From an uncultured Clostridia bacterium (GTDB lineage Bacteria > Bacillota > Clostridia > Oscillospirales > Acutalibacteraceae): a stretch of DNA of 64,000 nt. Below are positions 1-64,000 of this stretch, piece by piece. The notes beneath the pieces are model-generated. The model was not told the DNA's origin. It searched no databases and worked only from the letters and a program-made list of their open reading frames with translations. The DNA lies in assembly GCA_947166625.1 (NCBI GenBank), contig CAMVEX010000001.1, forward strand, positions 124,001-188,000, written 5' to 3'. Each line of letters starts with the position of its first letter. Position 1 is the first letter of the stretch. The position numbers were made by a program, and so were the translations under genes.

Positions 1-967
1 CTTCAAGCATAAAAAGCTCGGGCTGATGATAACAAATCATTCGAGCATAAACATGGTGGCGATGGCCAACACCGTGAGATTTACCCAAATGAAAATCGCC
101 GCGGTGCAGGAGGTTTACAGCGTAAAGCCCGCCATACAATATTGCGCAGGCACATTCATACTCCCCGACGGCACCAATGTTGTTGTATTCAGAGGGACGG
201 ATGATACGATAGTCGGCTGGAAGGAAGACCTCGATCTTTTCACTCAAAAGAATCCTCCCGCATATAAAATGGCGCTTGAATACATCGAGCAGGTCGCCGA
301 AAAATTTGACGGAGATATAATTATCTGCGGCCATTCAAAGGGCGGAAACATTGCGCTTATGACCGCTCTCAGATGCTCCGACAAGGTCAGAGACAGGCTC
401 AAGGCGGTATATAACTGCGACGGCCCCGGTTTTCACGATTACGGTATATTCCACCTCGGCACTTACGAGGAGATACTGCCGAAATACAAGCACTATGTGC
501 CGAGCTCATCTTTTATCGGGATGCTCATGGCTCACGATTATGATTATAAAGCCGTTAAAAGCACAAAGCACCTGGGCCCATTCCAGCACGATGTGGGCAC
601 CTGGAAAATCAAAAACGGCGAAATCGAAACCGCTCCCGATATAGATATACTCGCAAAAACCACCGACGCCGTGCTCGCCATAGTATGCTCATACGCAGAC
701 GACGCCTGCTGCAAGGCGGTTGACAATATAGTGACTCATCTGACAGAAGGTCTCGGGCAGCCAAATCTGACGCAGACCGCAAAGCACGCTCTCACCTCTC
801 TCAGCGGAGCGATAGGAGCGGCGAAGCAGATAACTCCCGAAGTAAAAGACATCATCAAAGATTCTTTCGCGGGCTCGGGCAAGAGGATAATCGAGGCCGT
901 AAAAGGCATAAACAGATCCAACGTAGCCGAAATCACTTCAGAAGCGTTTGCGGCAATTACAAGGTGA
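1..967 (+). CDS. Mbeg1-like (DUF2974) alpha/beta hydrolase, 5' end cut by window
   Basis: The frame is open back to the first bases of the window, and eight codons precede the ATG at 26, so the N-terminus is probably missing. Counting from that ATG, FRGTDDTIVGWKED lies at residues 55-68 and the nucleophile elbow GHSKG at 102-106 (Ser104). Both are typical of the Mbeg1-like/DUF2974 lipase-like family, whose members usually run to about 350-400 residues. No signal peptide can be judged. The stop lies 9 bp before the first sugar symporter gene, so the two are probably co-transcribed. The family is poorly characterised and the substrate is unknown; a lipid or ester is an inference from the fold. 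Confidence 0.8.
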   Translation, partial: FKHKKLGLMITNHSSINMVAMANTVRFTQMKIAAVQEVYSVKPAIQYCAGTFILPDGTNVVVFRGTDDTIVGWKEDLDLFTQKNPPAYKMALEYIEQVAEKFDGDIIICGHSKGGNIALMTALRCSDKVRDRLKAVYNCDGPGFHDYGIFHLGTYEEILPKYKHYVPSSSFIGMLMAHDYDYKAVKSTKHLGPFQHDVGTWKIKNGEIETAPDIDILAKTTDAVLAIVCSYADDACCKAVDNIVTHLTEGLGQPNLTQTAKHALTSLSGAIGAAKQITPEVKDIIKDSFAGSGKRIIEAVKGINRSNVAEITSEAFAAITR

Positions 968-976
968 GGTAAGAGA

Positions 977-2443
977 ATGGCAACCGAAAAAACCAACAGA
1001 AATCTTCCCGAAAGCTCTCATCCGAATAAAATCGGAATAAAAGAGGGCATGGGTTATATGCTCGGCGACGCCGGCAATCTGTTTGTATTGACCTATGTAT
1101 CTTCGTTCCTCAAGGTTTTTTATACAGACGTGCTCAAGCTGGATACAAAGAAGGCTGCTAACCTCTTTTTATTCACGAGATTATGGGACGCCGTCAACGA
1201 CCCTATGTGGGGCGCGATAGTCGCCAAAAGGAAACCGACGAAAGACGGAAAATTCAGACCGTTTCTCAAATATGTGGCGATCCCTCTGGGCGTTTCGCAG
1301 ATAATCTGCTTCTTTAATATCGGCAGATTCACGAGCAATCAGGCTCTGCTGCTGGTATTCGCCTATGTGACTTATATAGCATTCGGTATGCTTTACACCG
1401 GAATGAACGTTCCCTTCGGCTCGCTCGCCTCGGTCATCACCGACGACCCCGACGGGCGCACACTTCTCTCGACCTTCAGAACGATCGGCGGAGGTATCGG
1501 AGGAGCCGCTCCCCTGCTTATCGCGCCGTTCCTTATCTATACAAAGGTTCGGCAGGCGAACGGCGAAACATACAATGTTGCCAACGCGAAGGGAATGTTT
1601 CTCTTTGCCCTCGCTATGGGCATTCTCTCGATAATCTTTTATTATTCCTGCTACTTCACCACAAAAGAACGAGTACCTTCGGAGGCGGAGCCGCAGGTAG
1701 ATATGAAAAAGACATATCTCGGAATGCTCAAGAGCAAACCCTTTATCATACTCGCGCTCACTGGGATCCTCATTAGCGGTCAGCTTCAATTTGCTTCGCT
1801 TAACCAGTATCTCTACAAAAACTATTTTTGCAACACAAATCTCTCGGTGCTCGGCACGATAGCGCAGTATCTGCCAATGGCGATAATGATCCCCTTTGTG
1901 CCGAAGCTCGTAAAGAGATTCGGAAAGAAAGAGCTCAGCGCTTTCGGCGGATTCTTTGCCGCCGCGGCAGCCATATTGACTTATATTCTCAAGCCTTCGC
2001 AGAATAATCCTTATTTATTCATCGCCCTGCTCTTTGTAATAGGATTCGGTTATTCATTTATCTCGATAACCAACTGGGCGGTCGTGGCGGATGTGATAGA
2101 CTATCAGGAATTCACGACCCATATCAAGAGCGAGAGCGCGATCTATGCCGTATATACATTCTGCCGCAAGCTCGGCCAGACCGCGGCGGATTACGGCGGG
2201 CTGATGCTGCTCGGAAGGATAGGATATAATGCGGAAACGATGGCAAACGCCGGATTCGTACCCGGCGTGAGCGAAGGGATCCTCAAAGTATGCACGGCCA
2301 TACCCGCCGTGACTTACAGCCTTATTTTCCTGCTCTATGTGATATTCCCGCTCACAAAGAAGAAGCTTGAGCCGATTTATTCATATATCAGAGACTACAA
2401 CGCAAAAATCAAGGAAGGCGAAGCGCAGAGCGACGCCGAATAA
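977..2443 (+). CDS. GPH-family MFS sugar:cation symporter
   Basis: A 488-residue polytopic membrane protein with about twelve hydrophobic segments. RLWDAVNDPMWG near residue 70 followed by GKFRPFLK is the loop 2-3 signature of the glycoside-pentoside-hexuronide (MelB-like) symporters. These proteins take up oligosaccharides or glycosides with Na+ or H+. The start has a GAGGTAAGAGA ribosome site. It lies 9 bp after the hydrolase and is followed 18 bp later by a second symporter of the same family. The sugar cannot be told from sequence. Confidence 0.9.
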   Translation: MATEKTNRNLPESSHPNKIGIKEGMGYMLGDAGNLFVLTYVSSFLKVFYTDVLKLDTKKAANLFLFTRLWDAVNDPMWGAIVAKRKPTKDGKFRPFLKYVAIPLGVSQIICFFNIGRFTSNQALLLVFAYVTYIAFGMLYTGMNVPFGSLASVITDDPDGRTLLSTFRTIGGGIGGAAPLLIAPFLIYTKVRQANGETYNVANAKGMFLFALAMGILSIIFYYSCYFTTKERVPSEAEPQVDMKKTYLGMLKSKPFIILALTGILISGQLQFASLNQYLYKNYFCNTNLSVLGTIAQYLPMAIMIPFVPKLVKRFGKKELSAFGGFFAAAAAILTYILKPSQNNPYLFIALLFVIGFGYSFISITNWAVVADVIDYQEFTTHIKSESAIYAVYTFCRKLGQTAADYGGLMLLGRIGYNAETMANAGFVPGVSEGILKVCTAIPAVTYSLIFLLYVIFPLTKKKLEPIYSYIRDYNAKIKEGEAQSDAE

Positions 2444-2461
2444 ATAAAAGCGGGTGATTTG

Positions 2462-3919
2462 ATGAGCGACAATCTCATGCGCGATCTGCCTGAAGAATCG
2501 GCAGGCAAAAAATATGTAAAGACCGGCAATCTCCTCGCTTACGCGGTCGGGCTTGCCGGGCAGAATATCTCATACGGATATATCTCAAGCTGGCTGTTTT
2601 ATTACCTTGAATATGTAAGAGGTATTTCCCCGAAGCTCTCGGGAATCATTACCGGCGTTTCGAGGATATGGGATTCGATAAACGACCCCATTGTCGGAGC
2701 GATGGTGGATAAACATAAATTCAGAAGCGGCGAAAAATTAAGGCCTCTGCTTCTCATCACTCCGCCGATCATCGGCCTGCTCTCTGTCGCGATGTTTATG
2801 CCCTATAAAATCGGCAACGCGGGATTCATAACGATAGTTTGCGCGGCATACCTGCTCTGGGACCTCTTTTATTCATTCCAGGATGTTGCCCTCTGGGGCA
2901 TGGTTGCGGTATCTTCTCCCCATTCGGAAGAAAGAAGCAGGGTGTCTCAATGGGTATCTATCGGCGCGGGCGCCGGCTCGACGATAGCAGGGCTTTTCCC
3001 GACATTCAGGAGCATGATCGAAAACATCGGCATATCCACCATTCATGTATTCGCTCTGTTTGCCGTGATATTCGCATTCGGCGGCGAGATCATCTCAATG
3101 CTCGCTCACAGGATGAAAGAGACTGTCGAAACGGAGCAGAGCAAAGAAAGCCTGCTGGAAGCGATATTTGTCTTGAGGCATAACAAGACCTTGCTGCTCA
3201 TATCAATAGCGAGATATTTCAAAGATGTGGCAAACACGATACTCCCCTGGGTTTATTTCTTTGAGAGCCGCGAATTTTATGATTTCGGCTTCGCAAAGGT
3301 CGGCTACGGCAATATGCAGGTATTTTACGGATTCTTTACGGGAGCCGTCGGCGCAGTCGCCATGCTCTTTGCCACAAGGATAGCGAAAAAACTCGGAGGA
3401 ATGAAGAAACTGCTGATAATAGCTCAGATAAGCAACATTATTTGCAGAGTATCGGCATTCTTTATCGGATTCGGCACTCCCGGACAGATGATAGCCTCAA
3501 TGGCGCTCATGGGAGTGGCAAACATCCCGATAAATTCAATGGATATTGCTCACCGCTCGCTTACCGCGGATTCGATAGACTATGTGGAATACAAGACCGG
3601 AAAGCGCACGGAAGGAATTTCATTCTCGATGCAGAATTTTATCTCAAAGATCTCTTCGGCGACCGTTCAGATAATAAACGGCTGGGTGCTTTCATTCCTC
3701 GGTCACGATTCCGGGCGCAAAAATTTCGATCAGAACCCGACTTATATGAAATGGCAGTGGCCGATATTTATGCTCGGCCCCGTTACGGGCGCGATCCTTT
3801 ATTCGATAGTGATTTCCTTTGTAAAAGACGACAAGGAGGAAAGGCAGAAGATCGAAGCGATCCTGCTCGAAAGGCACAGGCTCGAGGATGAAAAGCAGGA
3901 AGCGATCAATGCCGAATAA
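2462..3919 (+). CDS. GPH-family MFS sugar:cation symporter, second copy
   Basis: A 485-residue polytopic membrane protein with the same signature as its neighbour: SRIWDSINDPIVG, then GEKLRPLLL. The two are distant paralogues, with clearly different sequences outside the motif. The ATG at 2462 is preferred over an in-frame TTG just before it because GGTGAT gives the better spacing. Two unlike GPH transporters in tandem may be specific for two substrates or may work as a heteromer; the latter is speculation. The C-terminus is charged and cytoplasmic. Confidence 0.9.
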   Translation: MSDNLMRDLPEESAGKKYVKTGNLLAYAVGLAGQNISYGYISSWLFYYLEYVRGISPKLSGIITGVSRIWDSINDPIVGAMVDKHKFRSGEKLRPLLLITPPIIGLLSVAMFMPYKIGNAGFITIVCAAYLLWDLFYSFQDVALWGMVAVSSPHSEERSRVSQWVSIGAGAGSTIAGLFPTFRSMIENIGISTIHVFALFAVIFAFGGEIISMLAHRMKETVETEQSKESLLEAIFVLRHNKTLLLISIARYFKDVANTILPWVYFFESREFYDFGFAKVGYGNMQVFYGFFTGAVGAVAMLFATRIAKKLGGMKKLLIIAQISNIICRVSAFFIGFGTPGQMIASMALMGVANIPINSMDIAHRSLTADSIDYVEYKTGKRTEGISFSMQNFISKISSATVQIINGWVLSFLGHDSGRKNFDQNPTYMKWQWPIFMLGPVTGAILYSIVISFVKDDKEERQKIEAILLERHRLEDEKQEAINAE

Positions 3920-3927
3920 ACGATATA

Positions 3928-4593
3928 ATGCTTGAAACCAAAACTTTACTTGATCTGAGCCACACCGCTGCCGCGGAATATCTTGAGAAATTCACCCATC
4001 CGTGGGAGGCTCTCGCGGGAATTAAAGATGAAATTCTCAGACTCGGCGCATCGCTCGATAAAAACGAATACACCGAGATCTCCGAAAACGTATGGGTGCA
4101 TAACACCGCGAAGGTTGCCCCGACGGCATTTATAGGGGCGCCCTGCATAATCGGCAAAGACACCGAAATACGCCACTGCGCATTCATCAGAGGCAGCGCT
4201 CTCATAGGCGAAGGATGCGTTATAGGAAACAGCGTTGAAATCAAAAACGCGATCATATTTGACTCGGCTCAGGTGCCGCATTTCAACTATGTGGGCGACA
4301 GCATTCTCGGATATAAAGCGCACATGGGAGCAGGCTCGGTCACCTCAAATGTGAAGCAGGATAAATCCCCCGTAAGCGTAAGGACGGAAATAATGAAGAT
4401 CGAAACGGGCCTCAAGAAATTCGGCGCGATCATAGGCGACAACGCCGAGATCGGCTGCAACAGCGTTTTGAACCCCGGATCGGTGATCGGAAGAGGCGCG
4501 AGGATATATCCCCTCTCATCCGTAAGAGGCTTTGTACACGAAAGCATCATTTATAAAGGAAACGGAAAGGTAGCCAAAATCCAGGCAAGGTGA
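3928..4593 (+). CDS. Hexapeptide-repeat protein, GlmU C-terminal-like
   Basis: A 221-residue protein made largely of left-handed beta-helix repeats (PTAFIGAPCIIGKDTEIRH, then IGEGCVIGNSVEIKNA). VPHFNYVGDSILG and AHMGAGSVTSN resemble the acetyltransferase half of GlmU. The N-terminal pyrophosphorylase domain is absent; about 65 unrelated residues stand in its place. Such proteins are often annotated as UDP-N-acetylglucosamine pyrophosphorylase, which is misleading here. It starts 9 bp after the symporter with a poor ribosome site, so translation may be coupled. It ends 4 bp before glmM, which supports a role in amino-sugar or UDP-GlcNAc metabolism. Confidence 0.8.
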   Translation: MLETKTLLDLSHTAAAEYLEKFTHPWEALAGIKDEILRLGASLDKNEYTEISENVWVHNTAKVAPTAFIGAPCIIGKDTEIRHCAFIRGSALIGEGCVIGNSVEIKNAIIFDSAQVPHFNYVGDSILGYKAHMGAGSVTSNVKQDKSPVSVRTEIMKIETGLKKFGAIIGDNAEIGCNSVLNPGSVIGRGARIYPLSSVRGFVHESIIYKGNGKVAKIQAR

Positions 4594-4597
4594 CATC

Positions 4598-5980
4598 ATG
4601 GGTAAATATTTCGGAACAGACGGTTTCAGAGGCGAGGCAAATATAGTCCTCACCGCTGACCACGCATATAAAACCGGGCGGTTCCTCGGCTGGTATTACA
4701 CCGAATTAAACAGGCGCAGAGGTATCGACGAGCCCGGCAGGATCGTGATTGGCAAGGACACAAGGCGTTCAAGCTATATGTTTGAATACTCTCTGATAGC
4801 GGGTCTGACCGCCTCGGGAGCGGACGCTTATATGCTCCACGTTACGACAACGCCGTCTGTTGCATACGTTACAAAAACCGACGAATTTGACTGCGGGATA
4901 ATGATTTCCGCAAGCCACAATCCTTATTATGACAACGGAATAAAGCTCATCAACCGCGAAGGTATCAAAATGAATGATGAGACGATAAGTCTCATTGAGG
5001 CGTATCTTGACGGCGAGCTGACGGTATTCGGCGAAAAATATGATACTCTCCCCTTTGCCACGCGCGAGCATATAGGCAAGACCGTGGACTATGTTTCGGG
5101 CAGGAACAGATATATCGGCTATCTTATATCTCTCGGAATGTATTCATTCAGAGGCAAGAAGGTAGGTCTTGATTGCGCGAACGGCGCGACCTGGAATGTG
5201 GCAAAATCGGTATTTGAGGCTCTCGGGGCTACAACATACGTAATAAATGCCGAGCCGGACGGCTTTAATATCAACGAAAACGCGGGCTCAACTCACATAG
5301 AGGGGCTGCAAAAATTCGTGGTAGAAAACGGCCTGGATGTCGGCTTCGCTTATGACGGCGACGCGGACAGATGCCTTTGCGTTGACGAAAAAGGCAATAT
5401 CCTCACGGGCGATCATATCCTCTATATCTACGGAAGATATATGAAGGAGCGCGGAAAGCTCATCAATAACACGGTCGTAACAACGGTAATGTCCAATTTC
5501 GGGCTTTACAAGGCATTTGACGAAATCGGCATAGATTATGCAAAGACCGCCGTGGGCGACAAATATGTGTATGAATATATGGCGGAGCATAAAAACTTCC
5601 TCGGCGGAGAGCAGAGCGGCCATATCATATTCTCAAAATACGCCACAACGGGCGACGGAATACTGACCTCGCTTAAAATGATGCAGGTGATGATGTCTAA
5701 GAAAACGACAATGAGCGAGCTTGCAAAGCCGCTCAGGATATATCCGCAGATACTCGAGAATATCAAGGTAGCCGACAAGCCCGCCGCAGTAAACGACAGC
5801 GAAGTTTTACAGGCGGTAAAAGCCGCTGAAGAAGAGCTGGGCGACACCGGCAGGATACTGCTCAGAGAATCCGGAACGGAGCCCGTTGTCAGGGTAATGG
5901 TCGAAGCGGACACAGAAGAAAAATGCCGCAGATATGTTGACCTTGTAGGCGGGATAATAAAAAGAAAATACGCAGTATAA
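4598..5980 (+). CDS. glmM: Phosphoglucosamine mutase GlmM
   Basis: Interconverts glucosamine-6-phosphate and glucosamine-1-phosphate on the path to UDP-GlcNAc and peptidoglycan. It starts MGKYFGTDGFRGEAN, as in this family. The phosphoserine loop is ISASHNP (Ser106), the metal loop DGDADR begins at residue 253, and the phosphate-binding loop RESGTEPVVRVMVE sits near the C-terminus. At 460 residues it is of normal length. It follows a GlmU-like protein by 4 bp and is closed by a strong terminator, so it is the last gene of this operon. Confidence 0.96.
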   Translation: MGKYFGTDGFRGEANIVLTADHAYKTGRFLGWYYTELNRRRGIDEPGRIVIGKDTRRSSYMFEYSLIAGLTASGADAYMLHVTTTPSVAYVTKTDEFDCGIMISASHNPYYDNGIKLINREGIKMNDETISLIEAYLDGELTVFGEKYDTLPFATREHIGKTVDYVSGRNRYIGYLISLGMYSFRGKKVGLDCANGATWNVAKSVFEALGATTYVINAEPDGFNINENAGSTHIEGLQKFVVENGLDVGFAYDGDADRCLCVDEKGNILTGDHILYIYGRYMKERGKLINNTVVTTVMSNFGLYKAFDEIGIDYAKTAVGDKYVYEYMAEHKNFLGGEQSGHIIFSKYATTGDGILTSLKMMQVMMSKKTTMSELAKPLRIYPQILENIKVADKPAAVNDSEVLQAVKAAEEELGDTGRILLRESGTEPVVRVMVEADTEEKCRRYVDLVGGIIKRKYAV

Positions 5981-6005
5981 CTGCGAATATCCGATATAAA
6001 ATTTT

Positions 6006-6037
6006 CCGGGGCTGTCCGTTGGACAGCCCCGGGTTTT
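6006..6037 (+). terminator. Intrinsic terminator of the glmM operon
   Basis: A perfect 12-bp stem (CCGGGGCTGTCC with its complement, loop GTT) at 6006-6032 is followed by GTTTTGTTTTT. It lies between converging genes. The other side has only AAAATTTTAT, so it mainly serves the plus strand. Confidence 0.92.
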
Positions 6038-6041
6038 GTTT

Positions 6042-7907
6042 TTATTTCCTGAATATATCGGCAAAGCCTTTTGCACCGAAAATCTTATAGACCGTATCAT
6101 TCAGGCCTTTGAGAGCCTTGGTCGCAAAGCTCGGTGATGAATCTCCGTCGGAAGAATAAACTCCGAAGGAAACGAGCATAGCTTCGTAATCATCCAAAAC
6201 CTTGTCGTCGGCTTCTCTGCGGTTTAATACGGATTCTTCCATTTCGGAAGCGGCAGCTTCGTTTTTCTCAAGCAGAGCCTTCTGCTCATCGCTGAGAGAA
6301 TTCGTTTCGAGCCATTTCTCGAGATCGGGGCGATAGTTTCTGTTAAGCCTCTTGAGATCTCTCGACTCATTGAAACGCGGGTAGATATTATTCTCATCAT
6401 TTGATGAAGTTATCTTGCCGAGAGCAAGATCGAGAGCGAGGCGGATAGCGGTATTGTTATATTCAAGCTCATGCTTCTGACCGCTGAAGAGCCAGGATCT
6501 GTCGGGGAAGAATGAGGTGGAGATATCAACATCCTTTTCGGGAGTGATATAAGCGGCATCGTGAGATGAGAGATAGGATCCGTCAAATGATTCCCCTGCC
6601 TTCACGAATGTTGAATCGGGAACGGTTGAGGAAATCTGAATGATCTCATCGGAATTGGTGGTATCGGCAGTTTCAAAGAACTGGAAGAATTTATAATCAT
6701 CGCTGAATCCGCCGAATTTAAGGCCGTAGCCCGCGATATAGAAGAAATCTACACCGTAATCGCTGTTAAGCGTGCTGACGGTTTCTTTGAGATTCTTTTG
6801 GGCGAGATAATATTTATCTGCCGTCTTTGTAACATAAGAGAGATCTTCTCTGCCCTCAAGGCGCGCCGCTCTGATCGCCTGATATCTCGTATAAGGAATG
6901 AGCGCGCAGAGAGACGGAGTTTTGATAACGAGATTTTCAACAATGGAATTGAGAAGCTCGTCGATAATGCTTCTGAGGGTCGCTTTGGGGAAGATCCTGA
7001 GAGCGACATTCACAAGGTAGCCCCAGGGCTCGCCTATCAGATCGGAAACTACGCCGTTATAAAGAAGCTCGGGAGCGTTTTGCGAGAATTTCATTTCGAT
7101 AAGGTCGGCAAAAACATCGCTGCCGTGCCAGGCGCCGACGATGCTGACAACTCTGGCGATCTTGCCCTGAGTTCCGTAATCCTGAAGATAGGCGCTGACA
7201 ACACTTGCTCCCATACTCATGGGGATGAGCACTACCTTATCTTTACCCGTCTGAGGAAGAACGGAATCATTTATGAAAGTATTGAGCGCTTCGGAATTCT
7301 TATAAGTATCTGAAAACGCGGAGTAATTGAAGCAGTAAATATAATCTTCGCCGATCTCGCCGATAACATTATGGCAGGGAATGGTCCTGAAGAAATTATC
7401 CCTCTGCTCCTCGGTATATTGCGAGAGAGGATAGGACATCCTCGGGGTAACGACTACGGGAGGAAGCTCGCCGTTTTCATCGACGGTATTATATCTGAAA
7501 AGGATCTTAACGATATTGTCAACAGCACTTTTGCTGACAAAATTATGATCGGTAACGGCGGATAACAAGAAGGTGCCCAAAACAGAAAGAGCGTTTAACC
7601 AGAATCTCGGCTCTTTAAGAGCAAAACTGAAATCATTGCAGAAAAGATTCCAGCGGGCAGTGGCTCTGTCCGTCTCATTCGCCTCGATATCCGCTTTCGC
7701 ATCCTCTTCGCTCTTATAGAGATAGCTGTAGCTCTGGCCGATGCCGGTAACGAAAACTATGGGGTAATCGGTATCGCTGTCGCCGTAAGAGGAAGTCTGA
7801 GCGGGAGCCTCGGGCTCTGCGGTATCAGCCGAAACGGCAGGCACGAGCAGAGAAAACGCAAGCGCGAAACAGAGGATCAAAGAAACAATCTTTTTAATTT
7901 TCTTCAT
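6042..7907 (-). CDS. Secreted alpha/beta hydrolase (lipase/LCAT-like), paralogue 1
   Basis: A 621-residue protein with a Sec signal peptide (KKIKKIVSLILCFALAFSLL, cleavage near AVSA at residue 27). The likely oxyanion segment is PIVFVTGIGQSYSYLY and the nucleophile elbow P-M-S-M-G has Ser231, with Pro in place of the first Gly. A downstream segment, TPEKDVDISTSFFPDRSW followed by GQKHE, is shared with two other secreted proteins in this window (18137-19750 and 33082-34905) and may carry the catalytic His. The C-terminus is a short amphipathic tail ending GFADIFRK. It acts outside the cell, probably on a lipid or ester; the substrate is unknown. The ATG at 7907 is preferred over the adjacent TTG. 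Confidence 0.75.
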   Translation of the reverse strand: MKKIKKIVSLILCFALAFSLLVPAVSADTAEPEAPAQTSSYGDSDTDYPIVFVTGIGQSYSYLYKSEEDAKADIEANETDRATARWNLFCNDFSFALKEPRFWLNALSVLGTFLLSAVTDHNFVSKSAVDNIVKILFRYNTVDENGELPPVVVTPRMSYPLSQYTEEQRDNFFRTIPCHNVIGEIGEDYIYCFNYSAFSDTYKNSEALNTFINDSVLPQTGKDKVVLIPMSMGASVVSAYLQDYGTQGKIARVVSIVGAWHGSDVFADLIEMKFSQNAPELLYNGVVSDLIGEPWGYLVNVALRIFPKATLRSIIDELLNSIVENLVIKTPSLCALIPYTRYQAIRAARLEGREDLSYVTKTADKYYLAQKNLKETVSTLNSDYGVDFFYIAGYGLKFGGFSDDYKFFQFFETADTTNSDEIIQISSTVPDSTFVKAGESFDGSYLSSHDAAYITPEKDVDISTSFFPDRSWLFSGQKHELEYNNTAIRLALDLALGKITSSNDENNIYPRFNESRDLKRLNRNYRPDLEKWLETNSLSDEQKALLEKNEAAASEMEESVLNRREADDKVLDDYEAMLVSFGVYSSDGDSSPSFATKALKGLNDTVYKIFGAKGFADIFRK

Positions 7908-7945
7908 CAAAATCCATTCCTTCCGTTTTTCTGAATTACAGAGTA

Positions 7946-7974
7946 ATTATATTACAAAAAAATCAAAATATCAA
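7946..7974 (-). promoter_or_regulatory. Sigma-A promoter for secreted hydrolase 1
   Basis: On the minus strand TTGATA (7969-7974) is separated by 17 bp from TATAAT (7946-7951). It lies about 40 bp upstream of the start codon. Confidence 0.75.
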
Positions 7975-7981
7975 CAGTCAA

Positions 7982-8818
7982 TCAGGCGAGATATTCACGA
8001 ATGGCGGCGGCGTCTTCATATCCTTTGCGATAGAGCCTGTCAATACTCTCTTTATCTTTTTTTACCGTACCTACGCCGCAGGTATTATCGGGAGCGATTA
8101 TAAGGCACCTGCCCTCTGCCTCAAGCCTGAGCAGGGCATCTACCTGATCGTTATAAAGATAGGGATAAACGGCGGTCTGCTTTGCGATAACGGGATATTT
8201 GCTCTCGATGAGCTTTGACATAAGAGCTTCTTTTTTGCCGCTTTTTCTGTAATCCTTCGGCTTTGTAAGAATAACAACGAGTTTATCGCATCCGAGAGAA
8301 AGCGCTTTTTCATATGGAACGGGGTCTGAAAGCCCGCCGTCAAAATACATACATCCGTTAAGCTCCGTAGGCCCGCAGACAATGGGTATGGAGCAGGATG
8401 CGCTGATTATCTTATAATCATCCTCGGAAATGGTATCTGACCCGAAATAAAGCGGCTTCCCGGTCCGGGCATCGGTCACGGTAAAAAATGATTTGCCAGG
8501 ATAAACGGACATCGCCGCAAAATCAAGAGGGTCTTCACCGTCTGAATTTGAGAGGACGGAATAAACATAATCAAGATCTATATATTCACCTTTTGAAAAC
8601 AGATTTGAGAGGCTCATATACTCTTTGCGAAAGGCGTAATCGTGATAAAAGCGATAGTTTCTGCCCCTCTGCGAGCAGGTGTAGGATATTACATTCGCGC
8701 TGCCTGCCGAAACGCCGATACAAATATCAAATTTAATATTTTCATCCATAAGGCGGTCAAACACACCGGCGCCGTAAGCGCCTCTGTTGCCGCCGCCAAC
8801 ATCTACGATTCCGGTCAT
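7982..8818 (-). CDS. Patatin-like phospholipase
   Basis: A 278-residue RssA/YlbK-type patatin protein. It shows the oxyanion loop VGGGNRGAYGAGV (residues 7-19), the nucleophile elbow GVSAGS (Ser37) and the DGG of the Ser-Asp dyad in YFDGGLSDPVPY. The start at 8818 is chosen because TACGGAGATTTT precedes it; a longer frame would add ten residues that do not match the family. No signal peptide is seen, so it acts on cytoplasmic or membrane-face lipids. It follows ireB and a 100-residue unknown on the same strand, with a weak hairpin terminator between. Confidence 0.9.
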   Translation of the reverse strand: MTGIVDVGGGNRGAYGAGVFDRLMDENIKFDICIGVSAGSANVISYTCSQRGRNYRFYHDYAFRKEYMSLSNLFSKGEYIDLDYVYSVLSNSDGEDPLDFAAMSVYPGKSFFTVTDARTGKPLYFGSDTISEDDYKIISASCSIPIVCGPTELNGCMYFDGGLSDPVPYEKALSLGCDKLVVILTKPKDYRKSGKKEALMSKLIESKYPVIAKQTAVYPYLYNDQVDALLRLEAEGRCLIIAPDNTCGVGTVKKDKESIDRLYRKGYEDAAAIREYLA

Positions 8819-8826
8819 AAAATCTC

Positions 8827-8863
8827 CGTAAAACAAAGGCTGCCGCATCCGCGATACGGCAGC
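8827..8863 (-). terminator. Weak hairpin between the 100-residue protein and the patatin gene
   Basis: GCTGCCG (8863-8857) pairs with CGGCAGC (8845-8839) around an 11-nt loop and is followed by CCTTTGTTTTA. The U-run is interrupted, so read-through into the patatin gene is likely. Confidence 0.5.
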
Positions 8864-8869
8864 GAATTT

Positions 8870-9172
8870 TTAATTAGAGGATTTAAGCTCTTTTTCGAGC
8901 TCTCTTTCAAGCCAGATGGTGCTCAGCTCAAGCGCGCTGTAGAGCCCGATACGCTCAGCCTTCTTGACTATTTTATCCTTGAGCTTGGTGATGGCGGGAT
9001 CGGTCTTGAAAAGCTGGACATAGACTTTATCCGCTACCTCCTGCCCCTGAAATTCTTTGGTGGAGGCTATCTGCATTATAGCCACCAAGGGCTGATCCAT
9101 ATAGCCGTAATAGATGGTGTTGCCGCTTCTGACAAGCGGCTTGCCCTTATACATCAAAACATCTTTTGCCAT
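8870..9172 (-). CDS. Conserved hypothetical protein, 100 residues
   Basis: It starts MAKDVLMYKGKPLVRSGNTI and has no recognised domain, signal peptide or membrane segment. A beta-rich first half (KPLVRSGNTIYYGYMDQPLV) is followed by a charged helical half ending ERELEKELKSSN. The ribosome site AAGGAGTAATAAT is strong. It lies 16 bp after ireB. In many Firmicutes ireB is followed by ruvX and a DUF1292 gene, so this is a different partner. A role next to IreB in cell-envelope or kinase signalling is only a guess from position. Confidence 0.75.
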   Translation of the reverse strand: MAKDVLMYKGKPLVRSGNTIYYGYMDQPLVAIMQIASTKEFQGQEVADKVYVQLFKTDPAITKLKDKIVKKAERIGLYSALELSTIWLERELEKELKSSN

Positions 9173-9188
9173 ATTATTACTCCTTAGG

Positions 9189-9437
9189 TCACTTAATGCC
9201 GAGATAGGTCTTTACCATAGCCTGAAGCAGCTCGTCGCGATCAAGGCGGCGCACAAGGCTGCGGGCGTTGTTATGGGTAGTGATATAAGTAGGATCCTCC
9301 GAAAGGATATACCCGACTATCTGGCTGATCGAATTATAGCCCTTTTCGTTGAGCGCCTCATAAACGGTCTGAAGGGTCTTCTTCATCTCGGCTTCGTTTT
9401 CATCTTTGATCGAAAATTTAATGGTCTTATCTGACAT
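9189..9437 (-). CDS. ireB: IreB family regulatory phosphoprotein (UPF0297/DUF965)
   Basis: 82 residues with the family core [17 protein letters not shown] and [14 protein letters not shown]. In Enterococcus IreB is a small substrate of the Ser/Thr kinase IreK and tunes cephalosporin tolerance; it is widespread in Firmicutes. No kinase gene lies in this window. GGAGGGATTCCG precedes the start, and a good promoter lies about 50 bp further upstream. Confidence 0.93.
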
Positions 9438-9485
9438 CGGAATCCCTCCATTCTGCTTAAATCATCGTTGATTCCCTGATAAGTT

Positions 9486-9514
9486 ATTATAACCCGAAAA
9501 GCATAATATTACAA
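9486..9514 (-). promoter_or_regulatory. Sigma-A promoter for ireB
   Basis: On the minus strand TTGTAA (9509-9514) is separated by 17 bp from TATAAT (9486-9491). Confidence 0.75.
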
Positions 9515-9529
9515 TAGTTTTTTGAAAAT

Positions 9530-11893
9530 TTATGCGCGAAGGGCAACGCCTATGCCGGAGAGATTATCAAGGATGGAATCGATATGCTTCTGGACCTCAT
9601 CCATTTCAAGAGTCCTGTCCATAGCGACAAAGTTGAATCTGACGGTAATGCTCTTGATACCGAGACGCTCAAAGGTATCTATGACCTTCACGCTCTCGAG
9701 CTCGGCGATATTCTCTTTGTTCCAGCATTCGGCAAGATCGGAGAATCTGATGTTATCGCCGAGAATGAGCGAGAGATCATAATAAATGGACTGCATATCG
9801 CTCGATTCTTTATATTCGATGGCCTGAGCCTCAATGGCGTTGAATTTATTCATATCGAATTCTATACAGACCGCGCAGCCGGTTTTGTCGAATTTAACTC
9901 TGTTGACGGGATGAAGGGCGCAAACGGTGCCGAATTCGCAGCCGCCCGCGGAGATGACCGCGGTATTTTTGGGATGCTGCCATCTCTTGCAGGAAGCCGC
10001 TTTTTTATACTCGGGCTTCATCTGCTTGATTTCTGACACGATGCAGTCAATCATTTCAAGAGCCTTGAAATAAAGGGCTTTTTCATTCAGAGTCTTGCTG
10101 TAAAGAACGGCTCCGAAATGCTTTCTCTCATTCGCGGTACCGTCCGCTTTGATGCCGTCAACCACTCTGCCTATCTCAAAAAGGCCGAAATCATCGGCAA
10201 AATCTTTATTTTCGCTCGCCATCACAAGGAGGGTCGGGAGCATCGAATTCCTCAGATTGCCGTTTTCGGAATTTTCGATATTGAGTACCTTGACATTATC
10301 CTCGACCTCGATACCGAGTTTTTTGAATTTCCTGCCATCCTGCCATACATAGGAATGGACCTCGTGCATAGCGTATTTTTTGACAAGGATATCTTTTATC
10401 TCTTCATCCTCAAGCCTGCCGTAATCGTGATGTACGGGCTTGAGGGGGCTCTTTGTAGTGGTTATCCTGAAATTATCATAGCCGTAAATTCTGGTGATTT
10501 CCTCGATGATGTCGGCTTTGATGGTAACATCTTTTGTAGCTCTCCACGACGGGACGGAAACGGTGAATACACCGCCGTCATACTCCACGCCGAAGCCGAG
10601 AGAGGTCAGGGTATGGATGATCCTCTCATCGCTGATCTCAATGCCCGTATATTTATCAACATAGGCTTTATCAAAGGTGAGCGAGATCTTGTCATAATGC
10701 TTTACATATTTATCATTGACCTTGGAGGCAACGCGCGCGCCGGGATCGACGGATCTGACGATCTCAACAAATCTGCCGACAGCATCCATTGTGAGCTCGG
10801 GATCGAGCATCTTTTCGTATCTCGCGCTTGAATCGGTGCGGTGACCGAGGCGAGAGGATGATTTACGAACGCTGACGCCGTCAAAGCAGGCGCTTTCAAG
10901 GACGACCGCGCCGGTATCCTCAACGATTTCGGAATCAAGCCCGCCCATAATGCCGGCTATGGCAACGGGCGTATCATTATTATAAATCATCAGAGTGTTT
11001 TCGTCGATGTCGCGCTCAACGCCGTCAAGGGTGGTGAATTTGACGGGCTCGCGCGGAGTGTTGACGCCGATACTGTCGATCATGGCGGCATTGAATGCGT
11101 GAGTCGGCTGACCGATTTCGAGCATAATATAATTTGTGACATCAGCAAGGAGGTTTATGCCTCTCATACCGCAGTAATAAAGCCTTATCTGCATTGAGAG
11201 AGGGCTCTCGTTAACGGTGATATTATCCATTTTGAGAGCGGTATATCTGTAAACAAGATCTTCCCTGCCTATATTGACGGGCACCTGATAATCGCCGTCA
11301 TAGCTGAGATCGCCGAGCTTCAGAGGCTTCAGTTCTCTGCCCGTGAGGGCTGCAAACTCTCTCGCGATACCGTAATGACCCCAAAGGTCGGGGCGGTTGG
11401 TGAGCGATTTATTATCCACCTCAAAGATAATATCGTCAATGGGATAAATATCCTTGATATCGGTGCCGTTGGGGGCATCCGTTTTAAGCTCGAGAATTCC
11501 GCTGTGATCGTCGCTGATACCGAGCTCTTTGCCCGAGCAGCACATACCTTCGCTCTCGAAACCGGCTACCTTAGTGACAGTGATCTCGCCGCCGGGCACC
11601 TTTGCGGGAGCGAGGGCGAGGGCGACCTTCATCCCCTCTCTGACATTGGGGGCGCCGCAGACGATATTCACAATCTTTGAGCCGGCGTCAACCTTGAGAA
11701 GATGAAGCTTTTTGGAATCGGGATGCTCGCTTATCTCTTTGATTTCGCCGACTACGACATTCTCAATATCGGCGCCTTTGACATACACTTCCTCAACCTC
11801 GGCTGTGGCAAGGGTGAAGGTATTTATGAGCTTTTTGATATCAAGCCCGTCAAGATTCACATATTCTTTGATCCAGTTAATTGAAACAAACAT
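9530..11893 (-). CDS. pheT: Phenylalanyl-tRNA synthetase beta subunit
   Basis: 787 residues, normal for PheT. It has the N-terminal tRNA-binding domain (VVGEIKEISEHPDSKKLHLL), the B3/B4 editing region (GMRGINLLADVTNYIMLEIG and PTHAFNA), the B5 domain and a C-terminal anticodon-binding fold (ESVKVIDTFE). With PheS it forms the heterotetramer that charges tRNA-Phe. It starts 3 bp after pheS, so the two are translated from one message controlled by the T-box leader. Confidence 0.97.
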   Translation of the reverse strand: MFVSINWIKEYVNLDGLDIKKLINTFTLATAEVEEVYVKGADIENVVVGEIKEISEHPDSKKLHLLKVDAGSKIVNIVCGAPNVREGMKVALALAPAKVPGGEITVTKVAGFESEGMCCSGKELGISDDHSGILELKTDAPNGTDIKDIYPIDDIIFEVDNKSLTNRPDLWGHYGIAREFAALTGRELKPLKLGDLSYDGDYQVPVNIGREDLVYRYTALKMDNITVNESPLSMQIRLYYCGMRGINLLADVTNYIMLEIGQPTHAFNAAMIDSIGVNTPREPVKFTTLDGVERDIDENTLMIYNNDTPVAIAGIMGGLDSEIVEDTGAVVLESACFDGVSVRKSSSRLGHRTDSSARYEKMLDPELTMDAVGRFVEIVRSVDPGARVASKVNDKYVKHYDKISLTFDKAYVDKYTGIEISDERIIHTLTSLGFGVEYDGGVFTVSVPSWRATKDVTIKADIIEEITRIYGYDNFRITTTKSPLKPVHHDYGRLEDEEIKDILVKKYAMHEVHSYVWQDGRKFKKLGIEVEDNVKVLNIENSENGNLRNSMLPTLLVMASENKDFADDFGLFEIGRVVDGIKADGTANERKHFGAVLYSKTLNEKALYFKALEMIDCIVSEIKQMKPEYKKAASCKRWQHPKNTAVISAGGCEFGTVCALHPVNRVKFDKTGCAVCIEFDMNKFNAIEAQAIEYKESSDMQSIYYDLSLILGDNIRFSDLAECWNKENIAELESVKVIDTFERLGIKSITVRFNFVAMDRTLEMDEVQKHIDSILDNLSGIGVALRA

Positions 11894-11896
11894 TGT

Positions 11897-12976
11897 TTAC
11901 GCCTCCTTGCTTTCGGTGGGGTGAGTGAACGAAATATCGGTAAACTGCGACAGTTCTTTGAGATTTCCGCTGTTGAAAAGGCGGATATCCTTGACCTCAT
12001 ATTTCATCATGGCGAGGCGGGTAAGACCGAGGCCGAAGGCAAAGCCTGTGTATTCCTCGGGGTCGATACCCGCGGCGGTGAGAACATTGGGATGGATCAT
12101 CCCGCAGGGGCAAAGCTCAAGCCAGCCGCTGTCTTTACACGAAGCGCAGCCTTTTCCGCCGCAGATGGAGCACTGGATATCAAGCTCAAAGCCGGGCTCA
12201 ACAAAGGGGAAGAAACCGGGGCGAAGGCGCACGGTAATATCTCTCTGGAAAACTTCGGAGAGCATAGTCTTCATAAAATAGATAAGGTTTGAAATAGAAA
12301 TATCCTTATCGACCATTATGCCTTCCATCTGGAAAAACGTATTTTCGTGGCAGGCATCGATCTTTTCGTTTCTGAAGCATCTGCCGGGGAATATGGCGCG
12401 GATGGGGTTGCCGCTCTCAAGATTGCTCTTATATTTGCGCAAAATCGTATTCTGAGCGGCGGATGTGTGGGTCTTGAGAAGCTGATTGCTGCTGAGATAA
12501 TAAGTATCCTGCATATCTCTTGCGGGATGATGCTTCGGAATATTCAGAGCCTCGAAGCAGTTATAATCATCTGTGATCTCGCTGTAATCCTCAACATTGA
12601 AGCCCATGGAGAGGAAGATCTTTTCAACCTCACGCTGAACGAGGGTGATGGGATGATATGAGCCGTAGTCAACGCTTACGGGCATGGATTCATCATAGCT
12701 CTCGGAGGCGTTGATGAGGGCGTTTATCTCTTTCTCTTTGATCTCGGCAAGCTTTTTGGAGATGGCATTCTCAATATATTGCTTTGCCTCATTGATCTTT
12801 TGACCTGCTTCTTTTTTATTCTCATTGGGAATATTCCTGAGTTCCTGCATAAGACCTGAGATCAGGCCCTTTTTGCCGAGGAACTCAATGCGGAGCTGCT
12901 CTATATCGGCAGACGCTCCGGCTTTACTCGATTTTTCTTCAAAAAGTTTTTTTAACTCTTCGGGTCTCTCAAACAT
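11897..12976 (-). CDS. pheS: Phenylalanyl-tRNA synthetase alpha subunit
   Basis: A 359-residue class II synthetase catalytic subunit. It has an N-terminal coiled coil, motif 2 region FPGRCFRNEKIDACHENTFF and motif 3 GFAFGLGLTRLAMMKY. A zinc-ribbon-like insert (CSICGGKGCASCKDSGWLE) is typical of clostridial PheS. The ATG at 12976 is taken as start: AAAGGA lies 10 bp upstream, whereas the TTG three codons earlier abuts the ribosome site. The gene is preceded by a Phe T-box riboswitch. Confidence 0.96.
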   Translation of the reverse strand: MFERPEELKKLFEEKSSKAGASADIEQLRIEFLGKKGLISGLMQELRNIPNENKKEAGQKINEAKQYIENAISKKLAEIKEKEINALINASESYDESMPVSVDYGSYHPITLVQREVEKIFLSMGFNVEDYSEITDDYNCFEALNIPKHHPARDMQDTYYLSSNQLLKTHTSAAQNTILRKYKSNLESGNPIRAIFPGRCFRNEKIDACHENTFFQMEGIMVDKDISISNLIYFMKTMLSEVFQRDITVRLRPGFFPFVEPGFELDIQCSICGGKGCASCKDSGWLELCPCGMIHPNVLTAAGIDPEEYTGFAFGLGLTRLAMMKYEVKDIRLFNSGNLKELSQFTDISFTHPTESKEA

Positions 12977-12996
12977 AGCTGTCAAATCCTTTCGAT

Positions 12997-13230
12997 AATA
13001 AAATCCCCCATTGCCGAAGCAATGAGGGACGAATATTCATTCCGCGGTACCACCCTGCGTTCCCGCCCGTAAGCGGACTCTCGAGGCGATAACGGAGCCA
13101 CCGTCTGCGACTACTCAGTTTCACCGCAGACGCTCGCGGGCGAACTTCGATAAGGCACGGATGACCCGCTCACAGCATACGCGGGCCTCTCTGAAATCCG
13201 GACTTTTACCTACTCTCCCGGTCAAAGCGT
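12997..13230 (-). promoter_or_regulatory. T-box riboswitch (tRNA-Phe) of pheST
   Basis: The T-box core AGGGTGGTACCGCG lies at 13056-13043. A terminator follows at 13030-12997 (CCTCATTGC, loop TTCG, GCAATGGGG, then ATTTTATTAT). Upstream, the stem I elements GGGAGAGTAG and CAGAGAGG...GTATGCTGTGAGC are visible. The specifier is probably TTC (13144-13142) in the context GAAGTTCG, matching phenylalanine. Uncharged tRNA-Phe would stabilise the antiterminator and allow pheST expression. Confidence 0.93.
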
Positions 13231-13302
13231 ATAATTTATTTACGGGCAGATCTATCTGCGCCGAAAGCTGAAAATCCCGGCACATCACCCGTTTATTCAA
13301 TA

Positions 13303-13328
13303 AGCAAAAAGGCAGGGTAAGCCCTGCC
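13303..13328 (-). terminator. Intrinsic terminator of yceD-rpmF
   Basis: GGCAGGG, loop CTTA, CCCTGCC on the minus strand, followed by TTTTTGCTTA. It lies just after the rpmF stop and before the pheST leader. Confidence 0.9.
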
Positions 13329-13334
13329 CATTCA

Positions 13335-13520
13335 TCAGTCAGCTTCCTTGACTACAACCTGTCTGCCGTTGTAATAACCGCACTCGGGGCAGAGTCTGTG
13401 AGCTCTCTTGTATTCGCCGCAGTTGGGGCATTTGACCAATGCGGGAGCGTTGATCTTCCATACGCTTGAGCGTCTCTTATCTCTTCTTGCCTTGGAAACT
13501 CTTCTTGCAGGTACTGCCAT
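13335..13520 (-). CDS. rpmF: 50S ribosomal protein L32
   Basis: 61 residues starting [18 protein letters not shown], with the zinc-ribbon pairs CPNC and CPEC. It is the usual partner downstream of yceD, 38 bp after it. The zinc-binding form of L32 is the one seen. It is read from the consensus promoter upstream of yceD. Confidence 0.97.
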
Positions 13521-13558
13521 TCTAAAGCACCTCCTTATTCGGGCTTATAATAATAACA

Positions 13559-14059
13559 TTATTCACTGTCTAAAAGCTGCGCAAGAGCCGCCAAACGCGG
13601 ATCTATCTCTTTTTTGCAGCCACACGGACCTTCGTTTAAGTCTTTGCCGCATTTGGGACAGAGCCCCTTGCAATCATCATCACACAAAAACTTTGAAGGC
13701 AGATTCAAAAAAATATCGTCGGTAACAAGCGAATCAAGATCGAAGTTTTTGATATCTTCCACAAGGAGAAGATCATCATTCTCTTCATCATTGAGACTCG
13801 CCGCGAGAGTGTGATCGAGCCCGATGTCACACGGATAATCAAGAGGCTTTGCACATCTGTCACAGCAAACCGAAAGGGAAAAACTCGCATCGCCCTCGAG
13901 CGAAACGATGCCCGCTCTGTTTGCCAAAGTGACTCTGACATCGACAGGCCCGGTAAACGGCTTGACACAATTCAGCTCTTCATCCGACAAATCAAGGGAA
14001 TAATCAAAATCCTTTGACAGGCCCTCGACATTGAAAAAAGGTTCAAGATCAATAATCAT
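13559..14059 (-). CDS. yceD: YceD family protein (DUF177)
   Basis: 166 residues with the family pattern: a mid-protein CCDRC (residues 69-73) and a C-terminal metal-binding segment CDDDCKGLCPKCGKDLNEG followed by CGC. YceD proteins are linked to 23S rRNA accumulation and are nearly always next to rpmF, as here. The protein is cytoplasmic. A consensus promoter lies directly upstream. Confidence 0.93.
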   Translation of the reverse strand: MIIDLEPFFNVEGLSKDFDYSLDLSDEELNCVKPFTGPVDVRVTLANRAGIVSLEGDASFSLSVCCDRCAKPLDYPCDIGLDHTLAASLNDEENDDLLLVEDIKNFDLDSLVTDDIFLNLPSKFLCDDDCKGLCPKCGKDLNEGPCGCKKEIDPRLAALAQLLDSE

Positions 14060-14087
14060 ATCAGTTCCCGTAAATCACGCAAAAGAT

Positions 14088-14116
14088 ATTATATATTCTA
14101 TCGCTGATTTTGTCAA
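14088..14116 (-). promoter_or_regulatory. Consensus sigma-A promoter for yceD-rpmF
   Basis: On the minus strand TTGACA (14111-14116) is separated by 17 bp from TATAAT (14088-14093). Both boxes are perfect. Confidence 0.92.
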
Positions 14117-14124
14117 TAAAAAAT

Positions 14125-14541
14125 TCAGATTTTTTCGCAATAATCAAAGATTTCTTTGGGCAGATCGGATTCATCAGCGGAAATGGTGAAGGTGAAATCC
14201 TGATCGGCCAATTTGCTCAGGCCGGATACCTTTTTAAGGAAAGCGGCGAGAGCCTGATAATCTCTGCCGCCGATTTTAAGGGTCGCATCGACGAGGATAT
14301 CGGTGATGTCGTGATCCCCTGCAACGATACCGCTGAGGAATCCGTAAAAAGCATCATATCCGCTGACATTATAATGATCTGTTTCAACAAGCCTTGCACG
14401 ATAATTGATATCATAGATAAGCAGGCGTTCCTTCTCAACACAAACAACATTGCCGTTTGATCTCTCGACAGCTTCGTTTACGAGATTGATGAGACGCTTT
14501 GTTTTGCCGGAACCTTTGTTGCCGATAATGAGTGAAACCAT
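14125..14541 (-). CDS. Small P-loop ATP-binding protein
   Basis: 138 residues with Walker A GNKGSGKT at residues 7-14 and a possible Walker B ITDILVDATL. The start at 14541 has an excellent ribosome site (ACGGAGGTAATTACT); a longer frame to 14772 would run through pgi and is not used. It begins 37 bp after pgi on the same strand, so it is probably co-transcribed. Proteins like this are often labelled ATP-binding or PilT-like, but it is far shorter than PilT and the role is unknown. Confidence 0.75.
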   Translation of the reverse strand: MVSLIIGNKGSGKTKRLINLVNEAVERSNGNVVCVEKERLLIYDINYRARLVETDHYNVSGYDAFYGFLSGIVAGDHDITDILVDATLKIGGRDYQALAAFLKKVSGLSKLADQDFTFTISADESDLPKEIFDYCEKI

Positions 14542-14578
14542 AGTAATTACCTCCGTAAAATATATAATGAATCGTAAC

Positions 14579-15913
14579 TTAAAGTCTCTCTTTAAGCTCA
14601 GCGGCAAGCTCCTCATAGCCGGGCTTACCGAGCAGAGCAAACATATTCTTTTTATAGCTCTCAACGCCGGGCTGATCAAACGGATTGACCGCAAGAACAT
14701 AGCCGCTGACGGCGCAGGCAAGTTCAAAGAAATAAATGAGCTCACCGAGATTCTCTTCATCCTGCTTATCAATGGTGATGAGGATGTTGGGGACTTTACC
14801 GTCCGTATGAGCGAGGACGGTGCCGTCGTGAGCGTTTTTATTTATCTCATGCATTGATTTGCCGTAGAGGAAATTAAGACCGTCGCCGTTGGCTTCATCG
14901 AAGGGGATGCCGAGATCGGAGCCGGGCTCTTTGACCCACAAAACAGTTTCAAACAGCTCTCTCTCACCCTGCTGGATATACTGACCCATTGAATGAAGAT
15001 CGGTGGAGAATATGACGGATGAGGGATAGATCCCCTTGCCGTCTTTGCCTTCGCTCTCGCCGAAAAGCTGCTTGAGCCATTCATTCCACATAAGCATTGA
15101 GGGCTCATAAGAAACCATGATCTCTATCTTTTTGCCTTCGCGATAAAGAAGATTGCGAAGAGCGGCATATCTGAAGCAATCATTGGAAGAAGCATCGCCG
15201 AGAGAATATTTCTCTCTCGCCTTCGCGGCGCCTTTCATAAGAGAATCAATATCTATGCCTGCCGCTGCAATCGGAAGAAGGCCGACCGCCGTGAGAACGG
15301 AAAATCTGCCGCCGACATCATCGGGAACGACGAAGGTCTGATAACCTTCGGCATCGGCGAGCGCCTTGAGTGCGCCTTTTTTTCTGTCTGTAGTAACATA
15401 AATCCTCGAAGCCGCCTCTTCTTTGCCGTATTTATCCTCGGCGAGCTTTTTGAAAATTCTGAAAGCAACGGCTGTTTCGGTGGTGGTGCCGGATTTTGAA
15501 ATCACGTTGACCGAGAAATCTTTACCGTCTATGAGAGAGATGAGCTCGTTGACGGCGCTCGATGAGAGAGTGTTGCCGCCGAAATAAATCTCGGGGGTAT
15601 CTTTTTTAAGAAGATTGTAATTGGGAGATTTAACAAATTCAATGGCAGCTCTCGCTCCGAGATATGAGCCGCCGATACCGAGAACTACGAGAACATCGGA
15701 ATCTTTTTTGATTTTTTCGGCGCACTGCTTGATACGGGCGAATTCCTCTTTATCATAATCAACGGGGAGATCGAGCCAGCCGAGATAATCGCTGCCTTTG
15801 CCGCTGCCGTTTTTGAGCATATCGACCGCTTTACAGACCTCGGGCTGAATGGATTTTATCTTATCTTCGCCGACAAAGCTCTCGGCGTAACTGAAATTCA
15901 ATGACAATGACAT
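14579..15913 (-). CDS. pgi: Glucose-6-phosphate isomerase
   Basis: 444 residues, the short bacterial (Bacillus-type) [20 protein letters not shown] and the sugar-isomerase signatures [16 protein letters not shown] and [14 protein letters not shown] are present, with a C-terminal [14 protein letters not shown]. It interconverts glucose-6- and fructose-6-phosphate in glycolysis. It has its own promoter upstream and a P-loop protein gene downstream. Confidence 0.97.
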
Positions 15914-15943
15914 AATACCAACTCCGGGAATTTAATTGTTTTT

Positions 15944-15972
15944 ATTTTACAATATAAAAGCCGTTATTTCAA
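15944..15972 (-). promoter_or_regulatory. Sigma-A promoter for pgi
   Basis: On the minus strand TTGAAA (15967-15972) is separated by 17 bp from TAAAAT (15944-15949), about 30 bp before the start codon. Confidence 0.7.
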
Positions 15973-16021
15973 GTGTTTTGTAATCATTGAATCAAAATTC
16001 GGTTTATTGCCCTAAAATTAT

Positions 16022-16064
16022 GAAAAAAGAGGGACTCGCTTGACTATTTTGCCACGCGAGCCCC
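16022..16064 (-). terminator. Terminator of the PPC-domain gene
   Basis: GGGGCTCGC (16064-16056) pairs with GCGAGTCCC (16039-16031), one G-U pair, around a 16-nt loop, and is followed by CTCTTTTTTCA. Confidence 0.8.
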
Positions 16065-16085
16065 GATAATTGCTTTATTTTGATT

Positions 16086-17474
16086 TTACGCTCTGGAAGC
16101 TATAAGCTGAGCGATCCAGGTGCCGATGGTGCCGAATGAAAGCTGGAAGAGGCTTTTGAATACGGAAACGACGTCGATATTATTCATAAGCTCGCCGAAG
16201 CTGTTTTCATTCCAGAATTTTGCCCAGTCAAGAGCCTTGATCCTCTCCCAAAGGCTGAGATTTTCCTGAGGAGCATCAACCTTTTTGGTGCTGACAATAT
16301 AAGCGCCCTTTGAATAGTTGGAAGCGGTAACTTTGATATAGAAAGTGCCTGCGCCCTCGGAGGCGATATTTATCTCTGCGGGCTTTGCGAAGGTAACATT
16401 GCCGCTGCCTACGCTCTTCTTTTCGGAATTGAATACTTCAACATTCCATGAGCCTTCGGGATCATTCCTGCTGTCACCCGCGGAGGTGTCTGCGGTAACA
16501 ACGATCGCAATATTCTTATCGGCGTCTGTGGTAGTGATCTTGAAGAAATCAACATCATCGGTCGCTGAGAGGTTGCCGAATCTTCTCGCGGATGAGGTGA
16601 AGGAATTCGCATAGGCGAAATCATTATTGTATTCGCTCTCGTTCTCGGCGGAAATTCTGGTGTAAACTCTGAGAGAATATGCGCCGTTGCCGCTGACCTT
16701 CACATAATAAACCTCGCCTTTGGTGCCGATGTCGGCGCTTCTCTCAAAGTTATTCTTTGAGGAAACAAAGGGATCTGAGGTCGAGAATTTGGCAACATGC
16801 TCTTTGTCGGAGGATTTGAGATGGAATACCTCTACGACAACTTCGCCGCTCTGATTATCCATCTTTTTGAGATCGATGAAAGTGTAGCCGGCGTTTGCTT
16901 TAAATGAGAAGAAATCTTCATCACCGCCGGAAACGCTTCCGTAAATCTCATCTGAATTGCCGTTTGTGTCCATTGTGAAAGCGTTTGCGGTGGCAAATTC
17001 ATCATTGGGCTCCGTTTCCATCTTCAGCTTAGAGGTTTCGGTGATTTCAAGAGTATATTTTGAGCCGCCGGTAACAACCGAATTCGCCTCAACAAGGATG
17101 TAATACTCCGAATCCTTCATAATGGTGAAATAGCTTGAATCAACGCTTGTGCCCGATGCAACAAAGGGGCCGGCAATGGAATTGCCTGCGCTGTCGGAAA
17201 CGGTGACCTTATAATCATCGCCGCCGATCATGGTGATCGTAAGGAACGCAAGTCCGCTGTTTGTCGCCTTAAATTTGAAATAATCCTTGTCGGCGGAGCC
17301 GGAGATAGCGCCGGTCGCGGTGCCGTTGGCATCGTCAAAAACGGTAGCCTGTGCCTTTTCGTCATTTGGTTCTTCTTCGGTTACGTTTACCGTATCGGCA
17401 AAAGCAAGAGTAAAAATACTCAGAGCTATTATGCAGGTAAGCAGAACCGATAAAAGTGATTTTGCTCTTTTCAT
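16086..17474 (-). CDS. Secreted protein with three PPC-type beta-sandwich repeats
   Basis: 462 residues with a Sec signal peptide (residues 1-26, cleaved near LAFA). Three repeats each begin with an acidic motif (EEEPNDEKAQA, METEPNDEFATAN, ESEYNNDFAYAN) and contain a DxDFFxF/DYFKF core. These are marks of the bacterial pre-peptidase C-terminal domain, which usually accompanies secreted proteases or glycosidases. No catalytic domain is present, so binding or scaffold function is likely. The C-terminus is a hydrophobic tail (IGTWIAQLIASRA) rather than an LPXTG anchor. It is monocistronic, with its own terminator. Confidence 0.8.
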   Translation of the reverse strand: MKRAKSLLSVLLTCIIALSIFTLAFADTVNVTEEEPNDEKAQATVFDDANGTATGAISGSADKDYFKFKATNSGLAFLTITMIGGDDYKVTVSDSAGNSIAGPFVASGTSVDSSYFTIMKDSEYYILVEANSVVTGGSKYTLEITETSKLKMETEPNDEFATANAFTMDTNGNSDEIYGSVSGGDEDFFSFKANAGYTFIDLKKMDNQSGEVVVEVFHLKSSDKEHVAKFSTSDPFVSSKNNFERSADIGTKGEVYYVKVSGNGAYSLRVYTRISAENESEYNNDFAYANSFTSSARRFGNLSATDDVDFFKITTTDADKNIAIVVTADTSAGDSRNDPEGSWNVEVFNSEKKSVGSGNVTFAKPAEINIASEGAGTFYIKVTASNYSKGAYIVSTKKVDAPQENLSLWERIKALDWAKFWNENSFGELMNNIDVVSVFKSLFQLSFGTIGTWIAQLIASRA

Positions 17475-17567
17475 AGTTTTGTCCTCCCGTAAAATTTATT
17501 ACAATAATGGATTATAACACCGTTCACGGAAAAAATCAATTCCGCGAGGTAAATATATTGTAAACAA

Positions 17568-18122
17568 TCAATGAATCTCTGCCGATTCTATGAGCCAATC
17601 AAAAGAATCGGTGTTGAGAACACGCCCGCAATAATCGCATTTTGAGCTCTTATTGATATTGACAGGCGCTCCGCAATAGGGGCAGTTCTGAGCCGAAATG
17701 CCCGTGAGCTGAGGCGAGACCCTGCCGGATTCGCGCCTTAAGACGACCCTGACGGTCATAAACTGCTCTTCGGCGCTGCCGCTCAAACGCTTGCGGGTTT
17801 TGATATCGGCGACATACTCAACCGCTCTTACCCTGACATCGGCGAAAATCCGGTCAAATCCGACCTCTGTTTCAAATCCGAGAAGCTCGGTGCCGAGGAT
17901 CGTGATCCGCTCGGTGTAGAGAACTTTTCCGCTCTTTGCTCTCACGGCTGTTTCGGAGCTGATTTTTTGATAAAGCTCCGGGGTAAGATAAGGCTCCATC
18001 TCTTCAAATTTGCCGTCGCTCGCCGTTGTTTTGAAGCGGCGGTAAATATTTGAAAGCTTGGATGAAAATTTAGCCGCGTCAAACGCTTTATCAAGCTTTG
18101 AAAATTCTTTGATACTGTTCAT
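17568..18122 (-). CDS. Tim44-like domain protein with C-terminal zinc ribbon
   Basis: 184 residues, no signal peptide. The first ~140 residues fit the Tim44/NTF2-like pattern (LSNIYRRFKTTASDGKFEEM, LTPELYQKI, then a beta-rich part with FMTVRVVLRRES). A zinc ribbon follows (CPYCGAPV and CDYCG, about residues 144-162). Such proteins are often membrane-associated and tied to protein or lipid handling, but no transmembrane helix is present here. It lies 14 bp after the secreted hydrolase gene on the same strand, so the two are probably co-expressed. Confidence 0.7.
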   Translation of the reverse strand: MNSIKEFSKLDKAFDAAKFSSKLSNIYRRFKTTASDGKFEEMEPYLTPELYQKISSETAVRAKSGKVLYTERITILGTELLGFETEVGFDRIFADVRVRAVEYVADIKTRKRLSGSAEEQFMTVRVVLRRESGRVSPQLTGISAQNCPYCGAPVNINKSSKCDYCGRVLNTDSFDWLIESAEIH

Positions 18123-18136
18123 TGAGCATCACTCCG

Positions 18137-19750
18137 TCAGGTATAGTATCTCAATCTTAGAGAGACGAGTTTGATAAAGGCGATGATGATGAAATAGAAA
18201 GGTCTGAAAAAGGGGCGCATCTTTCTCGCGAGGGTATCGGTCGCCTCATACCAGGTGTCAACGACCGAATAATCACCGGAAACCTGCGCTCTGAAAGCGT
18301 CGTTTTCTTCATCATAGAAAAGATACTGCGGATATCTCTCATCGGTGTTGATATTGAAGCCCTCCGTCTGAAGGATCAGATGAATAAGCTCTTCGTCGCC
18401 CTTGATATAAAAATCATCGTGGACGCTGTTATTCACAAACCAGGTGGTATCTCTGAGAAATGAGGTCGAAGCGTCAATGCGCTTATCGGGGGAGATATAT
18501 TTATCCGTCCCGTCCTGCGCAGCTTTTTTGAGATAACGGTTATTGAAGGTTTTATCTATCTTGCAGGCTGCGGCTCCGAAGGAAGCGTCGCGCACGGTAC
18601 AGAAGCCGTCGCCGACATCCTTGCCCCTCTCGGAAACGGGATACATCGGGATTCCGTATTTTACGATATTGAACACCTCGGTGCCGCGCTTCTGAGCCTC
18701 TTTGATGATCTCATCATTGCGAAGGCCGACGGTTTCATGGAAGTGATCTATCCTCTTGATAAATTCGGAATATTCTTCCTCCAGACCGCCGAAAATGAGA
18801 GCTTTGGCATCATCGTAATATTCGTTGCCGACCATGCTCCAATAACCGGGGAAGGAGCCGAGGGTATCGCGCATCGTGCGCGGAATTATATCCTTATAAA
18901 TATTGTGATAAACATTGTTGATACAAAACGCCGCAACATCGAGCCCGCAGATATTATTGAGATCGGTCACTATCTCTCTGAGCACTTCATCGGTAACGGT
19001 GAGGAAGCCGCCGAGATCGTAATTAAGACCGAATTCGGTATTGTAGAGAAGCAGCTCTGCGCTGTCGGCATTGATATTGAGTTTGCCGGAGAAGATCTCA
19101 CCTATGGGATTTACGCCCTGAGCGGCGGAAGCATAGAAGATCACCTTTTTGAGGGCGGGATCTTTATATTTTTCCATATAGGCAAGAGCAAGATTCGCTC
19201 CGAGGCATCTGCCGGCGATAGCATACTCGGTCTTGCCGGTTATGCGCAAAATGCGCTGAATGTAATCGTGAAGCTGCTCCATATTATCAAAGGGATCGAG
19301 ACGCCAATCGTAATGATACTCCCAATCGTTGGGGTCGGAGGAACCGCTGAGATACCTGCTTCTGATATGATTATCGGAATAATCCACATCGGGTATCGTA
19401 TTATTAACGGGCATACCGTATTTGCCGAGCTTGAGATCTTTGAACATATCGCTCATTATCTCATAGAGCTTATCATCAAATTCGCTCCAATCCTGGGTAA
19501 TGATCGCATCAATGAGAATATCTTTGTTTTCCGTGACATATCCGAGGATCTGATCCGAATCTTTTACAACGGGATAGATCCAGTTATTATGATCATCGGG
19601 ATCGGTATCGGCAAAATAGATCGGGCAGCCGTAGCCGGCTATATAAATCAGAGGCATCTCGTCACCGGCAGAGGCGAAGGAAGTAAACCCCGCAGCCGCA
19701 GTGCCGACGACAAGGATAAAAGCGAGAATAATCGCAACGGTTCTTTTCAT
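18137..19750 (-). CDS. Secreted alpha/beta hydrolase-like protein, paralogue 2, Cys at the nucleophile site
   Basis: 537 residues with a signal peptide (residues 1-28). After PLIYIAGYGCPIYF, the position of the nucleophile elbow reads G-R-C-L-G (residues 180-184), so the usual Ser is Cys182 (codon TGC). The later segment SPDKRIDASTSFLRDTTW then VHDD matches paralogues 1 and 3. YHYDWRLDP before the elbow resembles LCAT/lipase proteins. The C-terminus is a hydrophobic helix (RPFYFIIIAFIKLVSLRLRYYT is its last stretch), which could hold it in the membrane. It may be a thiol hydrolase or acyltransferase, or an inactive relative. Confidence 0.72.
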   Translation of the reverse strand: MKRTVAIILAFILVVGTAAAGFTSFASAGDEMPLIYIAGYGCPIYFADTDPDDHNNWIYPVVKDSDQILGYVTENKDILIDAIITQDWSEFDDKLYEIMSDMFKDLKLGKYGMPVNNTIPDVDYSDNHIRSRYLSGSSDPNDWEYHYDWRLDPFDNMEQLHDYIQRILRITGKTEYAIAGRCLGANLALAYMEKYKDPALKKVIFYASAAQGVNPIGEIFSGKLNINADSAELLLYNTEFGLNYDLGGFLTVTDEVLREIVTDLNNICGLDVAAFCINNVYHNIYKDIIPRTMRDTLGSFPGYWSMVGNEYYDDAKALIFGGLEEEYSEFIKRIDHFHETVGLRNDEIIKEAQKRGTEVFNIVKYGIPMYPVSERGKDVGDGFCTVRDASFGAAACKIDKTFNNRYLKKAAQDGTDKYISPDKRIDASTSFLRDTTWFVNNSVHDDFYIKGDEELIHLILQTEGFNINTDERYPQYLFYDEENDAFRAQVSGDYSVVDTWYEATDTLARKMRPFFRPFYFIIIAFIKLVSLRLRYYT

Positions 19751-19813
19751 ATCAAAATCCCCCGTAACTTTCTCCGAAAACAGGCTTTACGCACATTCAG
19801 CCGAAGCGCACAC

Positions 19814-21547
19814 TTAAAACTTGCTTAAAACCTCTTTGACGACATCCGCTTCGGTCTCGACATGCTCAAAGAAGAATTTTTCTCTCTCTTCGTTATTGAT
19901 GACCGTAACGGGCTTTATCTGATTGAGGACCACGCCTTTTGAGGCGAGGAAATCATTATAATCAACATAGGTCTTGGGCTTGAGGAAGAGCACCTCGGGT
20001 CTGTTAAGCATACCCCAGCGTCTGTATTTATAGCATTTCTCATTGATCTCATCAAACTGATGATCGAGGGTATCAATGAACTTCTGCCTGCCGTCTTCAT
20101 CAAGAGCTCCGTCTTTAAGCTCGATAAGGAGGGTGTAGCGGGGCGGCTTGGTGGTGAAATCGGGATAGAAACTGAAGCCGTTGAATTCAACACCCATTTC
20201 TTTGACGGTATTATCTATAGCCGCATTGACCATATCGACGGTAGTCTTTTCGTTGGCGACATTCATCATAAGGTTGCGTCTGTAAAGGAATTCGCACTCG
20301 GGAGTGTTATTATACATTCTCGTAATGTGGACAACATCCTCTACTCTGTATCTATAAAGGCCGGAGAAATTGGAAACTATCATTTCATAATCTTTGCCGA
20401 CCTCAAGCTCGTGGAGAAGGAGCGGCCTCTCGACCTCTTCGTTTGTATCGCTGTCGCGGTCAACGGGAATGAACTCGAAGAAGAGGCACCAGGGAAGGAA
20501 AACATAATCGTTGACATTGAGATCGGTCGGAGCGGCAAAGAAGCCCTCAGCCGCCGCATAGCCCATATTATGAATGGGAACATTGGGGCCGATATGTCTG
20601 CGAAGCTTATCAACATAGACCTGAAGATTTGAGCCCATCATGCCGTAAGCCCACTGGAGCCTCGGCCAGATTCTCGGAGCGATGGGGTCATCAAATCCTT
20701 TGGCAAACTCTCTGCGAAGCTCTGCCGCTCTCTCGGGATCGGGCTTGAGCTTCTTTTCAAATTTCTTTCTGTATTTCTCGGGGCAGTCGATATTCGGATT
20801 GATAATGCCCTTCTCGATATCGTCGCAGAGCATCTCCCAATTCTCTTCAAGATAATCAAACATCTGGGTAAGCAGGGTGACGACTATGGAGCCGAGATAG
20901 CTTACCTTGCGGTTGCCCAGGCAGAAGCGCAGATGAAGATATGAAGTATCGAGCTTATCCTCAAGATCGGGGAAAAGCAGCTCGAGCGGAGAGGTGCAGA
21001 AGAAGGGAAGGAGAACTTTGAGATAACGCAGAGGGATCTGACCCGCGCCGTTGCTCATCTTGCCGTCAGGAGTTTTATGGCCGGAGAGATTGAGGGCGAG
21101 AGGGCCGACCTGGTTATACATACGCACTCCCATTTTTTCTTTCATCCAATGGAAAGCGGTGGCGACAGAAACGGAGAAGCCAATGCACTGCATCTTCCAC
21201 AGATCGTTGAGACCTTTGGGGAGCATCTTGGGCTTACCGACCGAGCCGGAGGAAGAAGCGTATCTGATATTTTTACCGGAAAACATGAGCCTGTCTTCGC
21301 CGTTATTCATCATACGGTCAACATAGGGCTCATAATCGGCGTATGTTGTAAGAGGAACGATCTTTTGATAATCCTCAATGGAATGGACATCCTTCAAATT
21401 GAGCTTTTTGCCGAGCTCGCAGTTTTTATTGCGTCTGATGATTTTTTTAAGCACGCTTTTTTGAGCCTTGAGAGGGTCTTTTGTGAAATGTTTGATCTGA
21501 GCGCGGGATATGTCACCGAGAAAAACGCCGAAATCCGAAAAAGTCAT
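19814..21547 (-). CDS. GH3-family acyl-acid amido synthetase
   Basis: 577 residues of the GH3 (auxin-responsive promoter) family in the ANL adenylate-forming superfamily. The phosphate loop is YASSSGSVGKPKMLPKG (about residues 98-114). Later motifs are MGYAAAEGFFAAP and GLYRYRVEDVVHI, as in bacterial and plant GH3 proteins. Known members activate a carboxylic acid with ATP and join it to an amino acid. The ATG at 21547 follows GAGGTGATAAAC; a GTG three codons earlier lies inside that ribosome site. It has a consensus promoter and precedes the secreted hydrolase by 63 bp. Confidence 0.9.
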   Translation of the reverse strand: MTFSDFGVFLGDISRAQIKHFTKDPLKAQKSVLKKIIRRNKNCELGKKLNLKDVHSIEDYQKIVPLTTYADYEPYVDRMMNNGEDRLMFSGKNIRYASSSGSVGKPKMLPKGLNDLWKMQCIGFSVSVATAFHWMKEKMGVRMYNQVGPLALNLSGHKTPDGKMSNGAGQIPLRYLKVLLPFFCTSPLELLFPDLEDKLDTSYLHLRFCLGNRKVSYLGSIVVTLLTQMFDYLEENWEMLCDDIEKGIINPNIDCPEKYRKKFEKKLKPDPERAAELRREFAKGFDDPIAPRIWPRLQWAYGMMGSNLQVYVDKLRRHIGPNVPIHNMGYAAAEGFFAAPTDLNVNDYVFLPWCLFFEFIPVDRDSDTNEEVERPLLLHELEVGKDYEMIVSNFSGLYRYRVEDVVHITRMYNNTPECEFLYRRNLMMNVANEKTTVDMVNAAIDNTVKEMGVEFNGFSFYPDFTTKPPRYTLLIELKDGALDEDGRQKFIDTLDHQFDEINEKCYKYRRWGMLNRPEVLFLKPKTYVDYNDFLASKGVVLNQIKPVTVINNEEREKFFFEHVETEADVVKEVLSKF

Positions 21548-21580
21548 GTTTATCACCTCTGGTAAAAATTAAATCGAGTA

Positions 21581-21609
21581 ATTATATAATAAAACAGCTT
21601 TTTTGTCAA
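21581..21609 (-). promoter_or_regulatory. Consensus sigma-A promoter for the GH3-family gene
   Basis: On the minus strand TTGACA (21604-21609) is separated by 17 bp from TATAAT (21581-21586). Both boxes are perfect. Confidence 0.92.
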
Positions 21610-21901
21610 CAAATCATCACAGTATAAATTGACGGATTTATCTGCCGTATGTGAATAATTCACCGTAAAAAACGCCTAATTTTGCGCCGGAAATATTGAC
21701 TGAATCATTGTATTCAAAGTATAATTATTGCAGTGTTAAATTTCTTTTTACAAAAATGACTTTTAATCAAGAAACAGATAATATATCCATGCTGCCGGCA
21801 ATGCGGCGGTAAATATTCAAAAATATTTTTGTTACATTTCTGATTTCGGGCGACTGCGTATTGAGGGCGGTCAAAAGCCATTAACGAAAGGAGGCGGGGC
21901 A
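21610..21901. promoter_or_regulatory. Long leader and control region before the sigma-factor operon
   Basis: This 290-bp AT-rich stretch between divergent genes holds no gene. It contains a perfect interrupted palindrome GTGAATAATTCAC at 21651-21663 (a possible operator), one strong plus-strand promoter, and an untranslated leader of about 170 nt. A G+C-rich hairpin candidate (CTGCCGGCAATGCGGCGG) lies in the leader near 21792-21809. Confidence 0.5.
21696..21725 (+). promoter_or_regulatory. Sigma-A promoter for the sigma/anti-sigma/LRR operon
   Basis: TTGACT (21696-21701), 18-bp spacer, TATAAT (21720-21725). It lies about 175 bp upstream of the sigma-factor start. Confidence 0.8.
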
Positions 21902-22447
21902 ATGAAAGATAAAGCAGAGATAAACGCATATCTGAAAGAATGCTTTGAAGCATATCAGCGCGGAGTCTATAATTATTGCCTCGCCCGCCTCGGCGGCTCC
22001 CGGGAAGCCGCGGATGACTGCGTTCAGGAAACGTTTCTTGTATTCAATAAAAAACTGCTCGGCGGCGAAGAATTTGAGAATCCGAGGGCTTTTCTTTACA
22101 GGACTGCGGATAATTTCATAAAGCGCAGCAAAAAGAAAACGGCTCAGGCGCAGATAAGGGAAATACCGCTTGATTCGCTGAGCGATATAGGCGAGCTTGA
22201 TATTTCCTTCGCCGAAAAATTCACTCAGGCAGATTATGATCTCATCGCCGAAAAGATTCTGAACGCCCTCAGCGACGGCGAGATGCGGATATACAAAATG
22301 CGGTATGTAGAGAAAATGAGCGTTGAAAGCATTGCCGCCGCACTCGGCATCACGCGCCCGACAGCCTCCATGAGGCTGCTCAGGATAAGAAACAAGGTAA
22401 AGGAAACGGTTTATGAATATGATTTTTACGGGAAAGGAGAGAGTTAA
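21902..22447 (+). CDS. ECF-type RNA polymerase sigma factor
   Basis: 181 residues, typical ECF size. Region 2 is FEAYQRGVYNYCLARL to ADDCVQETFLVFNK and PRAFLYRTADNFIKR. Region 4 is MRIYKMRYVEKMSVESIAAA with the helix-turn-helix GITRPTASMRLLRIRNKVKE. AAAGGAGGCGGGGCA precedes the start. The next gene starts directly after its stop codon and looks like its membrane regulator. It probably directs transcription of its own operon or of surface-protein genes elsewhere. Confidence 0.92.
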   Translation: MKDKAEINAYLKECFEAYQRGVYNYCLARLGGSREAADDCVQETFLVFNKKLLGGEEFENPRAFLYRTADNFIKRSKKKTAQAQIREIPLDSLSDIGELDISFAEKFTQADYDLIAEKILNALSDGEMRIYKMRYVEKMSVESIAAALGITRPTASMRLLRIRNKVKETVYEYDFYGKGES

Positions 22448-23425
22448 ATGCCGATAATCAGCAGGGAAATATTGGCGCATCCGGATTTTTCGGAAGGATT
22501 TGAGGAAAGACTGATCGCAGAGCTTGAAGCGGCGATGGACGAAGAGCTTGAAAACGAAGACGCGGATTTTGATTTTATCGACGCCTGCGCATCGGCGATA
22601 AACGCCATCAGAAACGGCGACGATACGGAGCTGTTTTCATTGATGACCTATGAAAAGCTCTCAAAAAAAATCGGCGCGGGCAGGAATCGCTCAAGGGCGG
22701 TCGTCGCGGCGGCTGTATGCGCCTTGATCGCGATAACGGGATTTGCCGGAGCGCTGATCAAGACAGACGAAAACACCACGGTAATTCAGTATGTTTCTCA
22801 GAAGCTGAATTCAATATTTGAAAAAAGCATTACATCCCCTGAGGATATTGCTGCCGAAAGCACGGCGCCGGATAAATCCGACGGCAATAACGAAAAAGAA
22901 AATTCAACAGTACCCGCGGCGGTCATAACGGGCATTAAGGTAATAACCGGCAGGGATTTCAAGGATGAATACAAGGTGGGCGAAAGCTTTGATAAAACGG
23001 GGCTGTCGGTAATCGCGGAATACAGCGACTCAAGCACGGCGGATACGGAATTCACCCTGACGATCCCGAAAGATTTTGCGAAAAAATCGGGATATGAAAA
23101 GATAAAGATCTCCGCCGCAGGTTTTGAGAATGAAATAGAGGTAAGAATAACCGACGCCCCCGAAACACCGAAGCTCAACTCGATCTATGCGGTCTTCCCC
23201 GACGGATACAGTTTCAGGCAGGAAAATCCGGATTCACCCGATCTCTCCGGAATAGAGGTATTTGCCGTTTACAGCAGCGGCGAGGAAAGAAAGCTCAGCC
23301 CCGGAGAATACACCGTCGAGAAGGAATTCATTGATAATTCCGCAGGCGATAAAGTCACCGTCACATTCGTTTATGAAGGGGTTTCATGCTCATTTGTTGT
23401 CACTCAGGCAAAGGAGGTCTCATAA
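22448..23425 (+). CDS. Probable anti-sigma/membrane regulator with two Ig-like domains
   Basis: 325 residues. An acidic cytoplasmic part (1-75) precedes one membrane helix (RAVVAAAVCALIAITGFAG, about 79-97). A linker then leads to two extracellular Ig-like domains of the bacterial 'Big' type: ITGIKVITGRDFKDEYKVG to ENEIEVRI, and LNSIYAVFPDGYSFRQ to the C-terminus. It starts immediately after the sigma-factor stop and its stop overlaps the next ATG by one base (TAATG). The layout, sigma factor plus single-pass protein, suggests an anti-sigma factor that senses something outside the cell. No zinc-finger anti-sigma motif is seen, so the role is inferred. Confidence 0.7.
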   Translation: MPIISREILAHPDFSEGFEERLIAELEAAMDEELENEDADFDFIDACASAINAIRNGDDTELFSLMTYEKLSKKIGAGRNRSRAVVAAAVCALIAITGFAGALIKTDENTTVIQYVSQKLNSIFEKSITSPEDIAAESTAPDKSDGNNEKENSTVPAAVITGIKVITGRDFKDEYKVGESFDKTGLSVIAEYSDSSTADTEFTLTIPKDFAKKSGYEKIKISAAGFENEIEVRITDAPETPKLNSIYAVFPDGYSFRQENPDSPDLSGIEVFAVYSSGEERKLSPGEYTVEKEFIDNSAGDKVTVTFVYEGVSCSFVVTQAKEVS

Positions 23426-26373
23426 TGATTAAGAAAATCTTTTCAATATTGATCTGTGCCGTTATGCTTTTGAGCGCGATAGGTATCTCTCTGCCTGAGG
23501 TGCAAGCGGCAGAGCCGGGTTTCAAGCCGACCTATACCCTCGGCACAGGCAGCTACAGATCGGGAGATTATGCGTATCGTGTGAATTACAGCCCCGGCAG
23601 CTCATCCACATACCCCGACACGATTGAAATAGTGCGTTACTTCGGAAACAAAAGGACTGTTTCGGTCCCCGCAGTGATCGACGGCTACAGGGTAGGCACC
23701 ATAGGCGACAACGCCTTCTCGGTAAAACAAAATCCCGAAATGGCGGAGCTCCGCTCGGTAAACATACCCGGCTCGATCTATGCAATAGGCCAGTATGCCT
23801 TCAAGGACTGTAAAAACCTGACCAGGGTAAAGCTGAACGAAGGACTTCAGGTGATCAACTCCAAAGCGTTTTATGGCTGTCTAAGCCTCAAGAGCATAGA
23901 TCTGCCCTCAACACTCATCGCTCTTGGCACTGATTTTACGAGCACGGGCATCAGTGAAGTAACTGTTCCCGCCGCAAACGATGAGCTTTATGACAGGCTT
24001 CAGTTTTGGGGCGACAATGTTTCACTCTACGGTGGCGGAAAACTCAGAAAGCTTACGGTGAAGAAAAACAACTGTGAGATCATCCCTACATCGTTTCCTT
24101 ATGAAGAAGCGGTATTTGAGGGTACGGTTTTTTGCTCGGAAGTGTTTGAGATGCCGTTCCCGAGCTATTTCCCGTCAAGTATAAATACAAGCAGGATCGT
24201 TTTCAGAAAAGGCACGCCGGAGGATCTGACTTCAAAGCTCAATATGGCAAACAGGCGTATTGACCCCGACGGCGAAGGAGTAATTTTTTACGCCGGAGAG
24301 ACGCAGGCAGCACAAACAAGCGGAGATTACACTTATATTCTTGATTCCCGCGGCAAGGCGGTGATCACCGGCTATACAGGAAGCGATACGGAAATTCAAA
24401 TCCCCGAAACGATCGACGGGCATACGGTGATCAGGATAGCCGAGGATGCGTTTAAGGGAAAAACGGCGATGACCTCCGTTTCGATCCCGGACAGCGTTTT
24501 GTCAATAGAATGCGGCGCCTTTTCGGGCTGTACGGCTCTGGAAAATGTAAATCTTGAAGAGGGATTGCTGAGCATCGGCGCCGGAGCATTCAAAAACTGC
24601 TCTTCGCTCAAAGGCATCGCCCTGCCGGACAGCTTAACGGAAATAAATGAATCCGCATTCAGAGCGAGCGGACTTGAGAGCGTCGCAATACCCGAAAACA
24701 TCACTCAGCTCAAGGCAAACACCTTCCGCTCATGCACGGCGCTCTCGGATGTGACGCTCCCGGACGGTATAATCAGAATCGGCAACAGCTGTTTCAAAAG
24801 CTGCTCGGCGCTGACCGGATTTGAATTCCCGGTTTCTCTTGAAACCATCGGGGCAAAAGCCTTCGGTTACACCGGCATCAAAAGGGCGGTAATCGACTGC
24901 AACATCAAACACCTTGAGGAAGATATTTTCGGCGGCTCCGCTCTTGAATACCTTTACATCAGCGGCTGTAATCTGGCGCTCGGATACAGCTTCCGCAATT
25001 CTCAAAAACTTAAATACGCCGAAACGGGCGACGGCGTAAAATGGCTGCAAAAAAATACATTTGCAAATTGCACAAGCCTTGAAACGATCAAACTCGGCAG
25101 GGATATAAGCTTCATAGGAAACGGAGCCTTCGGAGAGATAACCTCGCTCAAAACCGTGATATTCAACTGCGCCGTATGCACCACGGAGGCCGATATACGC
25201 GTTTCAGATCTCAAAAACGAGCTTGATCCTAACGGCTGGTATTGGGCTTCGCTTCAATCGCCGTTCGGACCGTCAAAAATCGAAAATGTAATATTCGGCG
25301 AAGATGTTGAATTCATCGCAACGGGACTGTTTGCAAATCAGACGGCTCTGACGCAGATAATAATACCCTCCGGCACCCGGGAGATCAGAGAGGTCGCCTT
25401 CATCAACTGCACCGCGCTTCATACGGTAATATGGAACGCAGGCGAAAAGGTGCTGAAAGCCGGAGCATTCTGGAACTGCAACGCGCTTGAAAACTTTGAT
25501 TTTTACAATCTGTCGGAAACGGATTATAAAGCATTCTCGATAAACAAGATACAGAGCGCGAATATCGGCGGCGACTCAAACCGGGAAGCGGCTCGGATCG
25601 ACACGGTGGCGGAGGAATGCTTCAGCGAAAACACGGAGCTTGAGGCGGTCGGAATAGGCGGAAATGTAAAAGAAATCGAAAGCCGCGCATTCGGAGACTG
25701 CGAAAACCTTGAAACCGCCGTCATATCCGACAGCGTAACGGATATAGCGCAGGACGCCTTTGAAAACTGCGATAAGCTGACTATCTACTGCACCGAGGAC
25801 TCCCCCGCCCACCTCTTCGCGAAAGCAAACGGCATCAAGGTAACCACTCTTGTGATCGACCCGATACCGAATCAGGTATTTACGGGATATGAAATAAAGC
25901 CCGAGATCACGGTATCCTGCTCGGGAGAAGCGCTCACGAAAAATCTGGATTTTGACGCAGTTTATTCCGACAACATCAATGCGGGCACCGCAAAGGTATC
26001 GGTGACCGGTAAAGGCGAATTTGAAATGTATGCTTCAAAGGCGAATTTTACAATTCTCACCAAATCACTCGACAGCGCTTACATTTATCTCATTCCGTCT
26101 CAGGCATACACGGGCAGGGAAATAAAGCCCGAGATCAGAATAGTTATCGGAGGCAAAACACTCAGAGAGGGCATTGATTTCACCGTAACATATTTTGACA
26201 ATGTCTCCCCCGGCACCGCCTGCGCGAGGATAAGCGGCAAGGGGAACTATTCGGGATATAAGACGGTAGATTTTGAAATAGAAAAAATGTCGGCGGGAGA
26301 GGCAGCGCTCAGCCGGATACTGACCGCAATAAGGAATCTCTTTATGAGCTTATTCATGATAAAGATAAAGTAA
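23425..26373 (+). CDS. Secreted BspA-type leucine-rich repeat surface protein
   Basis: 982 residues with a signal peptide (MIKKIFSILICAVMLLSAIG, cleavage near VQA-AEP). Most of the protein is LRR_5/BspA repeats such as IPDSVLSIECGAFSGCTAL and LPDGIIRIGNSCFKSCSAL. Two similar C-terminal domains follow (IPNQVFTGYEIKPEITV and IPSQAYTGREIKPEIRI). The tail is a short hydrophobic stretch (AIRNLFMSLFMIKIK) with no LPXTG motif. BspA proteins bind host matrix, other bacteria or glycans. The start at 23425 has AAAGGAGG and overlaps the previous stop. It is probably the main product of the sigma-factor operon. Confidence 0.9.
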   Translation: MIKKIFSILICAVMLLSAIGISLPEVQAAEPGFKPTYTLGTGSYRSGDYAYRVNYSPGSSSTYPDTIEIVRYFGNKRTVSVPAVIDGYRVGTIGDNAFSVKQNPEMAELRSVNIPGSIYAIGQYAFKDCKNLTRVKLNEGLQVINSKAFYGCLSLKSIDLPSTLIALGTDFTSTGISEVTVPAANDELYDRLQFWGDNVSLYGGGKLRKLTVKKNNCEIIPTSFPYEEAVFEGTVFCSEVFEMPFPSYFPSSINTSRIVFRKGTPEDLTSKLNMANRRIDPDGEGVIFYAGETQAAQTSGDYTYILDSRGKAVITGYTGSDTEIQIPETIDGHTVIRIAEDAFKGKTAMTSVSIPDSVLSIECGAFSGCTALENVNLEEGLLSIGAGAFKNCSSLKGIALPDSLTEINESAFRASGLESVAIPENITQLKANTFRSCTALSDVTLPDGIIRIGNSCFKSCSALTGFEFPVSLETIGAKAFGYTGIKRAVIDCNIKHLEEDIFGGSALEYLYISGCNLALGYSFRNSQKLKYAETGDGVKWLQKNTFANCTSLETIKLGRDISFIGNGAFGEITSLKTVIFNCAVCTTEADIRVSDLKNELDPNGWYWASLQSPFGPSKIENVIFGEDVEFIATGLFANQTALTQIIIPSGTREIREVAFINCTALHTVIWNAGEKVLKAGAFWNCNALENFDFYNLSETDYKAFSINKIQSANIGGDSNREAARIDTVAEECFSENTELEAVGIGGNVKEIESRAFGDCENLETAVISDSVTDIAQDAFENCDKLTIYCTEDSPAHLFAKANGIKVTTLVIDPIPNQVFTGYEIKPEITVSCSGEALTKNLDFDAVYSDNINAGTAKVSVTGKGEFEMYASKANFTILTKSLDSAYIYLIPSQAYTGREIKPEIRIVIGGKTLREGIDFTVTYFDNVSPGTACARISGKGNYSGYKTVDFEIEKMSAGEAALSRILTAIRNLFMSLFMIKIK

Positions 26374-26396
26374 CCCGGCAACCGAAATAATTCACG

Positions 26397-26428
26397 GGCT
26401 CACGGCTTCAAAAGCCGTGAGCCTTTTC
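26397..26428 (+). terminator. Terminator of the sigma/LRR operon
   Basis: GGCTCACGGCTT (26397-26408), loop CAA, AAGCCGTGAGCC (26412-26423), then CTTTTC. The stem is 12 bp and perfect; the U-run is short. Confidence 0.85.
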
Positions 26429-26451
26429 GCATGCCGCGGCTCAATATATTA

Positions 26452-26480
26452 TTGACTGAAAAAAATTTATATGTTAACAT
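26452..26480 (+). promoter_or_regulatory. Sigma-A promoter for the nitroreductase gene
   Basis: TTGACT (26452-26457), 17-bp spacer, TAACAT (26475-26480), about 30 bp before the start codon. Confidence 0.75.
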
Positions 26481-26510
26481 TGATATGAAAGAGAAAACGG
26501 AGGAATGAAA

Positions 26511-27323
26511 ATGACGATCATCGAAGCCGCAAGGCACAGAAGAAGCGTGAGGACCTTTGACGGGAAGCCTCTCAAAGCGGAAGAAATCAAAAAAATCAAA
26601 GACTTTGCCGATTCGGCGGCAAACCCGTTTGAAATTCCGATAGAATGGGTAATGCTCGATACGGAGGAATACAGCCTCTCCACTCCCGTTATATCGGGCG
26701 AAAAGCTCTATATTGCCGGCAAAATGAAACGGGTAAAAAACGCAGAGGCGGCATTCGGCTATACATTTGAAAAAATCGTCTTGTTTGCCGAAACTCTCGG
26801 TATAGGCACGACCTGGATAGCCGGCACGATGAAAAGAGAAATATTTGAGCAGGCGATAAATTTGGCGGATGGAGAGGTCATGCCCTGCATAAGCCCTCTC
26901 GGCCGCCCTGCGGCAAAAATGTCGCTTCGCGAAACGGTGATGCGCAAGGGAGTAAAGGCCGACACAAGGCTCGGATTTGAAGAATTATTTTATGATTTCG
27001 ATTTTGATACTCCGCTTGCGGAAGAAAAGGCAGGGAAGCTGAAAACCGCTCTCGAGCTGGTCCGCCTCGCGCCGTCCGCCGTAAACAAACAGCCGTGGCG
27101 GATAGTGATAAAAGACGGGCGGGCGCACTTTTATGAGAAGAAAAGCAAGGCTCATGCCAACGCCGATTCGTGGGATGTTCAAAAAATAGATATCGGCATC
27201 GCCCTCGCGCATTTTGAGATCGGCGCCGCGCACGAAGGGATAACGGCGGAATTTGAAATATCCGACCCCGGGATCCCCGCAGCGCAGGGCACGCAGTATA
27301 TGGCATCATTCGTATTGAAATAA
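26511..27323 (+). CDS. Nitroreductase family protein (TM1586-like)
   Basis: 270 residues. The N-terminal RRSVRTFDGKPL is the FMN-binding start of the nitroreductase fold. ETLGIGTTWIAGT and LVRLAPSAVNKQPWRIVI in a repeated arrangement fit the TM1586-type double-domain nitroreductases. These flavoenzymes reduce nitro or quinone compounds; the physiological substrate is unknown. The ATG at 26511 is preferred over 26505 because GGAGG would abut the latter. It has its own promoter, and the GH5 gene follows 22 bp later. Confidence 0.85.
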   Translation: MTIIEAARHRRSVRTFDGKPLKAEEIKKIKDFADSAANPFEIPIEWVMLDTEEYSLSTPVISGEKLYIAGKMKRVKNAEAAFGYTFEKIVLFAETLGIGTTWIAGTMKREIFEQAINLADGEVMPCISPLGRPAAKMSLRETVMRKGVKADTRLGFEELFYDFDFDTPLAEEKAGKLKTALELVRLAPSAVNKQPWRIVIKDGRAHFYEKKSKAHANADSWDVQKIDIGIALAHFEIGAAHEGITAEFEISDPGIPAAQGTQYMASFVLK

Positions 27324-27345
27324 AAATCCGAAAGGACGGGTAAAG

Positions 27346-28740
27346 ATGAAAAAGGCTCTTAAATCCGCATTATCGGTTTTGCTCGCCGCCGTTATCTTTG
27401 CGGCCGGCATCCCCGTATTCGCCGCATCAGCCGGCGAAGAAGAAGCGCTCCCGGCGCTTCACACTCAGGGCGAAAAAATCGTTGATTCAAGCGGAAAAGA
27501 AGTGGTATTGAGAGGAACGAATTTCGGCGGATGGGGCATTATGGAAGACTGGTTTTGCCCCTATACAAACCCGGCGGGTCTCGATCCCGTATATCAGACG
27601 CTTGTGACGAGATTCGGCGCAGAAAAGACCCACGAGCTGTTTAAGCTCTACAGGAGCAACTGGATAACCGAGACGGATTATAAAAATGTCGCGGAGCTCG
27701 GAATGAATGTCATCCGCCTGCCGATCTGGTACAGAAACTTTCAATCGGATGATAACGGCACCTGGTACAGAGACGAAAGCGGAAATATAGATTTCAGCGA
27801 GCTTGACGAGGCGGTCGGGCTCTGTAAAAAATACGGTCTTTATCTCATAATCGACCTTCACGGTCTGCCCGGATATCAGAATGACTACGATCACTGCGGC
27901 AAGTCAAAATCCATGTCTCTCTTTGACAACACGGAGAAGGGGGAAAGATACAGGCAGGTTGTTATCGAATTCTGGACGGAGCTCGCGAAGCATTACAGCG
28001 GCGAAACGGCCGTTGCCATGTATGATCTGATGAACGAGCCTCTCGGCACCAACATCACAAGAGATTCAAGCTATCAGCAGACCTTCTGGGATCTGAGCAA
28101 CGATATTTACAAAGCCGTCAGGGCAGTCGATCCCGACACCATTATATCAATGGAGGCTATCTGGGATCCTTCGGCGATACCCTCCCCCGAGGTTTACGGC
28201 TGGGAAAACATCGTGTATCAGGAGCATCTTTATGATATAACGAATTTCACGATCCTGCGCAAGATGAACGAAATCAAAAACGCCGGATACAACTCACCCT
28301 TCTACATCGGGGAATTTTATCCGAGAGGGCTTACCACATTCGGCTACCTCTTCTCGATTTTTAATGACAGAGGAATAAGCTGGACTACCTGGACATATAA
28401 AGGCGCGGGACCCGACGCTGATAAATCGCCGTGGTTTCTCTACGGCTCCTCTGAAATCGAAAAAATAGATCCCGAAAACGACAGCTACGAAAAGCTCTGC
28501 GAAAAATTCGGGGAAGTTCTCAGGACTGACGGCGGCAAATTCAACAAAAACACCTTCGCAGACTACGCCGCGAATTTCGCCGACGGAACGGTTGACAAGC
28601 CCTGCCTTATGTCATTCGGGCTGATAGATACCGTCGGCAGCAGAGATCAGCGCAGCGCCATGCTCAGCGAAAAGCTGACCGCGATAAAAACCACGATACT
28701 TGACTGGCTCAGAAAACTGAAAACAGGCGATCTGCTGTAA
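27346..28740 (+). CDS. Secreted glycoside hydrolase family 5 (endoglucanase-like)
   Basis: 464 residues with a signal peptide (residues 1-27, AGIPVFAASA). The TIM barrel shows LRGTNFGGW, NVIRLPIWYRN, YLIIDLHGLPG, the acid/base Glu in YDLMNEPLG and the nucleophile Glu in FYIGEFYP. These are the marks of clan A family 5 (cellulase/exo-beta-1,3-glucanase types). It acts outside the cell on beta-glucan or a related polymer. A C-terminal amphipathic tail (TTILDWLRKLKTGDLL) replaces a wall-sorting motif. It may be co-transcribed with the nitroreductase. Confidence 0.92.
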   Translation: MKKALKSALSVLLAAVIFAAGIPVFAASAGEEEALPALHTQGEKIVDSSGKEVVLRGTNFGGWGIMEDWFCPYTNPAGLDPVYQTLVTRFGAEKTHELFKLYRSNWITETDYKNVAELGMNVIRLPIWYRNFQSDDNGTWYRDESGNIDFSELDEAVGLCKKYGLYLIIDLHGLPGYQNDYDHCGKSKSMSLFDNTEKGERYRQVVIEFWTELAKHYSGETAVAMYDLMNEPLGTNITRDSSYQQTFWDLSNDIYKAVRAVDPDTIISMEAIWDPSAIPSPEVYGWENIVYQEHLYDITNFTILRKMNEIKNAGYNSPFYIGEFYPRGLTTFGYLFSIFNDRGISWTTWTYKGAGPDADKSPWFLYGSSEIEKIDPENDSYEKLCEKFGEVLRTDGGKFNKNTFADYAANFADGTVDKPCLMSFGLIDTVGSRDQRSAMLSEKLTAIKTTILDWLRKLKTGDLL

Positions 28741-28751
28741 AAGCGATATAA

Positions 28752-28779
28752 AAAGTCTGCCCCGGGCGGGGCAGACTTT
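28752..28779. terminator. Bidirectional terminator between GH5 and GH43 genes
   Basis: AAAGTCTGCCCC (28752-28763), loop GGGC, GGGGCAGACTTT (28768-28779). T-rich flanks follow on both strands, fitting two converging genes. Confidence 0.9.
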
Positions 28780-28796
28780 GATTTTAATATGTTTTA

Positions 28797-29738
28797 TCAG
28801 ATTTCGTTTTGTTTCCTTACGGCGGTGATCACTCCGTCTTTTACAATAAGCTTGCAGATCCTGGCGTTACGGCGGTCTCCCCGAAGCCCGTCAGCCTCGG
28901 TATTCCTCGCATGATAGACCGCGTACCATTCGCCGCCGTATTTGATCATGGAGTGGTGGCCGGCTCCCTCCTCCCATTCATTTGAGGCTATGACGGGAGC
29001 GTAAGTATCATCGTCGGGATATTTTTCAAATTTTATCTTTGTGAGATCGGTTTCGTCTGTTTTCGCCCTCGAATATCCGATAAAATAATGCTCATTCTGA
29101 TAGCAGGCGCCGGAATACATCACATATTGCCAATCCCCTTCTCTGAAATAAAACGCGCCCTCTATGGTGTGCCAGTGAGTGCCTTTTTGATATCTGTCAC
29201 GCATATATATCTCTTCATCAAGGGTGGGAACAACGACGCTCGAAGGCTTGCCCTGCGCCGTAAAAGGATCGAGCAGCCTGTCAACAACTATATAAGTACC
29301 CGGTCTTTCTCTGTCAAAATCATTGGTGGAATAGAATATAAACAAACAGCTTTCGTTTTTGACAACATGAGAATCTATCGAAAACGGATGGAGAAGCTGA
29401 CGGGCATTCTCAAACGGGCCGAGCGGATCATCGGCGACGCTTACATGCATAGTCTGCCTGTGGCCGCCCTTATCGGGCGTATCGCCGTAAAACTCAAACG
29501 AGCAATACATATAAAATCTGCCGTCAAGCTCTATGACGGACGGCGCCCAGAATTCACGCACCCCGGGATAGGTGAAGACCTTGCCCTCAAACTGCCAGCC
29601 CTCAAAGAGATTATCGGAGGAATAGGCATAAACGGCGTCATCGCCGGTGGTGTAGATATAAAATCTGCCGCCGCTCTCGAGGATGAAAGGATCCGCCTGA
29701 CCGATATAGTTATCTTTATCTATTTTTAATAACTGCAT
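28797..29738 (-). CDS. Glycoside hydrolase family 43 (beta-xylosidase/arabinofuranosidase-like)
   Basis: 313 residues forming one five-bladed propeller domain. The three acidic residues of the family can be placed: Asp in YIGQADPFIL, Asp in PFSIDSHVV and the acid Glu in WHTIEGAFYF. No signal peptide is present, so it acts in the cytoplasm on imported oligosaccharides. AGGTGAATT precedes the start. Members cut arabinose, xylose or galactose side chains; the exact activity cannot be told. Confidence 0.88.
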   Translation of the reverse strand: MQLLKIDKDNYIGQADPFILESGGRFYIYTTGDDAVYAYSSDNLFEGWQFEGKVFTYPGVREFWAPSVIELDGRFYMYCSFEFYGDTPDKGGHRQTMHVSVADDPLGPFENARQLLHPFSIDSHVVKNESCLFIFYSTNDFDRERPGTYIVVDRLLDPFTAQGKPSSVVVPTLDEEIYMRDRYQKGTHWHTIEGAFYFREGDWQYVMYSGACYQNEHYFIGYSRAKTDETDLTKIKFEKYPDDDTYAPVIASNEWEEGAGHHSMIKYGGEWYAVYHARNTEADGLRGDRRNARICKLIVKDGVITAVRKQNEI

Positions 29739-29755
29739 AATTCACCTGAAAACAG

Positions 29756-29779
29756 GGGCGGAAATATAAATTTCCGCCC
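29756..29779 (-). terminator. Terminator of the secreted metallophosphoesterase gene
   Basis: GGGCGGAAAT (29756-29765) pairs with ATTTCCGCCC (29770-29779) around a 4-nt loop. On the minus strand it is followed by CTGTTTTC. The U-run is short. Confidence 0.7.
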
Positions 29780-29789
29780 TTTGAGTTTG

Positions 29790-30980
29790 TTATTTTACAA
29801 ATGTATCAAGGATCTTGCCGAATACGGAGAGAGCCTTTGCAATGGAAAGAAGCATCGGACCGACCGTCTCATAAAATGCCGCCTTGAATTTGCTTGCGCC
29901 TATCTTTGAGGCGTAATCTGCGTCTTTAAGCACATAGCCGTTTACGGTGACGACCTTTGATTCGAATGAGCCGGTATTTTCATCAATGGTGATGACGCGG
30001 CAGCCGTGATTCAATTCATCGCTGTATGAATGATAGGTGATCGCGGGGGTGTTGATAACATGGATCCCCTTGATCTCGACATCGTATGAATTGACGTGGT
30101 CGTGACCGCTGAAAACGGCCTTGACTTCGCCCTTTTCGGCCATTGCGTCAAGCTGACCGTGGTTATAATAACCCGGGCAGGGAGGCTCGCTCAAGAAGCC
30201 CTCAAAATTCTGGCACTTGGGGACGAAGGTGTAATAATTGCCGTAATACTTGCTGCAAAGCCCGCCGAGGTCAACGGGTGACTTATAATAGAGATAATCA
30301 TACACATCACCCACAACGATATGCTGGAAAGCGAGAGCGGGAATATAATTGCCGTTTTCATCCTTATTTTCTTCTCTGGTTTGCCTGTACCAATCTATCT
30401 GATAGGGCTCAACGCAGCCGTAACCGAGTTCGTTGCCCTCTTCGTCAAAGACATAGTTGCCCGAATCGAACATATAAAGCCCGTAAGCGACCTTTGAAGG
30501 ATCCTTTGAAGAATAAACGGGGATGAAATTGGTGCCGGATTTACCGGATTCCTCGGAATCGACCTCGTTGCTGCCGACGAAATATTCGCCGCCGTATTTG
30601 ACATAGAGATCGTAAAGCGCGGAATTTGACCAGCCCTGCTGATAATCGTGGTTACCGTTAACAACCGCAAAATGAGTGCCGGTCTCAACATAGGGCTTCA
30701 CAAGCTCCTCGACCGCCTGCTCCTTTGTCTCTTCTGGGCCTACGGTGTTATCGCCGCCGAGCACGACAAGATCGGGATGATATTCGTCGATGACTTTATA
30801 AATAAAAACGAACATCTCCTCATGAGCGGGATAGGTATCCTGACAATCCGTCATGTGAATAATGGTAAACTTGCCGTCATCATGGAATTTAAGCATTGCT
30901 TCCTCACTCTCTGCAAATGCGCAGACACAGACGCCGAACGCCATCACGAGCGCAAGAGCAACAGATAAGAATTTTTTCAT
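29790..30980 (-). CDS. Secreted calcineurin-like metallophosphoesterase
   Basis: 396 residues with a signal peptide (MKKFLSVALALVMAFGVC, cleaved near AFA). The metal motifs run in order: IIHMTDCQDT, VVLGGDNTVG, VNGNHDY, AFQHIVV and VFSGHDHVNSY. This is the layout of secreted purple-acid-phosphatase-like enzymes. The start at 30980 follows AGAGGGTTAAT; a longer frame upstream is not coding-like. It ends with an amphipathic tail (LSVFGKILDTFVK). It has its own promoter and terminator, so it is separate from the reverse transcriptase gene upstream. Confidence 0.9.
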   Translation of the reverse strand: MKKFLSVALALVMAFGVCVCAFAESEEAMLKFHDDGKFTIIHMTDCQDTYPAHEEMFVFIYKVIDEYHPDLVVLGGDNTVGPEETKEQAVEELVKPYVETGTHFAVVNGNHDYQQGWSNSALYDLYVKYGGEYFVGSNEVDSEESGKSGTNFIPVYSSKDPSKVAYGLYMFDSGNYVFDEEGNELGYGCVEPYQIDWYRQTREENKDENGNYIPALAFQHIVVGDVYDYLYYKSPVDLGGLCSKYYGNYYTFVPKCQNFEGFLSEPPCPGYYNHGQLDAMAEKGEVKAVFSGHDHVNSYDVEIKGIHVINTPAITYHSYSDELNHGCRVITIDENTGSFESKVVTVNGYVLKDADYASKIGASKFKAAFYETVGPMLLSIAKALSVFGKILDTFVK

Positions 30981-31011
30981 ATTAACCCTCTTTTCGGATT
31001 TGATAATACAA

Positions 31012-31040
31012 ATTTTATTACAATTCAAAATCAAAGTCAA
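31012..31040 (-). promoter_or_regulatory. Sigma-A promoter for the secreted metallophosphoesterase
   Basis: On the minus strand TTGACT (31035-31040) is separated by 17 bp from TAAAAT (31012-31017). It lies just after the stop of the reverse transcriptase gene. Confidence 0.78.
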
Positions 31041-31053
31041 TAAACGCCTGCAA

Positions 31054-32256
31054 TTATTTTGTGTCATTTTTGAATTTATACCAAGAGTTTACAAGGCTTC
31101 TGAAGCCGAGTTCTTTAAGAGTTTCATACCGCACGGAATAATTTGATTTGGTCTGCCTGCCGGTATAAACATACCTCGCCCATTGGGCAACATAAGAATC
31201 GATCTCTCTGAGAGATCTGTCGGTATTTATGACCGGGAAATACCATCGGGTCCAGGTTAAATCGCTGCCGCCGGTCTTTGAATAGAATTTTTTATTGACG
31301 GCGCGCAGGAATGCCCTGACCGTCTGCTCGGAGGTCGCGCCCTTCCTCGCCTGCCAGCGCTTCAAGGCACGGGCGCGGCGACGGATCTTTGCCTTTAATT
31401 TTTTCATCGCGGACGCCGAAACATCGATCTCGCCCGATAAATATGAAAAACCGAGGAATTCCCATTTTTCGCCGGGTGAGGTCTCCGATTCTTTGGAGGG
31501 GTTTATCTCAAGCCCTTTTTGGGCTATAAATGATACGATAACGGAGCGGGCGCGATCCCTCTCATCCGACGAGGGGGCAAAGACGATGATATCATCGGAA
31601 TATCTTGCATAAAGGATATTTTCGCTTTTCATCCTGTAATCAAGATCTTTCAGATATAGATTTGCGAGAAAGACGGAGAACGGAACGCCCGCCATCACTC
31701 CCTTTTTTACCTGCCTTATCTCGGAATCGACCGAGGCACGTTCATCACACAGAAGCCCTTCAAACAGGCGGTATATCTCATCCTCACCTTTGAGAAGCTC
31801 TTTGAGATCCGGCAAGAGAAGAGATATATCTATGCTGTTGAAATAATCCGAAATATCGGTTTTATATGAATACATCTCTCCGATATCACGCCTGAGCAAA
31901 ATATCACCGACAGCCTTGTTGACCCCGCTGCGCACCCTGAAGGAGTAGAGATTATCGCAAAAACGCCCGTCATAACGCCGCATAAGGATAAAGGTGAGCA
32001 GTTTGAAAATATAATTTATCTCGCGTTCATAGATAAATACCCGGCGCTTTTCGCGCGAGCCGGATTTGCCGATAGACTTCATTTCGGGCAGAGGTATCTC
32101 TCCGCGAAACAATCTCCCGGCGGCTTCAATATATTCACGGTTTTCAATATATTGACGAAGGTCTGTTTCTTCGCTTTTTGTGAGATTGCCGGAGCCGGTT
32201 TTATATTCCAGATATGTTTCCCACTCGGCGGGGTCGGTAAGCCGCTCTTTAATCAA
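31054..32256 (-). CDS. Stand-alone reverse transcriptase of uncertain class
   Basis: About 400 residues with the ordered RT motifs: LYSFRVRSGVNKAVGDIL (motif 2 region), YKTDISDYFNSID (A), GVMAGVPFSVFLANLYL (B), YARYSDDIIVFAP (C, with Ser in the usual YADD), LEINPSKE (D) and EFLGFSYL (E). A thumb-like C-terminus ends SVRYETLKELGFRSLVN. No HNH, protease, nitrilase or toxin domain is fused. The NAxxH and VTG motifs of canonical retron RTs are not seen, and no group II intron RNA was recognised. The TTG at 32256 sits 8 nt after GGAG and is preferred over a GTG at 32265 that overlaps the ribosome site. A candidate structured RNA lies directly upstream. Likely kin are the 'unknown group' or defence-associated RTs. 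Confidence 0.85.
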   Translation of the reverse strand: MIKERLTDPAEWETYLEYKTGSGNLTKSEETDLRQYIENREYIEAAGRLFRGEIPLPEMKSIGKSGSREKRRVFIYEREINYIFKLLTFILMRRYDGRFCDNLYSFRVRSGVNKAVGDILLRRDIGEMYSYKTDISDYFNSIDISLLLPDLKELLKGEDEIYRLFEGLLCDERASVDSEIRQVKKGVMAGVPFSVFLANLYLKDLDYRMKSENILYARYSDDIIVFAPSSDERDRARSVIVSFIAQKGLEINPSKESETSPGEKWEFLGFSYLSGEIDVSASAMKKLKAKIRRRARALKRWQARKGATSEQTVRAFLRAVNKKFYSKTGGSDLTWTRWYFPVINTDRSLREIDSYVAQWARYVYTGRQTKSNYSVRYETLKELGFRSLVNSWYKFKNDTK

Positions 32257-32274
32257 GACGATCACTCCGAAAAT

Positions 32275-32413
32275 AAAAAAGCAGAGGGAAATGGCTTTGA
32301 AAGCCGGTATCCGGCTTTACGGAACCGTACACGGACACGCTCCTGCAAAGCGGTCAAAAAGTCCGCGCTGTGTTCTCCGCAGGGCATATTAAATGCATTC
32401 CCTCTGCTCTTTT
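32275..32413 (-). ncRNA. Candidate structured RNA upstream of the reverse transcriptase
   Basis: About 139 nt bounded by inverted repeats. The 5' arm AAAAGAGCAGAGGGAA (32413-32398) pairs with TTCCCTCTGCTTTTTT (32290-32275), including one G-U pair. TG/CA pairs extend it past a bulge. Inside are a perfect 8-bp hairpin AAAGCCGG-ATA-CCGGCTTT (32318-32300), CCTGC/GCAGG enclosing GCGG/CCGC (32384-32343), and a small CCGT/ACGG hairpin. The 3' arm runs into six U, 18 nt before the RT start codon. The layout resembles retron msr-msd (a1/a2 repeats) or template RNAs of defence RTs. It could also be an attenuator or a small inverted-repeat element. Confidence 0.5.
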
Positions 32414-32439
32414 TATGATTTTGGCGCGCGTTTCAACCG

Positions 32440-33048
32440 TCAGATACGCGCAACTGTTTTGATCCTGCCGATCACATACGAAGGTTTATTTTCAAATTCT
32501 TTGAAGAATCTGATCGCCGGAAGCCCTTTTTCTTCGCAGGCGTTCATGGTGTTGATAACTCCGTAGAGCCTGTATTGATTCTTATTGCAGACTATTACGG
32601 CGAGCACCGGCTTTGAATCCTTCATCAGCACAAGATCGACGGGGACAAACTTCTTGCCCGGATATTTATCGGAAGAAATATTTGCTCCCCTTTTAACGGT
32701 AACTCCCGGAAGATTGAGCGAGATGAGATCCTCAATATATTCGCAGGTTTTCTTTCGTGAAACGGAGCTTTTTACCGCGCCCTCAAAAGGGATGATCGGC
32801 TCGCAGTGTTTTTTGATCAGGCGGGGAGCCGAATCGGGCGACACGGTGTAGGTTTCGCCGTTGTCTTTTGCCACCTGAGACGGGGAATAAGCTGATTGGG
32901 ATTGATCGCTGCGCATGGAAGACTGCTTATCCTGCAAGGTTTCTGCGGTTTCTTTGAGCTTTTCCTCCGCAAGCTGAGCCGCGGATTTGACAGTGGATCT
33001 GATTTTGTCCTGAGCCTCTTTGCTTAAAAGCTTGTCAAATAATCCCAT
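32440..33048 (-). CDS. Hypothetical protein, 202 residues
   Basis: The N-terminus MGLFDKLLSKEAQDKIRSTV leads into a charged helical, probably coiled-coil stretch to about residue 45, then a low-complexity Ser/Gln linker. The C-terminal ~120 residues look like an alpha/beta domain (KFVPVDLVLMKDSKPVLAV, GLPAIRFFKEF). The order Asp-beta-beta-Lys recalls a degenerate restriction-endonuclease-like fold, but the Glu of E-x-K is missing. No signal peptide. It lies 33 bp after secreted hydrolase 3 and 26 bp before the candidate RNA, so it is the last gene of the large operon. Function unknown. Confidence 0.7.
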   Translation of the reverse strand: MGLFDKLLSKEAQDKIRSTVKSAAQLAEEKLKETAETLQDKQSSMRSDQSQSAYSPSQVAKDNGETYTVSPDSAPRLIKKHCEPIIPFEGAVKSSVSRKKTCEYIEDLISLNLPGVTVKRGANISSDKYPGKKFVPVDLVLMKDSKPVLAVIVCNKNQYRLYGVINTMNACEEKGLPAIRFFKEFENKPSYVIGRIKTVARI

Positions 33049-33081
33049 AAGTTAATCCTCTTTCTTTATATTTTTATTGGC

Positions 33082-34905
33082 TTACTTAAAAAGGTTTCTG
33101 ATTTTTTCAAAGAGAAGCTTCACGGTAAGTCCCGGAATTTCGGAATACCCGTCGGTGCCGAAATTATCAAAGAGGAAATTGCTGATTTTGCGTAAAAATG
33201 CCGGATTTTTTTCTTTCTCTGCCTTGAAGGCGCCCGCCTTCACAAGGCAGTCCGTCAGCTTTTTCTCGCACCTTGCGAAATCATCCGAGGTGGTGAGATT
33301 ATCCGCCATAACTCTCTCGGTTTCCGCGAGAGCGGCTTCAAGCTCGGCCTTGTCGGAAGAATTCAGCTTTGATGTATCGAGAGCCTTCGCGGTTTTAATA
33401 AGCTCATTGAGCTTTCTCACATCTCTGCCCGATATAAACTGCGGAAATTCAGGAGAGGAATATACATCCTTTATCTCATCATCGGCTATCAGACGCATCG
33501 CAAGGCGGAGAATGACATCGTTATGAGCGGTGAGATCATGCCTCTGACCGTCAAAATAAAACGTCGTATCGGGAAGAAGGCCCGCGGATGCGTCGATCAC
33601 TTTATCGGGCGAAATATGATTATGAGAGGGATCGGAGCAGTGGGTATTCTTTTGAGCGTAGCCGTCGGGCAGGGTCTCGCCGCAATTTGCAGAATAAGCG
33701 CCGAGCGAGGTGGAGCTGACATGGATGATAAAATCGCCGTTCATCTTATTCCAGTTTTCACCCACGTTTATCACGGGATAATCGTATTCGACAACATCGA
33801 ATACCTGCACTCCCTTATCGACCAGCTTCTGAATATTATCGTGAGCGTGAAGCTGAGCCTGATAATATTTATCGGTCTGCTCTTTTATAGCCGCCATTTC
33901 GGGCGAGGAGAGATATTTTTTTGCGGCTGAGGGATAATCCTCGGGCGGGCAGAGAGCCCACATACTTGTGCTCTTGATCATTATATTCTCAACAAGATGC
34001 TTGACGCCCTTTTCGAGGGTCGCCATGACTATCTCATCGGGAAGGATCCTCACGAGGACTTCAATGAGCCTTGCGGTATATTCATCAAGCAGGCGTATCT
34101 CTTCGAGAAATCCGTTATAGAGATAATCTTTATCGAGGAAATTTATCCTGCCGTTGAACACATCGCCGATAATGATGGAGCCGCCGATGGCGGGCACAAC
34201 GAACATAACCTTATGGAGCTGATCCATCACTTCGGGTCTGTATTCGAGCATGGCGCTCACAACAGAAGCGCCCTGGCTGAGAGGGACAAGATTCACTTTA
34301 TCGTGACCCGTCTGCTCTTTGACCATCTGAATATAATCATAAAGCTCATTTGCAAGACCGATATGATTATCAAATGAATCATAGGAAAAATAATAGATAT
34401 GATCCTTGGGCAGAGCGGTGGGATACATTTCAAAAGGAACATGAGTATTTATGACGCCTATTTCATAATCGCTGCACTCGGCATAGGAATGAGGGAATTT
34501 TTCGGTAACTTTATTCGTTACGATTTTTCCGTTATTGTCACAGGCGTTGATGCCGAAAAGAGTATCTATAACATCCGCAAAAGCATCCGACATCCCCAGA
34601 TCTCTCTGGGTAGCGAGCGAGCCGAGGACGGGAAGAAGCATTTTTGAAATGATCTTGTTTATCTGAATGTAAGCCGGGAAAGCGGATATTTTTTTGCCGT
34701 CTTTATCCAGAACGAAATTCCCGTTGCCGTCAGTAACGCAGACACTGGACTGCCCGAGACCCGGAACGATTACCGTGGGATAAAATTCGCAGTTTTCACC
34801 GCAGGAGCTGACCTTGGCATCTGCGGCAAAGCCGGTAAGCGCAACGGACATTATCATTATCGCGCTTAAAATGAGGCATATAATTGATTTAACGGTTTTT
34901 TTCAT
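33082..34905 (-). CDS. Secreted alpha/beta hydrolase (lipase/LCAT-like), paralogue 3
   Basis: 607 residues with a signal peptide (residues 1-28). The oxyanion-like segment is FYPTVIVPGLGQSSV and the elbow is P-L-S-Q-G with Ser210. The region SPDKVIDASAGLLPDTTF followed by GQRHD matches paralogues 1 and 2 and may hold the catalytic His. Towards the C-terminus a helical stretch with many Glu/Ala leads into the tail KLLFEKIRNLFK. The ribosome site AAGGAGGAAATC is strong. It is in an operon with PAP2 (11 bp upstream) and several phosphoesterases, which supports a lipid or phospholipid substrate. Confidence 0.78.
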   Translation of the reverse strand: MKKTVKSIICLILSAIMIMSVALTGFAADAKVSSCGENCEFYPTVIVPGLGQSSVCVTDGNGNFVLDKDGKKISAFPAYIQINKIISKMLLPVLGSLATQRDLGMSDAFADVIDTLFGINACDNNGKIVTNKVTEKFPHSYAECSDYEIGVINTHVPFEMYPTALPKDHIYYFSYDSFDNHIGLANELYDYIQMVKEQTGHDKVNLVPLSQGASVVSAMLEYRPEVMDQLHKVMFVVPAIGGSIIIGDVFNGRINFLDKDYLYNGFLEEIRLLDEYTARLIEVLVRILPDEIVMATLEKGVKHLVENIMIKSTSMWALCPPEDYPSAAKKYLSSPEMAAIKEQTDKYYQAQLHAHDNIQKLVDKGVQVFDVVEYDYPVINVGENWNKMNGDFIIHVSSTSLGAYSANCGETLPDGYAQKNTHCSDPSHNHISPDKVIDASAGLLPDTTFYFDGQRHDLTAHNDVILRLAMRLIADDEIKDVYSSPEFPQFISGRDVRKLNELIKTAKALDTSKLNSSDKAELEAALAETERVMADNLTTSDDFARCEKKLTDCLVKAGAFKAEKEKNPAFLRKISNFLFDNFGTDGYSEIPGLTVKLLFEKIRNLFK

Positions 34906-34916
34906 GATTTCCTCCT

Positions 34917-35882
34917 TTATTCTTTACCGAGCAGAGCTTTGAAATGAGCACCCCGGCATATAAATATCTCGCGGCCCGCCATAACGGTCAAAAAGCCGAA
35001 GGTACCGCCGACAAGCACATCGCTGAAAAAGTGAGCGCCCACCATGATACGGCTGATGGCGACGGTCGCCGTCCATATAAAAGGTATTATCCATAAAGCG
35101 GCGGCCTTTTTCCTGCTCATACCGGGGAAAAGATCTTTGAACATAACAAGGCAAAATGCCATTGCGGCGCTTGAAGTATGCCCGCTGGGGAAAGACTTGC
35201 AGGCATCGGTGCTGCTGAAAGTTTCGACCATCCATTCTTTATCGGGCTGGCCGTTGATAACATACCATCTTGTGAAATAACTGAAATCACCCGCGTAATT
35301 CATTGCCCTGTATCTCGGCCTCCCGAAGGGCCTCTTGACCAGCTCAATCGTAATGGTTGAAACAGCTATGGCAAACAGAGCGGCATAGGTGAATCTCAGC
35401 ATTTTTTTGACACTGTCATCTGAAAAATTGTTGACGGCGAGTATCTCGGGAAAGGCGAAAAAGATACCCGCAACAGTCAGCTCCGCTTTCATAAACCCCG
35501 GAGTGCCTTCAACTCCGTAATGCCTGAGATTGAAGCCGAGCACATCTATCAGCACGGCGATATTGACCGCGCAAACGGCAATGAACATAATAAGGCAGAG
35601 CAGAGTTTTCAGCTTTTTATTCTCAACAAATCTGAATGAATAAATAAAAAGCGAAGCAAAGCAGAAGGAGCCGACCAGAAACGGAGCGACGCACCCGAGG
35701 CATTCAAAGACAACGCCGAAGGTGCCGTCCGCAAGGAATTTACCGGGAAGCAGTGTGCCCGCGGTAAGAATACGCGACACCTGAAGATCCGTAAAAGTAG
35801 CGGTAACAAGCAGAGCGGCAAAAATCAGACAAAACACGATCATACCGAATGCCGTACGCTTTCTGAGCTCAGAATTCAACAT
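34917..35882 (-). CDS. PAP2-family membrane phosphatase
   Basis: 321 residues with about six membrane helices. The three PAP2 motifs are complete: KRPFGRPRYR, PSGHTSSA and SRIMVGAHFFSD. These enzymes remove phosphate from lipid phosphates such as phosphatidate, undecaprenyl-PP or PG-phosphate at the outer membrane face. The start codon overlaps the stop of the alkaline-phosphatase gene by 7 bp, so the two are translationally coupled. Confidence 0.93.
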   Translation of the reverse strand: MLNSELRKRTAFGMIVFCLIFAALLVTATFTDLQVSRILTAGTLLPGKFLADGTFGVVFECLGCVAPFLVGSFCFASLFIYSFRFVENKKLKTLLCLIMFIAVCAVNIAVLIDVLGFNLRHYGVEGTPGFMKAELTVAGIFFAFPEILAVNNFSDDSVKKMLRFTYAALFAIAVSTITIELVKRPFGRPRYRAMNYAGDFSYFTRWYVINGQPDKEWMVETFSSTDACKSFPSGHTSSAAMAFCLVMFKDLFPGMSRKKAAALWIIPFIWTATVAISRIMVGAHFFSDVLVGGTFGFLTVMAGREIFICRGAHFKALLGKE

Positions 35883-37432
35883 ATCGCCGCCTTTCGGGAA
35901 TAGTATTCCTTGAGTTTTGACGAAATTACGCAGTCATCCGCTCCGTCAAAAACGAGAAGATCATCGATCCTGAATATCAGACCGCGTTTGCGATTGAATT
36001 CGGATCCGGCATCATCGCCTATGGTAAACACCGATCCGCAGGAAACGGAATCAATAAAGCGTTTCTCCGTGATTTCGGTATGTTCCGCTTTGAAATCAAA
36101 GGAGCAGCGGACCTCGTTTTTTTCATAATCAAATGAAAGAATGACATGGATCCAGCCGCTGAAACCGTCCGCCCCGAAGGCGGTGACGGAATCGGTATCG
36201 TCATCTCCGCAGCCGATAACGGTCATCAGGGAGTGATTTCTGAGGAACACGGCAAAACCTTTATCGCGGCGGTCTTCTGCGGATTTATTGCCGAGCACAT
36301 AAGCGGGCTCGGGCAGATCGGAATCCGCGAGCAGCCAGAATGCGAGGGTAAAGCTTTTATCAAACGACAATCCGCCGACGGAATAAGAGCCTGTCGCTCC
36401 GAATTCGGCAGTTTCTCCGCGGACGCCGTTTGAATAGAATTTGACGCTGCCCGTTTCCGAAACGGAGCATCTGCCGGTTTCATCGGCGCTGTCATTATCA
36501 AAATACATACAAAGGCGAAGCTTATCGTCGAATAGATCGCCGAGCCCTCCGGGAGCCTTGAAACCGGGTGAGGCTTCGTGAGCGACGGGCGGCTTCTCTG
36601 CGGGAATACGGTATCCGGGCGCGCCTTCGCAGATAAGCGCAGGCACCTGAGAGGAAAAGCCGGATTCGCAGTATTCTGGAACATCGATACCGAGCGCCGC
36701 CAAAACGATCGCGGAAATATCCTTAGTCACGGCGTATTCTATTTCGCCGGGGGTAACATACCTGCCCGCCGCCGCAAGGAAAACGAATTTTTCGCCGACG
36801 CTCCATCCGCCGTGCGAATGGCTGTTGCCGCCGTGATCTGCGATACAGATAAACAGCGTTTCATCCGCTATCCCCTGCCTGACATATTCATCATACATCC
36901 TGCCGACAAGCGCATCTGTTTCGCCTATCTTTTTGATATAGTCTTCGGTACCGTAACCGAAATGGTGGCCGGCGCCGTCAACCTCATCGAGCTGAACAAA
37001 AAGGAACTTCGGCTTTTGCTTAATGCATTCGATCGCCGCCTGAGTAACGAGGGCGTCATTATCCGCAGTTCGTTTATCGACGCCGATACCGTCCTCGACA
37101 ATACCGATATTTATCGGCTCCCAGTTTACGGCGCTCGCAAGATAAGAATCGGGATAAGCGTTCCTTATTCTTTTGAAAACGCTCGGAAGCCCCTCATCGG
37201 TATATGGATGAGCGGAGATATAGCCGTTGGTGAGCCCGTGGACTGCGGGAAGAGCGCCAAGGAGCATTCCGCCCCAGTTTTCGGCGCTTATGGTGGGATC
37301 CATACTCATGGCGTTATAGGTATAAGCGCCGTTTGCAAAGATCCTGTCCATACAGGGGGTATCGGCTGATTTATTGAAGTTACCCATGCCGTCAATTCCG
37401 ATGACGGCAACATAATTATATACGTTTTTCAA
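35876..37432 (-). CDS. Alkaline-phosphatase-superfamily enzyme fused to a LamG-like domain
   Basis: 518 residues. Residues 1-260 fit the type I phosphodiesterase/nucleotide pyrophosphatase group: AVIGIDGMGNF, metal-binding QLDEVDGAGHHFGYG and CIADHGGNSHSHGGW. Residues from about 300 form a concanavalin A/LamG-like beta-sandwich (LSFDKSFTLAFWLLAD, GWIHVILSFDYEKNEVRC). No signal peptide is visible, which is unusual for a protein with a LamG domain. The start is TTG at 37432 with AAGGTGAAAATAAA upstream. It lies 12 bp after a metallophosphoesterase gene and overlaps PAP2. Confidence 0.85.
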   Translation of the reverse strand: MKNVYNYVAVIGIDGMGNFNKSADTPCMDRIFANGAYTYNAMSMDPTISAENWGGMLLGALPAVHGLTNGYISAHPYTDEGLPSVFKRIRNAYPDSYLASAVNWEPINIGIVEDGIGVDKRTADNDALVTQAAIECIKQKPKFLFVQLDEVDGAGHHFGYGTEDYIKKIGETDALVGRMYDEYVRQGIADETLFICIADHGGNSHSHGGWSVGEKFVFLAAAGRYVTPGEIEYAVTKDISAIVLAALGIDVPEYCESGFSSQVPALICEGAPGYRIPAEKPPVAHEASPGFKAPGGLGDLFDDKLRLCMYFDNDSADETGRCSVSETGSVKFYSNGVRGETAEFGATGSYSVGGLSFDKSFTLAFWLLADSDLPEPAYVLGNKSAEDRRDKGFAVFLRNHSLMTVIGCGDDDTDSVTAFGADGFSGWIHVILSFDYEKNEVRCSFDFKAEHTEITEKRFIDSVSCGSVFTIGDDAGSEFNRKRGLIFRIDDLLVFDGADDCVISSKLKEYYSRKAAIC

Positions 37433-37444
37433 TTTATTTTCACC

Positions 37445-38887
37445 TTATTTAAGCAGGAGTTTGATGCTGTCATCATCGCCGGTCCGGGTATTATAAAGGA
37501 AATCCTGCGCCATTATTTCAAGAGAAGAGCCGGGCGGGATAAGGGCGGCGAGTTTCTCTATCTTAAAGAGAGAAACGATTCTGTCAAGCCGTCTTGCAAC
37601 GCCGCTGACTATTATATTCTCCGCGGTATCGGGAGAATAAGGCGCGTTACCGGTATAAATATGGCTGAGAATTTCATAGACGACATCGGTAAGAGGCGTA
37701 TTCTTTGCCGAACGAATCTGCTCTTTTGAGAGATTTTTACGCGATTTGCCGAGCTTTATCAAAGATGAAAGCCTCGCCTTGGTAAGACGGCGGAAAGCAA
37801 ATCTGACGATTTTCTTATGCTTCTTTAACATATCGACCGGGAGAAATCCCTCCGAAGCATCAAGGAAAGCATCATAATCCGCAAGGGCGAGCGGAACGAT
37901 TTTTTTGACGATACCGGGGAAATTGAGCGAATAGAGATATTCATACAATGACGCTTCACCCGTATCAAACCCGGGGATCTTATCTATGCCGACGCTCGTT
38001 ATCTCGCATTCGCCTGAGGAGGCATCGACCTCGACCTTACGCATTTTACCCGCCGCATTCACAAGGGAAATAGTGGAAACATCGACAAAGCGGTTACCGT
38101 TTTTACCGGTAAACTCACGGATATTCTGAACATGGGTATGCCCGGTGAATATAACTCTGACATCGTTTTCACACATCGTGTCACACAGTTCTTTATATCC
38201 GCCGTACATCTCATAATCGACCATGTGGCTGAATACATCCCAGGGCGGAATTACGGGATGATGGACCGCGAGCATTATTAAGTCGCCCGCCGCTTTTGCC
38301 TGAGAGATCTGATCGGAAAGCCATCTGTTACCCTCTTCAAAAAGGCCGCAATGGCTCCTTCCGTTGCCGTTATCAATGATGGCGGCAAGCCTTAATCCGT
38401 CGCCGATTCTGACGGTATAAGACCCGCTCTCGGCATCAACGCTCAGCGCCTGATCGGCTCCGTAGGGGCGGTAAAAATCAAACAGATCGCTTCTTTTGAG
38501 AAATTCTATCGGCTCCGTCCCCGTCTGAGTAAATCGGCACGCACCGTGCTGGAAGCATTCATCCTCACCGTTCGGGCTGCAATAATCATGGGTGGCGTAA
38601 GTGACATAAACCTTTTTGCCCGCCGCCTTAAGCTTATCAAGCCTCTCGCGGAATTCATTATGGGAATCGACATCGCCGCTGTTGGTGTTATCACCGAGAA
38701 AAATAACGGTATCGGTCTGCGTATCGGCAATTATCTTTTCGATAAACGCATCGAGAATCTCGGGAGACGCCTTCAGCGCTATCTGATCGCCGCGCTCCCT
38801 GTTATTTATCGGTTTGCCTTCAACCCAGGTTTTCTTTGAAACATAATGGGTATCTGTCAGAAGATAAAACGAGGATTTTTTGCTCAT
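37445..38887 (-). CDS. Metallophosphoesterase, cytoplasmic
   Basis: 480 residues with the calcineurin-like motifs YLLTDTHYVS, VIFLGDNTNSG, YATHDY, LAVHHPVIP and IFTGHTHVQN. About 180 C-terminal residues form a helical region without a known match. There is no signal peptide. It lies 13 bp after a second metallophosphoesterase and 12 bp before the alkaline phosphatase gene. The substrate is unknown; phosphodiesters or sugar phosphates fit the context. Confidence 0.9.
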   Translation of the reverse strand: MSKKSSFYLLTDTHYVSKKTWVEGKPINNRERGDQIALKASPEILDAFIEKIIADTQTDTVIFLGDNTNSGDVDSHNEFRERLDKLKAAGKKVYVTYATHDYCSPNGEDECFQHGACRFTQTGTEPIEFLKRSDLFDFYRPYGADQALSVDAESGSYTVRIGDGLRLAAIIDNGNGRSHCGLFEEGNRWLSDQISQAKAAGDLIMLAVHHPVIPPWDVFSHMVDYEMYGGYKELCDTMCENDVRVIFTGHTHVQNIREFTGKNGNRFVDVSTISLVNAAGKMRKVEVDASSGECEITSVGIDKIPGFDTGEASLYEYLYSLNFPGIVKKIVPLALADYDAFLDASEGFLPVDMLKKHKKIVRFAFRRLTKARLSSLIKLGKSRKNLSKEQIRSAKNTPLTDVVYEILSHIYTGNAPYSPDTAENIIVSGVARRLDRIVSLFKIEKLAALIPPGSSLEIMAQDFLYNTRTGDDDSIKLLLK

Positions 38888-38900
38888 CGGTCCGCTCCTT

Positions 38901-40235
38901 TTATTGCGCAGTAAAGGTGAGTTTCAAGGTTTCGGATCTCTTATGATAGGCGCTTTCGGCTCTGACGGTCAACGTATATTCGCCGCCGCTGCTGAGCGTG
39001 TCGCTCCCTATCCTGAAATCCGCTGTATCATCATCGTCAAACACATAATAGTCATTGACGAATTTTTCACAGATAAGTTTTTTGCCGTTTGAATCGGTTA
39101 TCGTGACATCGTAATTATGGACGATATACCCTTCGGCAGCCTGCGCCTCATCAAACGAAATCACCCACTCGCCGCCTTCGTTTTTGTAAGCGGTCGCTTT
39201 GGTATCTGGCCTGAATACAGGCGCTTTGTCATTCGCTTTTCTGTTTTTATAGGTGTAATTGAAGGTGGAGCGGTCATTTGCATCGTCAATATAGACATCG
39301 TTAACGAATCGATCCGAGAACAGATCGTAAACGCGGATCCTCACGCTGCCGTCATCATCTGCCTCGACAACATTCATCTGTGCCGCGGGATCGACACCGT
39401 CCGGATGCTGACCGGGAATATAATTCTTCTCAAGCTCAAAGCGCTCCATAGATCCGCATCCGACGGCGGTATAAGTTGACTGGAAAATACTTCTCGGATC
39501 ATTCGCCGGGAAATGGGAATGGCCGGAGAAATCAACGATACCGGGATGCTTCGCAAATATGATATTGAGCTGAGGATCGCCCCAGGTGGTGCTTCCGTAA
39601 ACCGTACCCCACGGGTGAGGATGCTGGAATACGAAAATCGCCTTTGAATCATTTTTCTTTTCGGCTTCGCTTATGGCCTTATCGAGCCAGGCAAGGCTTG
39701 ATGGGGTAAAGGTCCATTCGGTTGCGGATCTCGTGCCCGAAAAAGCGATGCAGGAAAATCCTTTTACATCGGTAACGGTGTTGGGATCGTGGCCGAAATA
39801 TTTGCGGAAATACTCATCGTAATTATCATTCTTGAATTCGTGATTGCCGTGAATATTGACAAGGGTAGTTTCTTCGCGCACATGCTCTTTGAGGGTATTG
39901 ACAAAGTTTACATAATCGCCCTCGCCCCCTACGCTTGAGAAATCACCGAGGCCGAAAAACGCATCTACTCCGGGATAAACGGAGTCATCGTCAAAAAGCT
40001 CGTAAGATGTGTCTATCGCGTCTGCAACGACCTCGTTGCGGTTGTGGGAATCGGTAAAAATAACCATACGCACCGTAGGCACAAAATCATCGGGAGCACC
40101 CGGGATACCGTCGGTCACCTTGCCCATACTTAAAGCCGCTATCTGCATGGGCAAGACCGCGAACAGGACCGAAAATACTCCGAAAACTATGCCTATCGCC
40201 CAGTTTTTAATCTGAGCCATTAAATATGAATCCAT
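38901..40235 (-). CDS. Metallophosphoesterase, membrane-anchored or secreted
   Basis: 444 residues. An N-terminal hydrophobic segment (WAIGIVFGVFSVLFAVLP) is a signal peptide or anchor. Metal motifs: VIFTDSHNRN, FFGLGDFSS, IHGNHEF, FQHPHPWG and VDFSGHSHFP. The C-terminal third is beta-rich (EYTLTVRAESAY near the end), probably an Fn3- or Ig-like domain. The ATG at 40235 is preferred to a TTG two codons earlier because AGGAG is then spaced 7 nt. It lies 14 bp after the symporter gene. Confidence 0.88.
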   Translation of the reverse strand: MDSYLMAQIKNWAIGIVFGVFSVLFAVLPMQIAALSMGKVTDGIPGAPDDFVPTVRMVIFTDSHNRNEVVADAIDTSYELFDDDSVYPGVDAFFGLGDFSSVGGEGDYVNFVNTLKEHVREETTLVNIHGNHEFKNDNYDEYFRKYFGHDPNTVTDVKGFSCIAFSGTRSATEWTFTPSSLAWLDKAISEAEKKNDSKAIFVFQHPHPWGTVYGSTTWGDPQLNIIFAKHPGIVDFSGHSHFPANDPRSIFQSTYTAVGCGSMERFELEKNYIPGQHPDGVDPAAQMNVVEADDDGSVRIRVYDLFSDRFVNDVYIDDANDRSTFNYTYKNRKANDKAPVFRPDTKATAYKNEGGEWVISFDEAQAAEGYIVHNYDVTITDSNGKKLICEKFVNDYYVFDDDDTADFRIGSDTLSSGGEYTLTVRAESAYHKRSETLKLTFTAQ

Positions 40236-40249
40236 TTGCAATCTCCTTA

Positions 40250-41785
40250 TCAGCCTTCATCCGTTACGGCATCGGCAGTTACGGTATCCATATAATCGGT
40301 AATCATCTTGTTTCTGCGCTCCGAAAGCTCGTAATACATCTGGGCTCTCTTCTTTTTGGAGATGGGCCAGAGCATTTTGGGAACAATACCGAGAGCGCTT
40401 GTAACGAGGGGTACCACTGTGCTCAGATAGAAGAGCCACTTCTTGGTCCTTACATCCTGAGTGCCTATCTTGAGACCCTGGACATATCCTACCTTCTTCA
40501 TAACGAAATTGTTGATACTGCCCATAAATACGCCCTGAAGCTTAATTACAAGCCCCTTGGCAACGCCGGTCGTTGCCTCCATACGGTAGCCGTGCTTCCA
40601 TTCGCAATAGTCCATAGCCTCATTCCAGAGATCGGCGTTGATGACCTTATTGACGCCGAAAAGAAGCTTGCTTAAGAATTCGGTAACGCCGTAACCGGCA
40701 AGCATGGGCTTGAGCTTGAGATAGTTGTTATTTGTAATACCGAGCAGGAAGAATCCGAGAGTAACCATATCACCGTACATATCGGACCCGACCCACAGGA
40801 ACTTTGAAGAGAAACGCTTGCGAAGCGGGGAAACAAAGGCGTAGCTGATGCTTCCGACGGGGCCGGAAATACCGCTGACGAGCGCTTTGAGAGTATTTAT
40901 CATCGAATTTGCACCGAATACATCGATCCAGTAGTTATCCTGGCTGGTGCCTACGCCGAAGCCCTGAAGGAACTCGGAAAGACACATAAGCAAGACGGGA
41001 TAGTTTGTGACTATCGCCTTAAAGCCTTCTTTGACGCTTGGCTTCTCGATGGACTGCGGTACGCGCTCTTTTGATACAATAAAGAACCAGAAGGTAAAAG
41101 CGGATGAGATAAGCGCTGTGGTAACGCCTGCGCCCATGAAAATGCTGCGCATAGAGACCTTCCATCTGCCGGTGGTGACCATATCATACATAAAGCCGAA
41201 TATATATCTGGGCATATCCTCGCCCATATAGCCGGTAAGAAGCTCGGCGAGGGTGATAAGGTGAACACGCTCATTCGGATTGGGGGTGATGGTGCTCATA
41301 TATCCGCTCTTGGCAACGCCGGTGAAGGTGTTGGCGGTTTCGGTCAACACGCTGAAAACATAATAAAATATGAGCTTCGGCATATAAGTCGCAGCGCTAT
41401 TGGGGAAGAAATAGGGAATAAACCAGTAAAGAAGTCCTATTATGGTCATGGGAATCTGAAACATAACCAGATATGGGCGGAATTTACCGATCCTTGTACG
41501 GGTATTATCGACTATGGCGGAAATGAAGGTATCATTTATAATATCCCACGCACCCGTGAAAAGGTTTACTATAGCCGCAATGCTGAAATCAATTTTGACT
41601 ACATCCCAGATAAATCTCTGGCTGTATCCGTTTATATTAAAAGCGTTGGACCAGTCATTGAAAAGATAAGCTATCGTTTCTTTGGTGCCGACATAGTTGA
41701 AACTGCGGTAAATATTTTTATCATCGCTCTGCGCCGCAGTTTGCTGAACATCGAGCTCTTCGGTCCGGTTAAGCTGCTCAGACAT
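40250..41785 (-). CDS. GPH-family MFS sugar:cation symporter, third copy
   Basis: 511 residues with about twelve membrane segments and the GPH signature GAWDIINDTFISAIVDNTRT followed by GKFRPYLV. It is clearly divergent from the two copies at 977-3919. The start at 41785 has GGAGGAGGAAACAA and lies inside the 3' end of the preceding gene (8-bp overlap). Its place between glycosidase/kinase genes and phosphatase genes suggests that it imports the sugar or sugar product processed by this operon. Confidence 0.9.
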   Translation of the reverse strand: MSEQLNRTEELDVQQTAAQSDDKNIYRSFNYVGTKETIAYLFNDWSNAFNINGYSQRFIWDVVKIDFSIAAIVNLFTGAWDIINDTFISAIVDNTRTRIGKFRPYLVMFQIPMTIIGLLYWFIPYFFPNSAATYMPKLIFYYVFSVLTETANTFTGVAKSGYMSTITPNPNERVHLITLAELLTGYMGEDMPRYIFGFMYDMVTTGRWKVSMRSIFMGAGVTTALISSAFTFWFFIVSKERVPQSIEKPSVKEGFKAIVTNYPVLLMCLSEFLQGFGVGTSQDNYWIDVFGANSMINTLKALVSGISGPVGSISYAFVSPLRKRFSSKFLWVGSDMYGDMVTLGFFLLGITNNNYLKLKPMLAGYGVTEFLSKLLFGVNKVINADLWNEAMDYCEWKHGYRMEATTGVAKGLVIKLQGVFMGSINNFVMKKVGYVQGLKIGTQDVRTKKWLFYLSTVVPLVTSALGIVPKMLWPISKKKRAQMYYELSERRNKMITDYMDTVTADAVTDEG

Positions 41786-42884
41786 TTGTTTCCTCCTCCA
41801 ATTCAGTGACATAGAGAGTCAATTCATCAGTATAGGTATGCCCCTCATATTCGAGAATCATCTTGATAATGAGCGGCTCATCCGTCAACTCCGCAACGGT
41901 CATAACTCCCGTTTCATCTATTGAAACTATACCCTTCTGAGAAGGCTCGAATTTAAGTTTATAATCATCTGCCGTCGCTTCGGAATTAACGGTAACCGCG
42001 GCGGGAAGCGCCTTGATATCGCCCGGCTGGACTACCATATCGCGCTCGGTGAATTCGGCGCCGTACCATTTGAAGCCGATCCGATCCGCCGTCTTATACG
42101 GGAAGTAAACTGCGGTTTCGCGGCTTCCGTCTTCGAGCAGGGCGGAATATTTATCCGTGAGCGAAATATCGAACTTGCTCTGATAATCCTTTGAAATATC
42201 TACGGACAGTATCTGATCGTGAATTCTGTCTATCTTGACGGCTATCTCATACTTCTCGCAGACAAACTCCGCCGATTTGACGCTCAGCGCATCCTTAAGC
42301 AGAGATTTTGCCTTGGCAAACTGCCTGCTGTGAAGCATAGCTTCGGTATCAACAGCCTCGGGTTTCATTTTGAAGGTGATGAAATAGAAACCGTCTTCGG
42401 TGACATTCCCCTCTTCATCGGTATGGCCCTGCTCCGCCGTGAATTCATCAATATCAACGGCTTTAAGAGCCATTACGGGCTTGCTCTTTGCCTCGCTTAT
42501 CTTTATATCGGATTCCGAAGGGTAGAGCGCGGCTATATCGCCGGCGGCTCTGTCTTTGATAAGCGTGATGATTTCGGAATCGCTCGGCTTGAACTGCGAA
42601 ACAAGCTCGCCCTCAAGATTAACATCCGTATGCCATGAGCCCTCGGCGTTATCTGCCGCAAGAGCCTTTTCCCAAAGGCTGTTGACATAGGCGCAGAGAT
42701 CGGCTTTATCCTCGGGAAGCTCGGTCACGGATTTGAGCGGCTCGGCTTCGGGCTTTTTGAATTTAGGCTTATTGAACTCCTTCTTAGCATAGATGCCGAC
42801 GGTACCGAAGCAGGCGCCGAGCATGGCAATAACGACCAGGACTATAAGAGCGGCCTTCGTGCGCTTTTTCATCGGTTTGCTCAT
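41778..42884 (-). CDS. Membrane-anchored protein with a C-terminal Ig-like domain
   Basis: 368 residues with one N-terminal membrane helix (AALIVLVVIAMLGACFGTVG). The extracellular part has a long alpha/beta region without a known match and a C-terminal Ig-like (Big_2-type) domain (LPAAVTVNSEA to TDELTLYVTELEE), with GIVSIDETGVMTVAE as its core. It overlaps both neighbours by a few bases. It could be a binding or sensing protein for the symporter, but this is inference from position. Confidence 0.7.
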   Translation of the reverse strand: MSKPMKKRTKAALIVLVVIAMLGACFGTVGIYAKKEFNKPKFKKPEAEPLKSVTELPEDKADLCAYVNSLWEKALAADNAEGSWHTDVNLEGELVSQFKPSDSEIITLIKDRAAGDIAALYPSESDIKISEAKSKPVMALKAVDIDEFTAEQGHTDEEGNVTEDGFYFITFKMKPEAVDTEAMLHSRQFAKAKSLLKDALSVKSAEFVCEKYEIAVKIDRIHDQILSVDISKDYQSKFDISLTDKYSALLEDGSRETAVYFPYKTADRIGFKWYGAEFTERDMVVQPGDIKALPAAVTVNSEATADDYKLKFEPSQKGIVSIDETGVMTVAELTDEPLIIKMILEYEGHTYTDELTLYVTELEEETNV

Positions 42885-43747
42885 ACCTCTTTGCCCTCCT
42901 CTTCTGCTTTCAGCGCTTCTTCAAGAGCTTTGAGACGCTCCGCGCGCTCCTCTTCGCTCTCAAAAACGGGCACGGGAAGATCGTCAAGATTCACTTCGCC
43001 GGCTCTGACCTTTTTAAGAAGTTCTTTTCTCTTTATATCATTTTCTCTGTAAACGGGCTCAATGCCTTTTTTGAGAAGCGCTCTGTTGAGAATGAACATA
43101 AGCACAAAGATCGCGAGCGAGGCGAGAGCCCCGAATCCGATATAAACCGCCGCGAGCGAGCCGTTACCCGACATCGCTTTGACCGTAATCACGGAGATCT
43201 GAGCGGCGGCGGAAACGATTGCGCCGATGAGCGAGGCATTCTTTTGAATACGGGCACATTTGGTAAGATTCAAAAATCCCACTATCCACACGGCTAAAAT
43301 AAAAACATCAAGCAGGGCAACTGCCGCAAAAAAAGCCGCCGGTATGAGGAACAGAGCCGTTTGCTTGGCAAATAAGGCGCTGCCGAGAAAAGCAGGTATT
43401 TTAAGCAGGATCCCGTCATTGAATGACTGAATGAGACCGATCAATCCCAGAGAGATTTTTTTATCGAACAGAACGGCGCTCAAATGTATTCCTCCGAAGG
43501 GAATCATCAGGGCGCATGCCGCAGCAACCACGGCTATCATACGGATAATTTGCAGTTTGCCGCCGATAAACTCGGCCTTGATGCGCGCTACTATCATCCT
43601 GGCGGACGCCGACTCGAGCTCAGTCCTTTTTGCATCGCGCATAAGCCCTTCATTCTGCGTATAATACATAATGTTGACTCCGCAATGCTTACAGTTCGGT
43701 CTGAGATCGAATAAGGGTATCTCGCCCCCGCATTTGGGACACTTCAT
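42881..43747 (-). CDS. Membrane protein with N-terminal zinc ribbon
   Basis: 288 residues. It begins MKCPKCGGEIPLFDLRPNCK with CGV following, a zinc ribbon of four Cys. After a helical stretch come about four membrane helices (IRMIAVVAAACALMIPFGG, ALFLIPAAFFAAVALLDVF and two more). The C-terminus is a highly charged Glu/Lys helix (EEERAERLKALEEALKAEEE). The start at 43747 follows GGAGATGTTAAA. Its stop overlaps the start of the next gene (ATGA). Function unknown. Confidence 0.72.
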   Translation of the reverse strand: MKCPKCGGEIPLFDLRPNCKHCGVNIMYYTQNEGLMRDAKRTELESASARMIVARIKAEFIGGKLQIIRMIAVVAAACALMIPFGGIHLSAVLFDKKISLGLIGLIQSFNDGILLKIPAFLGSALFAKQTALFLIPAAFFAAVALLDVFILAVWIVGFLNLTKCARIQKNASLIGAIVSAAAQISVITVKAMSGNGSLAAVYIGFGALASLAIFVLMFILNRALLKKGIEPVYRENDIKRKELLKKVRAGEVNLDDLPVPVFESEEERAERLKALEEALKAEEEGKEV

Positions 43748-43770
43748 TTTAACATCTCCAATCAGCAAAA

Positions 43771-45294
43771 CTAATTTCTGAATTCGATTTTTATTTCGCC
43801 TGTCATATAAGTAAACGTGATCCTTATCACGGTATTGTCATCCTTGACCGTGAATTTGCTCTTGCCTCCGTCTCCGGAATAAGGGAATCCGCCGTCATCG
43901 CAATAGCAGGCGGAGAGAGTTCCCCAGGTCGAGACACCCACATCGTATTCACCGGCATAGGGCAGGATAAAGCTCAGGGAATATTTGCCGTCTCCGATAT
44001 AATACATCCTGGTGATCTCGCTGTTTGAATCATTTTCCCTCGCTCCCACATAGGGTTGAAAACTGCCGTAAAGGACTACCTTCTCGGGCAGCCTCACTCC
44101 CGTTTCGGGATCGTCAACATCCTTTCCGCCGTAGTCAAGCATCGAGGGATTGGCAAATTCACGATAATAACCGTAGCCTTTATTGAGAAGCCTCGCAGCC
44201 TCATCCTCCTGCGAAAAGCCGGAGGGGCATTTATCGGAGCGGTTATTCAGGCGGTAAACGCTGTCATTGCCGTCTCCGCCGGAGCCGATTCCTCTCATCA
44301 GCGGGAAGGCGAAGAAACCGTCGGGATTATTAACGGCGGTCCACTTGAACGTATAGTCAAGGAATTTGTTTCTTGATTTCTCATTCTGGCTCGCAAACCA
44401 CGAAATCTGATCGCCGCCCCACCACTGGCTCCACGCCAGCTTTTCAAAGCCGAAATGCTCGTGGGCGTAAGTATCTCTGCCGCCCCAGTTATCATATTCA
44501 TAGAGGAACGGAAGAGATTTTTCATAAACGCCCTCGGGGGAAATACCTCCGCCCGATTTGCCCTCGCGCACAAGCACTATCTTTTCTCCCGTTCTGTCAA
44601 GCACGGGGAATCTCGTCAGAGGCATGGCGTTATAATCAAGCTGGCTTTTGCCGTTGAGCACAAGGGAATGCGAATGAGCGTCAAACAGGACCTTATGCCT
44701 TCTGGCGTGGACTGCGCCGTATTCGCGGAGCATACCGATAATCTTTGATATACAGCTAAGGTCTTTATCGTGGGCGCAGTAAAGATGGATCTGGCCCATA
44801 TGAAAAGCCTCATAGCCGCAGTCGATATAGCGGGTGCCGCGGTAATAAAACCACATCTGCGTCTCCTGCTTTGTGATATCGGGCATATTTGACCACGCGC
44901 CCGAATCCTTCGGAAACAGACAATCATCAAACCTGAAGCATCTGTCTTCTGCGGGGAGGCCGAATGCTTCAAAAACATAAGCGGGAATTTTTACGACTTC
45001 CGCATCCTCGCGGTAGATCACTTCAAAAATACAAGCCTGCAAAATAATCTCGGGGTCGGCATTATGTATTTTTTCCGCGCTTTCGCGGGCGAGAGCGAAA
45101 TGCTCCTTATCATGCCCGTCTCCTTTCCAGATACCCGCCGCTCTGCCGAGAAACTTGAGCCCGGTTTTGAGTATCACCCTGATATCGTCTTCAAGCGTAT
45201 CGCTTGAAAAAAGCCACTGCGCCGAAGCGGCGTGCGAGAGATAATACTCAAGGACTTCTCTCGGCATGGATCCGTCGAAATATCCTTTACTCAT
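43771..45294 (-). CDS. Unrecognised 507-residue protein, possibly carbohydrate-active
   Basis: No family is recognised. It has no signal peptide. The sequence is rich in aromatic residues and has many Trp/Asp/His clusters (HMGQIHLYCAHDKD, LFDAHSHSLVLNG, KLAWSQWWGGDQISWFASQ), as in TIM-barrel glycosidases. The C-terminal ~130 residues are beta-rich (LYGSFQPYVGA, YSLSFILPYAGEYDVGVS) and look like a carbohydrate-binding sandwich. It sits between a PfkB kinase (one-base overlap) and the zinc-ribbon membrane protein, so a cytoplasmic role in glycoside breakdown is plausible. Confidence 0.7.
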   Translation of the reverse strand: MSKGYFDGSMPREVLEYYLSHAASAQWLFSSDTLEDDIRVILKTGLKFLGRAAGIWKGDGHDKEHFALARESAEKIHNADPEIILQACIFEVIYREDAEVVKIPAYVFEAFGLPAEDRCFRFDDCLFPKDSGAWSNMPDITKQETQMWFYYRGTRYIDCGYEAFHMGQIHLYCAHDKDLSCISKIIGMLREYGAVHARRHKVLFDAHSHSLVLNGKSQLDYNAMPLTRFPVLDRTGEKIVLVREGKSGGGISPEGVYEKSLPFLYEYDNWGGRDTYAHEHFGFEKLAWSQWWGGDQISWFASQNEKSRNKFLDYTFKWTAVNNPDGFFAFPLMRGIGSGGDGNDSVYRLNNRSDKCPSGFSQEDEAARLLNKGYGYYREFANPSMLDYGGKDVDDPETGVRLPEKVVLYGSFQPYVGARENDSNSEITRMYYIGDGKYSLSFILPYAGEYDVGVSTWGTLSACYCDDGGFPYSGDGGKSKFTVKDDNTVIRITFTYMTGEIKIEFRN

Positions 45295-46205
45295 TACACT
45301 CCTCCGTATTCTTTTTTGATTTCAAGCAGCTCGCTTTCGGTGACATAGCCTGATAACGCCCCGACCTCGGTCACCGCCTTGCCGCCGGTAATATTTCCGA
45401 ATTCAATACAGTCTCTGAACGGATAATCATAAAAAAGACCGTAACAAAGCCCTGCGAGAAACGCATCCCCTGCGCCTGTGGAATCTTTGTTTTTGAATAT
45501 GCCGATGCTTTTACAGAAAAACATACCGGAATCATCGAGCCCTATACATCCGTCCTTATCAACCTTGACGATAACTCTCTCAAAATACTTTTTGAGAGCG
45601 CGGGCGGCGTCCTCGGCATTTGAGCAGCCGGTGATCTTAAGGGCCTCTTTTTGATTGGGAGTGTAATAATCCGCAATTTCGAGCAGATCGGAATATTTTT
45701 CAAAACTCAGCTCATCATCCCAGCCGGTGTCAAGCACCATGACGGTGCCCTCTGCCTTGAGCCGCTTATAGACAGGGGTAAACCCGCCCGGATTCATAAG
45801 GCAAATCTTTGCTCCCTTAGCAAGATCGTAAAACTCCTCGATGCCCGATTCATCGGGATCAATGCTCCCCTTGCCGTAAGTGATGAAGCTGCGGTCATTC
45901 TCAAGGATTACCGCGCTTGTGATATTGAGCGGAATACCGTCACCGTGATAAAGATTGAGCGGAGTCACATTATTCTCAATAAAGCGCTCTTTTGCAAAAG
46001 AGGAAAACATATCGTTTCCGAGTTCGGTGGCTATTTTGGTCTTTATACCGAGCCTTCCGAGATTTATCAGAGTAGCCGGTAGGCCTCCGCCGAGCTGGAG
46101 AGAGAATTTATCGGTAAAAACCTCTTCGCCGACATCGGGGATCTTGGGCATATTCTGATAAAGCAGATCAACATTTGTGGCGCCTGCGCCCGCAATAAAA
46201 CTCAT
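45294..46205 (-). CDS. PfkB-family (ribokinase-like) sugar kinase
   Basis: 303 residues. N-terminal GAGATNVDLLY and LQLGGGLPATLINLGRLG are the first PfkB signature region, and DSTGAGDAFLAGLCYG carries the anion hole and catalytic Asp. The start at 46205 overlaps the GH4 stop (ATGA) and follows GGTGATT. It probably phosphorylates a sugar released or imported by this operon. The exact sugar is not visible. Confidence 0.92.
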   Translation of the reverse strand: MSFIAGAGATNVDLLYQNMPKIPDVGEEVFTDKFSLQLGGGLPATLINLGRLGIKTKIATELGNDMFSSFAKERFIENNVTPLNLYHGDGIPLNITSAVILENDRSFITYGKGSIDPDESGIEEFYDLAKGAKICLMNPGGFTPVYKRLKAEGTVMVLDTGWDDELSFEKYSDLLEIADYYTPNQKEALKITGCSNAEDAARALKKYFERVIVKVDKDGCIGLDDSGMFFCKSIGIFKNKDSTGAGDAFLAGLCYGLFYDYPFRDCIEFGNITGGKAVTEVGALSGYVTESELLEIKKEYGGV

Positions 46206-47575
46206 TTCCAATCACCCGTATAATCCTTATTGAGCAAAAGATATTCTTTGATAAGCTCGCTTGCGAGAGAATAACTCGCAACGAGAGGATGAAGCGTAAG
46301 CGCCTCGACCGCCTTAACGACGGATTTAGTCCTGATAGCCTCGCTCGCAAGGCGCTCATAGTTCTTTACCCGTCTGATAAGCTCAAGATTTTGCTCATCG
46401 ACCTCTCCGAAACGGTGAGGCACGGCTTCGCCGCCTCTGATATCGCAGGTGATTTCGACCACGTCGCTGTCTTTAAGCCCTGCTATCGCGCCGTTATTGG
46501 GAACGCAGAGTATCATCGAATCAACTCCGCCGCTCTGCTCGATACCTATGAAATTGAGAGCGACTCCGGCATAGCCGCCGTCATCCTTCTCAAAAATATC
46601 AAAATGCCATTTTGTCTGCCTCTTCACTCCCGATTCGGCAGCCATATAGTTATTTTCGCGCTCGCCGTACCAGTATTCAAAAATTCCGAGAGCTTTGTCA
46701 AAATCTTTTTCTATATCCATGCTCTCAAGCTCGGCAGTCATTTTTTTATTGATTTCGCATATCTGCTCGCCGCGGGTCTTATCTGCCGCAAGGATATTGG
46801 CGACCGCTTTTTCACGGTAATAGAAATAATAGAGGTATTCGTTAAGGATCGCTTTACGCTCGCGCAGCAGCGATTTTTCAAAATATCTCATATCGGTTTC
46901 GGCGTATGCCCTGTCATTCTCAATAAGCTCATCGAGCACCTCTCTGCCGCCGATCTTTATGCTCTTGAAATATGACAGATGGTTGAGCCCGTAAAGTTCG
47001 CCCCTCGCGCTGCCCTCAGGAGCGGAATAGAGCTTTTCAAAAGTCCTGAGCATTCCGCTGGGCGCGTCGCAGATCCCGTAAGTAAAATCATAGCCCATAT
47101 CGCGCAAGGTCTGGGAAACGACCCCGGCGGGATTGGTGAAATTAAAGACCTTGCAACCGGGCTTTGAATACTTTTTGATAAGCTCGCAGTATTCCGCAAG
47201 GGCCCCGACGCTTCTCATTGCAAAGGACAGCCCGGCGGCTCCGGTGGTTTCCTGCCCGAGGATTCCGTGAGAAAGGGCGATCCTCTCATCCCTGACCCTC
47301 ATTTCATCCTCACCGACACGAATGGTGGTGATAACATAATCGGCGTCTGTGACAGCCTCGCGGGGATCGAGCGTAAGAGAAAAATCGATTTTATCATTGA
47401 TACGGCGGGCGACCTCTTTTGCCATCCTGCCGTAAATATTCAGCTTTTTTTCGTTATTATCCATAAAAACGAGCCTGTCAATATTGAGGCTCTCCGCCTT
47501 TTGAGCTATGCTTTTGGCAAGAAACATCGAACGGACTCCGCCGCCGCCTATAACCGTGAGTTTAATGACGATCAC
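46202..47575 (-). CDS. Glycoside hydrolase family 4 (6-phospho-glycosidase-like)
   Basis: About 457 residues. It has the NAD-binding start KLTVIGGGGVRS, TNPAGVVSQTL, the metal-binding Cys in YGICDAPSG and the His in YGLNHLSYF. GH4 enzymes use NAD+ and a divalent metal to cut glycosides, often 6-phosphorylated, by a redox mechanism. It is the first gene of the long operon. The start is unsure: the GTG at 47575 overlaps the ribosome site AGGGGTG, while the family's usual first Met aligns with an ATT codon at 47566. Confidence 0.9.
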   Translation of the reverse strand: MIVIKLTVIGGGGVRSMFLAKSIAQKAESLNIDRLVFMDNNEKKLNIYGRMAKEVARRINDKIDFSLTLDPREAVTDADYVITTIRVGEDEMRVRDERIALSHGILGQETTGAAGLSFAMRSVGALAEYCELIKKYSKPGCKVFNFTNPAGVVSQTLRDMGYDFTYGICDAPSGMLRTFEKLYSAPEGSARGELYGLNHLSYFKSIKIGGREVLDELIENDRAYAETDMRYFEKSLLRERKAILNEYLYYFYYREKAVANILAADKTRGEQICEINKKMTAELESMDIEKDFDKALGIFEYWYGERENNYMAAESGVKRQTKWHFDIFEKDDGGYAGVALNFIGIEQSGGVDSMILCVPNNGAIAGLKDSDVVEITCDIRGGEAVPHRFGEVDEQNLELIRRVKNYERLASEAIRTKSVVKAVEALTLHPLVASYSLASELIKEYLLLNKDYTGDWK

Positions 47576-47600
47576 CCCTGTGAGTACTAAATATCAATTT

Positions 47601-47629
47601 ATTATATAATATAAGAGGGTCATTTTCAA
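47601..47629 (-). promoter_or_regulatory. Sigma-A promoter of the GH4-to-hydrolase operon
   Basis: On the minus strand TTGAAA (47624-47629) is separated by 17 bp from TATAAT (47601-47606), about 30 bp before the GH4 start. No other strong promoter or terminator was noticed between the following genes down to 32440. Confidence 0.8.
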
Positions 47630-47681
47630 TTTCGGATAATTCATAATTTTTTAACGAATTATTTGTTAAAAATACATAAGA

Positions 47682-47709
47682 GCGCCCCGGATCATATGAT
47701 CCGGGGCGC
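47682..47709 (-). terminator. Terminator-like palindrome after the DUF4474 gene
   Basis: A perfect 28-bp palindrome with 12-bp arms (GCGCCCCGGATC, ATAT centre, complement). On the minus strand it is followed by TCTTATGTATTTTTAA, an imperfect U-run. Confidence 0.7.
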
Positions 47710-47726
47710 CGAAAGCTGTTGTTTTG

Positions 47727-48788
47727 TTACCAGACAAGCGAGACCTTCAGCCCGTCAACGGTATAGGAAACATCGCGGTAAACATTGAAATCAACAGATT
47801 TGCAGAAGGCTTTGAGCATCTCTTCATCCTTCATTTCAACGGTAAATTTCAAGGTCTGCTGACCTGCGGGATATAGATTTTTTGAAAGCTTGAAACCGTT
47901 TATCCACCAGTGGAGATTTTCTTCCCTCGAGAGAAGCAGCTCATCATCGTGATAAAGATCAAAGCTCATCTTAAGCATATCCTCTTCGGAGGCGCAGTTA
48001 TAGAAGGTGCCGACAGACGGCTCTCTGTTATAAACGCCTATCTCGGCGCCGTTTGCGACCACGTAAATGCCCTTCCACGCCTGGATCATCCATTCCTTGC
48101 CGCCGTAGAAAAACTTGAACCTGCGTGTATGATAAAAATAAAACGGGGTGATATAGCTCAGAATATCGTATTCAAGGCAAAATCCGAAATCGCGCATCCA
48201 GCTGTTTACTGTGGCGTAAATCACCATATCTCCGATTTCAAAATTATAGCCGATCTCAAACATTCCCTTATCATCTTTGCCGTAAAACAGACCGGTCCCG
48301 GGGTTATAATAAGCGCCCGAATGGATGGATGTAACTTCTCCGTCGGAATAAGTTACATCGAGGATGAATTCATAAATGCCGTCTTCCTGCTCCTGAAGGG
48401 TGATGTCACATTTCTCGAAGCCCTTGAAATAAGCGCCGATAAGATAAAACACCTTTCCGAGAGCCGTCCTCCCCTGAGAATAGCATTTATCGCGCAGAGA
48501 ATACATCGCATTGACAAAAGCGCTGTTATCAAACGGGAGAACCGTGTTTATAAACCTCACCGGAGCCGAAATATCGGGAAGATTACATACCATTTTTTCG
48601 ATATCAAGATAGGAATTCTCTTTGATAATATCGCAGAGCTCCTTTGTTGATTCATCAATGGTGACCTCAAACCTGCTGCCGAAAATCACAGGCTTTTGCC
48701 TCTCTGCTTTTGCGGGGAAACTGAAGGTCGAGGAAAGCATAAAAACGGACATGAGAAAAGCTATTATTTTGGTAAATACTGCTGACAT
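47727..48788 (-). CDS. Secreted DUF4474 protein
   Basis: 353 residues with a signal peptide (residues 1-27). The conserved DUF4474 block covers about residues 200-310: CLEYDILSYITPFYFYHTR, FYGGKEWMIQAWKGIY, EIGVYNREP and LHWWINGFKLS. This family is common in Clostridia, secreted, and without known function. The start at 48788 has AGGAG spaced 5 nt. It reads alone, with an inverted-repeat terminator downstream. Confidence 0.88.
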   Translation of the reverse strand: MSAVFTKIIAFLMSVFMLSSTFSFPAKAERQKPVIFGSRFEVTIDESTKELCDIIKENSYLDIEKMVCNLPDISAPVRFINTVLPFDNSAFVNAMYSLRDKCYSQGRTALGKVFYLIGAYFKGFEKCDITLQEQEDGIYEFILDVTYSDGEVTSIHSGAYYNPGTGLFYGKDDKGMFEIGYNFEIGDMVIYATVNSWMRDFGFCLEYDILSYITPFYFYHTRRFKFFYGGKEWMIQAWKGIYVVANGAEIGVYNREPSVGTFYNCASEEDMLKMSFDLYHDDELLLSREENLHWWINGFKLSKNLYPAGQQTLKFTVEMKDEEMLKAFCKSVDFNVYRDVSYTVDGLKVSLVW

Positions 48789-48858
48789 ATACACTCCTGA
48801 ATGTTCAAAAAATCCGCGGTTATTTTACCATATCGGCAAAATGAAGTCAATCGCCGAT

Positions 48859-50166
48859 TTACATACCTCTGCGTCTGACGCAGTTTTCGAGCTTGATCGC
48901 TTCATACACTCCGTCATCAAACAGCTCGCAGACCCCTTTATAATCCTCAAGCTTGAGAGATTCGAGGGTCTCGCCTTTTTTAATGCAGAGAGCGACGACC
49001 TCGCCCGTAGCCTTATAGGCATCTCTGAATGCGAGACCTTTGGAAACGAGATAATCCGCGCAATCGGTCGCATTGATAAATCCTCCCGCCGCCGCCTTCC
49101 TCATATTTTCGGGCAGCACCTTCATGGTGTCGATCATCGGCACAAGGGTGGTGAGGCAGATTTTTACCGTATCAAACGCGTCAAATATCGCATCTTTATC
49201 CTCCTGCATATCTTTGTTATAAGCGAGAGGAAGCCCTTTCATAACGGTAAGCAGGGTCATAAGATCGCCGAATACTCTGCCGCTCTTGCCCCTTACAAGC
49301 TCGGTAATATCGGGATTTTTCTTTTGGGGCATAATGCTCGACCCGGTGGAAAACGCGTCGTCAAGCTCGATAAACTTAAACTCCCACGAACACCAGAGCA
49401 CTATCTCCTCGCTAAGCCTTGACAGATGCACCATAATGAGCGAAAGAGCCGAGGCGAGCTCGATGCAGAAGTCCCGGTCCGAAACGCCGTCAAGAGTGCT
49501 GACCGAATAAGAATCGAAATCGAGCAGATCAGCCGTGAGCTGCCTGTCAATGGGATAGGTCGTCCCGGCGAGTGCTCCTGAGCCGAGGGGAGAAACATTC
49601 ATCCTCTTTTTTGCATCCTCTACCCTGCCGATGTCCCTTCTGAGCATCTCGGTGTAAGCGAACAAATGAGCCTTGAAGGTGATGGGCTGGGCTCTCTGGA
49701 GATGGGTATATCCCGGCATGATGGCATCGGGATATTCATCGCCCTTGGCATCAAGAGATTTGATGAGATCGTGTAAAAGGCCGAGCACGGCATCGCATTC
49801 ATTCCTGAGATAAAGACGGATATCGAGGGCTACCTGATCGTTGCGGCTTCTGCCGGTATGAAGGCGCTTACCTGCCTCGCCGATCCTCTCGGTAAGAGTC
49901 TGCTCGATAAAGGTATGGATATCCTCGGCGTCAGGGTCAATGGTGAGAACTCCGTCCGTTATATCCTTCTTTATCTGAGCGAGGCCGAGGACAATTTTCA
50001 TGCCGTCCTCAGCCGAGATTATTCCGCGGGCGGCAAGCATTGTGGCGTGAGCTACGCTGCCGTCAATATCCTGAATATACATCCTTGAATCGGTCGAAAC
50101 AGATGAATTGAAATCATTTGTTCTCTTATCGGCTTCTTTTGAAAACCTTCCTGCCCACAATTTCAT
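48859..50166 (-). CDS. argH: Argininosuccinate lyase
   Basis: 435 residues. It starts MKLWAGRFSKEADKRTNDFN. HTGRSRNDQVALDIRLYLRN and the fumarase/lyase signature GSSIMPQKKNPDI are intact. It splits argininosuccinate into arginine and fumarate. The protein ends at LENCVRRRGM, about 20 residues shorter than usual at the C-terminus. The start follows GAGGAGTAATACC. It lies 86 bp after argG, with two hairpins between them. Confidence 0.96.
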   Translation of the reverse strand: MKLWAGRFSKEADKRTNDFNSSVSTDSRMYIQDIDGSVAHATMLAARGIISAEDGMKIVLGLAQIKKDITDGVLTIDPDAEDIHTFIEQTLTERIGEAGKRLHTGRSRNDQVALDIRLYLRNECDAVLGLLHDLIKSLDAKGDEYPDAIMPGYTHLQRAQPITFKAHLFAYTEMLRRDIGRVEDAKKRMNVSPLGSGALAGTTYPIDRQLTADLLDFDSYSVSTLDGVSDRDFCIELASALSLIMVHLSRLSEEIVLWCSWEFKFIELDDAFSTGSSIMPQKKNPDITELVRGKSGRVFGDLMTLLTVMKGLPLAYNKDMQEDKDAIFDAFDTVKICLTTLVPMIDTMKVLPENMRKAAAGGFINATDCADYLVSKGLAFRDAYKATGEVVALCIKKGETLESLKLEDYKGVCELFDDGVYEAIKLENCVRRRGM

Positions 50167-50192
50167 GGTATTACTCCTCATTTACAGTGAAT

Positions 50193-50246
50193 TTTGCCGC
50201 CACGAGGGCGGCAAATCGGGGAAACACCGATAGGCTCGGTGTTTCC
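50193..50246 (-). other. Two tandem hairpins between argG and argH
   Basis: GGAAACACCG pairs with CGGTGTTTCC (50220-50246), and TTTGCCGCC pairs with GGCGGCAAA (50193-50215). Neither is followed by a U-run on the minus strand, so they are not typical terminators. They may stabilise or process the argG-argH message. Confidence 0.6.
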
Positions 50247-50252
50247 AAATAA

Positions 50253-51485
50253 TTATCGGTTATTGTTTTCGTGCTGAGCGTCAAGGATCGCCTTGACCTT
50301 GAGGGGAAGACCGAACAGGTTGATGAAGCCTGCGGAATCCTTCTGATTATAAACTTCGTCGGCGTCAAAGGTAGCGAAATCTTCGCTGTAAAGGGTATAG
50401 GGGGAAGTAACGCCGGCGTTGATGATATTGCCCTTATAGAGCTTGAGCTTCACATCGCCCGTGCAGGTTTCCTGAGTGCTGTCAACAAAAGCGGAGAGAG
50501 CCTGACGAAGCGGAGTGTACCACTTGCCGAAATATACAAGCTCGGCAAACTGATGGGCGATAATCTCTTTGTAATGCATAGTATCCCTGTCAAGGGTGAG
50601 GGTTTCGAGAATATCGTGAGCCTTGAAAAGGATTGCGCCGGCAGGATTCTCATAAACGCCTCTTGACTTCATGCCGACAAGGCGGTTTTCAACTATATCG
50701 TCAAGACCGATGCCGTTTTTGCCGCCGATTTCGTTGAGATACTCGATAAGCTCTACGCCGCCCATCTCTTTGCCGTCAACGGCGGTGGGGATGCCCTTTT
50801 CGAAATGGATGGTGATATATGTATCTTCATCGGGAGCCTGCTCGGGGGCAACGCCCATCTCGAGGAAGCCGGGCTTCTGATACTGAGGCTCATTTGCGGG
50901 GTCTTCAAGATCGAGACCCTCGTGGCTCAGATGCCAGAGATTCTTATCCTTTGAGTAATTGGTTTCGCGGTTGATCTTGAGAGGAATATTATGAGCCTCG
51001 GCATATTCGATCTCTTCCTCACGAGATTTGATATTCCAGATCCTCCAAGGAGCGATGATCTCCATATCGGGGGCGAAAGCTTTGATCGCAAGCTCAAACC
51101 TTACCTGGTCGTTACCTTTGCCGGTGCAGCCGTGGCAAATGGCATCTGCGCCTTCTTTTTTGGCGATCTCAACGAGCCTCTTTGCGATTATCGGGCGGGC
51201 GAACGCGGTGCCGAGAAGGTATAATTTTTCATATTTAGCGCCGGCTTTGAGGGTCGGGAAAATATATTCATTGACAAATTCGTCTTTGAGATCTTCGATA
51301 TAGAGCTTTGAAGCGCCGGTTTTGATCGCCTTCTCTTCAAGGCCGTCAAGCTCCGTACCCTGACCTACATCGCCCGAAACGGCGATAACTTCGCAGTTAT
51401 TGTAATTCTCTTTGAGCCAGGGGATGATTATTGAAGTATCAAGACCGCCGGAATAAGCGAGGACAACTTTTTTGATTTCTTTCAT
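50253..51485 (-). CDS. argG: Argininosuccinate synthase
   Basis: 410 residues. It has the ATP-pyrophosphatase loop [30 protein letters not shown] and [14 protein letters not shown], typical of ArgG. It joins citrulline and aspartate. The start at 51485 is taken at [14 protein letters not shown]; an upstream in-frame extension does not fit the family. A sigma-A promoter with an ArgR-like box lies upstream. Confidence 0.97.
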
Positions 51486-51518
51486 TGATTTATCGACCTT
51501 TCGTTTGTTTATGCAATT

Positions 51519-51546
51519 ATTATACACAAATTATTCAATATTTCAA
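51519..51546 (-). promoter_or_regulatory. Sigma-A promoter for argGH
   Basis: On the minus strand TTGAAA (51541-51546) is separated by 16 bp from TATAAT (51519-51524), about 35 bp before argG. Confidence 0.78.
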
Positions 51547-51551
51547 GCCAA

Positions 51552-51569
51552 ATTTGCATTTTTATTCAT
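51552..51569 (-). promoter_or_regulatory. Probable ArgR (AhrC) box upstream of argGH
   Basis: On the minus strand the sequence reads ATGAATAAAAATGCAAAT, very close to the Bacillus ARG-box consensus (CATGAATAAAAATTCAA-like). It lies 5 bp upstream of the -35 box. A weaker relative, TTGAATAATTTGTG, overlaps the spacer. Arginine-dependent repression is inferred from known AhrC sites. Confidence 0.7.
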
Positions 51570-51629
51570 TTTTGTTGAATATTTCAAATAACCGTGCATA
51601 AAGTTACGGAATATATAAACTTTGAACAA

Positions 51630-52646
51630 TTATTTGTCAATAATAAGACCGACCTTTTTCTTCGCTTTCTGAAGGGTGCGGTAAGCTATGCGCGAAGCTC
51701 TCTCCGCTCCCTGAGCGGCGGTCTGCATAAGATATGCCTTATCCTGCATAAGCCTTGAGAAATTCTCCTGAACGGGACGAAGCTCCTCGATAACGGCTTC
51801 GGCAACTTTAACTTTGAAATCGCCGTAACCTTTACCGTCAAACTCCTTCTCTATCTCATCGTATGAAAGACCCGTGCAGCAGGAATAGATCGACATAAGA
51901 TTATTGATGCCGTCTTTACCGTCTGCGTATCTTACCTTCGCTTCGCTGTCCGTAACGGCGGATTTGAATTTTTTCATTATCACATCGGGCGAATCAAACA
52001 GGAAAACGGAGGCTTTGGGATTCACATCGCTCTTTGACATTTTTTGAGTGGGATCCTGAAGGCTCATCACCTTCGCTCCTATCTTGCCGATATAGGGCTC
52101 GGGGAGCTTGAAGGTCTGACCGCGGAGATTATTGAATCTCTCGGCAATATCGCGGGCTATCTCAAGATGCTGCTTCTGATCCGCTCCGACGGGCACATAA
52201 TCCGCCTGATAGAGGAGGATATCCGCCGCCATAAGAACGGGATAGGCGAAAAGGCCGACATTCACATTATCGGCGTGCTTCTGGGATTTATCCTTGAACT
52301 GGGTCATCCTCTGCGCTTCACCGAACATCGTGTAGCAATCGAGGATCCAGGCGAGCTCGGAATGGGCGCTCACCATGCTCTGAATGAAAATGATATTATC
52401 CTCGGGCGAAAGACCGATCGAGAGAAGGGTCGCATACATTTCGAGGATCTGCTGCCTGAGCTTTGCGGGCTCGGGATGGACGGTAAGCGCGTGAAGATCC
52501 GCCACGGCAAAAAGGCAGTCATTATCATCGCTCATGCTTTTCCAGTTTTTGAGAGCTCCGAAATAATTGCCGACAGTCGGGATCGAGGTGGGCTGAATCG
52601 CGCTGAGCACAACGGGTCTGCGCTCGGGTTTGACGGTATTTTCCAT
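51630..52646 (-). CDS. trpS: Tryptophanyl-tRNA synthetase
   Basis: 338 residues, class I synthetase. It has AIQPTSIPTVGNYFGALKNW (the HIGH-like region is PTVGNYFG), GADQKQHLEIARDIAERFN and the KMSKS loop KMSKSDVNPKA. Length is normal. It starts 4 bp after an aminotransferase gene, so the two share one message. No T-box was seen before the pair. Confidence 0.96.
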   Translation of the reverse strand: MENTVKPERRPVVLSAIQPTSIPTVGNYFGALKNWKSMSDDNDCLFAVADLHALTVHPEPAKLRQQILEMYATLLSIGLSPEDNIIFIQSMVSAHSELAWILDCYTMFGEAQRMTQFKDKSQKHADNVNVGLFAYPVLMAADILLYQADYVPVGADQKQHLEIARDIAERFNNLRGQTFKLPEPYIGKIGAKVMSLQDPTQKMSKSDVNPKASVFLFDSPDVIMKKFKSAVTDSEAKVRYADGKDGINNLMSIYSCCTGLSYDEIEKEFDGKGYGDFKVKVAEAVIEELRPVQENFSRLMQDKAYLMQTAAQGAERASRIAYRTLQKAKKKVGLIIDK

Positions 52647-52650
52647 GGCT

Positions 52651-53835
52651 TTATCCTTTCATTTCCTTCGCGGTCTTTGCGAGAAGATTTATACCCTCGA
52701 CTATGCCTTCATCGGAGGGAGTCGAGAAATTGAGGCGGATATGATCGCAGGGCGAGCTCATATCAACGAGGAACGCATTGCCCGGCACTGCGGAAACGCC
52801 GTTTGCCGAAGCGCGCTTCACATAATCGAGCATATTGATGCCTTCATTGAGCTTTGCCCACACGAAAAGGCCGCCCTCGGGTCTGTTGTAAGTGAGATAA
52901 TCCGAGAGAAGGAGATCCATATTATCACACATCAGGTTGAGCTTGCGGCGATAGATGTCACAGATCTTTTTGACATGGGCGTCGATCCTGCCCTCTTTGA
53001 GCCACTCATAAACGATAAGCTGAGTGAGCATCGTGGTATGAACATCCTGAGTCTGCTTGGCAACAGTCATCTTTGAGATGATCTCTTTGGGTGCAAGGGT
53101 AAATCCTACGCGCATACCGGGAGAAATGATCTTTGAAAACGAGCCGGAATAAACGACTATGCCCGCTTTATCGAAACTCTTGATCGAGGGAACGCTCTCG
53201 CCGGAAACTCTGAGATCTCCGTAGGGATTATCTTCAAGGATGATAACTCCGTATTTTTCGGCAAGCTCATAAATCTGCTTTCTCTTTTCGAGCGAAGTGG
53301 TGATGCCCGCCGGATTTTGGAAATTGGGGATGGTATAGATAAATCTTACATTCTTTTCGGTCTTAAGTTTCTCTTCGAGAATCCCGATATCCATTCCGTC
53401 CGCTTCGAGGGGAACGCCCGAAAGCTTCGCGCCGAAGCCCCTGAAACAGTTGAGGGCGCCGATAAAGGCGGGCTCCTCGGTGATGACGGTATCGCCGTTA
53501 TTTATGAAAATCTGAGACATGAGATTCATGGTCTGCTGCGCACCGCTCACGACTATGAGAGAATCATCGTCTCCTCCCACACCGTAGCGCTCGTGAGCGA
53601 GCTTTATAAGCTCCTCGATAAGGGGGGCATACCCTTCGGTAACTCCGTATTGGAGAGCGAGGATGGGCTCGTCTCTGAGGACGCGTGCCGCGATCTCTCT
53701 GACCTCATCCACCGGAAAAGCGTCGGGAGCGGGGTTGCCCGCCGACAGGGGTATCGTATTCCCCGAATTTTTAAGAATCTCTCTGATAACGGAAGGTTTC
53801 AAAGATGACATTCCTGACGAAAATGTGTAATTCAT
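52651..53835 (-). CDS. PLP-dependent class I/II aminotransferase (2-aminoadipate/MocR-like)
   Basis: 394 residues. ISLSAGNPAPDAFP-like start (IPLSAGNPAPDAFPVDE), GAQQTMNLMSQIF, NFQNPAGITTSLEKR and the PLP-lysine region VVYSGSFSKIISPGMRVGF are present. The closest known groups are LysN and the enzymatic half of MocR proteins. No helix-turn-helix domain is fused. The amino donor is unknown. It precedes trpS in one operon and diverges from the HAD phosphatase gene. Confidence 0.92.
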   Translation of the reverse strand: MNYTFSSGMSSLKPSVIREILKNSGNTIPLSAGNPAPDAFPVDEVREIAARVLRDEPILALQYGVTEGYAPLIEELIKLAHERYGVGGDDDSLIVVSGAQQTMNLMSQIFINNGDTVITEEPAFIGALNCFRGFGAKLSGVPLEADGMDIGILEEKLKTEKNVRFIYTIPNFQNPAGITTSLEKRKQIYELAEKYGVIILEDNPYGDLRVSGESVPSIKSFDKAGIVVYSGSFSKIISPGMRVGFTLAPKEIISKMTVAKQTQDVHTTMLTQLIVYEWLKEGRIDAHVKKICDIYRRKLNLMCDNMDLLLSDYLTYNRPEGGLFVWAKLNEGINMLDYVKRASANGVSAVPGNAFLVDMSSPCDHIRLNFSTPSDEGIVEGINLLAKTAKEMKG

Positions 53836-53847
53836 ATCATCACTCCA

Positions 53848-53876
53848 TTGAAAAAATATTCTGCTTATGATATAAT
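53848..53876 (+). promoter_or_regulatory. Sigma-A promoter for the HAD phosphatase gene
   Basis: TTGAAA (53848-53853), 17-bp spacer, TATAAT (53871-53876). The transcript would begin only about 15-20 bp before the ATG. Confidence 0.8.
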
Positions 53877-53899
53877 CGCTCCGAACAGGAGAATTATTT

Positions 53900-54556
53900 A
53901 TGAAACATAATTATGACGCCGTATTTTTTGATTTTGACGGCACTGTCGCGGATACTTCCGCGGGAATTTTCGGCTCGGCTGATTACGCCGCGAGATCGCT
54001 CGGGCTTGAGCTCCCGGATGAAAAGGGTCACAGATATTTTATGGGCCCTCCGCTGTCACAGTCTTTTAATGTGATATTCGGGCTGACGGGCGACGACATA
54101 CCGCTCGCAATCAAAAAATACAGAGAATACTATAACGGCGGCGGGATATTCGAGCTTGAATTCTACCCGGGAATGCTCGACTTCTTATCAAAGCTCAATT
54201 CCGAGGGCATCAAAACAGCCGTAACTTCATCCAAACCCGAAATGTTCGTTGCAAAAATACTCGAGCATTTTGATATATCGGATAAGATCGACTGCATCGC
54301 CTGCCCCCGCTCCGACAGTATGCCCGAATCAAAGGCTTCGCTGATCGGCAGAGCTCTCGACGGGCTGAAAACGGACAGAAGCCGCGCTCTGATGGTGGGC
54401 GACCGCTATCTCGATATGGAAGGAGCCGTAAATGCCGGGGTTGACGGCTGCGGCGCCCTTTGGGGATACGGAAGCGAAAAAGAGCTCAAAGATTCCGGAG
54501 CGAAATTCATCGCTTCGCAGGTCTGCGATTTGATACCGATCGTTTTTTCACGGTGA
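53900..54556 (+). CDS. HAD-family phosphatase (phosphoglycolate phosphatase-like)
   Basis: 218 residues. Motif I is FFDFDGTVADTS, motif II VTSSKP, and motif III/IV MVGDRYLDMEGAVNAG. The alpha-helical cap between residues 18 and 85 fits the Gph/PGMB subclass. The ribosome site is ACAGGAGAATTATTT. Its 3' end overlaps the 3' end of the convergent membrane-protein gene by 50 bp. Confidence 0.9.
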   Translation: MKHNYDAVFFDFDGTVADTSAGIFGSADYAARSLGLELPDEKGHRYFMGPPLSQSFNVIFGLTGDDIPLAIKKYREYYNGGGIFELEFYPGMLDFLSKLNSEGIKTAVTSSKPEMFVAKILEHFDISDKIDCIACPRSDSMPESKASLIGRALDGLKTDRSRALMVGDRYLDMEGAVNAGVDGCGALWGYGSEKELKDSGAKFIASQVCDLIPIVFSR

Positions 54557-55988
54557 CAAATGCAATCAAAAACAATACAGCCGAAATAACGGCGGCAATA
54601 TTTGCTCTGTCAAGCCCTTGCAGGAATTCTGCGGGGGCTTTTGCCGACGAAATGAGAGAGAGCATCTCGGCATCGGGGATGAGGAAAAGGATAAGAATGA
54701 GCAGAGTATAGCCCGGCAGCACGAGCCGCGCGAAATCGAGAGGCTTTTTTCTCACCGGTACCGGGAGATTTTTATCGAGTATATTCTTTTTGAGAAGCGC
54801 GAAAAGCAATACAGCCGCAGCGGCTCCCAAAACGCCGATTATGATATATGAAACAAGCTCGTTTCTTTCGGATGAAATGACCCCCGCTCCCTCAAGGGTA
54901 TCGGCGAGCCTGAGGCCTGCCGCCCTGACGGGCACGGCGGCGAGGGCAAAGCCGAAAGTGAAAAGATAGTTATAAACAAATCTCACGATCTTATTTGAAA
55001 TTGCGGATTCGCTCTTGTAATGTTTACCCGCCGTATATTTATCGGGAATCAGCGCGATAACGAGCATAATACCGAGCCCGATGAAAAATCCCGTAAAGAA
55101 TTCCCACATACCCCATGATGTATGGCTGAGGAAGCCGGGCAGGCGCAAAGAGCCGATGATATTGCCGGGATTATGGGATGAATTGATGAGAAAAACATCC
55201 GAAACGGTGATACCGACCGCGGCGAAAAGATTTATTATGAAAGAAATAAAAGCGGTGATCTTATCGCGGAAGGCAACAAGAGAAGTCAATATCAGGGCAA
55301 GCGCTCCGAAGGCAAACGCTATATGTTCGACGGATTCGCCGTAAGCTCTGCCGTAGGAGATCTTTTTGAGCCCCGCGGCGTTGAAAAGATAATGAAGATA
55401 AACCTGCCTTACTCCGCCGTCTTTTCCGGCGTCAGCGATCCCTTTTGAAAACTCCCGTACCGCTTCGGGAATGATGATTTTAACGAGATTATGAGCAAAG
55501 GTGAGCTTCGCCGCATAGACAGCGGCAAGGAAAACCGCGGCGTAAATCAGATAATGATAAAGCTTATATTCCTTAGGAGAAAACAGAGTGCCGACGAATA
55601 TGCCGTAAAGACACACGAGCGCAAAGCCCGTCATTATCAGCAGAATCAGCCCGTGATAGCCGTTGATAACGGTTTCGAGCTCCTCACCGTCTGCGCCGGT
55701 AAGGCTGCCGCGAAGCACTCCGCCCGCAAGGCCGTTTACGATCCCCCAGGCGGGTGTTGCGATAAAAGCGGAAATACATCCGATCGGGAGAAGTTCATAT
55801 TTGATTTTTGCTCTGTTGCCGTAAAATGAGAAAATGAGCAAAGTCATACAGGCGAAAACAAGGGCAAGACCCCATGACGAGCCGAAGCCGTGAGTGCCCC
55901 TGACCCTCCACAAAAATCCGCAGAGAAGGGCTCCGAGAATAACTCCCGCAAACTTTTTGCCGCCGCTGAGTCTGTTATCGGCGCTCAT
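54507..55988 (-). CDS. Polytopic membrane protein of unknown function
   Basis: 493 residues with about twelve hydrophobic segments, starting after a short polar N-terminus (FAGVILGALLCGFLWRVRGT). There is no recognised transporter or enzyme signature. Conserved-looking polar loops include RVRGTHGFGSSWG, INSSHNPGNIIGSLRL and LSHTSWGMWEFFTG. The start at 55988 follows GGGAGATGAATTT. It has its own promoter, and its 3' end overlaps that of the HAD gene on the other strand. Function unknown. Confidence 0.78.
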   Translation of the reverse strand: MSADNRLSGGKKFAGVILGALLCGFLWRVRGTHGFGSSWGLALVFACMTLLIFSFYGNRAKIKYELLPIGCISAFIATPAWGIVNGLAGGVLRGSLTGADGEELETVINGYHGLILLIMTGFALVCLYGIFVGTLFSPKEYKLYHYLIYAAVFLAAVYAAKLTFAHNLVKIIIPEAVREFSKGIADAGKDGGVRQVYLHYLFNAAGLKKISYGRAYGESVEHIAFAFGALALILTSLVAFRDKITAFISFIINLFAAVGITVSDVFLINSSHNPGNIIGSLRLPGFLSHTSWGMWEFFTGFFIGLGIMLVIALIPDKYTAGKHYKSESAISNKIVRFVYNYLFTFGFALAAVPVRAAGLRLADTLEGAGVISSERNELVSYIIIGVLGAAAAVLLFALLKKNILDKNLPVPVRKKPLDFARLVLPGYTLLILILFLIPDAEMLSLISSAKAPAEFLQGLDRANIAAVISAVLFLIAFVTVKKRSVSNRRPAKR

Positions 55989-56019
55989 AAATTCATCTCC
56001 CAAAACCGTATTATTTTGT

Positions 56020-56048
56020 ATTATATAACACAATCCGCGAAAATACAA
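56020..56048 (-). promoter_or_regulatory. Sigma-A promoter for the polytopic membrane protein
   Basis: On the minus strand TTGTAT (56043-56048) is separated by 17 bp from TATAAT (56020-56025). A plus-strand TATAAT at 56081-56086 with a poor -35 (TTTGCT, 56058-56063) probably serves the divergent methyltransferase gene. Confidence 0.7.
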
Positions 56049-56101
56049 CCTAAAATGTTTGCTTTTTTTGTATGGGATGATATAATTGAGAAGGTGATAT
56101 T

Positions 56102-56848
56102 ATGGAAGAATTCAAAAAAGAATACCTCGGCTCGGGTATCACGGCGTTTGTTTCTCCGGAGCATACATTCGGAACGGACGCGGTGCTGCTCGCCGATTTT
56201 GCAAATATCCGCCCATCGGATGTGTGCGCGGATCTCGGCACGGGCTGCGGGATCATTCCCCTGCTCTGGTGCAAAAGCAAGGTCAAAAAAATATATGCCG
56301 CCGACATCAGCGAAAAGGCTGTAATGCAGGCGCAAAAAGCCGCCGAATACAATGATCTGACCGGTATAATCTCGGTCATCCGCGCAGATATAAGGAAGCC
56401 GGAAGAATTGGAAATGATCCCGGCGGGGAACCTGAGCGCCGTTACAATGAATCCCCCTTACACTGCGGAGGGAGCCGGGATAATAAGCTCGTCTCAGGCG
56501 GATAAGATTGCGCGGCACGGAACGATGTGCGATTTTGACGATATTACGGGATGCGCCGCGAGGCTGTTGAAATTCGGAGGGCGGCTGTGTATGTGCATAA
56601 GGCCCGAAAGAATGTGTGAGCTTTTTGCCTCAATGATGCGCCGTAAAATCGAGCCGAAAAGGATCAGATTCGTTTCAAAGCGCGCGGGCTCTGCCCCCTG
56701 GCTCGTATTGGTCGAGGGAAAGCTCGGCAGAAAGAGCGGGCTCACAGTTGAGCCGGAGCTTTTTGTTTACTCGGACGGCGACGAATACAGCGCCGAAATG
56801 AAAGAAATTTACAAAGACTATTTGCTTGAACAGAGGGTGAATGAATGA
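56102..56848 (+). CDS. SAM-dependent methyltransferase, YabB/TrmN6-like
   Basis: 248 residues. SAM motif I is CADLGTGCGIIPLLWC and the N6-adenine methyltransferase motif is MNPPYTAEG. Family members methylate A37 of tRNA1(Val). In Firmicutes the gene (yabB) sits directly before rsmI (yabC/yraL-type), as here: the two overlap by 4 bp. It is cytoplasmic. Confidence 0.9.
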   Translation: MEEFKKEYLGSGITAFVSPEHTFGTDAVLLADFANIRPSDVCADLGTGCGIIPLLWCKSKVKKIYAADISEKAVMQAQKAAEYNDLTGIISVIRADIRKPEELEMIPAGNLSAVTMNPPYTAEGAGIISSSQADKIARHGTMCDFDDITGCAARLLKFGGRLCMCIRPERMCELFASMMRRKIEPKRIRFVSKRAGSAPWLVLVEGKLGRKSGLTVEPELFVYSDGDEYSAEMKEIYKDYLLEQRVNE

Positions 56849-57666
56849 GCGGAAAACTTTATGTGGTAGGCACTCCGATAGGAAATCTCGGAGATCTCTC
56901 CCCGAGGGCGGTCGAAACTCTCGAAAGCTGTGATTTCATTGCGGCGGAGGATACGAGAGTGACCCTGAAGCTGCTCAATCATTTCGGGATAAAAAACACT
57001 CTTATAAGCTATTTTGAGCATAATAAAGCGGAGAAAGGTCCCTATATAGTTGAGAGGATTCTCGCCGGAGAAAACTGCGCGATAGTTACGGACGCCGGTA
57101 TGCCCGCCGTATCTGACCCGGGAGAAGATCTTGTAAGGCTCTGTCACGAAGCAGGAATAAAGGTCGAATCGGTACCCGGCCCGTGCGCTTTCACTACCGC
57201 GCTGGCGATTTCGGGAATGGATTCGAGAAGATTTATATTTGAGGGCTTCCCCCCTGCGGATAAGCGGGAGAGAAACGAAATATTTGAGAGATTGAAGGGC
57301 GAAACGAGAACGGTGATTTTTTATGAAGCGCCTCACAAGCTCTCAAAAACTCTCGCCGATCTTGCCGGAGCGCTCGGAGCGAGAGAGCTCGCGATAGTGA
57401 GAGAGATCACAAAGATACACGAGGAAGTCATAAAAACCGACCTCGTGAGCGCCGCAGAAAAATACGCGGGCAATCCGCTCAAGGGAGAAATAGTGCTCAT
57501 AATCGGCGGAGCAAACAAAAACGAAGCCCCGGCAATGGATGAGGAGCAGGCAATAAAATATGCCCTCGAGCTGGTCGAGAGCGGTTTAAGTAAGACGGAG
57601 GCGGCAAAAGCGGCCGCATCCGAAAGCGGTATAAAAAAAGGAATCATTTATAAAGCCATAATCTGA
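56845..57666 (+). CDS. rsmI: 16S rRNA (cytidine1402-2'-O)-methyltransferase
   Basis: 273 residues. It starts MSGKLYVVGTPIGNLGDLS, followed by AAEDTRVTLKLLNHF, VTDAGMPAVSDPG and GFPPADKRER, all hallmarks of RsmI. It methylates C1402 of 16S rRNA in the ribosomal P site. It overlaps the preceding methyltransferase gene. Its stop is one base from the stop of the next, convergent gene, with no terminator between. Confidence 0.96.
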   Translation: MSGKLYVVGTPIGNLGDLSPRAVETLESCDFIAAEDTRVTLKLLNHFGIKNTLISYFEHNKAEKGPYIVERILAGENCAIVTDAGMPAVSDPGEDLVRLCHEAGIKVESVPGPCAFTTALAISGMDSRRFIFEGFPPADKRERNEIFERLKGETRTVIFYEAPHKLSKTLADLAGALGARELAIVREITKIHEEVIKTDLVSAAEKYAGNPLKGEIVLIIGGANKNEAPAMDEEQAIKYALELVESGLSKTEAAKAAASESGIKKGIIYKAII

Positions 57667-57667
57667 A

Positions 57668-58279
57668 TCATAAAAATTCGGCGGGATTTGATTTGATATA
57701 TCTGCCGAATTCTTTTGAAACGGTGCCGTCCGAGAGGAACGGCGCCGCTTTTTTATCCGCTTCATCGATCTCGGAAGGGATGCAGGAAACCTCTTCATTA
57801 TCGCCGTCATAAGCGCTGAATTCAAAATCAAAAAGGGAGGCGAATTCGCCGCTCGTTAGCGAATCGACGGCGGCTTTGGCGCAATCGGTCACGGGGCTGC
57901 CGTTGAGCTTAAAAAAGCTGCTCATCCCGTCGGCGGAATCCTCGGTGAAAACAAAAGCGGAATATATGAGCCTCTGACCCTGAGAAAGCGAATCAAACTC
58001 GGCGCTCATATCCGCCTTGTCGGCAACTCTTTTCATCAGATTGAGCCCGACGGCTCTGAAAAGCTCCTCATCGGGCGCCGATGAAATCAGTTCTTCCGTA
58101 AGAAATGAATACTTCTCTCTGAGAGTTTTATCCTTTTCGAGCTTTTTGATTAGCTGCTGATTCTTTTTTGCGCGTTTTTCGCTCGCCGCAGACACCTTAA
58201 AAAGCAGGAACAGAGCCCCGATTATCAGAGCCGCGATCAAAACGGCGAGAAGCGGATGATCTTTATAATATTCAAGCAT
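57668..58279 (-). CDS. Hypothetical membrane-anchored protein, 203 residues
   Basis: One N-terminal membrane helix (LLAVLIAALIIGALFLLF) is followed by a basic coiled-coil stretch (EKRAKKNQQLIKKLEKDKTL). An acidic alpha/beta cytoplasmic domain follows, without recognised motifs. The start at 58279 has GGGGAGAAAAGAA and lies inside the end of the oxidoreductase gene (8-bp overlap), so the two are coupled. Function unknown. Confidence 0.72.
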   Translation of the reverse strand: MLEYYKDHPLLAVLIAALIIGALFLLFKVSAASEKRAKKNQQLIKKLEKDKTLREKYSFLTEELISSAPDEELFRAVGLNLMKRVADKADMSAEFDSLSQGQRLIYSAFVFTEDSADGMSSFFKLNGSPVTDCAKAAVDSLTSGEFASLFDFEFSAYDGDNEEVSCIPSEIDEADKKAAPFLSDGTVSKEFGRYIKSNPAEFL

Positions 58280-59261
58280 TTCTTTTCTCCCCGGGAAAAT
58301 GTATATTTGCAAGAGAGCGTATCTCCCGCATGATTTTGCTCACTTCGAGCGATCTTTTGCAAGAAAGCGCGTATTTTTCGCTTTCGGGGCAGCGGATGAA
58401 TTCTTCAAATTCCGCCGCCTCAAATCCCATTATCTCACCTTTGGGAATATCCGGCAGAAGCGGATAAGAATTCCCTTCATTATCGGTAACGCTCGCATTG
58501 ATGAGCTTTGAAATCGACTCAATATGAATACTGCCGTTATCGCCGTAAATATCGGAGCCCGAATGATCCTGACCTGTTTTTGAATAGGTCGAGGTGACGA
58601 GCTTATCGCCGTAATTGAATGAGAATACGCCGCTGCAATCCGCTCCGGAATCGAGAAAAACGGCGTCCGCGGTAATTTTTGATGGAATCCCGAAAAGATC
58701 GACGGCGGGATAGACGCAGTAGATCCCGAGATCCATAAGCCCTCCCGTCGCCATGGCGGGATTGAAAATATTCGGATTCTCACCGCGAAGATAAGCGGGA
58801 TATTTTGACGAGAGCTGAGAGAAATCAAAATGAGCGCTCGTTATCCTGCCTATCCGCGGCAAAGTCTCTTTCAATATCTCTCTCGACGGGGTGTGCATAT
58901 ACATTATCGCTTCGAGATAAATGAGATGCTTTTCATCGGCGAGCCGCTTGCAGGCGGTATATTCTTCGGGAGTGACGGTAACGGGCTTTTCGCAGATAAC
59001 ATGTTTGCCCGCTTCAAGAGCGAGCCTGCTCTGCTCAAAATGGCAGATATTAGGGCTCGCGATATAGACGGCGTCGATATCGCCCGAGAGGAATTCTTCA
59101 ATGTCGGTAAAACTGCGGCGGACACCGTTTTTAAGGGCAAAGGCCGCTCCTCTCTGCTCCGAGCGCGAATATACGGCGGATATTTCGGAGCCTGTTTTAA
59201 GGCGAACACCCTCAATGAATGACTCCGCGATCCAGCCCGTGCCTATAATTCCGTATTTCAT
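58272..59261 (-). CDS. Gfo/Idh/MocA-family oxidoreductase
   Basis: 329 residues. The NAD(P)-binding start is KYGIIGTGWIAESFIEG and the family signature is HVICEKPVTVTPEEY. MDLGIYCVYPAVDLFG fits the dehydrogenase C-terminal domain. These enzymes oxidise or reduce sugars and inositols. The start overlaps the GH78 stop (ATGA), so it probably acts on the same sugar pathway as the rhamnosidase. Confidence 0.93.
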   Translation of the reverse strand: MKYGIIGTGWIAESFIEGVRLKTGSEISAVYSRSEQRGAAFALKNGVRRSFTDIEEFLSGDIDAVYIASPNICHFEQSRLALEAGKHVICEKPVTVTPEEYTACKRLADEKHLIYLEAIMYMHTPSREILKETLPRIGRITSAHFDFSQLSSKYPAYLRGENPNIFNPAMATGGLMDLGIYCVYPAVDLFGIPSKITADAVFLDSGADCSGVFSFNYGDKLVTSTYSKTGQDHSGSDIYGDNGSIHIESISKLINASVTDNEGNSYPLLPDIPKGEIMGFEAAEFEEFIRCPESEKYALSCKRSLEVSKIMREIRSLANIHFPGEKRNA

Positions 59262-61426
59262 TTCATCACCTGAACTTCAATATTCAATTTGCCGGAAAAT
59301 GACCTGCGGACATCGCCGTAAACAAACTCCGATTCGGAGCCGGCAGGTGTTTCGATATCGAATGAAACGGCTCCCGTATCGGGATCTTTGATATATGAAA
59401 CGCTGATACGCCCGCCGGTTGTTTCTATCGAGCCGGACGCTCTGTTCATCCCTTCGACAAGGCAGGGTGAAATGATAATCTTTTTGAAACCGCTCTCCCC
59501 TTCGGGCTGAGCGATGCCGAGAAGCTTTGTAAAGATAAGCTTTGTGACGGCTCCGAACATCGGATGATTCCTTGAGGATTCGCCGTTCCAGTTTTCCCAA
59601 AGGGTGGTGGCGCCCGATTTTTTCATGTGGGCAAAAGAAACGCTGCCGTCGCCTGTCATCAAATCAAACGCGAGCTGACCCTCGCCTATATCAAACAGAT
59701 AACGGGTGAGGACATCGGTGGCGATTATACCCGTATCATACTGACGCAGGCTGCCGTATTTGGATACGACCCTGTCACGCACTTTCTCATTGCCGAGCCC
59801 TATATCGAGAGCAAGGCAGGAGGCTCCGTTGATATCGCCGCAGTATGACCTCTGCTGAAAGCTGAAATAAGCGCAGTTGATCGCATTTTTGATTTTGCCG
59901 ATCTTTTCCTCAAAGGCGGGAATATCTGACCCTCTGCCTATTACGCGGGCGATTTCGCACGCCTGCATAAGAAATCTGACATAGAGGCAGGTATTCACGT
60001 ATGTTTCGGAAATCTGTATGGGGGTAGGCGGCAGCCAGTCTCCGAGGCACCAGCCCCCCTCCTCCTCACGGCAGACGAGGTAATTCTCGCTCCTTGAATC
60101 GAGGTAGCGGAAAAACGCGAGCATCTTGGGGTAGAATTCTTCAAGCACAGATTTATCGCCGTAGATCTTCCAGTAACGGTAGGGCACTTCGACGATCGCG
60201 CCGCCCCATCCGCAGGGACCTCCGCCGCCGCCCATGGCTGGCGCAGTATGCTGAACATGGCCGCTGACTTTACACTGACAATCGGAAATATCGTAAAGCC
60301 ATTTGCGGTAAAACTCTCTGCTGTCGAGCATCAGCATGGCGCTCTCGGCGCAAAGCTGACCGTCACCGGTATATCCGAGACGCTCTCTGTGGGGGCAGTC
60401 CGAAGGCACTCCCGAATGCATATTGCAAAGCTGGGTGTGAATAAATGTGTGATAAAGCCAGTTGAGATTCTCATTATCGCTGTCAAAGCGGGAGGTGACC
60501 TTGCAATCCGAATGGATCACATCGACCCTCACCGACCTTGCGTTATCGGATACTCTTATATATCTGAAGCCCTGCCAGCCGAATCTTGTCTTATATTCCT
60601 TCTGCTTACCGTCGGTGATATATTCATCGCGATACATTCCGCAATCGGAAAAATGGATCCCGTACCAATCGCAGCCGCCGATCTCTTCGGCGTAATCAAC
60701 GCTGATATGCTCGCCGGGGGCATTGCATTCAAGGACGGCTCTGCCGACGGTGTTTATACCGATGTCATAGAGAACGAAGCCGTCTTTTCTGCCGATTTTC
60801 TTTATATCGGTTATCGTTTCGATGACCTTATCGGCGGGCGCGGTCTGACATTCAAACTCGGTTTCGGGTGTTTCGATCACCCTTGCGGGAGAAAAATCTT
60901 TCTCCTCGGGGAATGCGGAAAAATCCTGAAATTCGCCGTAATAGAGATTGCATCTTTTAAAATAGCCCGGATGGCAGAGCACCGAGGAATCGCTGACAAC
61001 TTCTCCGCTCTCTTTGCGGATAACGAAGCAGAGCTTCGGGGTGCCGTAATCGACATTGCCCTCGGCGTCACGCATATTCTGATGATAATAGCCCGTGCCG
61101 AGTGTGATCACAAGCTTATTCGAGCCGTCTTTGAGAAAAGACGAAAGCTCATATTTCATACAGTAGGTCCTAAATCCCATCTCATCATAAAGAGGATAGC
61201 TCCAGCCCGACATATCGCGGCGGGTGTAATTTGAGGCGCAGGGAACGAGCAGATCGTCACCGACGCGCTCGCCGTTGAGATACATATCAAACCATCCGAG
61301 GCCGCACACGGTTATCTCGGCTTTTTCGCCTGCGACGGCATCAAAATCCTTAATGAAAACGGGGGCGAATTCAGCGCCGGGGCAGTCGATCCACACCGCT
61401 CCGGAAAACATTTCATTTTGTTTCAT
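59258..61426 (-). CDS. Glycoside hydrolase family 78 (alpha-L-rhamnosidase-like)
   Basis: 722 residues. The N-terminal beta domain has GLGWFDMYLNGERVGDDLL and LVITLGTGYYHQ. The catalytic (alpha/alpha)6 barrel has the signature PSDCPHRERLGYTGDGQL, and the C-terminal beta domain contains GATTLWENWNG. There is no signal peptide, so it acts on imported rhamnosides. The ATG at 61426 has GGAGG 9 nt upstream. It overlaps the ABC-F stop by 14 bp and the oxidoreductase start by 4 bp. Confidence 0.92.
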   Translation of the reverse strand: MKQNEMFSGAVWIDCPGAEFAPVFIKDFDAVAGEKAEITVCGLGWFDMYLNGERVGDDLLVPCASNYTRRDMSGWSYPLYDEMGFRTYCMKYELSSFLKDGSNKLVITLGTGYYHQNMRDAEGNVDYGTPKLCFVIRKESGEVVSDSSVLCHPGYFKRCNLYYGEFQDFSAFPEEKDFSPARVIETPETEFECQTAPADKVIETITDIKKIGRKDGFVLYDIGINTVGRAVLECNAPGEHISVDYAEEIGGCDWYGIHFSDCGMYRDEYITDGKQKEYKTRFGWQGFRYIRVSDNARSVRVDVIHSDCKVTSRFDSDNENLNWLYHTFIHTQLCNMHSGVPSDCPHRERLGYTGDGQLCAESAMLMLDSREFYRKWLYDISDCQCKVSGHVQHTAPAMGGGGGPCGWGGAIVEVPYRYWKIYGDKSVLEEFYPKMLAFFRYLDSRSENYLVCREEEGGWCLGDWLPPTPIQISETYVNTCLYVRFLMQACEIARVIGRGSDIPAFEEKIGKIKNAINCAYFSFQQRSYCGDINGASCLALDIGLGNEKVRDRVVSKYGSLRQYDTGIIATDVLTRYLFDIGEGQLAFDLMTGDGSVSFAHMKKSGATTLWENWNGESSRNHPMFGAVTKLIFTKLLGIAQPEGESGFKKIIISPCLVEGMNRASGSIETTGGRISVSYIKDPDTGAVSFDIETPAGSESEFVYGDVRRSFSGKLNIEVQVMK

Positions 61427-63341
61427 TCTCCGATTCCTCCATAAGCTGAGCAAGTCTTTTATTCATATTTTCCCATTCGTCAAGCAGAGCGGACTGAGTG
61501 CCCGTGAGCTCTTCGATAAGATCCGTGAGCTCCATTACGCGCTGATAATCCGCAGCTGTTTCCGGGGACGATAATTCTTCATTGGCTTTTGAGATCTCGC
61601 CGTCAAGGCGGTCGATCTCCGCCTCGCCTCTTTTAATTTTACCTTTGAGACGGTTTATTTCACTCTCACGCTCCTTCCGGAGCTTATATGAATTCACTTT
61701 GGCGGGAGCGGACTCCTGCTTCCTGACCGGGGCATTAAGAACGCTCTCGCAATAGGCATCATAGTCGCCGTCAAATTTTTCAAACCCGTCCGGAGTGACC
61801 CTGAAAATGCCCGTCGCCAATTTATTGATAAAATATCTGTCGTGTGAAACGGCGATTATCGTGCCCTCAAACTCGGCGAGAGCGTTTTCGAGCACCTCAC
61901 GGGAAGGAATATCAAGATGATTTGTCGGCTCGTCAAGAAGGAGCACATTGGCGCCCGAAAGCATGAGCTTCAGCAGGCAGAGTTTCGCCTTTTCGCCGCC
62001 GGAGAGAGAATCGACATTCTTAAACACATCATCTCCCCTGAAAAGGAACAGCGAGAGATAATTCCTGACCTTTGTCTCGGTAAAGGAGCGGTGCTCATCC
62101 CATATTTCATCTATGACGGTCTTGCCGCCTCTCAATGATTCGAGAGACTGATCGAAATAGCCGACCTTAACATTGGCGCCGAAGCTGAACGAACCGGAAT
62201 CCGCGCTCATCTGCTTTGTCAGGATTCTCAGCAGAGTGGTCTTGCCGCAGCCGTTGGCACCTATGATAAAGGCTCTGTCATTCTTATAGACCTGCATTGT
62301 GCCGTTTGAAAAAAGCCGTTTATCGCCGAAGGATTTGGAGAGAGAATCCGTAAAAAGAACATCGTTGCCCGTTTCACACTCGGGAGTGAATTTGATCCTT
62401 ATTTTTGAGAGCGCCCGCTCGGGAACGACAAGCTCCGCCTTTTTTCGCTCAAGCATTTTTCTCTTGCTCTCGGCGGTGATGAAATTCCTCTCGCGAGCGA
62501 AAGACCGCTGCTGCTCGATTATCCCCTCTATCCGCTTAATCTCCGCAAGCTGATTTTTATAATGCCTGAGCTCGGTTTCAAGCCTCTCTTCGCGGGCGGC
62601 GGAATAAGCCGAATAATTGCCCTTGAAGGAATAGGCTCTTTTATTGGAGAGCTCGACGGTTTTATTGCATATCTTATCAAGAAAATATCTGTCGTGTGAA
62701 ATGACAAGAACAGAGCCCTTGTATGCCTGAAGATAGCTCTCAAGCCACTCGGTGCCGGCGATATCGAGATGATTCGTCGGCTCATCAAGAAGGAGAAGAT
62801 CGGCTCCGCTGAGCAGGAGTTTACACATAGCGAGCTTTGAGCGCTGGCCTCCGCTTAGCTTATCGCAGGTCAAATCAAATTCATCTCTGCCGAATCCGAG
62901 GCCGGTAAGGGCGGAAGCGGTGCGGCTCCTGTAAGTCAGCCCCTCACGGGAGGCAAAATCTTCCTGAAGCTGAGCCTGCCGCTCAATGAGGGAATCTCTG
63001 TCGCCGTCGCCTGCTTCAAGCTGCCTTGCGATCTTTTCAAGCTCGATCTCGGTAACTATAACATCGGAAAAGGAGGTAAGAGCTTCGTCATATACCGTTC
63101 TCACGGAGCCCGCGCAGGCATGCTGCTCGAGATAGCCTATCTTTGTATTTTTTGAAATGAAAACGGCGCCGTCCGTCGGCTCAAGCTGACCGGTGATGAT
63201 CTTGAAAAGGGTGGTTTTACCCGTCCCGTTAGCGCCGATGAGCCCGACAAAATCGCGCTCGCCGATATCAAAAGACACATCGTCAAAAAGCAGGCTGCCG
63301 CCGAATTCCATTTTAAGTTTTTGAATGCCGGCAATTATCAT
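61413..63341 (-). CDS. ABC-F family ATPase
   Basis: 642 residues with two ABC domains and no membrane part. First Walker A is GANGTGKTTLFKII and first signature LSGGQRSKLAMCKLLL; second Walker A is GANGCGKTTLLRIL and second signature LSGGEKAKLCLLKLML. Both have LLLDEPTNHLD. A basic linker lies between the domains and a C-terminal coiled coil follows (GKIKRGEAEIDRLDGEISKA). This is the YdiF/Uup layout of translation-associated ABC-F proteins; a role in antibiotic resistance is possible but not shown. Confidence 0.92.
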   Translation of the reverse strand: MIIAGIQKLKMEFGGSLLFDDVSFDIGERDFVGLIGANGTGKTTLFKIITGQLEPTDGAVFISKNTKIGYLEQHACAGSVRTVYDEALTSFSDVIVTEIELEKIARQLEAGDGDRDSLIERQAQLQEDFASREGLTYRSRTASALTGLGFGRDEFDLTCDKLSGGQRSKLAMCKLLLSGADLLLLDEPTNHLDIAGTEWLESYLQAYKGSVLVISHDRYFLDKICNKTVELSNKRAYSFKGNYSAYSAAREERLETELRHYKNQLAEIKRIEGIIEQQRSFARERNFITAESKRKMLERKKAELVVPERALSKIRIKFTPECETGNDVLFTDSLSKSFGDKRLFSNGTMQVYKNDRAFIIGANGCGKTTLLRILTKQMSADSGSFSFGANVKVGYFDQSLESLRGGKTVIDEIWDEHRSFTETKVRNYLSLFLFRGDDVFKNVDSLSGGEKAKLCLLKLMLSGANVLLLDEPTNHLDIPSREVLENALAEFEGTIIAVSHDRYFINKLATGIFRVTPDGFEKFDGDYDAYCESVLNAPVRKQESAPAKVNSYKLRKERESEINRLKGKIKRGEAEIDRLDGEISKANEELSSPETAADYQRVMELTDLIEELTGTQSALLDEWENMNKRLAQLMEESENETK

Positions 63342-63344
63342 AGA

Positions 63345-64000
63345 TCAGATTTCCGTTTCGAGAATTTGTAAGGCGCCGCTCACGGTGAATTCGCCGCTTG
63401 AAGCGGGTATAAATATACTGTCGCCTTTTTTGAGTTCAAGGCTCTCGGAGCCGCAGACGAGCATTCCCCCGCCGTTGAGAACAAGCAGGGAAACAAATGA
63501 CCTTTCGCCCGCAAAGCCTTTGAATTCACCGTTTATATCGTATTTATGCACCTTGAAAAGATCGCAGTCCGCAAGCAGAGCCGGATCATCTTCACGGCCG
63601 AAATCCGGCTGTGAATAGGGCTCTCTCTTTGTGACCGCGAGAGCGTCGGCTACATGGAGCTCGCGCGCGTTTCCGTTTTTATCAAGGCGGTTATAATCAA
63701 AGATCCTGTAAGTGGTATTGCTGCTCTCCTGCACCTCGGCGAGAAGCACTCCGCGGCAGATGGCGTGAAGAGTGCCCGCCTCGATAAAGAAGAAATCGCC
63801 CGGATGCACCTTCACTCTGCCGACATAATCGGTGAGAGTGCCGTCCCTGACAGCCTTCTCAAAAGCTTCTGCGGATATTTCCTCTCTGAAACCGAGCAGC
63901 AGCTCGGCTCCCTCTTCGCAATCGAGGATATACCAGCATTCCGTTTTGCTCGCTCCCGAGCCTTTTTTTTCGCAATATTCTTTTGTGGGATGCACCTGAA
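63345..64000 (-). CDS. manA: Mannose-6-phosphate isomerase, class I, N-terminus cut by window
   Basis: At least 218 residues; the frame runs open off the window edge, so the N-terminal part is missing. QVHPTKEYCEKKGSGASKTE and PGDFFFIEAGTLHAI are the zinc- and substrate-binding regions of type I PMI. NTTYRIFDYNRLDKNGNARE is the ALDR/RIFDY signature. It interconverts mannose-6- and fructose-6-phosphate. It lies 3 bp before the ABC-F gene. Confidence 0.95.
   Translation of the reverse strand, partial: QVHPTKEYCEKKGSGASKTECWYILDCEEGAELLLGFREEISAEAFEKAVRDGTLTDYVGRVKVHPGDFFFIEAGTLHAICRGVLLAEVQESSNTTYRIFDYNRLDKNGNARELHVADALAVTKREPYSQPDFGREDDPALLADCDLFKVHKYDINGEFKGFAGERSFVSLLVLNGGGMLVCGSESLELKKGDSIFIPASSGEFTVSGALQILETEI

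Follow-up and report, generated by a model that had tools for sequence, protein, structure and literature searches.

A UG26 reverse transcriptase system with a closely linked, pseudoknotted RT-5 RNA as its probable template

The Class 2 UG reverse transcriptases (RTs) studied to date are described as using templates provided by noncoding RNAs (ncRNAs) that are encoded in cis (PMC13174585, PMC12632851). Such a template is described for DRT2 (PMC12039810), DRT9 (PMC12489045, PMC12483538), DRT10 (PMC12632851), and DRT3a (PMC13174585). The template loop of DRT10 follows the last stable stem-loop, at about nucleotides (nt) 107 to 119 of a 137-nt ncRNA (PMC12632851), and the template of DRT2 is flanked by a conserved pair of ACA motifs (PMC12039810). 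Priming by a C-terminal tyrosine or serine residue is also reported for DRT10 (PMC12632851) and DRT9 (PMC12489045, PMC12483538). Some ncRNA-templated UG RTs are proven phage defenses, and a link between these enzymes and telomerase origins has been drawn (PMC12632851). UG26 itself is reported from cold-seep viruses (PMC10504277).

We analyzed a locus within a stretch of 64,000 nt of DNA (here called the window), in which the original prediction had described an RT of about 400 residues with a YSDD motif, starting 18 nt past a segment of about 139 nt. The open frame of the RT spans 31054-32265 on the minus strand and would give 403 amino acids from the GTG at 32265; the alternative TTG at 32256, which stands behind a GGAG and 18 nt past the RNA segment and gives 400 amino acids, fits better as the start. 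The gene is intact and its YSDD active site lies at residue 222 of the 403-amino-acid form, in agreement with that description. The class of the enzyme, left unassigned at the time, is UG26 as judged by its sequence: the top PADLOC model is RT_UG26 (PDLC03764), which aligns residues 7 to 400 with model positions 5 to 397/398 and scores 502.6 bits, versus 111.8 bits for the runner-up UG27 and 108.3 bits for UG17. Characterized groups among the next-scoring models include UG17 (DRT10), Drt9, and Drt3a. In a phylogeny of 43 RTs, which had been proposed as a check, the window's RT lies within 25 UG26 rows on one side of a branch with a support of 88/74, a branch that the tree program drew open in a tree whose long branches limit the reading of its deeper order. 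Three viral relatives adjoin the UG26 set, 15 other RTs are separate (100/99), and rows whose titles name Bacillota, Bacteroidota, and Actinomycetota are intermixed, these being titles of MAGs, which can be wrong.

The NCBIfam models for group II, Drt3a, Drt2, and retron RTs match the window's RT far below their cutoffs. A group II intron, which would have spoken against the original prediction, was rejected as a candidate: the maturase model gives 93.9 bits against a cutoff of 300, and the window holds no group II intron RNA at cutoff. The assignment of the RT also argues against a diversity-generating retroelement. Toward their C termini, UG26 RTs share a conserved pair of aromatic residues. 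Of the 96 distinct proteins, 89 have one or two tyrosines in this pair (L095, counted among them, lay outside the search pattern and was read from its C-terminal tail), and 7 have no tyrosine there. This conserved tyrosine is only suggestive of a primer.

The segment upstream of the RT belongs to a known RNA family. Searching the whole window with Rfam 15 gave two matches at cutoff, the RT-5 RNA (E = 4e-11) and a T-box leader at 13022-13234; for the RNA segment, no Rfam family besides RT-5 appeared at E values up to 1. We built a model of the RNA, R1, from 46 sequences including that of the window, and its full extent and the individual helices are listed in Table 1. The window's RNA has a folding z-score of -6.17, and none of 200 shuffled versions was as stable. 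Its minimum-energy fold departs from the consensus because the folding program forms no pseudoknots.

Table 1. Features of the UG26 locus, in coordinates of the window
Feature	Coordinates	Strand	Evidence or remark
UG26 reverse transcriptase	31054..32256	-	PADLOC RT_UG26, 1.6e-151, 502.6 bits; Pfam RVT_1; open reading frame
Structured ncRNA, full R1 extent, 139 nt	32275..32413	-	R1, 99.4 bits (window is a seed of R1); fold z-score -6.17
Rfam RF03026 (RT-5 RNA) match	32288..32387	-	67.9 bits versus gathering cutoff of 45.7
P1 outer stem, 5' arm	32398..32413	-	16 bp with 32275-32290; covariation
P1 outer stem, 3' arm, with terminal U tract	32275..32290	-	Covariation
P2 small hairpin	32384..32396	-	Pairing and covariation in A3 and A6
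Pseudoknot, 5' arm (CCUGCG)	32378..32383	-	7-column helix with P5 loop
Pseudoknot, 3' arm, within P5 loop	32342..32347	-	7-column helix
P3, 5' arm	32372..32375	-	Covariation
P3, 3' arm	32322..32325	-	Covariation
P4, 5' arm	32360..32368	-	Covariation
P4, 3' arm	32329..32337	-	Covariation
P5 hairpin, bearing pseudoknot 3' arm	32339..32351	-	Covariation
P6 hairpin (AAAGCCGG-AUA-CCGGCUUU)	32300..32318	-	5 pairs counted
Template candidate 1, junction after P6 into P1 (UUUCAAAGCCAUUUC)	32288..32302	-	Placed as the DRT10 template loop
Template candidate 2, GUA-N7-GUA	32318..32330	-	Both GU nearly invariant, 10 nt apart
Template candidate 3, variable P4/P5 loop	32352..32359	-	Low information per position
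Companion gene, 202 aa, RTasCOG2852 family (PDLC03793)	32440..33048	-	Family model matched by 46 of the 48 aligned members (best, 3.9e-73)

The original prediction had pointed to covariation in the stems as a check, and the stems covary both in 46 sequences (alignment A3) and in 41 further RNAs (alignment A6). A3 holds 46 of the 91 aligned upstream sequences (25 were left out for length, 1 for Ns, 14 as odd or near copies, and 5 by hand). For its seven-helix structure, 92.0% of 1,770 cells pair, 29 of the 39 pairs are changed on both sides, and 257 cells carry such both-side changes; none of 500 shuffles reached any of the five measures, and slid versions paired in 36 to 49%. RNAalifold alone found 27 pairs in A3, 20 of them with a both-side change. 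A6 consists of RNAs from outside the model, aligned to R1, and its counts for nested helices lean toward the model: for six nested helices, 94.7% of 1,309 cells pair and 28 of the 33 pairs are changed on both sides. The both-side measure was reached here by 2 of 500 shuffles and the other four by none of the 500, with slid versions pairing in 38 to 47%.

Among the individual helices, the outer stem P1, correctly described before as a pairing of 32413-32398 with 32290-32275, comprises 16 bp in the window, including one G-U, and shows both-side changes in 7 of 9 counted pairs in A3 and in 9 of 9 in A6. In P2, two pairs were counted in A3, with 100% of cells paired and one pair changed on both sides, and three in A6, with 94.2% paired. 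P3 pairs in 95.7% of cells in A3 and 97.5% in A6, P4 in 94.7% and 95.5%, and P5 in 97.8% and 99.2%; the pairs changed on both sides are, in either alignment, 3 of 4, 7 of 9, and 3 of 3, respectively. P6 corresponds to an 8-bp hairpin that had likewise been noticed, AAAGCCGG-ATA-CCGGCTTT, and shifts in register in A3, in which 66.5% of its cells pair; in A6, 86.5% do, and 5 of 5 pairs are changed on both sides in each alignment.

A further stem, CCTGC with GCAGG, had been proposed within the segment. The match is present, but instead of a nested stem it forms a pseudoknot, in which the strand after P2 pairs with the loop of P5. Its seven pairs are paired in 99.1% of cells in A3, three of them with both-side changes, and the substitutions, each present in seven sequences, turn G-C into A-U and C-G into U-A. 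Since the pseudoknot is absent from R1, the A6 alignment was made without it; there, 98.2% of 271 cells pair, both-side changes occur in 4 of the 7 pairs (as many in 4 of 500 shuffles), and 21 cells are changed on both sides (0 of 500 shuffles), with slid versions pairing in 27 to 45%. Further pair types of the pseudoknot in A6 were not above those of shuffles (384 of 500). We conclude that 32275-32413 is a genuine structured RNA with a pseudoknot.

RNA and RT are linked one to one in a near-strict manner. Orthologues came from 198 related genomes and from a further 80 loci. The latter are the best 80 of at least 569 confirmed matches in GTDB species genomes, a choice that favors the orthologues most like the window's; some loci are near copies of one another (e.g., L037, L039, and L040). 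Run on 96 loci, R1 found the RNA in 87. The nine negative loci are four contigs with less than 115 nt upstream (L060, L073, L079, and L110), four viral loci (L113 to L116), and L057. The original prediction had made its reading depend on orthologues keeping the segment, and they do: of the 88 cellular UG26 loci whose upstream sequence reaches 240 nt or more, 87 have it beside the RT (46 of these were used to build R1), and with the seeds excluded, 41 of 42 do. L057 is the one cellular locus of the 88 without an R1 match. Three viral UG26-like loci with at least 236 nt upstream (L113, L114, and L115) gave no upstream R1 match. In most loci, no more than about 60 nt separate the 3' end of the RNA from the start of the RT; the distance is 617 to 631 nt in L055, L061, and L064 and 2,877 nt in L089.

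The same linkage is seen across genomes. Among the 198 related genomes, 18 carry the RNA (19 matches) and 18 carry a UG26 RT at an E value below 1e-140 (19 matches). These are the same 18 genomes, each RNA adjoins its RT when the two are compared by eye, and one genome has two RTs and two RNAs. A search for the RNA in 398 genomes of the phylum gave two positives, the window's own genome and one other (G418), in which a UG26 RT of 41% identity adjoins the RNA; these many-genome searches use strict filters, so that weak RNAs may be missed. The RNA is almost certainly the partner of the RT. Among 72,556 plasmid and 50,697 phage records, no relative was found at an E value of 1e-20. UG26-like RTs occur in IMG/VR at 29 to 34% identity, and four of them score 256 to 304 bits on the UG26 model.

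The prediction that the RT carries no fused effector was right; a separate, often conserved gene upstream, at 32440-33048, had gone unmentioned. A profile built from 48 members finds this companion at 61 of the 89 loci whose upstream sequence extends over 700 nt or more (61 of 87 cellular loci and 0 of 2 viral ones); since the 48 members come from such loci, 61 of 87 is a count and not a test. Taken alone, the window's copy scores 20.5 bits (1.2e-4) over its first 57 residues only. By eye, most companions start with helices of an MGLF or MGLL type, and a few instead with a zinc-ribbon-like or a membrane segment. The name RTasCOG2852 suggests a Vsr-like nuclease, in which certain acidic and lysine residues would be expected; in the companion alignment, read by eye, these residues are not kept. 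Each Pfam family matches at most 1 of the 48 members, and the best match by sequence among solved structures was to an unrelated nanobody (E = 0.12). With low confidence, we suggest that the companion is a noncutting binding domain. A gene separates the RNA from the RT in L055, L061, and L064; the copy in L055 is a SAP-DUF6434 protein, and that in L061 looks similar. RNA and RT are thus the core of the system, and the companion is a variable part.

We regard the locus as likely to be a UG26 system in which the RT works with its own RT-5 ncRNA, often behind a small companion gene, and in which the RNA is copied. Because the published Class 2 UG systems use cis-encoded ncRNA templates, the RT-5 RNA is, by analogy, quite probably the template of the RT. 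The folded scaffold of the RNA would be what the RT binds, and a short segment of the RNA would be copied into cDNA, the likeliest segment being the junction between P6 and P1, in the manner of DRT9 and DRT10. This cDNA, with or without the companion, would then act in the cell, phage defense being its likeliest use. It is unlikely that the RNA acts solely as a scaffold or regulatory partner, with DNA synthesis untemplated or templated elsewhere and the RNA either activating or repressing the RT or controlling the RT mRNA through its outer stem and U tract. Such a role would suit the leader position of the RNA, which terminates in P1 and a U tract mostly at most about 60 nt from the RT start, as well as the template candidates, which fail or weakly pass the repeat tests described below. 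However, a simple leader does not sit well with the three loci in which the RNA is 617 to 631 nt away and the one in which it is 2,877 nt away, with genes between, and the ncRNAs of the Class 2 relatives serve as templates. The original prediction had spoken of a retron-like or template-RNA RT; template RNA is the best reading, and the retron-like part does not stand. A retron or retron-like element, with an msr-msd bounded by a1/a2 repeats, would account for an inverted repeat around an RNA directly upstream of a stand-alone RT, yet we rejected it as extremely improbable: the RT scores 502.6 bits on UG26 and only 58.3 bits, against a cutoff of 235, on the retron St85 model, and RT-5 is the sole Rfam family matched by the RNA at E values up to 1. 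The NAxxH and VTG motifs are also missing from the window's RT, as had been stated, although strings of the type NA..H and VTG occur in 2 and 7 of 94 distinct RTs, respectively, so that their absence is not universal.

As for what the system does, we lean slightly toward a role in defense. Alternatively, the RT might be host adapted and have a job other than defense while keeping a template RNA, a possibility that we place on the unlikely side. The setting would suit this alternative: the window's locus is chromosomal, among metabolic, phosphoesterase, PAP2, and lipase-like genes, and in two congeners these genes again flank RT and companion, the upstream side being visible on one contig and the downstream side on the other. 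In three congeners that lack a strong UG26 RT, the PAP2-lipase is retained but the genes on the window's other side are missing, so that they give no clean empty site. A scan of 120 of the 206 neighbor proteins, with PADLOC at 1e-10, points the same way, defense-family matches being few among the families listed: the 25 of 49 PADLOC families listed include mad2 and mad3 in three proteins each, AriA in two, and restriction-modification, PtuA, RTasDUF1848, and others in one neighbor each, and the 25 of 122 Pfam families listed are mainly ordinary enzymes and transporters. Pfam found no SLATT in the four neighbors scanned alongside the RT. The absence of relatives at 1e-20 from the plasmid and phage records would likewise agree with a host function. 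On the other hand, the system is patchy (18 of 198 relatives), phylum titles interleave in the RT tree (again, MAG titles that can be wrong), the relatives of the group are phage defenses, and some neighbors do match restriction, PtuA, or AriA families.

If the RNA is the template, the junction after P6 is our leading, still tentative, choice for the copied stretch. It comprises nt 112 to 126 of the 139 and can be read in the window as UUUC-AAAGCCA-UUUC, that is, in an A-B-A' form. Over 71 rows, A and A' match in 3.08 nt versus 2.99 nt with the 3' parts swapped, a value reached by 7.25% of 2,000 permutations that ignore the relatedness of rows. The middle of the GUA-N7-GUA stretch is the 3' strand of the covarying P3. 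Repeat scans over 87 rows gave, for the P4/P5 loop, counts of 34 for a 3-nt repeat (35.4 when shuffled) and 8 for a 4-nt repeat (7.6); for the junction, 70 (67.4) and 31 (20.9; standard deviation, 3.9); and for the GU..GU stretch, 82 (51.1) and 46 (11.3). This last excess reflects conservation and not covariation, since the columns of the stretch are nearly invariant.

Past its conserved YAA, the junction contains bases that repeat the 5' arm of P6, and the words differ between sequences: the window has AAAGCC twice, and others have AGCAATA, AGCAU, AACCG, AACCU, AUCC, AUCG, or AUUG. The longest word shared by junction and P6 5' arm measures 3.59 nt over 81 rows, versus 3.02 (standard deviation, 0.08) in permutations that again ignore relatedness, with 0 of 2,000 as high. 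In a split drawn post hoc, 56 rows give 3.89 versus 3.13 nt (0 of 2,000) and the other 25 rows give 2.92 versus 2.72 nt (3.85%). This repeat may either form an alternative hairpin that competes with P6 or allow nascent cDNA to pair with the P6 5' arm. Following the latter, one might speculate that UG26 makes short tandem-repeat cDNA by resetting its template through a hairpin switch, although we hold this to be rather doubtful: since the junction duplicates the beginning of the P6 5' arm, cDNA copied off it would match the 3' arm of P6 in sequence and could, by pairing with the 5' arm, free the template for a further round. If true, this would be a second, hairpin-based answer to the problem that DRT10 and telomerase meet with A-B-A', and the cDNA would be the junction sequence running on into P6. 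If the junction is the template, cDNA repeats of TGGCTTTGAAA (11 nt) would be expected for the window; if the GUA stretch is the template, repeats of GGAACCGTAC (10 nt) would be expected.

The enzyme group, the companion family, and the RNA family are each already catalogued. RT-5 was reportedly named in a 2017 paper, presumably for its location near RT genes, so that the general association of the RNA with RTs is old. The Rfam entry RF03026 states no function for the RNA, and the PADLOC UG26 models name no RNA. Our literature search did not find the link between UG26 and RT-5 in print, which the 2017 RT-5 paper or a 2022 survey of UG/Abi RTs may contain, and it returned nothing on RTasCOG2852, RF03026, DRT11-13/UG27, or the RT-5 RNA with reverse transcriptase. 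What is added here is the union of RT, companion, and RNA, the near-strict linkage of RNA and RT, the full extent of the RNA, its covariation-supported pseudoknotted fold, and predictions for the cDNA. Joining the catalogues thus gives an uncharacterized RT group a defined RNA partner with likely ends, a pseudoknotted fold, and a shortlist of templates, and with the partner defined, the cDNA of UG26 can be sought directly.

Compared with the catalogued entries, the proteins do not differ from PADLOC's RT_UG26/RTasCOG2852, which consists of protein models with no RNA part and which the window's companion matches at 20.5 bits. The RNA is that of RF03026, with 67.9 bits in the window and all 20 further loci above cutoff, each of these already known to match R1. 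In contrast to the structure supported here, the Rfam match ends inside the outer stem, leaving most of P1 outside, and its structure line lacks the pseudoknot. Among the characterized systems, DRT10 (UG17, with ncRNA, SLATT, RT, and tandem-repeat cDNA) resembles the locus in the length of its RNA (137 nt versus 139 nt here), in a closing stem that encloses hairpins with a loop past the last hairpin, and in a profile match of 108.3 bits to the RT (PMC12632851). It differs in RT group, since a UG17 protein scores 521.1 bits where the window's RT scores 108.3, and in that the companion here is RTasCOG2852 and not SLATT and the RNA usually lies beside the RT and not before the companion. Membership in DRT10 is ruled out by RT group and companion. 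R1, run with filters off on one UG17 locus, found nothing at E values up to 5, so that no RNA homology to DRT10 was detected. DRT9 (UG28, with ncRNA, RT, and Tyr-primed poly-dA) likewise has a cis-encoded ncRNA of several stem-loops and conserved C-terminal tyrosine residues, but its ncRNA measures 188 nt and has a conserved U-rich template, whereas the UG26 junction is partly U rich (UUUAA...UUU) and the tyrosine is not universal (PMC12489045, PMC12483538). DRT2 (UG2, with concatemeric cDNA) differs in its 280-nt RNA and 120-nt template from the 139 nt found here and is alike in combining a pseudoknotted ncRNA with a stand-alone RT, the conserved GUA...GUA of UG26 being reminiscent of its ACA flanks (PMC12039810). 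One trait of the ncRNA-templated Class 2 UG systems, a conserved, structured RNA encoded in cis, is present in this UG26 locus.

The helix P4 of the structured RNA that accompanies the UG26 reverse transcriptase (RT) closes at its foot with a G-U wobble that is invariant, both in the 46 sequences from which our model R1 was built (46/46) and in the further RNAs outside R1 that carry letters at these positions (40/40). Such a fixed wobble is unusual in a helix that otherwise covaries freely. Elsewhere in the window, the Pfam scan returned no match for the lipase-like protein; matches to this protein number 17 in the genome that the window comes from and are numerous in congeners.

Features located in the window
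Feature	Window coordinates	Strand	Remark
T-box leader	13022-13234	minus	125.3 bits
Lipase-like protein	33082-34905		reading by eye
G-U wobble at P4 foot	32368 + 32329		RNA positions 46 + 85; kept in all rows counted

Among the cellular UG26 loci with long upstream sequence, a single one (L057, around 6000) had neither the RNA, as searched with R1, nor the companion gene, as searched with its profile. At another locus, L089, the UG26 RT is preceded at a distance of 2.9 kb by an RT-5-type RNA (2982-3123; 116 bits), with several opposite-strand genes in between. Upstream of three viral UG26-like RTs (L113, L114, and L115, from IMG/VR contigs; about 300 bits), R1 gave no match, and their RNA may have diverged or may not exist at all.

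Cassette layout varied as well. In L077 (3448-5123 and upstream), the companion-RNA unit is doubled ahead of a single RT, with two companions (E values of 6e-40 and 5.8e-21, companion profile) and two RNAs (R1). In three other loci, L055 (5390-5995), L061 (5287-5967), and L064, a gene sits between the RNA and the RT; the L055 copy, when scanned, was a SAP-DUF6434 protein and is apparently an alternative companion.
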